Origin: Diprion similis
Taxonomy: Eukaryota > Arthropoda > Insecta > Hymenoptera > Diprionidae
Length of the DNA: 64,000 bases
Assembly: GCF_021155765.1 (NCBI RefSeq)
Contig: NC_060115.1
Location: forward strand, 3,410,001-3,474,000
Direction of reading: 5' to 3'
Under the pieces are notes generated by a model that did no database searches, was not told the DNA's origin, and saw only the letters and a program-made list of their open reading frames with translations. This document shows positions 1-64,000 of this stretch, piece after piece. The stretch's first letter is position 1, and every line of letters begins with the position of its first letter. The translations under genes and the position numbers were made by a program.

Positions 1-3000
1 TATGACGTTTTCTAGACTAATTCGACGCCCAGGAACTCAGAAAACACATCAAAGATAGCGTAGGACCAGCAGCAGAGAAATGACGACGAAAATCATGAGT
101 TTTTCGGCTGTAACTTTTGATGCGTCGATCGCAGCGTATCGGGACTGCGTTTAATCGATTTCTCTCGCCAAATTACGTCGGAATAGTGCCCTACAGAATT
201 AATTGCAGCACTTTTCAAAGTCGTCGAAATTTTCACCAAAAATGCAAAGGGGTTAGCCTTGGATTTTTTTTGGCCGAAAAATCTTTTGTCTGGGAATCGA
301 TTCGTATGACGTTTTCTAGACTAATTCGACGACCAGGAACTCAGAAAACACATCAAAGATAGCGTAGGACCAGCAGCCGAGAAATGACGACGAAAATCAT
401 GAGTTTTTCGGCTGTAACTTTTGATGCGTTGATCGCAGCGTATTGGGACTGCGTTTAATCGATTCCTCTCGCAAAATTACGTCGGAATAGTGCCTGTAAG
501 AAATAATTGCAGCACTTTTTGAAGTCGTCGAAATTTTCACCAAAAATGCAAAGGGGTTAGCCTTGGATTTTTTTTGGCCGAAAAATCTTTTGTCTGGGAA
601 TCGATTCGTATGACGTTTTCTAGACTAATTCGACGCCCAGGAACTCAGAGAACACATCAAAAATAGCGTAGGACCAGCAGCAGAGAATTGACAACGATAA
701 TCATGAGTTTTTCGGCTGTAACTTACGATGCGTTGATAGCAGCGTATCGGGACTGCGTTTAATCGATTTCTCTCGCAAAATTACGTCGGAATAGTGCCCT
801 ACAGAATTAATTGCAACACTTTTCAAAGTCGTCGAAATTTTCACCAAAAATGCAAAGGGGTTAGCCTTGGATTTTTTTTGGCCGAAAAATCTTTTGTCTG
901 GGAATCGATTCGTATGACGTTTTCTAGACTAATTCGACGCCCAGGAACTCAGAAAACACATCAAAAATAGCGTGGGACCAGCAGCAGAGAATTGACGACG
1001 ATAATCATGAGTTTTTCGGCTGTAACTTTTGATGCGTTGATCGCAGCGTATCGGGACTGCGCTTAATCGATTTCTCTCGCAAAATTACGTCGGAATAGTG
1101 CCCTACAGAATTAATTGCAGCACTTTTCGAAGTCGTCGAAATTTTCACCAAAAATGCAAAGGGGTTAGCCTTGGATTTTTTTTGGCCGAAAAATCTTTTG
1201 TCTGGGAATCGATTCGTATGACGTTTTCTAGACTAATTCGACGCCCAGGAACTCAGAAATCACATCAAAAATAGCGTAGGACCAGCAGCAGAGAAATGAC
1301 GACGAAAATCATGAGTTTTTTGGCTGTAACTTTTGATGCGTCGATCGCAGCGTATTGGGACTGCGTTTAATCGATTCCTCTCGCAAAATTACGTCGAAAT
1401 AGTGCCTGAAAGAATTAATTGCAGCACTGTTCAAAGTCATCGAAATTTTCACCAAAAATGCAAAGGTGTTAGCCTTGGATTTTTTTTGGCCGAAAAACCT
1501 TTTGTCTGGGAATCGATTTGTATGACGTTTTTCAGACTAATTCGACGCCCAGGAACTCAGAAATCACATCAAAAATAGCGTAGGACCAGCGGCAGAGAAA
1601 TGACGAAGAAAATCATAAGTTTTTTGGCTGTAACTTTTGATGCGTCGATCGCAGCGTATTGGGACTGCGTTTAATCGATTCCTCTCGCAAAATTACGTCG
1701 GAATAGTGCCTGAAAGAATTAATTGCAGCACTGTTCAAAGTCATCGAAATTTTCACCAAAAATGCAAAGGGGTTAGCCTTGGATTTTTTTTGGCCGAAAA
1801 ACCTTTTGTCTGGGAAGCGATTTGTATGACGTTTTTCAGACTAATTCGACGCCCAGGAACTCAGAAAACACATCAAAAATGGCGTAGGACCAGCAGCAGA
1901 GAAATGACGACGAAAATCATGAGTTTTTCGGCTGTAACTTTTGATGCGTCGATCGCAGCGTATCGGGACTGCGTTTAATCGATTTCTCTCGCAAAATTAC
2001 GTCGGAATAGTGCCCTACAGAATTAATTGCAGCACTTTTCAAAGTCGTCGAAATTTTCACCAAAAATGCAAAGGGGTTAGCCTTGGATTTTTTTTGGCCG
2101 AAAAATCTTTTGTCTGGGAATCGATTCGTATGACGTTTTCTAGACTAATTCGACGCCCAGGAACTCAGAAATCACATCAAAAATAGCGTAGGACCAGCAG
2201 CAGAGAAATGACGACGAAAATCATGAGTTTTTTGGCTGTAACTTTTGATGCGTCAATCGCAGCGTATTGGGACTGCGTTTAATCGATTTCTCTCGCAAAA
2301 TTACGTCGGAATAGAGCCCTGCAGAATTAATTGCAGCACTTTCCAAAGTCGTCGAAATTTTCACCAAAAATGCAAAGGGGTTAGCCTTGGATTTTTTTTG
2401 GCCGAAAAATCTTTTGTCTGGGAATCGATTCGTATGACGTTTTCTAGACCAATTCGACGCCCAGGAATTCAGAAAACACATCAAAAATAGCGTAGGACCA
2501 GCAGCAGAGAAATGACGACGAAAATCATGAGTTTTTCGGCTGTAACTTTCGATGCGTTGATCGCAGCGTATTGGGACTGCGTTTAATCGATTTCTCTCGC
2601 AAAATTACGTCGGAATAGTGCCTGAAAGAATTAATTGCAGCACTTTTTAAAGTCGTCGAAATTTTCACCAAAAATGCAAAGGGGTTAGCCTTGGATTTTT
2701 TTTGGCCGAAAAATCTTTTGTCTGGGAATCGATTCGTATGACGTTTTCTAGACTAATTCGACGCCCAGGAACTCAGAAATCACATCAAAAATAGCGTAGG
2801 ACCAGCAGCAGAGAAATGACGACGAAAATCATGAGTTTTTTGGCTGTAACTTTTGATGCGTCAATCGCAGCGTATTGGGACTGCGTTTAATCGATTTCTC
2901 TCGCAAAATTACGTCGGAATAGTGCCTTAAAGAATTGATCGCAGCACTTTTTAAAGTCGTCGAAATTTTCACCAAAAATGCAAAGGGGTTAGCCTTGGAT

Positions 3001-6000
3001 TTTTTTTGGCCGAAAAATCTTTTGTCTGGGAATCGATTCGTATGACGTTTTCTAGACTAATTCGGCGCCCAGGAACTCAGAAATCACATCAAAAATAGCG
3101 TAGGACCAGCAGCAGAGAAATGACGACGAAAATCATAAGTTTTTCGGCTGTAACTTTTAATGCGTTGATCGCAGCGTATCGGGACTGCGCTTAATCGATT
3201 TCTCTCGCAAAATTACGTCGGAATAGTGCCCTACAGAATTAATTGCAGCACTTTTCGAAGTCGTCGAAATTTTCACCAAAAATGCAAAGGGGTTAGCCTT
3301 GGATTTTTTTTGGCCGAAAAATCTTTTGTCTGGGAATCGATTCGTATGACGTTTTCTAGACTAATTCGACGCCCAGGAACTCAGAAATCACATCAAAAAT
3401 AGCGTAGGACCAGCAGCAGAGAATTGACGACGAAAATCATGAGTTTTTCGGCTGTAACTTTTGATGCGTTGATCGCAGCGTATTGGGACTGCGTTTAATC
3501 GATTCCTCTCGCAAAATTACGTCGGAATAGTGCCTTAAAGAATTGATCGCAGCACTTTTTAAAGTCGTCGAAATTTTCACCAAAAATGCAAAGGGGTTAG
3601 CCTTGGATTTTTTTTGGCCGAAAAATCTTTTGTCTGGGAATCGATTCGTATGACGTTTACTAGACTAATTCGACGCCCAGGAACTCAGAAAACACATCAA
3701 AAATAGCGTAGGACCAGCAGCAGAGAAATGACGACGAAAATCATGAGTTTTTCGGCTGTAACTTCTGATGCGTTGATCGCAGCGTATTGGGACTGCGTTT
3801 AATCGATTCCTCTCGCAAAATTACGTCGGAATAGTGCCTGAACGAATTAATTGCAGCACTTTCCTAAGTCGTCGAAATTTTCACCAAAAATGCACAGGGG
3901 TTAGCCTTGGATTTTTTTTGGCCGAAAAATCTTTTGTCTGGGAATCGATTCGTATGACGTTTACTAGACTAATTCAACGCCCAGGAACTCAGAAAACACA
4001 TCAAAAATAGCGTAGGACCAGCAGCAGAGAAATGACGACGAAAATCATGAGTTTTTCGGCTGTAACTTTTGATGCGTTGATCGCAGCGTATTGGGACTGC
4101 GTTTGATCGATTCCTCTCGCAAAATTACGTCGGAATAGTGCCTGAAAGAATTAATTGCAGCACTTTTCAAAGTCGTCAAAATTTTCACCAAAAATGCAAA
4201 GGGGTTAGCCTTGGATTTTTTTTGGCCGAAAAACCTTTTGTCTGGGAATCGATTTGTATGACGTTTTTCAGACTAATTCGACGCCCAGGAACTCAGAAAA
4301 CACATCAAAAATGGCGTAGGACCAGCAGCAGAGAAATGACGACGAAAATCATGAGTTTTTCGGCTGTAACTTTCGATGCGTTGATCGCAGCGTATTGGGA
4401 CTGCGTTTAATCGATTTCTCTCGCAAAATTACGTCGGAATAGTGCCTGAAAGAATTAATTGCAGCACTTTTTAAAGTCGTCGAAATTTTCACCAAAAATG
4501 CAAAGGGGTTAGCCTTGGATTTTTTTTGGCCGAAAAATCTTTTGTCTGGGAATCGATTCGTATGACGTTTACTAGACTAATTCGACGCCCAGGAACTCAG
4601 AAAACACATCAAAAATAGCGTAGGACCAGCAGCAGAGAAATGACGACGAAAATCATGAGTTTTTCGGCTGTAACTTCTGATGCGTTGATCGCAGCGTATT
4701 GGGACTGCGTTTAATCGATTCCTCTCGCAAAATTACGTCGGAATAGTGCCTGAAAAAATTAATTGCAGCACTTTCCTAAGTCGTCGAAATTTTCACCAAA
4801 AATGCAAAGGGGTTAGCCTTGGATTTTTTTTGGCCGAAAAATCTTTTGTCTGGGAATCGATTCGTATGACGTTTTCTAGACTAATTTCACGCCCAGGAAC
4901 TCAGAAAACACATCAAAAATAGCGTGGGACCAGCAGCAGAGAACTGACGACGATAATCATGAGTTTTTCGGCTGTAACTTTTGATGCGTTGATCGCAGCG
5001 TATCGGGACTGCGCTTAATCGATTTCACTCGCAAAATTACGTCGGAATAGTGCCCTACAGAATTAATTGCAGCACTTTTCGAAGTCGTTGAAATTTTCAC
5101 CAAAAATGCAAAGGGGTTAGCCTTGGATTATTTTTGGCCGAAAAATCTTTTGTCTGGGAATCGATTCGTATGACGTTTTCTAGACTAATTCGGCGCCCAG
5201 GAACTCAGAAATCACATCAAAAATAGCGTAGGACCAGCAGCAGAGAAATGACGACGAAAATCATGAGTTTTTCGGCTGTAACTTCTGATGCGTTGATCGC
5301 AGCGTATTGGGACTGCGTTGAATCGATTCCTCTCGCAAAATTACGTCGGAATAGTGCCTGAAAGAATTAATTGCAGCACTTTTCAAAGTCGTCAAAATTT
5401 TCACCAAAAATGCAAAGGGGTTAGCCTTGGATTTTTTTTGGCCGAAAAATCTTTTGTCTGGGAATCGATTCGTATGACGTTTTCTAGACCAATTCGACGC
5501 CCAGGAATTCAGAAAACACATCAAAAATAGCGTAGGACCAGCAGCAGAGAAATGACGACGAAAATCATGAGTTTTTTGGCTGTAACTTTTGATGCGTCAA
5601 TCGCAGCGTATTGGGACTGCGTTTAATCGATTTCTCTCGCAAAATTACGTCGGAATAGAGCCCTGCAGAATTAATTGCAGCACTTTCCAAAGTCGTCGAA
5701 ATTTTCACCAAAAATGCAAAGGGGTTAGCCTTGGATTTTTTTTGGCCGAAAAATCTTTTGTCTGGGAATCGATTCGTATGACGTTTTCTAGACTAATTCG
5801 ACGCCCAGGAACTCAGAAATCACATCAAAAATAGCGTAGGACCAGCAGCAGAGAATTGACGACGAAAATCATGAGTTTTTCGGCTGTAACTTTTGATGCG
5901 TTGATCGCAGCGTATTGGGACTGCGTTTAATCGATTTCTCTCGCAAAATTACGTCGGAATAGAGCCCTGCAGAATTAATTGCAGCACTTTCCAAAGTCGT

Positions 6001-9000
6001 CGAAATTTTCACCAAAAATGCAAAGGGGTTAGCCTTGGATTTTTTTTGGCCGAAAAATCTTTTGTCTGGGAATCGATTCGTATGAAGTTTTCTAGACCAA
6101 TTCGACGCCCAGGAATTCAGAAAACACATCAAAAATAGCGTAGGACCAGCAGCAGAGAAATGACGACGAAAATCATGAGTTTTTCGGCTGTAACTTTTGA
6201 TGCGTTGATCGCAGCGTATTGGGACTGCGTTTGATCGATTCCTCTCGCAAAATTACGTCGGAATAGTGCCTGAAAGAATTAATTGCAGCACTTTTCAAAG
6301 TCGTCGAAATTTTCACCAAAAATGCAAAGGGGTTAGCCTTGGATTTTTTTTGGCCGAAAAATCTTTTGTCTGGGAATCGATTCGTATGACGTTTTCTAGA
6401 CTAATTCGACGCCCAGGAACTCAGAAATCACATCAAAAATAGCGTAGGACCAGCAGCAGAGAAATGACGACGAAAATCATGAGTTTTTTGGCTGTAACTT
6501 TTGATGCGTCGATCGCAGCGTATTGGGACTGCGTTTAATCGATTCCTCTCGCAAAATTACGTCGGAATAGTGCCTGAAAGAATTAATTGCAGCACTGTTC
6601 AAAGTTATCGAAATTTTCACCAAAAATGCAAAGGGGTTAGCCTTGGATTTTTTTTGGCCGAAAAATCTTCTGTCTGGGAATCGATTCGTATGACGTTTTC
6701 TAGACTAATTCGACGCCCAGGAACTCAGGAATCACATCAAAAATAGCGTAGGACCAGCAGCAGAGAAATGACGACGAAAATCATGAGTTTTTTGGCTGTA
6801 ACTTTTGATGCGTCAATCGCAGGATATTGGGACTGCGTTTAATCGACTTCTCTCGCAAAATTACGTCGGAATAGTGCCTTAAAGAATTGATCGCAGCACT
6901 TTTTAAAGTCGTCGAAATTTTCACCAAAAATGCAAAGGGGTTAGCCTTGGATTTTTTTTGGCCGAAAAATCTTTTGTCTGGGAATCGATTCGTATGACGT
7001 TTACTAGACTAATTCGACGCCCAGGAACTCAGAAAACACATCAAAAATAGCGTAGGACCAGCAGCAGAGAAATGACGACGAAAATCATGAGTTTTTCGGC
7101 TGTAACTTCTGATGCGTTGATCGCAGCGTATGGGGACTGCGTTTAATCGATTCCTCTCGCAAAATTACGTCGGAATAGTGCCTGAAAGAATTAATTGCAG
7201 CACTTTCCTAAGTCGTCGAAATTTTCACCAAAAATGCAAAGGGGTTAGCCTTGGATTTTTTTTGGCCGAAAAATCTTTTGTCTGGGAATCGATTCGTATG
7301 ACGTTTACTAGACTAATTCGACGCCCAGGAACTCAGAAAACACATCAAAAATAGCGTAGGACCAGCAGCAGAGAAATGACGACGAAAATCATGAGTTTTT
7401 CGGCTGTAACTTCTGATGCGTTGATCGCAGCGTATTGGGACTGCGTTTAATCGATTCCTCTCGCAAAATTACGTCGGAATAGTGCCTGAAAGAATTAATT
7501 GCAGCACTTTCCTAAGTCGTCGAAATTTTCACCAAAAATGCAAAGGGGTTAGCCTTGGATTTTTTTTGGCCGAAAAATCTTTTGTCTGGGAATCGATTCG
7601 TATGACGTTTTCTAGACTAATTTCACGCCCAGGAACTCAGAAAACACATCAAAAATAGCGTGGGACCAGCAGCAGAGAACTGACGACGATAATCATGAGT
7701 TTTTCGGCTGTAACTTTTGATGCGTTGATCGCAGCGTATCGGGACTGCGCTCAATCGATTTCACTCGCAAAATTACGTCGGAATAGTGCCCTACAGAATT
7801 AATTGCAGCACTTTTCGAAGTCGTCGAAATTTTCACCAAAAATGCAAAGGGGTTACCCTTGGATTATTTTTGGCCGAAAAATATTTTGTCTGGGAATCGA
7901 TTCGTATGACGTTTTCAAGACTAATTCGGCGCCCAGGAACTCAGAAATCACATCAAAAATAGCGTAGGACCAGCAGCAGAGAATTGACGACGAAAATCAT
8001 GAGTTTTTCGGCTGTAACTTCTGATGCGTTGATCGCAGCGTATTGGGACTGCGTTTAATCGATTCCTCTCGCAAAATTACGTCGGAATAGTGCCTGAAAG
8101 AATTAATTGCAGCACTTTTCAAAGTCGTCAAAATTTTCACCAAAAATGCAAAGGGGTTAGCCTTGGATTTTTTTTGGCCGAAAAATCTTTTGTCTGGGAA
8201 TCGATTCGTATGACGTTTTCTAGACCAATTCGACGCCCAGGAATTCAGAAAACACATCAAAAATAGCGTAGGACCAGCAGCAGAGAAATGACGACGAAAA
8301 TCATGAGTTTTTCGGCTGTAACTTTTGATGCGTTGATCGCAGCGTATTGGGACTGCGTTTAATCGATTCCTCTCGCAAAATTACGTCGGAATAGTGCCTG
8401 AAAGAATTAATTGCAGCACTTTTTAAAGTCGTCGAAATTTTCACCAAAAATGCAAAGGGGTTAGCCTTGGATTTTTTTTGGCCGAAAAATCTTTTGTCTG
8501 GGAATCGATTCTTATGACGTTTTCTAGACTGATTCGACGCCCAGGAACTCAGAAAACACATCAAAAATAGCGTAGGACCAGCAGCAGAGAATTGACGACG
8601 ATAATCATGAGTTTTTCGGCTGTAACTTACGATGCGTTGATCGCAGCGTATCGGGACTGCGTTTAATCGATTTCTCTCGCAAAATTACGTCGGAATAGTG
8701 CCCTACAGAATTAATTGCAGCACTTTTCAAAGTCGTCGAAATTTTCACCAAAAATGCAAAGGGGTTAGCCTTGGATTTTTTTTGGCCGAAAAACCTTTTG
8801 TCTGGGAATCGATTTGTATGACGTTTTTCAGACTAATTCGACGCCCAGGAACTCAGAAAACACATCAAAAATAGCGTTGGACCAGCAGCAGAGAAATGAC
8901 GACAAAAATCATGAGTTTTTCGGCTGTAACTTTTGATGCGTCGATCGCAGCGTATCGGGACTGCGTTTAATCGATTTCTCTCGCAAAATTACGTCGGAAT

Positions 9001-9879
9001 AGTGCCCTACAGAATTAATTGCAGCACTTTTCAAAGTCGTCGAAATTTTCACCAAAAATGCAAAGGGGTTAGCGTTGGATTTTTTTTGGCCGAAAAATCT
9101 TTCGTCTGGGAATCGATTCGTATGACGTTTTCTAGACTAATTCGACGCCCAGGAACTCAGAAATCACATCAAAAATAGCGTAGGACCAGCAGCAGAGAAA
9201 TGACGACGAAAATCATAAGTTTTTCGGCTGTAACTTTCAATGCGTTGATCGCAGCGTGTCGGGACTGCGCTTAATCGATTTCTCTCGCAAAATTACGTCG
9301 GAATAGTGCCCTACAGAATTAATTGCAGCACTTTTCGGAGTCGTCGAAATTTTCACCAAAAATGCAAAGGGGTTAGCCTTGGATTTTTTTTGGCCGAAAA
9401 ATCTTTTGTCTGGGAATCGATTCGTATGACGTTTTCTAGACTAATTCGACGCCCAGGAACTCAGAAATCACATCAAAAATAGCGTAGGACCAGCAGCAGA
9501 AAATTGACGACGAAAATCATAAAATTTTCGGCTGTAACTTTTGATGCGTTGATCGCAGCGTATTGGGACTGCGTTTAATCGATTTCTCTCGCGAAATTAC
9601 GTCGGAATAGAGCCCTGCAGAATTAATTGCAGCACTTTCCAAAGTCGTCGAAATTTTCACCAAAAATGCAAAGGGGTTAGCCTTGGATTTTTTTTGGCCG
9701 AAAAATCTTTTGTCTGGGAATCGATTCGTATGACGTTTTCTAGACCAATTCGACGCCCAGGAATTCAGAAAACACATCAAAAATAGCGTAGGACCAGCAG
9801 CAGAGAAATGACGACGAAAATCATGAGTTTTTCGGCTGTAACTTTTGATGCGTTGATCGCAGCGTATTGGGACTGCGTT

Positions 9880-12800
9880 TAATCGATTCCTCTCGCAAAA
9901 TTACGTCGGAATAGTGCCTGAAAGAATTAATTGCAGCACTGTTCAAAGTTATCGAAATTTTCACCAAAAATGCGAAGGGGTTAGCCTTGGATTTTTTTTG
10001 GCCGAAAAACCTTTTGTCTGGGAATCGATTTGTATGACGTTTTTCAGACTAATTCGACGCCCAGGAACTCAGAAAACACATCAAAAATAGCGTAGGACCA
10101 GCAGCAGAGAAATGACGACGAAAATCATGAGTTTTTCGGCTGTAACTTCTGATGCGTTGATCGCAGCGTATTGGGACTGCGTTTAATCGATTCCTCTCGC
10201 AAAATTACGTCGGAATAGTGCCTGAAAGAATTAATTGCAGCACTTTCCTAAGTCGTCGAAATTTTCACCAAAAATGCAAAGGGGTTAGCCTTGGATTTTT
10301 TTTGGCCGAAAAATCTTTTGTCTGGAAATCGATTCGTATGACGTTTTCTAGACTAATTTCACGCCCAGGAACTCAGAAAACACATCAAAAATAGCGTGGG
10401 ACCAGCAGCAGAGAACTGACGACGATAATCATGAGTTTTTCGGCTGTAACTTTTGATGCGTTGATCGCAGCGTATCGGGACTGCGCTTAATCGATTTCAC
10501 TCGCAAAATTACGTCGGAATAGTGCCCTACAGAATTAATTGCAGCACTTTTCGAAGTCGTCGAAATTTTCACCAAAAATGCAAAGGGGTTACCCTTGGAT
10601 TATTTTTGGCCGAAAAATCTTTTGTCTGGGAATCGATTCGTATGACGTTTTCTAGACTAATTCGGCGCCCAGGAACTCAGAAATCACATCAAAAATAGCG
10701 TAGGACCAGCAGCAGAGAATTGACGACGATAATCATGAGTTTTTCGGCTGTAACTTACGATGCGTTGATCGCAGCGTATCGGGACTGCGTTTAATCGATT
10801 TCTCTCGCGAAATTACGTCGGAATAGTGCCCTACAGAAATAATTGCAGCACTTTTTAAAGTCGTCGAAATTTTCACCAAAAATGCAAAGGGGTTAGCCTT
10901 GGATTTTTTTTGGCCGAAAAATCTTTTGTCTGGGAATCGATTCGTATGACGTTTTCTGGACTAATTCGGCGCCCAGGAACTCAGAAATCACATCAAAAAT
11001 AGCGTAGGACCAGCAGCAGAGAAATGACGAAGAAAATCATAAGTTTTTTGGCTGTAACTTTTGATGCGTCGATCGCAGCGTATTGGGACTGCGTTTAATC
11101 GATTCCCCTCGCAAAATTACGTCGGAATAGTGCCTCAAAGAATTAATTGCAGCACTTTTTAAAGTCGTCGAAATTTTCACCAAAAATGCAAAGGGGTTAG
11201 CCTTGGATTTTTTTTGGCCGAAAAATCTTTTGTCTGGGAATCGATTCGTATGACGTTTACTAGACTAATTCGACGCCCAGGAACTCAGAAAACACATCAA
11301 AAATAGCGTAGGACCAGCAGCAGAGAAATGACGACGAAAATCATGAGTTTTTCGGCTGTAACTTCTGATGCGTTGATCGCAGCGTATTGAGACTGCGTTT
11401 AATCGATTCCTCTCGCAAAATTACGTCGGAATAGTGCCTGAAAAAATTAATTGCAGCACTTTCCTAAGTCGTCGAAATTTTCACCAAAAATGCAAAGGGG
11501 TTAGCCTTGGATTTTTTTTGGCCGAAAAATCTTTTGTCTGGGAATCGATTCGTATGACGTTTTCTAGACTAATTTCACGCCCAGGAACTCAGAAAACACA
11601 TCAAAAATAGCGTGGGACCAGCAGCAGAGAACTGACGACGATAATCATGAGTTTTTCGGCTGTAACTTTTGATGCGTTGATCGCAGCGTATCGGGACTGC
11701 GCTTAATCGATTTCACTCGCAAAATTACGTCGAAATAGTGCCCTACAGAATTAATTGCAGCACTTTTCGAAGTCGTCGAAATTTTCACCAAAAATGCAAA
11801 GGGGTTAGCCTTGGATTATTTTTGGCCGAAAAATCTTTTGTCTGGGAATCGATTCGTATGACGTTTTCTAGACTAATTCGACGCCCAGGAACTCAGAAAT
11901 CACATCAAAAATAGCGTAGGACCAGCAGCAGAGAATTGACGACGAAAATCATAAGTTTTTCGGCTGTAACTTTTGATGCGTTGATCGCAGCGTATTGGGA
12001 CTGCGTTTAATCGATTTCTCTCGCGAAATTACGTCGGAATAGAGCCCTGCAGAATTAATTGCAGCACTTTCCAAAGTCGTCGAAATTTTCACCAAAAATG
12101 CAAAGGGGTTAGCCTTGGATTTTTTTTGGCCGAAAAATCTTTTGTCTGGGAATCGATTCGTATGACGTTTTCTAGACCAATTCGACGCCCAGGAATTCAG
12201 AAAACACATCAAAAATAGCGTAGGACCAGCAGCAGAGAAATGACAACGAAAATCATGAGTTTTTCGGCTGTAACTTTTGATGCGTTGATCGCAGCGTATT
12301 GGGACTGCGTTTAATCGATTCCTCTCGCAAAATTACGTCGGAATAGTGCCTGAAAGAATTAATTGCAGCACTTTTTAAAGTCGTCGAAATTTTCACCAAA
12401 AATGCAAAGGGGTTAGCCTTGGATTTTTTTTGGCCGAAAAATCTTTTGTCTGGGAATCGATTCGTATGACGTTTTCTAGACTAATTCGACGCCCAGGAAC
12501 TCAGGAATCACATCAAAAATAGCGTAGGACCAGCAGCAGAGAAATGACGACGAAAATCATGAGTTTTTTGGCTGTAACTTTTGATGCGTCAATCGCAGCG
12601 TATTGGGACTGCGTTTAATCGATTTCTCTCGCAAAATTACGTCGGAATAGTGCCTTAAAGAATTGATCGCAGCACTTTTTAAAGTCGTCGAAATTTTCAC
12701 CAAAAATGCAAAGGGGTTAGCCTTGGATTTTTTTTGGCCGAAAAATCTTTTGTCTGGGAATCGATTCGTATGACGTTTACTAGACTAATTCGACGCCCAG

Positions 12801-15800
12801 GAACTCAGAAAACACATCAAAAATAGCGTAGGACCAGCAGCAGAGAAATGACGACGAAAATCATGAGTTTTTCGGCTGTAACTTCTGATGCGTTGATCGC
12901 AGCGTATTGGGACTGCGTTTAATCGATTCCTCTCGCAAAATTACGTCGGAATAGTGCCTGAAAGAATTAATTGCAGCACTTTTCAAAGTCGTCAAAATTT
13001 TCACCAAAAATGCAAAGGGGTTAGCCTTGGATTTTTTTTGGCCGAAAAATCTTTTGTCTGGGAATCGATTCGTATGACTTTTTCTAGACTAATTCGACGC
13101 CCAGGAACTCAGAAATCACATCAAAAATAGCGTAGGACCAGCAGCAGAGAAATGACGACGAAAATCATGAGTTTTTTGGCTGTAACTTTTGATGCGTCGA
13201 TCGCAGCGTATTGGGACTGCGTTTAATCGATTCCTCTCGCAAAATTACGTCGGAATAGTGCCTGAAAGAATTAATTGCAGCACTGTTCAAAGTTATCGAA
13301 ATTTTCACCAAAAATGCAAAGGGGTTAGCCTTGGATTTTTTTTGGCCGAAAAACCTTTTGACTGGGAATCGATTTGTATGACGTTTTTCAGACTAATTCG
13401 ACGCCCAGGAACTCAGAAAACACATCAAAAATAGCGTAGGACCAGCAGCAGAGAAATGACGACGAAAATCATGAGTTTTTCGGCTGTAACTTCTGATGCG
13501 TTGATCGCAGCGTATTGGGACTGCGTTTAATCGATTCCTCTCGCAAAATTACGTCGGAATAGTGCCTGAAAGAATTAATTGCAGCACTTTCCTAAGTCGT
13601 CGAAATTTTCACCAAAAATGCAAAGGGGTTAGCCTTGGATTTTTTTTGGCCGAAAAATCTTTTGTCTGGAAATCGATTCGTATGACGTTTTCTAGACTAA
13701 TTTCACGCCCAGGAACTCAGAAAACACATCAAAAATAGCGTGGGACCAGCAGCAGAGAACTGACGACGATAATCATGAGTTTTTCGGCTGTAACTTTTGA
13801 TGCGTTGATCGCAGCGTATCGGGACTGCGCTTAATCGATTTCACTCGCAAAATTACGTCGGAATAGTGCCCTACAGAATTAATTGCAGCACTTTTCGAAG
13901 TCGTCGAAATTTTCACCAAAAATGCAAAGGGGTTACCCTTGGATTATTTTTGGCCGAAAAATCTTTTGTCTGGGAATCGATTCGTATGACGTTTTCTAGA
14001 CTAATTCGGCGCCCAGGAACTCAGAAATCACATCAAAAATAGCGTAGGACCAGCAGCAGAGAATTGACGACGATAATCATGAGTTTTTCGGCTGTAACTT
14101 ACGATGCGTTGATCGCAGCGTATCGGGACTGCGTTTAATCGATTTCTCTCGCGAAATTACGTCGGAATAGTGCCCTACAGAAATAATTGCAGCACTTTTT
14201 AAAGTCGTCGAAATTTTCACCAAAAATGCAAAGGGGTTAGCCTTGGATTTTTTTTGGCCGAAAAATCTTTTGTCTGGGAATCGATTCGTATGACGTTTTC
14301 TGGACTAATTCGGCGCCCAGGAACTCAGAAATCACATCAAAAATAGCGTAGGACCAGCAGCAGAGAAATGACGAAGAAAATCATAAGTTTTTTGGCTGTA
14401 ACTTTTGATGCGTCGATCGCAGCGTATTGGGACTGCGTTTAATCGATTCCCCTCGCAAAATTACGTCGGAATAGTGCCTCAAAGAATTAATTGCAGCACT
14501 TTTTAAAGTCGTCGAAATTTTCACCAAAAATGCAAAGGGGTTAGCCTTGGATTATTTTTGGCCGAAAAATCTTTTGTCTGGGAATCGATTCGTATGACGT
14601 TTTCTGGACTAATTCGGCGCCCAGGAACTCAGAAAACACATCAAAAATAGCGTAGGACCAGCAGCAGGAAAATGACGACGAAAATCATGAGTTTTTCGGC
14701 TGTAACTTTTGATGCGTTGATCGCAGCGTATTGGGACTGCGTTTAATCGATTCCTCTCGCAAAATTACGTCGGAATAGTGCCTGAAAGAATTAATTGCAG
14801 CACTTTTTAAAGTCGTCGAAATTTTCACCAAAAATGCAAAGGGGTTAGCCTTGGATTATTTTTGGCCGAAAAATCTTTTGTCTGGGAATCGATTCGTATG
14901 ACGTTTTCTAGACTAATTCTACGCCCAGGAACTCAGAAAACACATCAAGAATAGCGTAGGACCAGCAGCAGAGAAATGACGACGAAAATCATGAGTTTTT
15001 CGGCTGTAACTTCTGATGCGTTGATCGCAGCGTATCGGGACTGCGTTTAATCGATTCCTCTCGCAAAATTACGTCGGAATAGTGCCTGAAAGAATTAATT
15101 GCAGCACTTTCCTAAGTCGTCGAAATTTTCACCAAAAATGCAAAGGGGTTAGCCTTGGATTTTTTTTGGCCGAAAAATCTTTTGTCTGGGAATCGATTCG
15201 TATGACGTTTTCTAGACCAATTCGACGCCCAGGAATTCAGAAAACACATCAAAAATAGCGTAGGACCAGCAGCAGGGAAATGACGACGAAAATCATGAGT
15301 TTTTCGGCTGTAACTTTTGATGCGTTGATCGCAGCGTATTGGGACTGCGTTTAATCGATTCCTCTCGCAAAATTACGTAGGAATAGTGCCTGAAAGAATT
15401 AATTGCAGCACTTTTTAAAGTCGTCGAAATTTTCACCAAAAATGCAAAGGGGTTAGCCTTGGATTTTTTTTGGCCGAAAAATCTTTTGTCTGGGAATCGA
15501 TTCGTATGACGTTTTCTAGACTAATTCGACGCCCAGGAACTCAGGAATCACATCAAAAATAGCGTAGGACCAGCAGCAGAGAAATGACGACGAAAATCAT
15601 GAGTTTTTTGGCTGTAACTTTTGATGCGTCAATCGCAGCGTATTGGGACTGCGTTTAATCGATTTCTCTCGCAAAATTACGTCGGAATAGTGCCTTAAAG
15701 AATTGATCGCAGCACTTTTTAAAGTCGTCGAAATTTTCACCAAAAATGCAAAGGGGTTAGCCTTGGATTTTTTTTGGCCGAAAAATCTTTTGTCTGGGAA

Positions 15801-17390
15801 TCGATTCGTATGACGTTTACTAGACTAATTCGACGCCCAGGAACTCAGAAAACACATCAAAAATAGCGTAGGACCAGCAGCAGAGAAATGACGACGAAAA
15901 TCATGAGTTTTTCGGCTGTAACTTCTGATGCGTTGATCGCAGCGTATTGGGACTGCGTTTAATCGATTCCTCTCGCAAAATTACGTCGGAATAGTGCCTG
16001 AAAGAATTAATTGCAGCACTTTTCAAAGTCGTCAAAATTTTCACCAAAAATGCAAAGGGGTTAGCCTTGGATTTTTTTTGGCCGAAAAATCTTTTGTCTG
16101 GGAATCGATTCGTATGACGTTTTCTAGACTAATTCGACGCCCAGGAACTCAGAAATCACATCAAAAATAGCGTAGGACCAGCAGCAGAGAAATGACGACG
16201 AAAATCATGAGTTTTTTGGCTGTAACTTTTGATGCGTCGATCGCAGCGTATTGGGACTGCGTTTAATCGATTCCTCTCGCAAAATTACGTCGGAATAGTG
16301 CCTGAAAGAATTAATTGCAGCACTGTTCAAAGTTATCGAAATTTTCACCAAAAATGCAAAGGGGTTAGCCTTGGATTTTTTTTGGCCGAAAAACCTTTTG
16401 TCTGGGAATCGATTTGTATGACGTTTTTCAGACTAATTCGACGCCCAGGAACTCAGAAAACACATCAAAAATAGCGTAGGACCAGCAGCAGAGAAATGAC
16501 GACGAAAATCATGAGTTTTTCGGCTGTAACTTCTGATGCGTTGATCGCAGCGTATTGGGACTGCGTTTAATCGATTCCTCTCGCAAAATTACGTCGGAAT
16601 AGTGCCTGAAAGAATTAATTGCAGCACTTTCCTAAGTCGTCGAAATTTTCACCAAAAATGCAAAGGGGTTAGCCTTGGATTTTTTTTGGCCGAAAAATCT
16701 TTTGTCTGGGAATCGATTCGTATGACGTTTTCTAGACTAATTTCACGCCCAGGAACTCAGAAAACACATCAAAAATAGCGTGGGACCAGCAGCAGAGAAC
16801 TGACGACGATAATCATGAGTTTTTCGGCTGTAACTTTTGATGCGTTGATCGCAGCGTATCGGGACTGCGCTTAATCGATTTCACTCGCAAAATTACGTCG
16901 GAATAGTGCCCTACAGAATTAATTGCAGCACTTTTCGAAGTCGTCGAAATTTTCACCAAAAATGCAAAGGGGTTACCCTTGGATTATTTTTGGCCGAAAA
17001 ATCTTTTGTCTGGGAATCGATTCGTATGACGTTTTCTAGACTAATTCGGCGCCCAGGAACTCAGAAATCACATCAAAAATAGCGTAGGACCAGCAGCAGA
17101 GAATTGACGACGATAATCATGAGTTTTTCGGCTGTAACTTACGATGCGTTGATCGCAGCGTATCGGGACTGCGTTTAATCGATTTCTCTCGCGAAATTAC
17201 GTCGGAATAGTGCCCTACAGAAATAATTGCAGCACTTTTTAAAGTCGTCGAAATTTTCACCAAAAATGCAAAGGGGTTAGCCTTGGATTTTTTTTGGCCG
17301 AAAAATCTTTTGTCTGGGAATCGATTCGTATGACGTTTTCTGGACTAATTCGGCGCCCAGGAACTCAGAAATCACATCAAAAATAGCGTA
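9880..17390. repeat. Multi-monomer block repeated three times inside the satellite array
   Basis: A run of about four distinctive monomers occurs three times, near 9.88-11.19 kb, 13.22-14.53 kb and 16.26-17.39 kb. The first two copies are 3,344 bp apart (11 monomers) and the last two 3,040 bp apart (10 monomers). The shared monomers, in order, carry: CTGTTCAAAGTTATCG with AAAACCTTTTG; TTTCCTAAG with AATTTCACGCCC; CGCTTAATCGATTTCAC with ACCCTTGGATTATTT; and GCGAAATTACG with GAAATAATTGC. A longer match, about 12.17-14.36 kb to 15.21-17.40 kb, runs at the 3,040-bp offset. This is higher-order structure, probably made by unequal exchange of multi-monomer blocks. Confidence 0.85.
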
Positions 17391-20300
17391 GGACCAGCAG
17401 TCGAGAAATGACGACGAAAATCATGAGTTTTTCGGCTGTAACTTTTGATGCGTTGATCGCAGCGTATTGGGACTGCGTTTAATCGATTCCTCTCGCAAAA
17501 TTACGTCGGAATAGTGCCTGAAAGAATTAATTGCAGCACTTTTTAAAGTCGTCGAAATTTTCACCAAAAATGCCAAGGGGTTAGCCTTGGATTTTTTTTG
17601 GCTGAAAAATCTTTTGTCTGAGAATCGATTCGTATGACGTTTTCTAGACTAATTCGACGCCCAGGAACTCAGAAATCACATTAAAAATAGCGTAGGACCA
17701 GCAGCAGAGAAATGACGACGAAAATCATGAGTTTTTTGGCTGTAACTTTTGATGCCTTGATCGCAGCGTATTGGGACTGCGTTTAATCGATTCCTCTCGC
17801 AAAATTACGTCGGAATAGTGCCTGAAAGAATTAATTGCAGCACTTTTCAAAGTCGTCGAAATTTTCACCAAAAATGCAAAGGGGTTAGCCTTGGATTTTT
17901 TTTGGCCGAAAAATCTTTTGTCTGGGAATCGATTCGTTTGACGTTTTCTAGACTAATTCGACGCCCAGGAACTCAGAAAACACATCAAAAATAGCGTACG
18001 ACTAGCAGCAGAGAAATGACGACGAAAATCATGAGTTTTTCGGCTGTAACTTTTGATGCGTTGATCGCAGCGTATCGGGACTGCGTTTAATCGATTTCTC
18101 TCGCGAAATTACGTCGGAATAGTGCCCTACAGAAATAATTGCAGCACTTTTTAAAGTCGTCGAAATTTTCACCAAAAATGCAAAGGGGTTAGCCTTGGAT
18201 TATTTTTGGCCGAAAAATCTTTCGTCTGGGAATCGATTCGTATGACGTTTTCTAGACTAATTTGGCGCCCAGGAAATCAGAAATCACATCAAAAATAGCG
18301 TAGGACCAGCAGCAGAGAAATGACGACGAAAATCATAAGTTTTTTGGCTGTAACTTTTGATGCGTCGATCGCAGCGTATTGGGACTGCGTTTAATCGATT
18401 TCTCTCGCTAAATTACGTCGGAATAGTGCCTTAAAGAATTAATTGCAGCACTTTTCAAAGTCGTCGAAATTTTCACCAAAAATGCAAAGGGGTTAGCCTT
18501 GGATTTTTTTTGGCCGAAAAATCTTTTGTCTGGGAATCGATTCCTCTGACGTTTTCTAGACTAATTCGACGCTCAGGAACTCAGAAATCACATCAAAAAT
18601 AGCGTAGGACCAGCAGCAGAGAAATGACGACGGAAATCATGAGTTTTTTGGCTGTAACTTTTGATGCGTTGATCGCAGCGTATTGGGACTGCGTTTAATC
18701 GATACCTCTCGCAAAATTACGTCGGAATAGTGCCTGAAAGAATTAATTGCAGCAATTTTCAAAGTCATCGAAATTTTCACCAAAAATGCAAAGGGGTTAG
18801 CGTTGGATTTTTTTTGGCCGAAAAATCTTTTGTCTGGGAATCGATTCGTATGACGTTTTCTAGACTAATTTGACGCCCAGGAACTCAGAAATCACATCAA
18901 AAATAGCGTAGGACCAGCAGCAGAGAAATGACGACGAAAATCATGAGTTTTTCGGCTGTAACTTTTGATGCGTTGATCGCAGCGTATCGGGACTGCGTTT
19001 CATCGATTCCTCTCGCAAAATTACGTCGGAATAGTGCCTGAAAGAATTAATTGCAGCAATTTTCAAAGTCATCGAAATTTTCACCAAAAATGCAAAGGGG
19101 TTAGCGTTGGATTTTTTTTGGCCGAAAAATCTTTTGTCTGGGAATCGATTCGTATGACGTTTTCTAGACTAATTTGACGCCCAGGAACTCAGAAATCACA
19201 TCAAAAATAGCGTAGGACCAGCAGCAGAGAAATGACGACGAAAATCATGAGTTTTTCGGCTGTAACTTTTGATGCGTTGATCGCAGCGTATCGGGACTGC
19301 GTTTAATCGATTTCTCTCGCGAAATTACGTCGGAATAGTGCCCTACAGAAATAATTGCAGCAATTTTTAAAGTCGTCGAAATTTTCACCAAAAATGAAAA
19401 GGGGTTAGCCTTGGATTATTTTTGGCCGAAAAATCTTTTGTCTGGGAATCGATTCGTATGACGTTTTCTAGACTAATTTCACGCCCAGGAACTCAGAAAT
19501 CACATCAAAAATAGCGTAGGACCAGCAGCAGAGAAATGACGACGAAAATCATAAGTTTTTCGGCTGTAACTTTCAATGCGTTGATCGCAGCGTGTCGGGA
19601 CTGCGCTTAATCGATTTCTCTCGCAAAATTACGTCGGAATAGTGCCCTACAGAATTAATTGCAGCACTTTTCGAAGTCGTCGAAATTTTCACCAAAAATG
19701 CAAAGGGGTTAGCCTTGGATTTTTTTTGGCCGAAAAATCTTTTGTCTGGGAATCGATTCGTATGACGTTTTCTAGACTAATTCGACGCCCAGGAAGTCAG
19801 AAAACACATCAAAAATAGCGTAGGACCAGCAGCAGAGAAATGGCGACGAAAATCATGAGTTTTTCGGCTGTAACTTTTGATGCGTTGATCGCAGCGTATT
19901 GGGACTGCGTTTAATCGATTACTCTCGCAAAATTACGTCGAAATAGTGCCTGAAAGAATTAATTGCAGCATTTTTCAAAGTCGTCGAAATTTTCACCAAA
20001 AATGCAAAGGGGTTAGCCTTGGATTTTTTTTGGCCGAAAAATCTTTTGTCTGTGAATCGTTTCGTATGACGTTTTCTAGACTAATTCGACGACCAGGAAC
20101 TCAGAAAACACATCAAAAATAGCGTAGGACCAGCAGCCGAGAAATGACGACGAAAATCATGAGTTTTTCGGCTGTAACTTTTGATGCGTTGATCGCAGCG
20201 TATTGGGACTGCGTTTAATCGATTCCTCTCGCAAAATTACGTCGGAATAGTGCCTGAAAGAATTAATTGCAGCACTTTTTAAAGTCGTCGAACTTTTCAC

Positions 20301-20469
20301 CAAAAATGCAAAGGGGTTAGCCTTGGATTTTTTTTGGCCGGAAAATCTATTGTCTGGGAATCGATTCGTATGACGTTTTCTAGACTAATTCGACGCCCAG
20401 GAACTCAGAGAACACATCAAAAATAGCGTAGGACCAGCAGCAGAGAATTGACGACGATAATCATGAGTT

Positions 20470-21772
20470 TTTCGGCTGTAACTTACGATGCGTTGATCGC
20501 AGCGTATCGGGACTGCGTTTAATCGATTTCTATCGCAAAATTACGTCGGAATAGTGCCCTACAGAATTAATTGCAGCACTTTTCAAAGTCGTCGAAATTT
20601 TCACCAAAAATGCAAAGGGGTTAGCCTTCGATTTTTTTTGGCCGAAAAATCTTTTGTCGGGGAATCGATTCGTATGACGTTTTCTAGACTAATTCGACGC
20701 CCAGGAACTCAGAAATCACATCAAAAATAGCGTAGGACCAGCAGCAGAGAATTGACGACGAAAATCATGAGTTTTTCGGCTGTAACTTTTGATGCGTTGA
20801 TCGCAGCGTATTGGGACTGCGTTTAATCGATTCCTCTCGCAAAATTACGTCGGAATAGTGCCCTACAGAATTAATTGCAGCACTTTTCGAAGTCGTCGAA
20901 ATTTTCACCAAAAATGCAAAGGGGTTACCCTTGGATTATTTTTGGCCGAAAAATCTTTTGTCTGGGAATCGATTCGTATGACGTTTTCTAGACTAATTCG
21001 GCGCCCAGGAACTCAGAAATCACATCAAAAATAGCGTAGGACCAGCAGCAGAGAATTGACGACGATAATCATGAGTTTTTCGGCTGTAACTTACGATGCG
21101 TTGATCGCAGCGTATCGGGACTGCGTTTAATCGATTTCTCTCGCGAAATTACGTCGGAATAGTGCCCTACAGAAATAATTGCAGCACTTTTTAAAGTCGT
21201 CGAAATTTTCACCAAAAATGCAAAGGGGTTAGCCTTGGATTTTTTTTGGCCGAAAAATCTTTTGTCTGGGAATCGATTCGTATGACGTTTTCTGGACTAA
21301 TTCGGCGCCCAGGAACTCAGAAATCACATCAAAAATAGCGTAGGACCAGCAGTCGAGAAATGACGACGAAAATCATGAGTTTTTCGGCTGTAACTTACGA
21401 TGCGTTGATCGCAGCGTATCGGGACTGCGTTTAATCGATTTCTATCGCAAAATTACGTCGGAATAGTGCCCTACAGAATTAATTGCAGCACTTTTCAAAG
21501 TCGTCGAAATTTTCACCAAAAATGCAAAGGGGTTAGCCTTCGATTTTTTTTGGCCGAAAAATCTTTTGTCGGGGAATCGATTCGTATGACGTTTTCTAGA
21601 CTAATTCGACGCCCAGGAACTCAGAAATCACATCAAAAATAGCGTAGGACCAGCAGCAGAGAATTGACGACGAAAATCATGAGTTTTTCGGCTGTAACTT
21701 TTGATGCGTTGATCGCAGCGTATTGGGACTGCGTTTAATCGATTCCTCTCGCAAAATTACGTCGGAATAGTG
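20470..21772. repeat. Local block duplication with mosaic junctions in the satellite
   Basis: About 390 bp starting near 20,470 is repeated near 21,382, an offset of 912 bp (three monomers). The shared rare variants are TATCGCAAAA, CCTTCGATTTT and GTCGGGGAATCG. The stretch between the copies, about 20,861-21,352, instead matches about 16,909-17,400 at an offset of 3,952 bp (13 monomers), up to the variant CAGCAGTCGAG. The region is therefore a mosaic of pieces shared with different parts of the array. Confidence 0.75.
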
Positions 21773-24127
21773 CCTGAAGGAATTAATTGCAGCACTTTCC
21801 TAAGTCGTCGAAATTTTCACCAAAAATGCAAAGGGGTTAGCCTTGGATTATTTTTGGCCGAAAAATCTTTTGTCTGGGAATCGATTCGTATGACGTTTTC
21901 TAGACTAATTCGGCGCCCAGGAACTCAGAAATCACATCAAAAATAGCGTAGGACCAGCAGCAGAGAAATGACGACGAAAATCATAAGTTTTTTGGCCGTA
22001 ACTTTTGATGCGTCGATCGCAGCGAATTGGGACTGCGTTTAATCGATTTCTCCCGCAAAATTACGTCGGAATAGTGCCTTAAAGAATTAATTGCAGCACT
22101 TTTTAAAGTCGTCGAAATTTTCACCAAAAATGCAAAGGGGTTAGCCTTGGATTTTTTTTGGCCGAAAAATCTTTTGTCTGGGAATCGATTCGTATGACGT
22201 TTTCTAGACTAATTCGACGCCCAGGAACTCAGAAAACACATCAAAAATAGCGTAGGACCAGCAGTCGAGAAATGACGACGAAAATCATGAGTTTTTCGGC
22301 TGTAACTTTTGATGCGTTGATCGCAGCGTATTGGGACTGCGTTTAATCGATTCCTCCCGCAAAATTACGTCGGAATAGTGCCTGAAAGAATTAATTGCAG
22401 CACTTTTTAAAGTCGTCGAAATTTTCACCAAAAATGCCAAGGGGTTAGCCTTGGATTTTTTTTGGCTGAAAAATCTTCTGTCCGGGAATCGATTCGTATG
22501 ACGTTTTCTAGACTAATTCGACGCCCAGGAACTCAGAAATCACATTAAAAATAGCGTAGGACCAGCAGCAGAGAAATGACGACGAAAATCATGAGTTTTT
22601 TGGCTGTAACTTTTGATGCCTTGATCGCAGCGTATTGGGACTGCGTTTAATCGATTCCTCTCGCAAAATTACGTCGGAATAGTGCCTGAAAGAATTAATT
22701 GCAGCACTTTTTAAAGTCATCGAAATTTTCACCAAAAATGCAAAGGGGTTAGCCTTGGATTTTTTTTGGCCGAAAAATCTTTTGTCTGGGAATCGATTCG
22801 TATGACGTTTTCTAGACTCATTCGACGCCCAGGAACTCAGAAAACACATCAAAAATAGCGTGGGACCAGCAGCAGAGAATTGACGACGATAATCATGAGT
22901 TTTTCGGCTGTAACTTTTGATGCGTTGATCGCAGCGTATTGGGACTGCGTTTAATCGATTCCTCTCGCAAAATTACGTCGGAATAGTGCCTGAAAGAATT
23001 AATTGCAGCACTTTTTGAAGTCGTCGAAATTTTCACCAAAAATGCCAAGGGGTTAGCCTTGGATTTTTTCTGGCCGAAAAATTTTTTGTCTGGGAATCGA
23101 TTTGTATGACGTTTTCTAGACTAATTCGACGCCCACGAACTCAGAAAACACATCAAAAATAGCGTAGGACCAGCAGCCGAGAAATGACGACGAAAATCAT
23201 GAGTTTTTCGGCTGTACTTTTTGATGCGTTAATCGCAGCGTATTGGGACTGCGTTTAATCGATTCCTCTCGCAAAATTACGTCGGAATAGTGCCTGAAAG
23301 AATTAATTGCAGCATTTTTTAAAGTCGTCGAAATTTTCACCAAAAATGCAAAGGGGTTAGCCTTGGATTTTTTTTGGCCGAAAAATCTTTTGTCTGGAAA
23401 TCGATTCGTATGACGTTTTTTAGACTAATTCGACGCCCAGGAACTCAGAAAACACATCAAAAATAGCGTAGGACCAGCAGCCGAGAAATGACGACGAAAA
23501 TCATGAGTTTTTCGGCTGTAACTTTTGATGCGTTGATCGCAGCGTATTGGGGCTGCGTTTAATCGATTCCTCTCGCAAAATTACGTCGGAACAGTGCCTG
23601 AAAGAATTAATTGCAGCACTTTTTAAAGTCGTCGAAATTTTCACCAAAAATGCAAAGGGGTTAGCCTTGGATTTTTTTTGGCTGAAAAATCTTTTGTCTG
23701 GGAATCGATTCGTATGACGTTTTCTAGACTAATTCGACGCCCAGGAACTCAGAAAACACATCAAAAATAGCGTAGGACCAGCAGCAGAGAAATGACGACG
23801 AAAATCATGAGTTTTTTGGCTGTAACTTTCGATGCGTTGGTCGCAGCGTATTGGGACTGCGTTTAATCGATTCCTCTCGCAAAATTACGTCGGAATAGTG
23901 CCTGAAAGAAATAATTGCAGCACTTTTCAAAGTCATCGAAATTTTCACCAAAAATGCAAAGGGGTTAGCCTTGGATTTTTTTCGGCCGAAAAATCTTTTG
24001 TCTGGGAATCGATTCGTATGACGTTTTCTAGACTAATTCGACGCCCAGGAACTCAGAAAACACATCAAAAATAGCGTAGGACCAGCAGCAGAGAAATGAC
24101 GACGAAAATCATGAGTTTTTCGCCTGT

Positions 24128-25020
24128 AACTTTTGATGCGTTGCTCGCAGCGTATTGGGACCGCGCTTAATCGATTCCTTTTGCAAAATTACGTCGGAAT
24201 AGTGCCTGAAAGAAATAATCTCAGCACTTTTCAAACTCGTCGAAATTTTGGCCAAAAATCCAAAGGGATTAGCCTTAGTTTTTTCCACATTTTCAGAGCC
24301 GGAAATTTTTCGTCTTGGAATCGATTTGTAGAACCCCTTCCGGAGTAAATCGACCCCCAGGAACTCAAAAAACACATGAAAAAGAGCGTAGGACCAACAG
24401 CAGAGAAACGAGGACGGAAATAAGCAGTTTTACGGCTGTAACTTTTGATGCGTTGCTCGCAGCGTATTGGGACTGCGCTTAATCGATTCCTCTCGCAAAA
24501 TTACGTCGGAATAGTGCCCTCAAGTATCTATTGCAGCACTTTCCAGAATCTTTAAAATTTTCGCTAAAAATCCGAAGGGGTAAGCCTCACTTTTTGTTCA
24601 TTTTCGGAGACGAAAATCTTTCGTTTCGGAATCGATTTGTATGACCTTGACTAGGCTAATTTGACGCATAGGAACTCAGATAACACAGCAGAAAAATCGT
24701 AGGATCAACAGCAGAGAAATTACGACGCAGAGACCATCGGCTGAAAACAGAACGAAACACATCTTTTGTTTCTTGGCTGTAACTTTAGATCCGTTGTTAG
24801 CAGCGTATTGTTCCTGCGCCCAATCGTTATCCCCTGCAAACTTACTCTTGAATAGTGCTTCAGAGAATTGATCGCAGCACTTTTCAATATTGTCGAAATT
24901 CTTGCTAAAAATCCAAAGGGAGTTTTCCTCAGAATTTTTACGGCCGAAAAATTTTTTGTTACGGAATCGATCTGTATGAAACTTGTCTGATGAATTGCTC
25001 ACCTAGGAGTGCGAATAAGC
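24128..25020. repeat. Degenerate edge monomers of the satellite
   Basis: Three further monomers follow the homogeneous array in the same orientation but increasingly diverged. Their anchors are at 24,128, 24,440 and 24,781, so spacing changes from 304 to 312 and then 341 bp. The third is lengthened by an insertion of about 40 bp before the TTGGCTGTAACTTTAGAT motif. Recognisable pieces remain, such as GCAGCGTATTG, AATAGTGC and CGGAATCGAT. Loss of homogenisation at the ends of a tandem array is the usual result of unequal crossing over, so this marks a true array boundary. Confidence 0.9.
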
Positions 25021-27750
25021 GATCCAGATCAGGAAACAAGTAACAGATGAGAAAATTTCAAGTAATCACGTTAAAAATGGAGACTTTATTTATTCCAATA
25101 TCCGTTACAGAAAATACAAACAATAAAATATTATAGATGGCATATTGGATCCTGGCAGAGGTGTGCTTCACCTGAAAGTAGGTCGAAACTCAAGCTGTAT
25201 AGTCAAATTCGTGTGACAACATTCTTATAAACTATCGTTCATGTACTGCATAAGTCAACGTAAACCGCACACATATTCTTTTGTAGTATCATTATATTTC
25301 TCTTGCATTATTCAACCGCATATTTGTACTATTTCTTATCCTAAACTTTTATTCTATTCTTCAACTTCTTAACCTACGTTACATTGACACTCAAACACTT
25401 GTACCAAATTTAAGGCATATTGAATAAACTTAAGCTTTGAGTTATGAAATTCTCAATTTTCTCTCCCGCCTTTTTTATAACCCGTCGCAAATTCCATTTA
25501 TTTTTCCCGTAACCTTTGATCCGCCGTCCACAACGTGTTTAGACGGTGTATCGTGTACCTAATAACCGAAAAAAATGGGCTGGAATGATTCCACGCTGGA
25601 TTCTAAAGTACGAGAAAGTTTCTTTCCAACGTAGTCAAGCGAATGACTTTCTGTGGGAGAGCATGCTTTCATCACTTCTTAGTTTATTATGCTTAGTATT
25701 TTGACTTATTGTTGTCTCGTTTGTCGGTAGCTTCTAAGCCACCGCTGGTTTACTCTACTTTTCTCTGATTTTTGGAGTCAAAATTTTTCCATCTCAGCAT
25801 CGGCGTGCAGAACTGTATTTCCACCAATTGTACCTTCAAGAACTCAATCAAAAGATCTTAAACCATGAGTCACCCTCACCCCGTGGCAAAACACTGTCCC
25901 AAGCTATTTCGGGCCACATAAATTACCTCGATAATTAGTATATAATTCTCTTTACCTGCATACCCAACCTGTAATTTCCCGTAATTTAATCTAATTTACA
26001 TCGCTTGTCATCAATTGCTTACCTCAATAATTGTGTATCCAAGCTATAATTCTTATGATGTTATTTCTCATTGTCAAACTATAATGTTCGCGCCTATATG
26101 CTTCGACTCTTAAGGGGATCAGTTTCAGAGCCCCTAAAATTTATTTCACTTACGTCACTTTACTTTACTTGGCATATTTACTTTTTGGCTGCAGCTCTGC
26201 GCAATCGTCATAGTCGAAAAAATACATCTATCTAGCATATAAATTGATTTTACCCCAGCGTTTCTTCGAAAGTCAAAATTATCTGCATACAAAACGATAA
26301 GGAATTATCATATTCGCTTTTCTCACAATTCTAGGTCGAAATATCTGTGGCTGTAGAAGCCAAGAAAATAAAAACGATGCCTGTAACACAGTATGCGCAC
26401 TAGAAATGAAATTTTTTCGCCATCAATTGAAGTGTAAAGATTTTTAAGAGGATGGTACCATGCATGATAAAATAATAAAGAATGGTTTCCTTCTAAATTA
26501 TCGTAATTACAAAATCTTTCGTGACAGTCCCAAAAACTTTCTTACAGCCCCTTCTCACATTTTCATGACGGCTATCGTGACACTCCCGATTCATATTTTC
26601 GCCACGGTGTGGCATTTAAAAGTTACCCATAACGCGCAAATGTAGTTTCATTTCACAAAAACGTTACCAACTATCGACTTCACTGTGACTGAAGACATAT
26701 GTCAAATATACACAAACATACTCCGTGTACAATTAAAATTTCTCACACACCATACAAAGAAACGGCAATGACATTTAACAAAAACCTTATATGCTGGCAA
26801 AATACCAAACTCCTTAACACAAGCTATGGCTTACGTATGGGAAAAACTATCTGTGTAAAATCGACGTACAATATGAATGGAATGTGATAAACTCAATTCA
26901 CATACATGCAAGAATTAATAATAGGTTGTTGAATTGAATTATGAAGTATACCTTCTCATGATTTACAAGAATGAAACAAAGTCCATCGACAAATAATACA
27001 AATATTTTATTTACAATCATAAAAGCTTAATGATTTATACATACATGTTAATTTTGGACTAATTCAACATAGAGCCGACAGTACATTTTTGAAGCCATAG
27101 TAATTAGTCTTTATTAATTACAATTCGATTTCAGTCATTATATGGTTAGATTTTTTTTAGTTTAAATGGTTACATTAGCTGATCGGTACACTTTCAACAT
27201 CTAAAAATCACTACAGATTATGAATGATTATTGGAAAGCGTATCAAAAATTGTTCACTGGTATGCCAGAGAGCGAAATCTGTCATTATTTGGGGGCTATA
27301 GTTAACACAACGAGTATGGGCAGGAAACTTCTATACTGTAAAAATCGTATAATAAAGATGAGTTACACGTTGTCCCTAACTATGAGCTAATTTCCTAATG
27401 ATTCCCCAACTAGATACGCAGAGTCTGCGTATTTCCGGGGTCGGGGGGATGAGTAAAAATGTGAACACGGAATATATAATATGTGTCGAATAAGAATATG
27501 CAGCTACCTCGTAGTAGCGCAATCAAAAAGTCGTCGGAAATTGCCTTACTTGACCAAGTTACCAAGACATCAGGTCCATGACGTGCACGGTTGGGTCAAA
27601 GAAGACTGAAGGCACGTAGCCAGATATACACCTTCCAAGTGAAGCGCAGTCTAGAGAACGGCGACGTCCATTGTCTCTTGTCGTCCATCCTCGTTTTCGA
27701 ATTACATGGGATTGTTCGCTTTCGATGCATATGCATTACACAACTCGATG
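25021..27750. other. Intergenic, AT-rich, no gene seen
   Basis: Between the satellite edge and the lipase stop codon. Apart from the possible satellite relic, no exon-like open frame, RNA gene or mobile element was recognised. The part next to 27,750 should hold the lipase 3' untranslated region. Minus-strand AATAAA hexamers (TTTATT on the plus strand) occur near 27,005 and 27,110 and are possible polyadenylation signals. Confidence 0.6.
25500..25875. repeat. Highly decayed satellite relic
   Basis: Two short stretches look like satellite pieces in the right order and orientation. CCGTAACCTTTGATCCGCCG at about 25,508 resembles the anchor motif. A segment around 25,800-25,860 resembles the monomer's end (ATTTTT..CCATCTCAGCATCG, then AAGAACTCAATCAAAAGA). 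The distance from the last clear anchor is 730 bp, so an intermediate copy would be lost or unrecognisable. Judged by eye only. Confidence 0.4.
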
Positions 27751-30700
27751 CTACGATCGTTTTAGAATTTTTATTACATAGTTGTATACGAGGGTCTTGG
27801 CGTCCACGCCCCACAGATAATCGATGTGATTGAATTTGGCATAAGGGATCTTGTACTTCTCGATGACGTTGGGTAGTTTATCCGCTAGCCGCGCCACATC
27901 CTACAAACACGCGAAATACAGTCAATTACATAATGGCAATATTAAAGAACAATTCTAGAATTTTCAAGGTCGCTGCTCATTGATTCGGTATTGTTATCGA
28001 AACTGCAGTGATTGTGATACAAAATTGTACTGTGAATGCCTTTTAAAACGGACCCTGCCAATTAAGTCACGTGATCACTGCCAATGCGCAGTCACAGTCA
28101 CGGCAAATACTCTCGGGCGAAAGTTGCGCACGCGTAAATGGTGACCGCGTGACTTGAAAGAGTTCGTTCCAAGTGACATTCACTATACAGTTGAGCACTC
28201 TACTCATCTTAATAGCAAAATAATGATATTTTTCTGTACACTATAATTTTCCACACGACAAGCCCACGTGACACCGTATAACATTTATTAAAAAACGAAA
28301 TCAGTAGTTACGGAGGGACGCCGGCATTCGATAGAGATGATGCAGAACAGTTAATTAGATTCGTCTTGTTAATGACCGTGTCAGCTAAATTGTATGAATT
28401 TCGGGAGTCTCGTTAGCGAGTAAATCAAATTGGAAATTCTTTATGTACAAATTGAATAAGCTTCTCTCCCAGAAGATTATGTGGAATGTATTTTCAAAGT
28501 TAAAAAACTTTTTTAAAGAATCTCACCACCGTCATTAATTATGACTGAACTGTTAAATAAGTATCTCATTAGTCGAATTCAATTCACGGTCCGGAAGTTT
28601 CCTTTCGAAACGACTGAATTCTAGATTAGGAATACCTTAATATGTTCTTAATTGCGCTACATCATTCAATTTCTACGTATTCTGAGAATGTATTAAATGA
28701 TCACGGTCTCACCGAAAGTGAAAAAATGAGTTTGCACCAAATTTCATTAGGAGATGATTATTGAAATTATTGAAAACTACAATTTGGGCTGCACTTTTTT
28801 TATTGGACCGTCATTGTCGTTAGTAGTGTTTTCACCTTCGAATTTAGTTCGAATGTTACGTCACTTTACTGTAAAGTAGCACCAACGACTTCTAAAGGTC
28901 TGTGAGTAGCTCTGGGACTTGACCGAAAAGACGTTTTATAAATTTTTCACTAAAAATTTGTAAGACTTAATAAGTATCGTTTAATGGTATCGACGATATC
29001 GCAACTTACTCGTGGATCTGTCATGAAGTCGTTCTCGCTGTAAAATATCGTGACGGGGACTTTGACTTTGTCAAGGTTGTACTTGGGAGGTTGGATGCTA
29101 CCGTAAATTTCCAAATTCTTCTTCTTCCCGTAGTCGAATTTTCGGAAAGACCCTGTAATGAGACGTTTGAATGACGGCGGACCATTCACTTACATGAATT
29201 AAATAAAGTGCTTCCGCTTCGTCAAATCAGTAAGATTTTCAATATCATTTACAATAACCACTGTAATGGTATCCGTGACGGGAGCTGGATTGCTGAGCAA
29301 TAACTATTAATAGATGTCAACTCAATATTTATGATCTCGCTATTTATATTAGTGACTCTATATCAATTGCTGTAGCTGCTGACAATAAGTTGAAGTGTGA
29401 ATTATTCGTAGAATAGGAAAGTTGATATTTAATAATGAAAATTTCAGTTTTTGGAAGTTTCTAATTTTTACAAATAATGAATGAAATTTTTGGGGAATCG
29501 ATATGTGCAGGTGTACACAATTTCGAAAATGATTCACCCCTGGGTTTTGACGCTTTCCACGTCATACAGAAATTTATTGCTACTCGAATATCATTTTCTT
29601 AATAATAGTAGAGGATTACAAGTTTTCATTTTAAACATCGAGTTACCGCAATTTTGGTGGATGCCAATTTTTAAATCACAAGTCATTAAGTGAATAGTGC
29701 AGGTGATTTAATCACAAACTCTGAAAAATCACCTCGCGTATAACTAGCGTCTACACACATTACAGGTATACGAAAGTATTCATCCAGCACATGATTTCGC
29801 AAACGAGTAAATAGTGTTTTTTTGTCATATTTACCGACGTACCGAACAGTCGAGCCAAAGATAAATTCACGTAGTGTCTAAAACAGCTACAGCATATTTG
29901 TAAACGACGATTGCATCTGGTCGCTGCTTATAAATTTTTGTACATTCCGTTGTAATGAATGCAGAGAAAGTTTATCTGTAGACAATCTATAGATATAACA
30001 CTTATGCAACTTACCTGACTGAACGCTTTGGCCGTAATGAATAATCTGCTTGTAGGACGAGCCAGCGGGAAAGTGGCCGAAAATTAGAGGTAACATCGCT
30101 TTGTCCAGTTGATTGCTGCCAAAGCCAGCAATAAGGTAAAGCCACGAAGTGCACACGCTCTTCGTCAAAGTCTGAGGAGCGTTGCGTATGAGCGTACCCA
30201 GAGCCCGAGCCTGGAGTCTGTTTCGAGGAAACCATTGGTGAATGTTACAGTACGAAGAACCCCACTGTAGACAAAATTAAGCAGACGCAGTATAAATATA
30301 TTGCAAGAGATATACGTGCAGATCGTAGAATATTCATGCAAGTATGAACCAAGTTCGTATGAGAGTCGGATATAATGTAAATCGGATACACATTTAAGAT
30401 GATTTGCATTAGTTAATATTATACCCCAAGATTTTATCAGTCATGCTGTTTAAAACACTCAAGTTCTTTTCTATGCTGAGAAAAGGTCAATGCAACAATA
30501 TTTAGTCGGTCTTAAATTCGACCAGTGAAATTTATTCCATAAAATATTATGATCAGAGCTCGTTCAGTATTAACAACAACTTGAACGTATTCAGGATTTA
30601 CATATGAATTATTAATCACATAAAATGTAAACCAGCCAAAATTTATGACAAACCCCTTTGCAGCTGGTATCTACATTCTTAGAATTAGCTGTATGGGGGA

Positions 30701-31483
30701 CATGCAGAGGCTGAACGAAATACGAAAATGTTTATGACTCGGTTAAATCTAGGGAATGCTTGTTATTTACCTCCATAAGATTGTAGAAGTGTACGGTGCA
30801 CTTGATAAGAGGACTTCTTTGATGCGCCAGAAAGGCGATTGGCGCCAGACTGACCATAGCCCTGATCTTGGAATTATACTCCGGCAGCTCACTCGCCATT
30901 ACGTAGAAAATCGTCGTGCCTTGGCTGTAACCGACGTAGTACAACGACGTGTGCCCCGTTACTTCGAGGATGTAGTCGATCATCGCTGGCAGATCGTAGT
31001 AGCCCATCTCGTGCCAACTTTCGGAAAGCGGATAATTTCTCGAATTTATACGCGTTTTCGAAACCTACCCTTTCACCATTTTTACGGTGAGAAAAAAAGG
31101 GAATAACGAAAGAGGAGATGTTTAAAGCTATTTAATATAAAACACTCTGACGGAAATTTCATATATGACAAAACCCAGATTATTTTTTTATTTTTATTTT
31201 TTATTTCTATTTTTTAACTTAAATCACCCTAAATTTAGTCAATTATTTAGATCTACGCACATATTTCGACATACTTATATGGGTTAATCATATGTTGCCC
31301 GAAAAGAGCTCACGTAATCGATTCCAGTTTTCAAATTATGCATGCTGTTTCTTAATCTGCAGTATTTTTCGACGCACCATTCTCTACACTCTTGACTCTA
31401 GCATTCAGTTATCTAACTATCTTTCACGCAGAGAATTGTACGTATATTCCAAAAGGTATTCAAGTATAACCTCATGTGCGAAA

Positions 31484-31518
<35 letters not shown>

Positions 31519-33080
31519 CGAGTTGGTCCATTAGGGATGGGTTAAACTGAAGCCACGCTGTTAATGGTACAGGCGACATTTCGAATGACAAAGGTTGGAT
31601 GCTTGCATATGCGAATTATAATGAGATTTGTGAAAGGGAACGTAAATTTACCTAAAGTCCCAAAACTGCTTGTCTTTGATCGTGTATTGTTTATGATCCT
31701 GAGAGTAGGCATTTCCTCGAGAGTTTCCAAGCCAAACGTCATAGCCACTGTCACACAATGCGTAAGCTGTAATAACGTCAACATTTGTAATTAGTTGGCA
31801 CACCATGGGGGAACATATAACAGCACAATGTATAGCAAGAACCTATCAGAAGTTGCAGTATTATTGTTATCGTTGTCTCCGATCATCTAGATAGATTTAC
31901 TGAAAATATATGCACATACGTGTGATCATTCATTTCACGTCTATCGTGGTCGCAAAAATTACGAAGTTAGAGAAGACATATGTGGCCGAAAGTGGAGAAT
32001 TCCTAATTGCCTCCTTTTTTTCAAAAAATTCAACTAGTTCTCGAGATATTTTCTCTCAAGAGATGTTTTGTACATTATGTACTGGGTACAATTTTCTTGA
32101 AGGTTGCCGACACTTAGCCAGCAGACTAGCATCCGAAATAACGTTTTAGGGCTGCACAGCGATTTCTGGAATGCCAAGTTATATCTCTACACCCGACTTA
32201 CAGCTGATGCGGAATCCAAAAAAATAAGAGGTTAGAGGAACAAAAAAATATTTCACATTCTACAACTCCTGTGATGAATATGTGGACTAAACTTTTAGCG
32301 TTAAATTTACAGCAATCGTGGAGAAATATAGAAAACTGATAATAAGAATTACAAAACCAACCGTAGAGTTACAGTATGCTTAGGAAGATCTACCACAATT
32401 GACGTAACTTTGACTCCAAAAAAGTGCTGTCCATATATTCATCACAAAAGATGTAAAATTTGTATTAAATATTTTTCCGTGTAGCTGCAATTGCGAGTCC
32501 ACGCCGGCTCTTAAGTCAGATAGAGATATCTTTTCACAAGTGAAAGTACGGTCCTGAAATGTAACTTGGATTGGTAATCTGCTTGAAGCAGGTCAGAAAC
32601 CTTCGACGAAATCGCTCAGGTATATATCGTACATATCAATTGTGACGCAGCGAATAAAAAACGGTAAATATTTTTGTCGCACTGGATAGAAGTGCCGGAA
32701 GTTTCTGTTTGCGACGGCCACGATAAATAATCAAGAATTCGATAGCAGGTCGTTTATTGGTTTACGGAAGTGCGCAGCTCACCGAGGGCCCTTTGCGGCC
32801 CAAGAAGAACAAAGTCAGCGGAGCTAGACAGAAGACCGTGGAGAACAAGTACAGGCGGCCTCTCATTCAACACGGTTGGAGATCCACGTGTTCCGGCAGC
32901 TGATGGTAAATCCTCACTCGATCCCGACGGTTCGGGACTAGGCTTGTCCATTGCAGTTGTTCCAATGGGTATCCTCTCGGACAAGGGCCGGGGAACGCGA
33001 TGCATTTCAAGACGATATCCATCTTTCGTCCAGGCATGATGAGTCTCGGCTGGATAACCGTGCAGTCTTATCAACTCGGG
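27751..33080 (-). CDS. Acid/neutral lipase (lipase 3-like, alpha/beta hydrolase), 5' exon missing
   Basis: Predicted extracellular or lysosomal lipase hydrolysing acylglycerols or steryl esters, of the insect lipase 3 / lysosomal acid lipase family. Six coding exons (transcript order): 32783-33080, 31652-31766, 30771-31017, 30015-30264, 29010-29152, 27751-27900. All junctions are GT-AG and all phases agree, giving 400 residues before the TAG. The first exon here opens with PELIRLHGYPAETHH, the conserved lipase start. It continues to VLVLHGLL (oxyanion region), GYDVWLGNSRG, the nucleophile elbow GYSQG, the acid region SENDFMTDPRDV and the catalytic histidine in FNHIDYLWG. A TAG lies in frame immediately before exon 33080, so at least one upstream exon with the start codon and signal peptide is missing from this model. 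A Ser/Pro-rich insert of about 40 residues sits between HRVPRP and PPVLVLHG. The nearest array boundary is only 2.7 kb downstream. Confidence 0.93.
31018..31651 (-). other. Lipase intron with tetranucleotide microsatellite
   Basis: Intron between the lipase exons ending FWDF-S and starting W-HEMGYY. It holds an AAAT tetranucleotide run at 31,481-31,518 (about nine repeats) and T-rich sequence near 31,180-31,215. No other feature was seen. Confidence 0.85.
31481..31518. repeat. (AAAT)n microsatellite
   Basis: About nine perfect AAAT/AATA units in the third lipase intron region. Likely length-polymorphic. Confidence 0.95.
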
Positions 33081-36000
33081 CTAAAAATTAACGATTCGTA
33101 TTAGTTATCAGTGTCCTGTATCATGCATAGGTATACAATGTTGGATGGTCGTACATCGGCTTTAAATATATTATAAACAAAAACAAATCTCTAATTTTTA
33201 CAGATTTTTATTTCAAGCCATGAGTCTCCTTGCTGGCCTGTTTTTGTTGTACTTAATTCTTGAGCGCTAGAATGGAATTTTTAGGCATATCTTCTTTCTA
33301 TCCAATCGAAAGTAACGACGATTCTAAATTTAACGAAGATTAACTAAAGTATAAAATCCGGCGTTATATATCTTGAAAAATGCAGATGAAGAAAAAATTT
33401 ACTAAATTAACTTAACACCCACCACTCGCGTGAAATATACGATCCACAGGAAGACTGAGGGTTGAGAATAAAAATCTGACAAAATTAGAAAGCAACTTGT
33501 TATACATTTCGAGCCGATTATCACCATCCAACATGATTTTCCATTTAACTACCACCCTAATAAACATACGTATTATTATATTATATAGTATGCATAGCGG
33601 TATAATAACCGCGTCAGACGTTCCCCTTCGGATCAATGTACCTTATACGAGTGCGTCGCGGCGGAGTTTTCGAGCACGCCGTAACCGACAAGTTAATTCT
33701 TTTTCAAGGCAAACCACGCTCCGAAGTGTTTACAATGACGTAATCCGGAATAAACAAACCTATGCAGATATTTCTATTGACGCCACAAACGGTTTAAGGA
33801 AATCCGATACTGTATGTAGATACATAATACCTGGCACACGCGCACGACTATCAATGAATTCATCGGCAAGCAGGCAAATTCGCGAATTGTCACGTAATAC
33901 CAAATGATTAGTAAATAAGGTTCAAACAATTCGTGCAATTCTATCGATCTTGACAATCTCGTTACAAAACGAAACGTTCAGAGTTTAAGTGTTTAATGTG
34001 CGATATTAATATTGTATTAAGGTCATGTTAATTCTCCGAAACAAGACATAAAATTGGTATTTTTTGAGCAATGTGTCGTTTTTAACCAACAGACTTGTAG
34101 AAGATACTCCTCTTTCAACATTTGACCGCAGTTATACTGTATATTTGGAAAAACACAAAAAAAATACTACCACTAGCAAGGACCTATCCAAACTTCTCCT
34201 GTTTTCTAGGAATTCATATCATCACCTAATGTATGTACGTATATTTCCACTCCAAACAGTACACGCTAAATGTACAGTGTATATACAGTGTAACACAAAC
34301 GGGAAACACGTGCCGATACGATTACCGTCGGCACATGTGTGCGTTATATCCAGATGATTTTATCTAAGATAGATAGATCGTCTTATTGTCAAACGTCGCA
34401 ACTATCGATGGCTGAAATTGAATGAAAACGTGGGTTTGATAGCCGCGACGACTGCAGTCTTGTTGTGACTCAGGCACTCGTACAATCAGCTTCATGCGTC
34501 AGGCGACGTATTATGCTCTCTGTTTATACGAGTTCCATATTCCTGGTTATGGTTGGAAGCCCTTGTCAGGTTCAATACTTTCTTATCTGGTCAAGTTTAG
34601 CGTGCAACAACAACTAATCACGTGAATGAACGGATTACAAACACCCAACTACGCATGTTACACGTTATACGTTACGTACTCTATTTCCCTTAGATTCATT
34701 CTGACACATTCAAGGCCACATGATATCTAGTCCACTGTCACTTGTTCGTGAACGCGCGAGAAACTTACGTGTCACAAGTGGATGACAAAGATTTCTCAAG
34801 ACACACACAATTTCTACGCCGATAAAAATCGTTTGACGAGCACAGATTTCCACGATCGGATGAAAAAAAAGCGACGCTCAAACGCCGGCGTTTCTATCGA
34901 ATGCACTCACGTTACACGATGAGGTGAAGTGAGAAAGATAACCTTTACAACAAAATCAACGAAAGGCGTGATTGGGAAATTTAAGTATGCGCAATTATTG
35001 CAAAAACTTATAACAGCTACGTTATGGAGTGGAAAGCGCGACGATTCGACGCAACGCAACGCAACGCTTATAGCATAAGTAAGAAGTATTAGTTACCACG
35101 GCGTCACCTTACTTCTTGCCTGCACCCTCGGAAGCCAAAAAATATCGACATAATATATTATTAAACCATGACATAAGTACGTACCGTCGATATATGAACT
35201 TCGTCGTGATCCAACCCTTCCGTCATTATACAAGGATGGCGGCAAGGATTCGAACAAGAAGTAGCAATTATTCACAGCGGAGCAATTGCCACCTGCGGGC
35301 TAGAGTAACGTTAACGTTCACGATTCGGAATACACACGCGACCAGTTCACTGTCAGAATTACGCACGAGTCACTGGCGCAGCTGATCGCTTTCCGATGCA
35401 ATTTGGCGGTGCTGCGCAGCCGCTTGCGCATTCCACGCGCATGCGCGCGGCTCGAATCTCGTTTCATATTCGACAACAACACGCGTCACGTGATCATTTA
35501 TTTTTCAAATAATCAAGAAGCCGCCGAGGAACGATCGCGGGTTCAGAGGAACCCCGATCGCATTATACATACCTACATACGGGATTAATCGAACCCGTTT
35601 AATCCGACTTGATTATTCGACCTCTTCGCGGAGTTGCATAACCCCGTGTTATCCGTGTTGTAATGTCTTTGTTTTAACGCCTGTAGTGGTGTACGAGATT
35701 GCGACGTAAAAATGTGCGTTACTTCAATACTCATTGACTCGATAATGTGCGCTTGTCCCTTTATTTTATATCACTCGAGCTATAGGGTGGATGCGCAATA
35801 GCTCGGATAATCGAGGTTCTACTGTATACACATACATTTATATATATATATATATATACATATTATACTGATGAATATCAGTAGACGCACCTTTTCTATA
35901 AAACATAATATTCACAGCTTATACGTTATAAATAAATTCAAAGAAAAAATACGTCAACTTTCTTTTCAGACGGATAATGTCGACAAATTTGCACCGTATG

Positions 36001-36941
36001 CCTTCAAGAATATAATTAGTAATTACTTATTATCCCTAATTATGTATAGTTTTACAAGTCCGTGGTCTGCCGTCAACGAAATACGCGCTGACTGACAATG
36101 AGAAATAGTAATAAATATATATACGTATATGTATATATGCTACGTGCGAAGCCCAAAATTGTACACATCACGCTTCGTATAGAAATTTTTAAACAAACAG
36201 CGGTCTGTACGCTCTTCACACGTCACATATATGTTATATAATATATATAGCTATACCTAACTAATCGACACCCCAGTATTCCTTCTGAATTGACACCGTA
36301 CGTCACTAGTATTAGGTATACATTATATATGTATAATTGTATATATATTAAGATGATAATTGCTTTTCTGCAACTTTCACGGTCGTCGATATCTTGAAAT
36401 ACATAGTAATTGTTTATAAGTTATAAGTATTTCACTGAAGCGCTAGTTTGACATTCATTAGAGTTTACAATAAAATTTCTTCATCTAAAATTTAACACAC
36501 GTCATCATCCTGTTAATCGAACGAGCGAGGGGATACACGTGTAGACGATGTATGTACAATGACCTCAAATGGTTCTTGTAGGGTCGGATTCGATGTTCAG
36601 ACCTACCACGTCTTGAGCCCAGCTTCAGCCTATCGGCTATCTTTCATGCAGATATTGTAACGGTTTTCACAGTTACTGTTCAAATAAATACATGCAAATT
36701 CACGTACAACGTATAGCAAATATCGGTTTTTTCGAAACCGAGCTAAGCGTCCATCATCGGTATGCATTTGTACTCGCATACAGCAATGACACTTGGGTAA
36801 TTCATGTGTGACTTTTTTCATAATTGCCTACGTATATCCCAGCGCAGCGTGGAGTAATCTTTGAGGATAATTTTTTTCGTATATCTTCATGCTTTTACAT
36901 CCGTAAAATTCACGCAGGGTCTGTCCGAAGCGTTTGGACCT
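33081..36941. other. Intergenic region upstream of lipase and downstream of Lcch3
   Basis: Should contain the missing first lipase exon and promoter, and the Lcch3 3' untranslated region. A minus-strand open stretch at about 33,412-33,636 has a hydrophobic N-terminal look, but none of its possible GT donors gives the phase needed to join exon 33080, so it is not called. A CpG-rich patch at about 35,370-35,460 and a CGCAA repeat near 35,046-35,067 could mark a promoter, but no core element is convincing. A (TA)10 run lies at 35,839-35,858, and 36,100-36,360 is very AT-rich. Confidence 0.6.
35839..35858. repeat. (TA)10 microsatellite
   Basis: Ten perfect TA units in AT-rich intergenic sequence. 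Confidence 0.95.
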
Positions 36942-39900
36942 TTAGAGGATGTAGAAAATCCAGTAGACGGCATTGAACAGAAGGAAACTGACGGGAAAAA
37001 CAATTCTTGAATACTTGTCGATGATGTTAACGTCTTTAATCTTCGGCATTGAAGCTCGCAATACCGAAGCACCTCTTCGTAATGCGTGTAATACCTAGAA
37101 CAGATCGACACCAACCTCCGTTATCATATCTTAATGTTAGTCGAGACTTTCCGCTGTGAAACCGAGCCGTACAGAGTCAGTGATTGCTTAACGCTCGTAT
37201 ATAGCTGGAACTCGTGAGCACGAGATTAAATGCTTGACTTACAATTAGCCCGATGCTTTTCAGGCATAGATAAATCTCTTATTTCATGTCTAGGTTGATC
37301 GGTAGCTTGCTATACTCTCTTCGTGCTACTTGCAGCTCCTTGAGCGAAAGAGAAAGCCGGTTACGTACACTTCGGGTATCATCAGGCATTCTTGCTCGCA
37401 CTTACGGGTGTTCGCTGTCAGACATGAACGTAAGGAACGACTGACCGTTAAGCGAGGGGGATATTCGCTTGTTAGAATCGCAAACCACTTTGGAATGCGG
37501 TCACTTCAAAATCACTTGAAATCACTTGAAAAATCTATGAGTGAATACCCCCTCGCCGTTTAGCTTATGGAATGGATATGTAATTTGTATGATTACTTTG
37601 GGTTTGTGCTGCCTGGCGCCCCTGTATCGCAAGCCACTCGTTCTACAGTGCGTGTTGTATCCCGGAGGTCGAGAAATTCGGAAGCTTGGGGGAAATTTGG
37701 CCGGGTCGTGATCCCGAACTGGTACTCCTGCACCATCCGGAGCAGCCACGATTCCCGATCTGCTTCTTATGCTGGGCAATGGTGACATTCTCAGATCTTG
37801 GAGCTCTATGATATCTGCATCTGTCGATTCGGCAAATGGCGAGCTCGCTTCGCCACCTGAGCATGTTGACGTGTTACTCACGCAGATTTATGAAACGTGA
37901 CTATGCATGTAGAAGGAAATTTGTAGAAAATTTCCGAATGAATACAGTACGGATTGCTTGTATCAAGGTCCTTATCAAATGCCATTTAGACTAGCATCTC
38001 TGCGCGTCTACTGTACTACATGTATTTATTCGTTGACCAGTTCCACGGAGATATAACAACACGTTAGGTAGATAGATAAACAACGTATAAATATGGGTAC
38101 CAGTTTTTGCCGCGGTAACTGATTTTTTCTCCGTTCCTTCCTTCTTCTTAGTCTTCTTTTTAGCCCTGGCACCCCAGTATGTATAGTTTACAGCCGCGTA
38201 CTCTAGGAGGGCGGCGAATACAAAAACGAAACACATTACGAGATATATGTCGATCGCCTTCACGTAGCTTATTCTCGGCAAGGAACTCCTGACGCCCGTT
38301 GATATCGTAGTCATCGTCAGTACAGTGGTAATACCTGGAATTATAATACGTGGTTTTGTGTAATTTGGTTTCGTCTTCTAGATTCATTGCTCAGATATTT
38401 ATTGCAAATGAAAGATCAAAACCATTTCAAAGTCATCGTTTGGAAAATCAAAGTCCTCACGAATAAAGCATCTTAGGATCGTGAAAAACAACAACCGTAA
38501 AAGAATCTCTCGATGAAATCTTATCAATGATTGTTAGTATTTAACTAAAAATGGATGATATGGTAGGCGAGCCTTACCCAGTGCGACCCTGGCGCTGGTT
38601 GCCTCGTGGTTTATCCAGAAGCTGACCCAGCTAAGCATTACGATCAGAATGCTGGGTAGATAGGTTTGAAAGACAAAGTAACCGATATTTCTCTGCAGCT
38701 TGAAGCTGAGAGAAAGTCGCTGATAGATGCCAGTGGCCAATCTTTCCTTACGATCATTTGTCTCGTAGCCGATAATCGTGAATTGTGGCAACTCAGCTTC
38801 TTCGACACCACGGACCGGCGTCTCCTTCCAGTACATGACGACATCCAGGACCGTGTATCCATCTGTCCAGAATAATAACTCAGTTTAATGTCATTCATAT
38901 ATTTGTGCCGCCGTTGCAAAAACAAGAGAGTATTCGTATAACGTACAGCTTTCAATTTCGACAGTGCAATTTTGAGAGTCCAATGGATAATAGTGAAGAT
39001 CCATCATGCAGGCCAGGGTTGTTGTAAACCTCATTCCATAAGTGACAGATCCGTCCCCGGATAAACGCACCAGCTTGTTTCGCTCCGTCACATCATGTAG
39101 AAAGCTAAGATTGACAATCCATACCAACTAATTAGCATTATCTGTTTAGAATCAACATTTCATCGACCAATTACGTAAAGTACAAAATTTCCAAATGACC
39201 GACTGAAATAAACAATAATAATTTGACTGCTGAATATTTTTGTCACGATGTATACAGATTATCATCGTCTTTCAACCTTATATACGATAACTTACAACAG
39301 CCCACGTGCTCACTAGTAGCCAACTTTTTCTAACCAGACCCTTCCTAATATCAACCCCATGGTTAATATCCTTCATTCTCAAGTACCACGCGACTTTTTT
39401 TCCCCCACCTTGCTTACGTTACCCTCAAACTCATCCTCCTCATCTGGATTTTTTCCACCCTCTCCCCCAACTTCACTTTCCCTTCGACAAGTCAATCGCC
39501 CATCACCCTTCAGCAAGAACAGATGTGTACACTCAATCTCAATTTATACTCGCGTAAAATCCATAACTCTTGATTGCAATCTGTAACTCTCCACTTTCAT
39601 TTCATTCCTGTATGCATCAGTTGTATTGATCTAATATTTTGTAATTACAATATGCTATATAGCTACTTCTACCCTGCAAAAAAGAAAAAAATGAAACCAT
39701 TTAATCAGTGCTACATCATGTGCTTGGATCAGAAGGTCCAAGTTGGGGGAATGATATGGGAAAACTTTTGGTAAGTTATTTAACGAGGTCAGTTGGTGTG
39801 TAGCGACAACCTGCTGACTACCCCACTTACGCTTGCAAGTGGCCCAGCTTAAGGAGCACTATTCTACATGATCTGCGATTGACCCATATCCTAGTTTATC

Positions 39901-42210
39901 ATTTATGCATATGTACAGTGTGCATGTGTTAACCTATGGATTTATGTGTATCATCCATAGTTATAGCTATAGTTGGAGGCGTGTATCAAGCGCAAGGCAA
40001 GACTGGGGCAAGTTTTTTAAATCGATCGCTTTTACCCATTTTCAGAAAGGAGGTGCGGTGTTTGTATCTTACGTATGCCATGTACTAAATTGCAGATTTC
40101 AGGTAAATACAACAATATGTGGCACTCGTTTCTGATAAGCTTATACGTTAATCGAGGGTGAAGTAGTAAGTCTCATGCAGTGAGGTAAAAAAGAAAATCA
40201 AAAACTATATCCATCGACGTACCATGCTGACATGGTAATTATACCCATATAAGTAACATACCTGTTCTTATCATTAGCAAAGAAGGTATCAGGCACCCAA
40301 ATCTTTTCAGCAAAATCCCCACTAAGCGTCAGAATTTCTTCTTCATGCGAAAATGCCAACCTCTCATCTTTCCAGTACTGATTCAGATACATGGTTATGG
40401 TATAATCCTGCGACGAAGAAATCATCCAAACATCAATACGTGTACATTTAACCCATATATATAGCAAGTATTCCTAAGACTGACCATGTTAACTTCTGAT
40501 ATAGCGTCAAAACTGGCGATTGTCAAATCCATTCCGACTAAGAGTGGTTCACCTAAATGTATAAAGAAAATTTCAGAGGTCTTTATTTACCACAGACTTT
40601 CGTACTGCACTGAGCACTCATACCTGGGTATTAAAAAATCTTCAATATAGGTATATTGATACATGCTAAGTATAATGCGGAAGAATAATTTTCAGTATAC
40701 CGCCAAAGTTTGGTCTCAGCCGAATGTCATATCCCTCAAGAATCCTAGAAATCGTTTGGGTCACATTTTCCAATCTATCAGATATCCTAGTATCGGTGGT
40801 GGTTTCACTGCCCTCTCCAGTGCTCCTGTTTAAGGCATATATAATTTACGACGTATATTACGTATGTTGTACACATAGGTATGTATGTATCGTATTCTGA
40901 TATGAGTGTGTACAGGTAAATTATACATATAGGTATAAACGTGTAGTAAGTACCTAACTATCGATAAATAACATTCTATTGGTATGTCGATGAATATGCA
41001 TGTACTCTGTACGTATAAGTTACATGTGTGTGAGTGTGTGTCTGTACAACTGTGACATATAATGCATTGACACGCTCCTGACCCATGAGCTATGTTTCAT
41101 ATATGTATAAGGTCTTGAATGGCGCACTAAGCCTCTTTCAAAATAATGCCGTGAGATAGAACGTACTGCATGTAAACAACCATGCAGTTATGTGAAATCA
41201 AGATGCCTGGGGCATAAATTGAAATATTGGTTCTAGAAAACTATGTGACGGATGCTTACTTTCGGAGGTATAGAAAATTTATGTCGATGAGCTATTATGT
41301 ACCATATAGAATGATAGTTCTACATTTTACGGATGAATCTTTTTCAGTCTTGTAGTACTTCATCTTTGGAATAGTTATAAGTCTACACTAAAGATGAACT
41401 TCAGTATGTTTTATCATGTTGACTTACAATCGTCTGAGACAGCAGGCAGGTGTGTACTGTACGGTGGTTCTCGTAACAGTGTCTCTATTTCAATATTAGT
41501 ACAGAGTGTGTATTGTGATGAATAAATGTGTAATCTATTTTCCATGAAAAATCTCGATGGCATGGTGTGAGAACGTTTTTCATAGGAACAGCAAGGATAA
41601 TATCAGACCTCCGAATCACGGATTCTTCTGAAACTTATGGGGGTATTTACTGCGTCCAAAATATGAAGTTTCTGTTACTTTACTTAGTATATAATAAATC
41701 AGATTGTCGAAAATTCGCAATGCATATACTTCACTGTAGCTCTGAAGTAATAGTATATCCGTTTACACTTGAATCTATAAGATCCTGTCAGCGAAACTTC
41801 AACGGAGAAAATGAAATTTAATATATAAAACAAAAATACACAACAGGTTTCATTTATGATAGCATTGCATGTGAAGAATGTCCTATAAGCTAAAAGTATC
41901 TAGCTGTTCAGCAACGAATAAATTTCCCTGTATGCCTGTTCAGGTAAAAATACATGAAAGATGGTTTTTTCGTCTGGCTATAGGAGATTGTTTAATTTCC
42001 GTACAAATCTTTATGGTGTATCAGAACTTTAACGTCATCAGTTTACACAAACCGGTAGGGTTGGTTCTCATCCGAAGTAGATACAAAGATCTTGATTATA
42101 AATACATAAACGTATGTATGGAATATTGGTTAAGGCGTTACTCACCAAACTCTGCGATGTTCCAAGTACAGAAGAAGGAATATTAGAAGAGCGTGATGCT
42201 TCGTGAACAT
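36942..42210 (-). CDS. Lcch3: GABA-gated ion channel subunit LCCH3 (beta-like Cys-loop receptor)
   Basis: Plasma-membrane subunit of a GABA-gated channel, orthologous to Drosophila LCCH3. Nine coding exons: 42146-42210, 40701-40825, 40485-40552, 40262-40407, 38947-39104, 38578-38862, 38101-38334, 37597-37856, 36942-37094. These total 1,494 bp, 497 residues plus TAA. All junctions are GT-AG and all phases close. The ATG at 42,210 was chosen because it starts a good signal peptide ([19 protein letters not shown]) whose phase joins exon 2 as tryptophan. Then come the ligand-binding domain (RLENVTQ, a 68-bp exon ending [24 protein letters not shown]) and the Cys-loop C167-C181. TM1-TM3 include SARVALG at the start of TM2 and [16 protein letters not shown] after it. 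A basic loop (AKKKTKKKE) and a cytoplasmic [15 protein letters not shown] motif follow, then TM4 ending WIFYIL. Exon 8 uses the acceptor TGCTCAG at about 37,857, the only nearby one that keeps frame. The ATG lies 3.4 kb from that of divergent Grd. Confidence 0.96.
39105..40261 (-). other. Lcch3 intron 4
   Basis: Intron of 1,157 bp splitting the ligand-binding domain after FANDKN. It contains a pyrimidine-rich plus-strand stretch at about 39,390-39,490 (purine-rich in the transcript). No nested gene or alternative exon was recognised. Confidence 0.85.
40826..42145 (-). other. Lcch3 intron 1
   Basis: Intron of 1,320 bp separating the signal-peptide exon from the mature N-terminus. AT-rich, with GT-rich patches near 41,010-41,050. 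No coding signal was seen. Confidence 0.8.
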
Positions 42211-42989
42211 CTCGTCTAAAGTCCGCATAAATCTTGCAGCATGGAAGAAACACAAGGATGATTAGGTATACGTCCGATTAAAAAAGAATCAGCAGATCGA
42301 TTTCCATCCAAGTAGTTTATAGCGGGCACCTACATCCAACAGCATCATTAAGTTAATTAAAGTCATCCCAAAGTATTGACCTATCGATATATACCTACAC
42401 GTCCATCACGTGTGAGAATAGGATCAGTTATAGAATAGGAGCGTTCTCAATAATGCTGGAGATGACATTCTGGTAAATTGTATACCTTGGGTCCAGGTCG
42501 GACCTGCACCACCATTGCCACCTTATTACCTCTGGGGATGCTTTCATTCCAATCAGCGGCACTTTGGGGAACTCCTACGGAGACCGCATATCGACTCCGA
42601 AAACCGTTTTACATTCATCGACGCACCACCAACCACCGAGACACTGTACTACCTTCTCTCATTCATTCCCTATCCCTCGTATTTTCTCACAGAAAAACAG
42701 TGATACAGAGGAGAGAACGACACTGACGCAAATCCCGCATCGGCCTCGGGAAATCTCGGGCGAGAAGACACGAGCGCGCGCAACTCCAGGCCGCGCCGAG
42801 CGTCAGCATCCCTACAGCCCCGCTGCATCTATACACGGGGTGCGGGTCATACCTACATGTAGATATATGTATATACCATACCTACATTTATTTCATACCG
42901 ATACGAGCCTATACCCGTATAGGAACCCCTAATTATAAGCAAGTCAGGGTGGAAACCCATGGAAAAGTATCAGTTTCGGTGAGAACTGA

Positions 42990-42993
<4 letters not shown>

Positions 42994-43020
<27 letters not shown>
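42994..43020. repeat. Poly(T) run of 27
   Basis: Twenty-seven consecutive T residues in the Lcch3-Grd intergenic region. This could be the reverse-strand A-tail of a decayed retroelement or simple slippage; no element body was recognised. Confidence 0.9.
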
Positions 43021-43461
43021 CAATTTTTACTTTCAATGACTATATGTTTTTGAGACAACAGTATTTAAATAACAGGTTTTTAGGAAGATGTCGATCTGTC
43101 TGTCCCGGTAAAGTCTCGCGATGATTTTGTAAACGGATTGATGAAAAAATATAGGATTTAATTCAAATGATGGATATGAAAAATTGAATTCATTTTTAAG
43201 GCGATAAGTACCGTAAAAATACTCTTATTATGGCTTGTTTTCAATAATTTTGATTGGGTTCATTTGACCCTACATCAGTGGAATTTTTTTTTTTTTTATT
43301 TTTTTACCTCATTTTGGCGAATGAAGTTAATTACGGTATGTCATATATGTGTGTGTGTTCGAAAAATTAGATATCTAATACAAAATTACTTGGGGATTAT
43401 ACCATTTCCTCATATTTTTTCTGAGCTTGGTTATTCAGGTCCGCTTTCGCCTATGAAGCTA

Positions 43462-43487
43462 TTTTTTTTTTTTTTTTTTTTTTTTTT
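43462..43487. repeat. Poly(T) run of 26
   Basis: A second uninterrupted T run, 441 bp after the end of the first. A shorter interrupted run lies near 43,283-43,306. Confidence 0.9.
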
Positions 43488-45639
43488 GATACACTATTTA
43501 CAGTTTGGTGACAAAGAATTTCCTGAAAAAATTGAAAAGCACTCCGTAGGTACCTCAAAAGCTCTGAATATCTGTTACAAAAAATATCTACAAAGTTTCT
43601 GAGCTTGCGCGTGGAGACAACTCGACGGAGGGTACAGAAAGTAACTTGGCTCGCGAGTAATACAGCGGGAACAGACAGAAAGTTTAGCTGTTCCTAGAGC
43701 CACGAATTTCTCCAAGTATACATGTGATAATCAGTTCATGCTTTGGCGCGAAATTTTACTTTATCGTAACATATTTAAATATACTCAACTCCTCGGGCGT
43801 TCGGATGGTTTTAACGTGGTTTTGCGAAGCTTCAGCTTATTCCTCGAATTTAAACGAGTTGCGTGTACTTAATTAGATGGACACGTAGAATAGACGCAGT
43901 GAAAGTGATTTGATACATTCATAATGAACACGGTCGTAAGAATCTGGCGTGGAAATATTTTGACGAAACTTATTTTGTGAGTTGTTTTTATATTCGATGT
44001 TATTTTCCCAAGTACTTGTCGTATCGTGGTTGTTGATGTTGTTGTTCTCACTATTATTCCAGTAATAATTGTCATGATGTCTTAGCAGTTTATTCCATCG
44101 TATTATGTACGTTGAGGTAGAATTAACGAATGATAACAGCTATCAGGTACGCTACTTTTACATTGAGATTACAAGCTATTTTTGTCGCTGGTTGTTATAA
44201 TTAGAGATGAGAATATAGGTATAGATACTTTATACTTGTTCTTGCATCGAAATCAGCAGATACATGTCTGGATACATAAGATTCTTTCGCTTATTGCTTT
44301 TAGGCCAGCTATCAGACTGTCGTCAAGTCACTTTCTTGCAGGGAATACGTCTATTGTACAATAATATTACTTTTATACCCGATACTCCTTCTTGCATAAA
44401 TCTGACAGCCTATATCCCTTACAGAAAAAATAGTGTCGATGTAGAAATAATAGTTTTAGTCTCTGAATACTTCGTCGGCATTCGGTGTACTGGGAAATGC
44501 TGGTAAATACTATTATATGTATAAACACAAGTTGTAGGCGATTAATAAATATAACGGTATGCATGTGCGCTGTGTGTTAGAATACAAGGATTATAATAAT
44601 TATTGGTGGTGATAATTATTGGCAAAAGATTCGGTGACGCCGTCCAAAGGTAAAATTCACCAGGAGAATCACTTAAAAGCATAATTATGGCAATATCAAG
44701 ATTAGGACTTTAGTCTAAAAGTTGACCCCAGGTATACAGCCGAAAAATGAACGTGACAGACGTGAGGAGTTGGGGCTAAAAAAGAGGCCGAAAGTAGGTC
44801 TTGAAGCATCATGACGTCACTTGAATCGGGATGCTTCTGCTGCTGCTGCCTCAGCGACCGTGAAGTGCGCTTCAACCTGATGTCGGTTGAAACCTAAATT
44901 CATTGGTAAATAGCACATGTATGCTGAGGGGAAAAATGTATTAATAGTTAATTACACCAGATGCTATTTGACCCAAGCAAATACTCATCTTTGAGAAACT
45001 GTTACGAAAAAATTCTTTACTCTGTTTCAAGAAGCATTTATTGGAAATCGCGTCTGTATATGAGAAGAAAAAAAATATCCGCGAAAACGTTAAATTATAT
45101 ATTAGGTTAGACAATTGTGTGAATCTACATGGACAACTGCATGATAGCGACGTGGAATCCTCTTCTTATTATCACGCTTCATTTGGGCTCGATAGTTCCG
45201 AAATGTATGCAAGAGCATGGAAAGGGCACTCAAGTAGCTCTCGATTTTCTGAAAACTGCATGCCTTCGAGATCTGTAACACATAAGTTACAGGTGTGCAC
45301 ACAATACATTTCAAGGATGTATCCCCTATACTACACAGTATTCGGCAACTTCAACGAACATATCGGATCTTTATTCACAATCAGTTCCAATTTCTCCGGT
45401 CTATTATTTTTTAGTTAATAGTAATCCCGGTATATTCTATTTCTCTGATACCTGCAGTTACGAATTTGCGTACTTCATCATCTTCGACGCAATCACGGAC
45501 TATCCGTGTTTCACTAAAACTCCAGAGGATGATTTGTCTCGTTTCTTCTTGTTGCATAGCCGCTGCAGTGTCAATTCCCTAACCACCTGCGGTCCGATCT
45601 TCCAGCAAACATATCATGTATCTCGATTTCTGGTTGTAA

Positions 45640-48600
45640 ATGTTGATTACTACTTGTAAATTTTCCTTGCCTAGACTTCTGGTCTCTTTTTCATCGATTT
45701 GGTGCAGAAACGATCCCACGGGATCCGTGGAACTTGGATCTCTGGACTCACCCAACACCTCCAGTCTATCGGCAATAACATCACTGTCCTACAACGGGAT
45801 GTATTGGCATCCTATGTCCAAGAATAATAATAATGTTATAAAGCAATCCATCGACACAAGGATTGCCATGAAAACTGTTCTACCGGTGGCCGTGAGGGAA
45901 GGCAGATCAGTTGTGAACGACATGGTTTCAAAAAATATAACCATGGTTCTGGAAAACTTGTTGAAAAACTACGAGAACAACCAACTTCCCACCCATGGAA
46001 AAGGTTCAGCAATCAACCATTCCAGTCCGCTGTTCTCGCTTGTGTAGATAAATGTAATTTATAAATTTGGAATAGTTGTAGGAATTACCTTTACTATTTC
46101 CTAGTTTCGATGCTTACCTCATCGTTCTCTTGCTTCCGAAAAACTAGCTTCAGTGGCAAACATATATAATCACTCTGACCGCGGTATTATACAATAGAAC
46201 CGTATGACATAAGCTGGAAGTAAACAAAAACAGTATATAACAGTAATTTTTTCTATAGAAACGATTTTGTAGAATATTATCTATATAAGAACTTTTATTC
46301 TGCCACGTGAACTTCAACCCTATAAAATCTTGTCACAGTTAACTGTCAGTAAGACTGTTTGTCCCTACGACTTTCACATCCTTGGTACCCAGGGGTTTTC
46401 GAAAACGCTGATAACGTGTTGTTGAACTGAGAGTTAAAAAAAATCAAAATAGCTGAAATTGCATCTTCTCCGCATGCTTCCGTTTCCACGTCCAATTTTT
46501 TATTTTTGCCCAGCTCTATACCACGTGCCTGTGATGTGTGAAGTTTAACAAAATTGCAGGTACGCCAACCGTGGTAAAGACTAACATTCTCATCAGAAGT
46601 ATGGGTCCCGTTTCGGAACTTGACATGGTAAATTGCAGGCTGTTCGTTTTAACGAAAGAGAACCAGAAGGAGTGACGTTGGATTTAAATTTCCAGGATTA
46701 CTCGATGGATTGTTATTTTCGACAATACTGGCGCGACTCGCGACTCAGTTTTTTGGGACCAATAAAATCTTTGAGTCTCAGTATCAAAATGTTGGAAAGA
46801 ATTTGGAGACCAGACACTTATTTTTATAATGGAAAACACAGTTACGTTCACACGATAACCGTGCCAAACAAGTTACTACGTATTTCCCAGGATGGTGACA
46901 TTCTCTACTCGATGAGGTTTCGTATTCCACTTCTACCCACTGTTACTTTATCCTCACCGTACGTTTGCTAATCCCGATCAATTTACTTCATTGAACTCAT
47001 TGTGTATCATCCTATCTGACATTTATTTTTCGCACATCCCTGCAGGCTTACGATAAAAGCAAAGTGTCCAATGGAACTGAGAAATTTTCCGATGGATCGA
47101 CAATCCTGCCCTTTGATTTTGGGAAGCTGCAAGTATTTCCATAATGCACACTTGTGTACATTTTTTCCCCTCCTCCTCATCACTAGTACAAAATGATATG
47201 TAAATATTTTTTTTTTCTTTCTAAAAATGCTGCGACGATAAGGGATCATGATTATTGGAAGGCTATAAAACAACCTTTTCAGATGCCTACACATCAAGAC
47301 AGTTGATTTATGAATGGCAGCAGGGTGCCTCGGTAAACTTTGTACCAGGGATGACGCTTTCGCAATTCGACCTAATGGGCTCACCTTACCGTAACTTAAC
47401 CTTCGCCAGAAGTGAAGGTGACTTTTCGGTACTGCAGGTGTCCTTTAATCTGCAACGAAATACCGGTTACTTCCTTATCCAGGTGCGTGTAAATTTCCTG
47501 TTACCGCACGGTAAAACGGGTTATTGATGCCACTATTAGAAAAATTTCGGTATCGGTACCTACATTTTAACGATGAAACCGTAAAACTTACCGTTTTTCA
47601 TTCACACTAGTACCTACCCCAAGAAAATTTGGCTGTCTTTTGCACTACCCAATACATATAGCCTTGACGCTTTAATTGTTTATAATTATAATTAAAGCTG
47701 TAATAACTGAGTGCCTGATTTGCAGGTTTACGTACCGTGCGTGCTGATCGTTGTGCTGAGCTGGGTTTCATTTTGGATTCATCGCGAGGCGACTAGTGAC
47801 CGAGTGGGACTAGGTAAGAAGATTGTGAAATAAAAACTCGAGTACGTCTGTACGATGAATGGCCATTACAGAGTGCGTTGAAAACAAATAAATTTATATG
47901 TTGTCTGTATTTAACGAGGGCTTCCTCCTCGATGAATTATTTCAACCTTTGAACCCGACGGAATGATATTCCATGTGTATCACAATGAATCATGAATATT
48001 CAATCTTCTTATACAAGAACAATAAGTTGGTCTACATTTTTTCGTTCGATTCTTCTGAATTGAGTATATAAATTGTGGCTTACATTGAAGGAATAACAAC
48101 CGTGCTGACTTTGTCGACCATAAGTCTGGATTCACGTACAGACCTGCCAAAGGTCAGGTACGCTACCGCTCTCGACTGGTTCCTACTGATGAGCTTTGGT
48201 TACTGCATTGCAACTCTTTTGGAATTCGCGGGTGTCCATTACTTCACTAAGGTAATATCACCAAAACGTGGCATAAGATTAATAATTATATGACTTGGTG
48301 AGATCCTCCCGCACTGTCGTTCCAAGCGTTGAACAAATGGAACAAATGAGTTGCAAATCGAGAAGGTCATCACTTGCACACAGTGCATTAGCCTACAGCA
48401 GCGTGGGTACCATTGGCACACGGTCCGTATCCTACATTTAAAAAAAACTATGTATTTCCAGCCTTGTCACAAATCGTGTTTGGGTGCCGAATATCTTTTA
48501 GCCACAATACATCAGAAGCCTAATTTTTTCTAGCATTGAATGTATGCTGGTGTGCCGTAATTCCTGTGCTCCATAAGCTTTTATTATTTATTTGATTATC

Positions 48601-50250
48601 CTGTATCAAAATGCCGTTTGCCGTAATGCATATGGATTACAGAACCCTGCGTTGAAAATTCTCTGCGCCATTGATCTGCGTGTTATTGCGCTGCGTGATA
48701 TAATTCAAATACATACACATCATGTTACCCGTGTGCCACTGAAACATATTCCAGCAAGCTATGTCAGACATATTGTGCGGTCATTTTGATTAGGTACATA
48801 TAAATAATGATTCAGTTCATACTTTCCACAGTTTATCGTATACAAAAATGGGTGAGAATTGTTCAGTATTATTGTACGCAAGCATTAGCAATTGGTCACG
48901 AGATTTGTAACAAAAATCATGAATTTTCACAAAAAATGGAAAATATTAAAGCTTTATGTATTATTGATTGTGGAACGTGCGTGCATAATGTGACAAAACA
49001 TTGTCCGCATATTTGTGAAAGATAAAATTTCTCGAAAATGTATTAATGAAATCACGTGTTTGGAATGAACCGATAACACAAATATGCTTTTGACAGGGTA
49101 GAGACTGGTGTTATTTATTTAGCGTTGATTATTATAAGAGAACTTATATGCTGATTGACGCGGTGATGACTCGGTACCGCCTGTGCTATTAGCTCACTTT
49201 ATAAATGGTTCCTTACGACATGGCATTATGTATAGACATTTAAAATAGACATGATATGATTTCATCCCCGTTGCAGGTCGGGAGCGGTGAATTCTCTATT
49301 GATGAAGAGGATGATTGGGATGACGATTTCGCTTCGGTACCTCGTAGCTTGCGGATGAATCACAGACTGACATCCAAAAGGCGCGGTTTCCCGATTTCTT
49401 CAATATCTAATGTAGGTACACAGGTCAACAAATTTTATGCCACCAGTATTCCTAGAACGAATAAACGGATTGAGATGATTTGGCCCCAATCGATTAAGGT
49501 TCTTTTAAACCAAGAACTTTTAGATTTTTCATCTGATCGGTTCCATAGTTCTCAAGTTTATCAAATCACGTGTGCCTTTCACAGTACAGTGCTGTGCCAC
49601 TGTTTACTGACTACTTGTTATTGCTTTTGTAATATTGTGGAAATGTATTAGACTAAATTGAAACAGGGTTCAATCGATCTTTGTTTCACAGGGCACGATA
49701 GGCTCTACAACCAGCTTGAGTATCGGCTCACCCCAAGATGCTTCAAACGTGACGTCAATGGAAAGGCAGACGCAGACGGAGCGTATGTTGCCAAAATGGA
49801 GACAATTTCTATACTGTTTGGCTGGTGACGATGACTTCAGGTTAGTTTTTAGTTCCGGAAATGATTAAATTGATCCTCCATCATCCAAATATGTATATCC
49901 TTATACCACAGGAGCCATAAGGTATTCCACGTTCTTTCGACCTGGTTAAAATCATGACCCTCTCAGACCCGCTATCCGTTTAAACAATTATACGAAGAAG
50001 AAGAATAATTGTTGAAAATTCTTTACCCGACAGGAAGCAAAGACAACGAGAGGCTGCAGCCGGGATCTGCGACCGACTCGGGCAGTCCGTCAAGAGACAC
50101 GTGAACAGTGTATCGTACATTGACAGAGCAGCTAGAATCTGTTTCCCTGCTTCGTTCTGCCTCCTCAACATATGCTACTGGATGCTATACGTCACCTGGC
50201 AGGACGAGTTTAAATGGCAGGATCCACCGATCGCTTTTTTTTCTCACTGA
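45640..50250 (+). CDS. Grd: GABA/glycine-like receptor subunit GRD (Cys-loop channel)
   Basis: Plasma-membrane Cys-loop subunit orthologous to Drosophila GRD. Ten coding exons: 45640-46003, 46560-46627, 46696-46916, 47046-47128, 47283-47482, 47726-47813, 48091-48251, 49277-49411, 49692-49840, 50034-50250. These total 1,686 bp, 561 residues plus TGA, with all phases closing. ATG 45,640 gives a plausible signal peptide ([19 protein letters not shown]), but the extreme N-terminus is the least certain part. Diagnostic motifs are [43 protein letters not shown], the Cys-loop C225-C239, [17 protein letters not shown] at TM2 (residues 336-342) and [18 protein letters not shown]. An acidic cytoplasmic patch ([10 protein letters not shown]) and TM4 ([13 protein letters not shown]) follow. 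The donor of exon 4 is GC, and intron 2 is only 68 bp. Grd diverges from Lcch3 and is followed co-directionally by Ac13E. Confidence 0.96.
47129..47130 (+). other. Grd: Non-canonical GC splice donor of Grd exon 4
   Basis: The exon ends GGAAGCT and the intron starts GCAAGT. Joining here to the acceptor at 47,282 gives Ser-Tyr-Ala-Tyr in the expected place after the Cys-loop and keeps frame. The next GT (GCAA|GTATTT) would shift frame. GC donors with an otherwise strong AAGT context are a known minor class. Confidence 0.88.
48252..49276 (+). other. Grd intron 7
   Basis: Intron of 1,025 bp between the exon encoding TM2-TM3 and the cytoplasmic loop. AT-rich, with no nested gene seen. Confidence 0.85.
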
Positions 50251-51396
50251 TTCCGAGACCTCGCATGCAGGATATTTCTGCAATATCCGTATTGTCTTAA
50301 TCTTCGCATTCCTCGTGATGATTGAAATCACCATTACGAATAATCCACAAGCCATAAGCATGGTGTAGACTTGCTGCTAATTATTCCTCGTTCCGAGTAG
50401 AATTGCAATTTGAAAAAGTGTACAGGGTAAATTGAATCTCCAATTATGTGTATTATTGTTCAATCGTTTGCTGATTGGCTCACAATCAGTGTGCACGTTT
50501 ACTCCCCGCCCACCTGTTAATTAATTAATTGGCCGAGATCCGCCTAGCGATTGATTGTCGATTGTGTGTCAACACTGCTGCATTTGCACTCGTCCCAGGA
50601 TTTATTTTCAACTGAGATCTGAAAGCTCATATTCGCAACAGTTTTTTTATCTCAGCCTATATCCCACAAAGCACTGAATATTTCAGAAATGTTGCAAAAA
50701 CTTTTTATTTTACATATTTCATTTCAAAATGTTTCGAAAAACTTTTGGATCTGCACGGGATGCGCTTATCCATTTTCAAGCCGTTGGCTCGTTGGTAAAA
50801 AAACTACTAAACGTTGTTAAAATATTCAATGACTTTTTCACGCTGTAGTACTCAACTATCCGCACTATTGCAATATAATTCTATTCTATCTTGTGCAATT
50901 ACCCATGCATGATTTGAGACTTGACCTTATTGAAAGAAATCAGTGTGTAATTTAGTACATGATTTATCTTGTGAATTCGATAAAATATACAAGAAATCAC
51001 GTAATGAATTACAAAAGCTTGAATCATTAGATATACTGGATCAAAAATCATATAGTCAAATGTCTAGTTAACTACAGTTAAGTACATGATTTTTGATCTT
51101 TGTAATTAACAATGTACAAGTTTTTTTTCTCTTATCAATATAGTCAACTACATGATTGTTGACCTAGTCTGTCTGATGATTCGTGTTTTTTGTCATTTAA
51201 ATAATGTGATTAATTGTATATTTTATCGAGTTAACAGTACAAATCGGGTTGTAAATATGAATCGTTACAGTGACGTTATTGACTTCATCTTCGTTAAATA
51301 TTACTATAATTCCGTTCAACTTAATCTACTCAATTGATCGACTGGGCCTAGTGGAATAATCATATACATATGTAATTAAATTGTGTGCATAATGGT

Positions 51397-51402
51397 AATA
51401 AA
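51397..51402 (+). terminator. Possible Grd polyadenylation signal AATAAA
   Basis: AATAAA hexamer about 1.15 kb after the Grd stop codon, on the sense strand. Position only; cleavage was not verified. Confidence 0.35.
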
Positions 51403-52972
51403 GAAAATAACATAACGTAATATGTGCAAATCATTGGTGCAATCTTTCACCCTCCTGATATCGCTATAGAATCCCATATGCTCTGATTATTTACTAAATC
51501 GGACTATCCAAGAAGCCGACTATACTGAGTTTTCGAAGCGAGTGGCAAAAACACAGGACCGATGTAAAACGTGGATAGAACATGAACGAATGGACCGATA
51601 TTCAAAAACCTTTTTTGCCCGAAATCAAAAGAGTAAACCTTTCGTTTTGCGATTGAAAATCCGAAAGATCTTTATTGTCTGTTGAGATATACGCTCTTGG
51701 AAAACAGATTCAGCAAAAGTCGCTGGCAAGATGAAAAGAATTAATATTAAAGAATGTTCAACTTAATTTCTATCTTAAATTCAAACTTGATCAAGACTGA
51801 TTTATTTTGGTTCAATTATTGTCCAAAAATTTTACAAATATTTGTGTTTTACTCTTGTGCTTTTTGTTTTTCATACTTCGAAATTTCCTATTAATTCATA
51901 AGACCAATGCGATTAAAAAAATTAAAGCAAGTGTTCACCATCTGCGAGAACTCTCCTTCGCGAGGATAAAATGGCTCGTCCGCAAAACAGTAAGAACAAC
52001 CAACACGCTGATGTGTCTTTAACTTCCTTAGATCACTGAATAATTCTTCATCACATCTGATGAAAGATTAAAAAAGTCAGCCTCAGCGTCGTCTCGAGAA
52101 ATACCGAAAATGTCCGTTTTATCTGTCAGGTGAATTTTTATTGGCTGGTGATAAATTTAAAACAGGATCAGTTCTTCTAAATGATGCTTATCAATTTTGG
52201 TAATGTTCTCGACATCATTTACAGCCGACTTTTTTGATATCGGACTTTCTTTAATGCCGAATATGTACAAAAATTTCCAAATTATCAGGCTTGATTAAGG
52301 CATGAATTTCTGGTCTAATTTAAACTACATTATAGATCAAAGATTTCTCTGGACAATATCCTTTTCGGAAAAGCCTCAATAAAATCACATAAATTTGAAT
52401 CGTTCGAATTAAAGATTCGGGGCCGTTGAAATTCCACTTAATTAACAACAGTGATTGCATTAAGAATTTATCGAAATCGCGTGAGGCGTAAGAATAAAAA
52501 CACTGGGTAATCGTGCAGCCTTAAACTTATCTGCGGCGATCTTTATATTTGCTCACGGCCTTCCAACATTTTTGAATGACGCATTTCCTTGTGCAAACTG
52601 ATCTGGGCGGTGTCATGGCAGCGTACTTACATGACTTACATGACTTACCGCCACCGCCACTCCACCTTATTCGCCTGCTTCGCCTGGCGCCAGGTCGCGA
52701 GTTAATAAAATATGGCCGCCCGCTAGTGGGATGGGTCGCATGAAGGCGATTGTATTTTAATAATTTCTTACCTCCGTAGTTTCAAGGTGAATATACTTAA
52801 CCGCGTGTTAGTCACAAGTCATCGCCCTGCCATATCACTTCGAGAGTGAATAAGAACTCTGAACGACGAGGTTAGAAATGTCGCAGATTGACGCTCGTTG
52901 ATATCCGCAGTCTTCAAATATCCGAACATGATCCGTCAAAGTTAACGTCAAGTCCGACTTCGAGTCGTCCAA

Positions 52973-53426
52973 GTAAGTACGGGGCTCAACACGTTATCCG
53001 GTTTTTCGATCGATTGCAATTCCCGTACCGGTGGGATTTCCCAGCAACGATAGAGTCGAAAAACTATGCATGTCGAGCTACCTGCGATCATTCTTGTTTG
53101 CTCGCTCTCCCACACTCACCCACACCCACATGCGGATCTCCTTCAATTATACCTATTCACGTCTGTTATTTCCGTCGCTACTTATCTATCCTCTCCTCGT
53201 CTCTCCGTTTGCTTGACGATTTCAATGTTGAAAAACAAGTTCGCACTCACACGATCCAACCTAATCTAACCTAACCTAACCATGATTCGAAGACGTTGCG
53301 GTGAGCCATCGCAACTTGCTAACTACTCTGCATCCCTAAATCGCGTACTTTTTAATCCATAGCGCTGGCCTTGCCACGCAACAATGCGATGCCTTTTTTC
53401 CGACCGGTTGTAAGTGTTGGCATCAG
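52973..53426 (+). other. Ac13E: Probable 5' untranslated intron of Ac13E
   Basis: A strong donor (CCAA|GTAAGTAC) at 52,973 is followed by an acceptor (GGCATCAG|CCGG) ending at 53,426, only 12 bp before the Ac13E start codon. This spacing suggests a leader exon ending at 52,972 spliced to the first coding exon. Inferred from splice-site strings only. Confidence 0.45.
53257..53282. repeat. Short telomere-type CCTAA tract
   Basis: About four CCTAA-type units (one imperfect) within 26 bp, the complement of the insect telomere repeat TTAGG. Far too short to be a telomere. It lies inside the probable leader intron of Ac13E. Confidence 0.75.
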
Positions 53427-53438
53427 CCGGTACTCGAC

Positions 53439-56400
53439 ATGACTCCACCTCTGAGTCGCAAACGCGGTTCGTCTGTCAGCTTTACCCGAGCAAAAGACGA
53501 CGCTGAAGATACCGGAGATGAAATACAAATATCCCTTGCCCCTTACATCCAAACCTATCTGGCCCACAGTGGTCAAGGATCAGGATGCTGTGGCATAGGG
53601 TTACCGATTCCTTTTGAACGAGCCGCGCCAAGGTCTTGGTGGCACCCTAAGTTTGACTCCGAGATATTAGAGGATCAATTCAAGATGAGCGCATATCCTC
53701 AGATCAGGCTAAGGTTTAGGTAAGGCTCGTTAAAAACTCATGAAAGCATATATCTTTCAAACATGTGCCGAGGTTGAAACTTGCCTCGATTGTAAAATAA
53801 CTCATCTTCCTCGTGTCCTATATTACAGGTACGCTCTTGGCTATATCCTCCTCCTTTCCCTCTCTTGGCTGGTATACTTTATAGTTATTGAAATGGAAAG
53901 CACCGACACCTCTGTGTGGCCAGCAGGAGCGAGCATAGCAGCAGCCTTCGGAGCAGTCGGGGCAATGGCTCTTGCAGTTCTGTACTTCACCCATACTGAC
54001 TACTACCGCTTCTACGTGTTGCCGACATCTTTGCTGGTCGCATCCGTCTTGTGCTTCTTGTCGTTGCTGTTTGTCGCATTGGTACCCCCTCAGTCAGACC
54101 GACTGACCCGGGTAGGACACTTCGCCTTGTGTACGGAGATTTTACTTCTAATATACACAGTGATACCCATGCCGCTTTATGCCTGCGTAGGAATATGTTC
54201 CGTGTACTCAATTTCCTTTGAATTTCTCACGGCATACTTCTACAGTATTAACCAGTTCACACGGTCTACTGGCGACGAAGATATTAGTTCACATAACGAC
54301 TCATCAAATCACAGATTGAAATGGATTACTACGGAAAAATCTGATGTAAACGACTCAAACTTACCAACACTTGTTCATTCACATAGCAGCTACCTTGCAT
54401 CAAATTTAAGCAACCCTGCATCAGTAGCCCCTTTCATAAATTTGGAAAGCGATGCATCGACATGGATCATAAGAATATTAATGCAAGCATCTATACACCT
54501 GATCGGCCTTCACATTTTAATTATGACATTTGTTCGTATGCGTGGTACATTCATGAAAGTTGGACAGTCTTTGCTGGTCCGTCGCCAGCTTGAAATGGAA
54601 AAGCAGTTGAAAGAAAAGATGATCCATTCTGTTATGCCGCCGAAAGTTGCCGATTGGTTAATGGAGGAAAGCGAGCGAGAAAGGGAGCGGGAAGACTCAT
54701 TAAAAAAAGGCTCTATACCCTCGAACAACTCCGATATACGTTCGCTCTTTCGTCCCTTCAACATGCACTCGATGGAAAACGTCAGTATTTTATTCGCTGA
54801 CATTGTGGGATTTACCAAAATGAGCTCCAATAAAACTGCCGAGGAACTGGTGGCAATTTTAAATGATTTATTTGAAAGATTTGACGAGCTCTGTGCTCAT
54901 CACGGATGTGAAAAAATTTCAACCTTGGGTGACTGTTATTATTGTGTCAGTGGTTGTCCAGAGCCAAGGGCGGATCATGCGGGATGTTGCGTAGAAATGG
55001 GTCTTGGTATGTCAATTGTCTGTTTAACCAAGTTTGGCCTATTTAATGGCATACAATCTCGTCTTATATCTTTTATTAATGCAAATGTTTTCAGCAATGA
55101 TCGAAGCAATAAAGCAATTTGACATTGAGAGGCGAGAGGGCGTTAATATGCGTGTCGGAGTACACACTGGAACCGTTCTCTGTGGAATTGTCGGCACAAA
55201 GCGGTTTAAATTTGATGTATGGTCTAATGACGTTACACTAGCAAATAAACTTGAAAGTACCGGTAAACCCGGCAGGGTGCATCTCAGTGAGGCAACAATG
55301 AGTTTTCTTGGAGATGTATATCTGACTGAGGATGCCGATGCTGTCAATGGTAAAAAAATCCTTAGATACTTGCAAGTAATTTTTGAAAAACAGTGTCGAA
55401 AAAATGAGAAAATAGTTTGTCAAATTATGCTTCGATACTCCACCATAACAATAGATTCCATTACATTCAAATCGACAAACTCCAATATTGAGTTAAAAAA
55501 ATACATTGTAATATAAAATGCTCCTGGGTGACACACAAGTCGAAACGCATAGATTTCTAGTATAAACAGAAAACACTATGGAGAAAATTCAAAGTGGCAG
55601 GCGGTAACCCGTGATCCTTTGAAGATGACTTTCCATATCAAAAAGTATGCTTTCGTCCTGTGGGATGACATTTATAAAAGTTGGAATTCATTTAATGACA
55701 ATAGAGTGCCATTTCTTGAGTTATATTATTTTCGTTGCTGAGAAGTGCTATGCAACTATCTCGAAATGTGGATGAATTTAGGGTTTCCCTCACATAACCA
55801 GTCCGCCCATGGTGCCTGCAGAAAATTGACACTATCGATGTATAACTATACAATAATTAAAGTATAATGACACAAGTGCTGCGTTTTTTTCTTGCAGGAG
55901 TTAAGTCTTACTTCATAAGAGGTCGGAAAGCGGATCTAGTTACACAATTCATGACGAATATTAGTCCAACACCTTCGTCATCGCCACCAGCGCCACACAA
56001 TACTCGCCATCGGCTAGCCTCGTGCACCAATCAAGGAAAATCACCACGCCCCCATTATTTGCACATGGTCACAAGCCCTGCAAGCTATCGGATAAAAGCA
56101 AACTCACTACCAAGTATCCTTGATTCGGACAACGATGGGGATACTGGGGATGAAAAGGATGACCTCAACAAAAGTCCTACCTCAATAGCTAGCTACGGAA
56201 AGAAAAAAATTAAGCAAAAACCTTGGCGATATTTACAAAGGCAAAGGACCACAGAGGAAATGACGCCACTCGATAAGGGTGGAGGCAGCGAAGAGATAAC
56301 ACCATCTGTTAAATCATCCCGGGGACCCACTACACGCGCGGAGAAATTCACCAATGGGCATTATGATCAGGTATAACCAGTAGCGATTTAGTCTTCAACG

Positions 56401-59400
56401 ATTTTATTCTGATTTACTATGGTTTGAACAATTACCTTCCGTAATCTTGGTTACTGGATGTTTATAAATTTTATGCTACAGCGGACTCCATTCATCTACT
56501 TTCCTACTTGTAGAGAAATCTGCAATGACTGGCCAATATTTATTTTATTTTCAGCTGGCATTGGATAATGGCATTGAAAGGGATCCGATGCCAATATCGA
56601 ATTTGCCGCTTAATGCAAGCCAAGATGCAGCGAGTCAAGCACCATCAGTTTGTAGTAGAAAAGATTCTGGGATTCGTAGTACCAGTAGGCGTAGCAGTAT
56701 CCAGCAACAGGTATGATTAGATCGATGATACGAAATGTGTATAACTTCCTAGTGTTGCCTATGTATAATCAAGATGTTTTATAATACCTGCTGAACAGAT
56801 ACTTGAACGCACCCAGAGTCTGAATTGACTTTTCTTTTCCATTCTACAGCTGTTTCTGATGAACGGGATGGCCCAGGGAGACATATTGGGGCACAGGGTC
56901 AGTGGTTATTACACATCTAGCCAATCAACGTTGAACTCTACCCAAGATCAACCTGCGTCTAGCCCCCAATATCCGCCTGCGCCAGCGGTAACGGACTCTT
57001 TTGGTGCCTGCTTCCATAAACTTAGAAAACAATCCGACCTACAGTTGATCAGGCAAGTTAAGTAATTAATTGTAAAATCTGGGTATACATAACTATGTAC
57101 GCATAATAGGGTATGTCAAAAACTTACAAATTTTGATATACGACAAGAACATTCCGTAATTTTTCCCCTTTAAACAAAAACAAAAGGCTGTGAATGATTT
57201 TAACATAATCAAGAAACATTCAAAAATACCGCACTAACTCTGAAATTCATGCTCTTCGACAGATAAACTAAAGAAAGTTATATTCATAAGGGAGTTCACA
57301 CTTTGGATGCAAAACGATATCGCAATTGAAAAAGAAAACCCATCAACTGATTTTACTAATAACAATTATACATTTACAAAACTAGTCACGATATAAATTA
57401 ATTTTCAAACTCATTATCATTAAGTGAAAAAAGTTTCCTTATAGAAGAATCAATCATTTTCAAACTGACAATTTCACAGAGAATTCAGGGTTTCAGTGCC
57501 CAATTTAGAGAATGTCGTAATGATGTTTCAACCAAAGAATTATTCATTACTTACCAAATTATTTATTTCATTTTATTGAATTAAAGATATTTTATAGTTA
57601 TGAATATAAATCGAGGTTTTTGGCGCTGAATGTGATGACGAAATAATAAATCTTGTACTAGATTTATGGATAAAGCTGTCTCTACCATTTTTTAGAACAA
57701 ATTATCCTTAAAATCAGAAATCGACTTATATTCAGATTCAGAAAACTTGTAACCAGAAGAAAATACGGTATTTAAATTTTTATGGAGAACATCTTTTTGT
57801 ATAACTTTATTTTTTCCCAAGTAATTGTGTTCAATGTTCTAAATTTTTTATCATGCATAGTGCCTTGCATATAATTGAACTGATTTTATTAATTTTTCTT
57901 GATTTGTACACCAGCACTCGTTCACAAGTGCAAGCTTCTCCGCTTCATGATTAACCTTAAGCATGCAGTATTCTATAAATGTATGTATCGACGTATGTAA
58001 ACAGCTGACCTTTGAGCGAAAGTGCAGTTTGTGTGGGTGTCGGATCGCGTTACTCGTATTCGTGTTTGGTAACGGATAAATGATCCTGTATAATAGACAT
58101 GTGTATATTGATCGCAATTTATGCTGCTTCTACATACCTACACTTTCTGCATGGCATCCTATTATCACTATTTTGATCATTGATCATTTTATTATGATCA
58201 TACTGCGTGAATTGTGCTGATGCTTTACGAGATATACCAAGTTTCAGATTGAAGAATATTTAATCGCTTTTATATAATCTTTAGACAGGTATCTCGAATA
58301 ATGACTAAAATGTATTGATTCAATTTGATATTCTAACTTGTTTTTAAGTCAAAACTGCGTATGCCAACTATTGATACAAATTTTTTTTAAATGCATCAAG
58401 CCTCCTCAAGCGCAATTAGTGTACAAATCAATGAAAATGATTAAATTCACATATCAACTTCATATGAGGTGCAGACAAAATTTTTGCTTCTTGATAAATA
58501 CACATTAGAGAGATAATACGTGTATTATATGACAAATTCTCGAAGAACTTAGAAAGATAGAAAGCAAGTTGAGCAGACAATCGTCTTTATAATTGTAAAT
58601 GCGAACCGTATTGCTTCAGATGTGTCCAGGACAACGTGAGCTCGCAGCGTTCATACTTCGTAAAACCCCCATTGTCGAGCCTAACGCTGTTTTTCAAAAA
58701 TAAAGAATTGGAACAGGAGTACCGGGAAACAGCACACAAGTCCAGCGAAGGTGTTGGTGACAATCCGCCAACATTGGCAACATCCAGATTCAACACATAT
58801 TTCGACATATTAATATCAGCTCTGGTGCTTACCTCGGTCACTATATCCTTGTACCTGTTGTATCCACCTACGACATACTACATTGTATTCTCAACGTTAG
58901 CTACTATAATCCAGCTATTTGCCGTTTCCTTGTGCATAAGGCAAATTTTGCATCCCAATACGACGCACACAACGTTTACGCATAGAATATTCAAATTTTT
59001 CTCGAAATGGCATCCGTGGCACATATGCGGGGGTGTGCTCGTCAGCTTGCCAATTATTTCGATTTTAATAAACCTCACCCGCGACACGATTTTCATGCAA
59101 CAGAACCATATAGACTATTACTACAGCTACTTGGTGTTTGTTGGCTTGGTACACTTTTGTAATTTCACACAACTCAATTGCTGGATGAAGAACTTGCTCG
59201 TTACGCTTACAGGATTAGTGTTCATAGGCTTAATTGCTACTCACATATCTACCTACAACGATCATGATAGTAAAAATCTGGTACACCAGAATAACGAAGA
59301 ACGGCTTTATGAATCTGAAATTTATTTGGACATGGTATTACTTCTCCTTCTCGTATGGTTTCTCAATCGCGAATTCGAAATCAGTTATAGACTGAGCTTT

Positions 59401-60129
59401 CACGGAAACGCGGTTGCAGCAAGGGACAAGGCTAGGGTTCAGTCAATGAAGAATCAGGCTGACTGGCTCCTGCACAACATTATACCAAAGTATGTCGCCG
59501 ATCAATTAAAGACTACTGCCAAATATTCTCAAAACCATAAGTCTGTTGGGATTATATTTGCAAGTATTGTCAATTTCAACGAGCTCTATGATGAATCTTA
59601 TCTGGGGGGAAAAGAATACCTTCGCGTGCTGAATGAACTTATTGGCGATTTTGACGAGCTTCTGGAAAAGTCAGAATTTTCAAATGTGGAAAAAATCAAA
59701 ACAATCGGCAGTACATTCATGGCTGCAAGTGGTTTGAATCCTCAGGTACGGCAAAAAAACGAGCACAAGTGCACTCATTTGTTTCAACTTTTGGAATTTG
59801 CGGTAGCGATGCATAAAGTTATCTACGATTTCAATAGAGATCTCCTTGGATTTCAATTGATATTAAGGATTGGATATAATCACGGGGATGTAACTGCTGG
59901 TGTGATCGGTGCCACAAAGTTGTATTACGATATATGGGGGGATGCAGTAAACATAGCGTCGCGCATGGATTCAACTGGTGTTGCAGGAAGAATACAATTA
60001 GCAAGTAATTGCTTGGACGCACTTGCAGGGAGGTATGATTTCGAACCAAGGGGACAGGTATATGTAAAGGGTAAAGATAATATGGATGTGTTCTTATTGA
60101 TCGTCAAAGGTGCGAAAGGTGATAGTTGA
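53439..60129 (+). CDS. Ac13E: Membrane adenylyl cyclase, type 9-like (Ac13E orthologue)
   Basis: Plasma-membrane enzyme making cAMP from ATP, in the AC9 branch. Seven coding exons: 53439-53719, 53829-55006, 55095-55349, 55898-56370, 56555-56710, 56850-57052, 58620-60129. These total 4,056 bp, 1,351 residues plus TGA, close to human AC9. ATG 53,439 precedes the AC9-type N-terminus ([20 protein letters not shown]). Membrane cassette 1 starts at about residue 95. C1 has metal-binding aspartates at about 418 ([10 protein letters not shown]) and 462 (TLGDCYYCV), 44 apart as in the family. The linker holds [19 protein letters not shown] and [17 protein letters not shown]. Membrane cassette 2 lies at about 895-1060. 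C2 has serine where C1 has the first aspartate (FASIVNF), plus KIKTIG and [15 protein letters not shown] with the catalytic asparagine-arginine pair at about 1293/1297. The exon 6 donor is GC. A complete, apparently active class III cyclase. Confidence 0.97.
57053..57054 (+). other. Ac13E: Non-canonical GC splice donor of Ac13E exon 6
   Basis: The exon ends TTGATCAG and the intron begins GCAAGTTAAG. Joining to the acceptor at 58,619 gives QLIR-CVQDN, the conserved AC9 sequence, in frame. No GT alternative preserves it. The intron is 1,567 bp. Confidence 0.9.
57055..58619 (+). other. Ac13E intron 6
   Basis: The longest intron of the gene, AT-rich. No nested coding exon, repeat or RNA gene was recognised. 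Confidence 0.85.
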
Positions 60130-60137
60130 AAGTTATT

Positions 60138-60143
60138 AATAAA
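60138..60143 (+). terminator. Possible early polyadenylation signal of Ac13E
   Basis: AATAAA begins nine bases after the stop codon. It may be unused, since such a short 3' untranslated region is unusual, and other AATAAA hexamers lie further downstream. Confidence 0.3.
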
Positions 60144-63100
60144 TGTTTTTCATGATTGTCTAAGGTAAAAGTTATTCAATCCCTACTGTAAATCCGAGTT
60201 TCACTGACCAGGTATCCGATTTCTTTCATCAGCCCAGCGTCTGTTGCATTGGGAGATCTTTGTGCGAGAGACGCGAAAGCTTGAACAGGGTTGTCACTAA
60301 TTACGACTTTCGGAATTTCCTAATTAGCTCAGGTTGAGCATGCAAAAAAATTGACATTTTCATATGACTGTAGTAACGAATGCTTACATTATGCGACAGT
60401 AATGTTCATTCCATGTAAAACTATTTCAGATAGTGAAGGAGTGATACCTTGGCTTTTGTTCTGGCATTCCAGGAAAGTGTGGATCTCATTTGCAAATTGC
60501 AGCACGAATTAAGTTTAAGCATCGATGACTGGTCAAAAAAAGTAGTTTGTCACAATGAGTGAGCAAGTGGTTCTAAGAATTTCAACACATTTTCAATTCC
60601 GAGTTTACAATCACGTTCCTTGATTTGTATATTGACTTGAAAATTTTCCGAGTTTTTTAAGGTTTATAACAACCCTGAGAAACTATACTAAGGAAAGAAC
60701 TACCTTGTACCTTAAACTTTACACATAGTGCATAAAACCTTGCTCAATTGTATCGATCAGTCTATAAATTTATCAGATCATTACTGTTTTGTATTTTTTT
60801 TTTTTTTTTGCATCTGTATGGTTCGAAAGAGTTCCTATGTGAATATTCCTTCCAATTTTCATATGGGATGCGTTTGTGTGTGTGTGTGTGCGTGCATGTA
60901 TCTATCTGTGGGTACGTGATGCTGGGCACATGGGATACTTTTGTTTGTATACTTCCGGGTGTTGCTTTGCAAGACTATATATGCTGTGGTCATATTGTTT
61001 CTGGTTTGAAATGGCTGTCATGACTATTGGAAGAAGTCTTGAAGGTTCATTTCTTTCCAATATAGACAATCGTCATATTAAAATTGGGTAAGCGGAGCGC
61101 CTCTATTGTTATTAAGCCATGGACATCCAGTGCATTATCACGAGTCCAATGGCTGGGATTTTTTTCTTGGTAGGAGTACAGATGGGAGTTCAAAAAACGT
61201 TTGAACAGTTATTTAGAAATTTAGTTCAACAGAGTGATAAAATTCTATTGGTGCGTAATATATGTATGTACAATTATTCTTCAAATCTGACATCCATGTC
61301 AAGGCGACGAATATTATAATTACAAAAGTGCCTTGATGATTATGACAACGTTGAAAGTTAGATAATTACGACATATTCACTTTTTCAGCTCGATAATATT
61401 ATCAGGTTTACAAATGTATTATTACAGTCTGCAATGAAATGAAGTCTATTGCAAATACCTTAACGGTTTCTCATTCATTTCAACTAGAAACTATAGTACA
61501 ACTATGCAGAATTGAATTCAATTGCATGAAATTAATAGTGATTCTAAAAAGGCCGCACTGACTGCGGCGATACATGTATTTTCAGATTCCCCATAACCAG
61601 TATTTGTTAAAAAGAGATGAAGATACACTCGCTGCGGTCAATGCATCCCAAATACAGTCGCTGAAAGTACATACCTATTATAGCTTCAAAATAAGACCAA
61701 CAATACGATTTATGATGATTGAAGCCTATAATAGTGCTAGTTATGTCTGTATATGCTGATTGTGAGGCAATAAACTGTAACTAAATACTCAATTGTAAAG
61801 TCTATGCTTTTTATGAATATATGTTTGATGTATAATAATATGTACATATAATAAGGTTGGAGGCTAGATAATTGATCTATCAATATGTGGGGTCATGTAC
61901 CTGAGTCACACGCGTTCAGTGTAATTATTATGTAAGTTAGCTGCAAGACAGATTAACGAGATTTGGAATGGCCAGTATTCATTTTCACAGTTCTCATTTT
62001 TATTGCTAGTCTGACAGTAGCGATTAGGATACCCGCTGCACGTGTACCAAAACGGCTCATATTTAATCACAGTAAGCATTTAATCACTTTCAGACGTTCT
62101 GCGCATTGTTCCATTTTTCGACATGATTAACATGTAACATAAGCTGTGATCGTGCCTGTAATACAAATGTACGCGGTGATTCATGCTTAAGGAATGTTTA
62201 TTTTGTATAGTGTAAATTCAACTAATATATCCAAATATGTGTGGATAATTGTAATGAGAAGAATTAGATAATATATTTTTTAAAATTGCAAAATCTCACT
62301 TGTCTTTTCCTTCTCCGTTTCGTGACTCCATCACACCCAAAAAAACTGTATACAATGTATCGGTAAGAATTGAATTTAGCAGGATACTCCCTCGTCTTGC
62401 CCATAGTTCACATGAACTCTGATATCCTTACACATTATTGTCATATTTTTTTTCTCATTTTTTTAAGTACAATAAAATATAGATTGTACGTGTATGTACA
62501 TTGTGCGTGAAAAATTAGTGGCACAGGACAGACAACTCTGTCTTGCAAATAAGACGATTGTGGCTGGTCCAGACAACTCTTTCTCCTCAAATACACAAAT
62601 ATTACAACGTTTGAGTGGTTTCAACCATAAACATTGTAATAAGCTTGTGACTCACGCCTGTCAACATTGAGCACAGGTATGTAAGTAAAAGCATACTTAG
62701 ACTGGTCTGTGGTAATATATGTTTTTACAACAAAATCGACTGCGAATAATGAAACATTCATGATATAATATACACGTTTTATATGGGTGGTAAACTCATT
62801 TCTGTTACGTAAAGGATGAATATATTGAAATATTCAAGTGACAACTGTAAAGTACATGTCAAAATAATGAGCAGCATGATGTATTATTGATAAGAAAATA
62901 AAATATAACAAGAAAATGAAATGAAACGGTAACTCGTCTGCTATGAACGTTTTCTGACGAGCATATACGTATATTGTTCTTTCTTGAGAGAAACGTTAAG
63001 CGCTCTGCATTAATAAAAAAACATTAGTAAAATTCGTTCAATTGAAGGTATACCAAATCTTACTGAATGTAAGTTTTTTCGTACCATAAGAAGCATATCA

Positions 63101-64000
63101 CTCAGTGCAAATAAATGCTATTAATTGTTTTCTGCACTACATTCATCAACAACTCTACTACTTTGTAGTTTTATGAGCAATAGTGCTTAAAAGTCTACTT
63201 TTACAAGACTACTTTTGAGCATTAGTGCTTATAACAACTACACAGTCTTCTCATTTTTGACAGGAGGTAGCACAGGAAATAGGATTTGTGGCATGTGCGC
63301 TTATAGGGACTTCTTGACTCATGTGAGTTTCACACTCTCTTTTGGCTTGTGCGGCATATTTGTGACTATTACAGTATCAAGACATATGTGTACGAAATAA
63401 TATAAATCTATACATATGTCTCGAACGAGTCAGGTGTAGTAATTATATGATCCTTGACTCTATAGTATTTTAAAAATTAATACTGCGAAATTTCCAAAAG
63501 ATGAGACAATAATTTTTGCACAAGATTGAAAATGTCGCACAAGTGAATGGTTCTAATTAATGTTGGATTAAAATCTTGATCCTTGTCAAATGTCTTTTCA
63601 AACCATGACCTACCAAGAAATTAGAAAAGCGATAAATTGAGTTAGACTTCATATTCGTATCCTATTCTCAAATGATAAATTGTGAACCCCAAAAGTTTAT
63701 TGGTGTGAGAGTTTCCAAATTGGTCTCTACCGTTTTATGTTTCAATTGTCTAAAAATTTGTACACCTGAGTGAAGTTTATTCTGCCGCCCTAATTTCAGC
63801 AAGTCAGTGCTAAAGCTGGCAGCGCTAGTGTCTAACATACACCTATTCAATAGCATATCCTATATTGGCTTGATACGCAGCTGCCATTGGTTAGAGGTTG
63901 CTGGAGCCAGCCTTATTTCTGAACTACTAAAGAGAGGGGTATCAAAGTCAATTTTACATGGGTGTACACTATTGAAAACAGTAGGAAAATCTTTCTTCAT
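60144..64000. other. Downstream of Ac13E, no gene recognised
   Basis: AT-rich sequence that may include a long Ac13E 3' untranslated region. It holds a T run near 60,789-60,806 and a (TG)8 tract at 60,875-60,890. Near 63,176-63,233 a short direct repeat (GAGCAATAGTGCTTA, then GAGCATTAGTGCTTA) flanks an AAAAGT/ACTTTT inverted motif. Short open frames here show no recognisable domain. Confidence 0.55.
60875..60890. repeat. (TG)8 microsatellite
   Basis: Eight perfect TG units downstream of Ac13E. Confidence 0.9.

What the first reader, a model, noticed from the sequence alone, without database searches (positions are those of the whole stretch)
36942..50250. Head-to-head Lcch3 and Grd: two partner GABA-receptor subunits with one shared upstream region
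The sequence shows divergent genes with 3.4 kb between start codons. Drosophila LCCH3 and GRD are reported to form a heteromeric GABA-gated cation channel, yet as I recall they lie on different chromosomes there. Divergent pairing of a beta-like with an alpha-like subunit also resembles vertebrate GABA-A clusters, where beta genes face alpha genes. This could be a retained ancestral arrangement that keeps the two partners co-expressed, or an independent pairing.
Basis: partly seen in the sequence, partly recalled or inferred. Interest (0 to 1): 0.75.

Follow-up and report, generated by a model that had tools for sequence, protein, structure and literature searches.

The report
Head-to-head GABA-receptor alpha and beta genes
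In this insect genome the genes for two partner GABA-receptor subunits lie back to back around one shared stretch of DNA, an arrangement already described from worms to vertebrates, so it is a clear insect example of a known ancient pairing and not a new kind of thing.

Summary
Both genes have intact coding models: Lcch3 on the minus strand (9 coding exons, 42228-36942, 503 aa) and Grd on the plus strand (10 coding exons, 45640-50250, 561 aa). Their start codons are 3.4 kb apart, and no other gene was recognised between them. Lcch3 is beta-class and Grd alpha-class, so they separated before insects and vertebrates did; this is not a recent inverted duplication. Grd's closest paralogue, an 8916-type gene, lies about 0.8 Mb away on the same contig. 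The arrangement is not new: a 2016 eLife paper reports C. elegans lgc-37 (alpha) and gab-1 (beta) head-to-head, calls this organisation conserved from nematodes to vertebrates, and shows that their intergenic region drives similar expression both ways. Best reading: a retained ancient alpha/beta pair with partly shared regulation; the shared regulation is inferred. No other insect genome could be searched. Against tight co-expression: in a Drosophila visual-system dataset Lcch3 is nearly ubiquitous and Grd restricted. The Grd 5' end is unsettled, so the 3.4 kb is provisional.

The parts
36942..42228 (-). Lcch3 gene, beta-class GABA-receptor subunit; 9 coding exons, 503 aa; two in-frame ATGs at 42228 and 42210
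   Evidence: gene model; best PDB matches GABA-A beta-1 to beta-3 (480 bits best; best without beta3 parts, delta, 345); tree
42146..42228 (-). Lcch3 exon 1 with signal-peptide-like N-terminus
   Evidence: hydrophobic peak 2.49
38578..38862 (-). Lcch3 exon with M1 and the SAR stretch before M2 (no PAR)
38101..38334 (-). Lcch3 exon with M2 and M3; its donor (gtaccc) is weak
42229..45639 (.). 3,411-bp region between the two start codons; proposed shared 5' regulatory region
   Evidence: no other gene recognised
43060..43197 (.). about 140-bp dispersed repeat inside the intergenic region; 15 partial matches elsewhere in the genome at 70-77% identity fall mainly on it
   Evidence: close to a poly-T run 42994-43020
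43997..44061 (+). candidate alternative first coding exon of Grd (signal-peptide-like), weak evidence only
   Evidence: matched or exceeded in 19 of 200 shuffles
45640..50250 (+). Grd gene, alpha-class GABA-receptor subunit; 10 coding exons, 561 aa
   Evidence: gene model; best PDB matches GABA-A alpha-1 to alpha-6 (354 bits best), then gamma-2 (311 best), glycine receptor and beta3 about 285; tree
47726..47813 (+). Grd exon with the SDR stretch before M2 (Asp before the conserved Arg)
48091..48251 (+). Grd exon with M2 and M3

Best explanation
This is an insect copy of the ancient bilaterian GABA-A-type gene pair, one beta-class and one alpha-class subunit gene transcribed away from a common 5' region. 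Shown: the two intact coding models, their class and their orientation. Inferred: the order is inherited and not re-formed; the 3.4 kb between them holds two promoters plus enhancers read in both directions; the two subunits are made in overlapping sets of neurons and assemble into a heteromeric GABA-gated channel. The channel is probably cation-permeable, as reported for fly GRD+LCCH3, because Grd carries Asp where anion channels of the family carry Ala just before the conserved Arg of M2. Shared enhancers are more likely than one bidirectional core promoter, given the distance.
For: Gene models and orientation. Lcch3 to beta, Grd to alpha by PDB search and by a seven-sequence tree: Lcch3+human beta3 support 99, Grd+8916 97, with human alpha1 100. 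Published precedent: C. elegans lgc-37/gab-1 are head-to-head, said to be conserved from nematodes to vertebrates, and the 5-kb intergenic region in either orientation gives expression like the full locus except in AVE (PMC5065314, passages and section 23). Vertebrate alpha and beta genes are head-to-head (PMC1934366, passages). In Tribolium GRD, LCCH3 and 8916 are all on linkage group 4, though so is HisCl1 (PMC2064938, passages with Table 2); here Lcch3, Grd and 8916 are all on contig C11 and the Rdl-type gene is on C4. Pore residues read from the alignment: Grd SDR, 8916 ADR, Lcch3 SAR, Rdl PAR. Fly GRD+LCCH3 forming GABA-gated cation channels: passages of PMC2064938 and PMC7034979, the latter citing Gisselmann 2004; that paper itself was not held.
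Against: No other insect genome could be compared, so retention rests on published statements about other phyla plus the tree. Tribolium gives only the same linkage group, not adjacency or orientation. In the Drosophila visual-system dataset Rdl and Lcch3 are nearly ubiquitous while Grd and CG8916 are in a minority of cell types, so Lcch3 is not tied to Grd there. The intergenic region shows no positive sign of a bidirectional promoter: a GC-rich bump (0.48-0.54 at 42401-42800) lies on the Lcch3 side only, repeats are short, and it contains a dispersed repeat. TSSs are not mapped. I had no expression data for this organism.
Confidence: 0.58

Rival explanations
1. The order is inherited but only by inertia: the pair has no shared regulation, each gene has its own promoter and enhancers, and nothing selects for the linkage.
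For: 3.4 kb between start codons is more than a typical bidirectional promoter; a dispersed repeat sits in the gap; broad Lcch3 and restricted Grd expression in the fly.
Against: In the worm the intergenic region drives both genes in nearly the same cells. The two subunits are reported partners in one channel.
Confidence: 0.3
2. The pair is a re-formed (convergent) neighbourhood: an old alpha-class gene moved next to Lcch3 in the lineage of this insect, so the resemblance to worm and vertebrate pairs is coincidence.
Against: Same order and orientation of the same two classes reported in nematodes and vertebrates; GRD, LCCH3 and 8916 on one linkage group in Tribolium. Random divergent adjacency of these two old genes is improbable.
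Confidence: 0.1
3. A recent inverted tandem duplication gave two look-alike genes.
For: Both belong to the same superfamily and lie back to back.
Against: Core identity is only 43%, Lcch3 is 63% identical to human beta3 and Grd 48% to human alpha1, and the tree places them in different classes with support 99 and 100.
Confidence: 0.01

Closest known systems
C. elegans gab-1 / lgc-37 head-to-head GABA-A beta/alpha pair (PMC5065314; passages and section 23 seen)
   Same: One beta-class and one alpha-class subunit gene, divergent, with a shared 5' intergenic region of a few kb (5 kb there, 3.4 kb here).
   Different: Shared regulation was shown there by reporters and is only inferred here.
Vertebrate GABA-A receptor clusters of alpha, beta and gamma genes (PMC1934366; passages seen)
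   Same: Beta and alpha genes head-to-head.
   Different: Clusters there have further members and the human chromosome 5 one spans 500-700 kb; here two compact genes stand alone and the second alpha-like gene (8916) is 0.8 Mb off.
Insect LCCH3 and GRD subunits (Drosophila, Tribolium; PMC2064938, passages seen)
   Same: Absence of PAR before M2 in both; same classes.
   Different: No passage I saw names them as a divergent pair in an insect; Tribolium is reported only as the same linkage group. PMC5065314 does say that alpha and beta genes are always head-to-head in all animal genomes, without naming these two in the passages seen.
nAChR subunit clusters of insects (PMC2064938, passages seen)
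   Same: Partner receptor subunits clustered, with clustering proposed to aid coordinated expression and co-assembly.
   Different: Different receptor class.

Membership tests
Head-to-head GABA-A alpha/beta gene pair | One member is beta-class | tested here: met
   Lcch3 best with GABA-A beta1-3, clade with beta3 support 99
Head-to-head GABA-A alpha/beta gene pair | The other member is alpha-class | tested here: met
   Grd best with GABA-A alpha1-6, clade with 8916 and alpha1 support 100
Head-to-head GABA-A alpha/beta gene pair | Adjacent and divergently transcribed with 5' ends facing | tested here: met
   no other gene recognised between them, (10 of 11 ORFs of at least 80 aa tested)
Head-to-head GABA-A alpha/beta gene pair | Intergenic region drives both genes in the same cells | not testable with these tools
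   no expression data for this organism; shown in C. elegans
Head-to-head GABA-A alpha/beta gene pair | Gene order inherited from a common ancestor | not testable with these tools
   no other animal genome could be searched; rests on literature
Insect LCCH3 | Beta-class subunit without PAR before M2 | tested here: met
   ATSARVALG; absence of PAR in LCCH3 from PMC2064938
Insect GRD (as against 8916) | Alpha-class, no PAR, distinct from the 8916 paralogue | tested here: inconclusive
   two alpha-class paralogues 60% identical; which one is GRD and which 8916 was decided by M2 sequences recalled, not from a call
GABA-gated cation channel GRD+LCCH3 | Co-assembly and cation permeability | not testable with these tools
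   reported for Drosophila, passages; Asp before the M2 Arg in Grd
Bidirectional-promoter gene pair | Transcription starts less than 1 kb apart (definition seen in the abstract start of PMC2670823 in the listing) | tested here: inconclusive
   start codons 3.4 kb apart; TSSs and Grd 5' end unresolved

The most novel reading that the evidence does not exclude
The beta/alpha divergent unit of the bilaterian ancestor survives in this insect although the receptor it encodes has changed ion selectivity (GABA-gated cation channel), so the shared regulation would have outlasted the original inhibitory role. Fly lineages in which Grd has left Lcch3 (recalled, to be confirmed) would then be a natural experiment: the pair should be tightly co-expressed where linked and uncoupled where split.
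Probability: 0.4. Interest if true: 0.55.

Novelty: new member of a known kind. Interest (0 to 1): 0.33.

Why it matters
It adds an insect case, with the genes worked out exon by exon, to a gene order already proposed to be ancestral in animals, and does so for a pair whose product in flies is an unusual GABA-gated cation channel. If linked and unlinked insects can be compared, the old idea that the linkage exists to keep alpha and beta subunits co-expressed becomes directly testable. On its own it confirms a known pattern.

Tried and rejected
Recent inverted duplication: rejected by the tree and identities. Misnaming of 8916 as Grd: the genome holds a second alpha-class gene at C11:2,639,850-2,649,978 with a different M2; the names rest on recalled M2 sequences. 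Another gene in the gap: no Pfam family in 10 of the 11 ORFs of at least 80 aa, no tRNA, no Rfam match. Intergenic repeats: poly-T runs, short direct pairs and imperfect inverted pairs of at most 30 nt. CpG and GC: one GC-rich bump near Lcch3 only. Upstream first exon for Grd: candidate found, equalled in 19 of 200 shuffles. Intron positions: Grd, 8916 and, as far as its pieces show, Rdl share the SR/LT boundary and Lcch3 does not (read by eye); this does not help to date the pair. Relatives in viral contigs: none of 18 pattern matches was confirmed.

Literature; 46 papers hold at least three of LCCH3, GRD, GABA receptor, head-to-head; 30 were listed, most terms first, and none of these has head-to-head, so none of the 46 holds all four. 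Searches (1 paper; 20 of 58 listed; 14 of 14 listed; 3 papers; 1 paper; 20 of 187 listed; 20 of 364 listed; 0 papers). Opened for passages: PMC2064938, PMC1934366, PMC5065314 (also section 23), PMC6421076, PMC11275251, PMC7503973, PMC7034979, PMC4195910; apart from PMC5065314 none of the passages I saw describes an alpha/beta pair in an invertebrate. Several listed papers that name both genes were not opened (for example PMC4938653, PMC9146934, PMC4569296, PMC11203581). One search was uninformative (25 of 15,360 listed, none of the 25 with LCCH3). Darlison 2005 and Tsang 2007 are known to me only as cited in PMC5065314; the one id I tried for Tsang 2007 was recalled and not held.

Change made on checking: confidence in the best explanation was lowered from a drafted 0.78 to 0.58, because the drafted odds did not add up with the inertia rival and because Tribolium linkage group 4 also holds HisCl1, which weakens that evidence. 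Retention alone, without shared regulation, I put near 0.88.

Full report
What is there. The window lies at C11:3,410,001-3,474,000 of a 269-Mb, 60-contig genome whose gene content is that of an insect (inference). Reading the sequence and joining exons at splice sites gave two complete coding models. Lcch3 runs on the minus strand from 42228 to 36942 in nine coding exons, with all eight introns GT-AG, 503 aa. Grd runs on the plus strand from 45640 to 50250 in ten coding exons, eight of nine introns GT-AG and one GC-AG, 561 aa. Three donors are weak (Lcch3 gtaccc; Grd gttcag and gtttcg), and no transcript was at hand. The coordinates of the finding match the coding ends of both genes.

No other gene was recognised there: no Pfam family in 10 of the 11 ORFs of at least 80 aa, no tRNA, no Rfam family over its threshold. 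A search of the own genome with this stretch returned 17 matches: itself and 16 partial ones. Fifteen of the 16 are 70-77% identical and fall mainly on about 140 bp at 43060-43197; the sixteenth is a 37-bp piece at 92%. So a dispersed repeat has settled there. A GC-rich bump (0.48-0.54) lies at 42401-42800, on the Lcch3 side only, and repeats are limited to poly-T runs and short pairs.

The 5' end of Grd is not settled. The ATG at 45640 gives a weakly hydrophobic N-terminus (1.31 on the scale used, against 2.49 for Lcch3). A candidate upstream exon, 43997-44061, would give a good signal peptide if spliced to 45675, 45708 or 45765 and would shorten the gap to about 1.8 kb, but 19 of 200 first-order shuffles do as well. 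I treat it as a lead only.

Classes and age. Against the PDB (best 60 of 315 matches shown), Lcch3 matches GABA-A beta1-3 best (480 bits; beta3 chimeras with alpha5 about 406; best without beta3 parts, delta, 345). Grd (best 60 of 316 shown) matches alpha1-6 best (354 bits), then gamma-2 (311), with glycine receptor and beta3 about 285. A second alpha-like gene on the same contig, C11:2,639,850-2,649,978 (minus strand, partial model of six exons), also matches alpha best (348 bits). In a seven-sequence tree with the genome's own Rdl and GluCl (both partial cores) and human alpha1 and beta3, Lcch3 joins beta3 (support 99), Grd joins the second alpha-like gene (97), and these join alpha1 (100); the deeper node is weak (65). 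Core identities: Lcch3-Grd 43%, Lcch3-beta3 63%, Lcch3-Rdl 51%, Grd-alpha1 48%, Grd-8916 60%. The split between the neighbours therefore predates the split of insects and vertebrates, and a young inverted duplication is excluded. The names Grd, 8916 and Rdl for genes of this genome rest on M2 sequences that I recall, not on a call.

Linkage. Lcch3, Grd and 8916 are on one contig, the 8916-type gene 0.8 Mb from the pair, while the Rdl-type gene is on C4. In Tribolium GRD, LCCH3 and 8916 are all on linkage group 4, and so is HisCl1 (PMC2064938, passages including Table 2). Those passages do not say whether the genes are adjacent.

Prior knowledge. PMC5065314 (passages and section 23) states that C. 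[quoted passage not shown] It reports that the shared 5-kb region in either orientation gives expression like the full locus, with AVE as the exception (data not shown there). PMC1934366 (passages) describes the vertebrate head-to-head alpha and beta genes. So the arrangement, and the idea that it ensures co-expression, are published.

How it most likely works. Shown: two intact partner coding models, divergent, with facing 5' ends. Inferred: shared enhancers in the gap act on two promoters, the products meet in the same neurons and assemble. Reported in the fly: GRD+LCCH3 form GABA-gated cation channels (passages of PMC2064938, and PMC7034979; the original paper was not held). In the alignment Grd has Asp and Lcch3 Ala at the place just before the conserved M2 Arg; the 8916-type gene also has Asp, and Rdl has PAR. 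An acidic residue there fits cation passage (knowledge of the superfamily, recalled).

Evidence against. In the Drosophila visual-system dataset Lcch3 and Rdl are expressed in nearly all neurons and Grd and CG8916 in a minority of cell types; L1 and L2 express Grd, Lcch3 and CG8916 but not significant Rdl (PMC7034979, passages). Strict co-expression is therefore not the rule in that fly. No other insect genome could be searched, so conservation within insects remains untested here, and a scan of viral contigs for stray insect DNA found nothing. A genome-wide protein search for further alpha-like genes did not complete; that no third one exists rests on the domain searches, in which only the best candidates are scored and not every place was classified.

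Verdict. A real and cleanly resolved insect instance of a known, probably ancestral, gene pair; retention is likely (about 0.88), shared regulation plausible (0.58 for both together), novelty modest.

Noticed in passing
window 1-24727 and L016 1-10000 (C11:3,400,001-3,434,727): Satellite array with a 304-bp unit, about 81 copies in the window and 33 more in L016, at least 34.7 kb beside genes; none called in L017.
   Followed up: partly
window 53734-60126: Adenylate cyclase gene downstream of Grd, same strand, closest in the PDB to adenylate cyclase 9 (238 bits against 122 for type 8). From recall the fly counterpart would be Ac13E on the X, near Lcch3; if so, Lcch3 and Ac13E stayed together in the fly and Grd left.
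   Followed up: partly
window 30735-33080: Minus-strand lipase-like gene pieces (Abhydrolase_1 and Abhydro_lipase) between the satellite and Lcch3.
   Followed up: no
L013 4444-7436 (C11:3,478,444-3,481,436): Exportin-5-type gene on the minus strand (Pfam Exportin-5, Xpo1, IBN_N), followed by WD40-like ORFs in L013-L014 that look like Nup37 and Gemin5 (by eye and recall).
   Followed up: no
G000 C2:20,437,312-20,463,001: Run of several similar cys-loop receptor ligand-binding exons on one strand within 26 kb, possibly a tandem expansion of divergent subunits.
   Followed up: no
L001-L002 (C11:2,639,850-2,649,978): 8916-type subunit carries Asp before the M2 Arg (ATADR) like Grd, so it may also favour cations.
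   Followed up: partly
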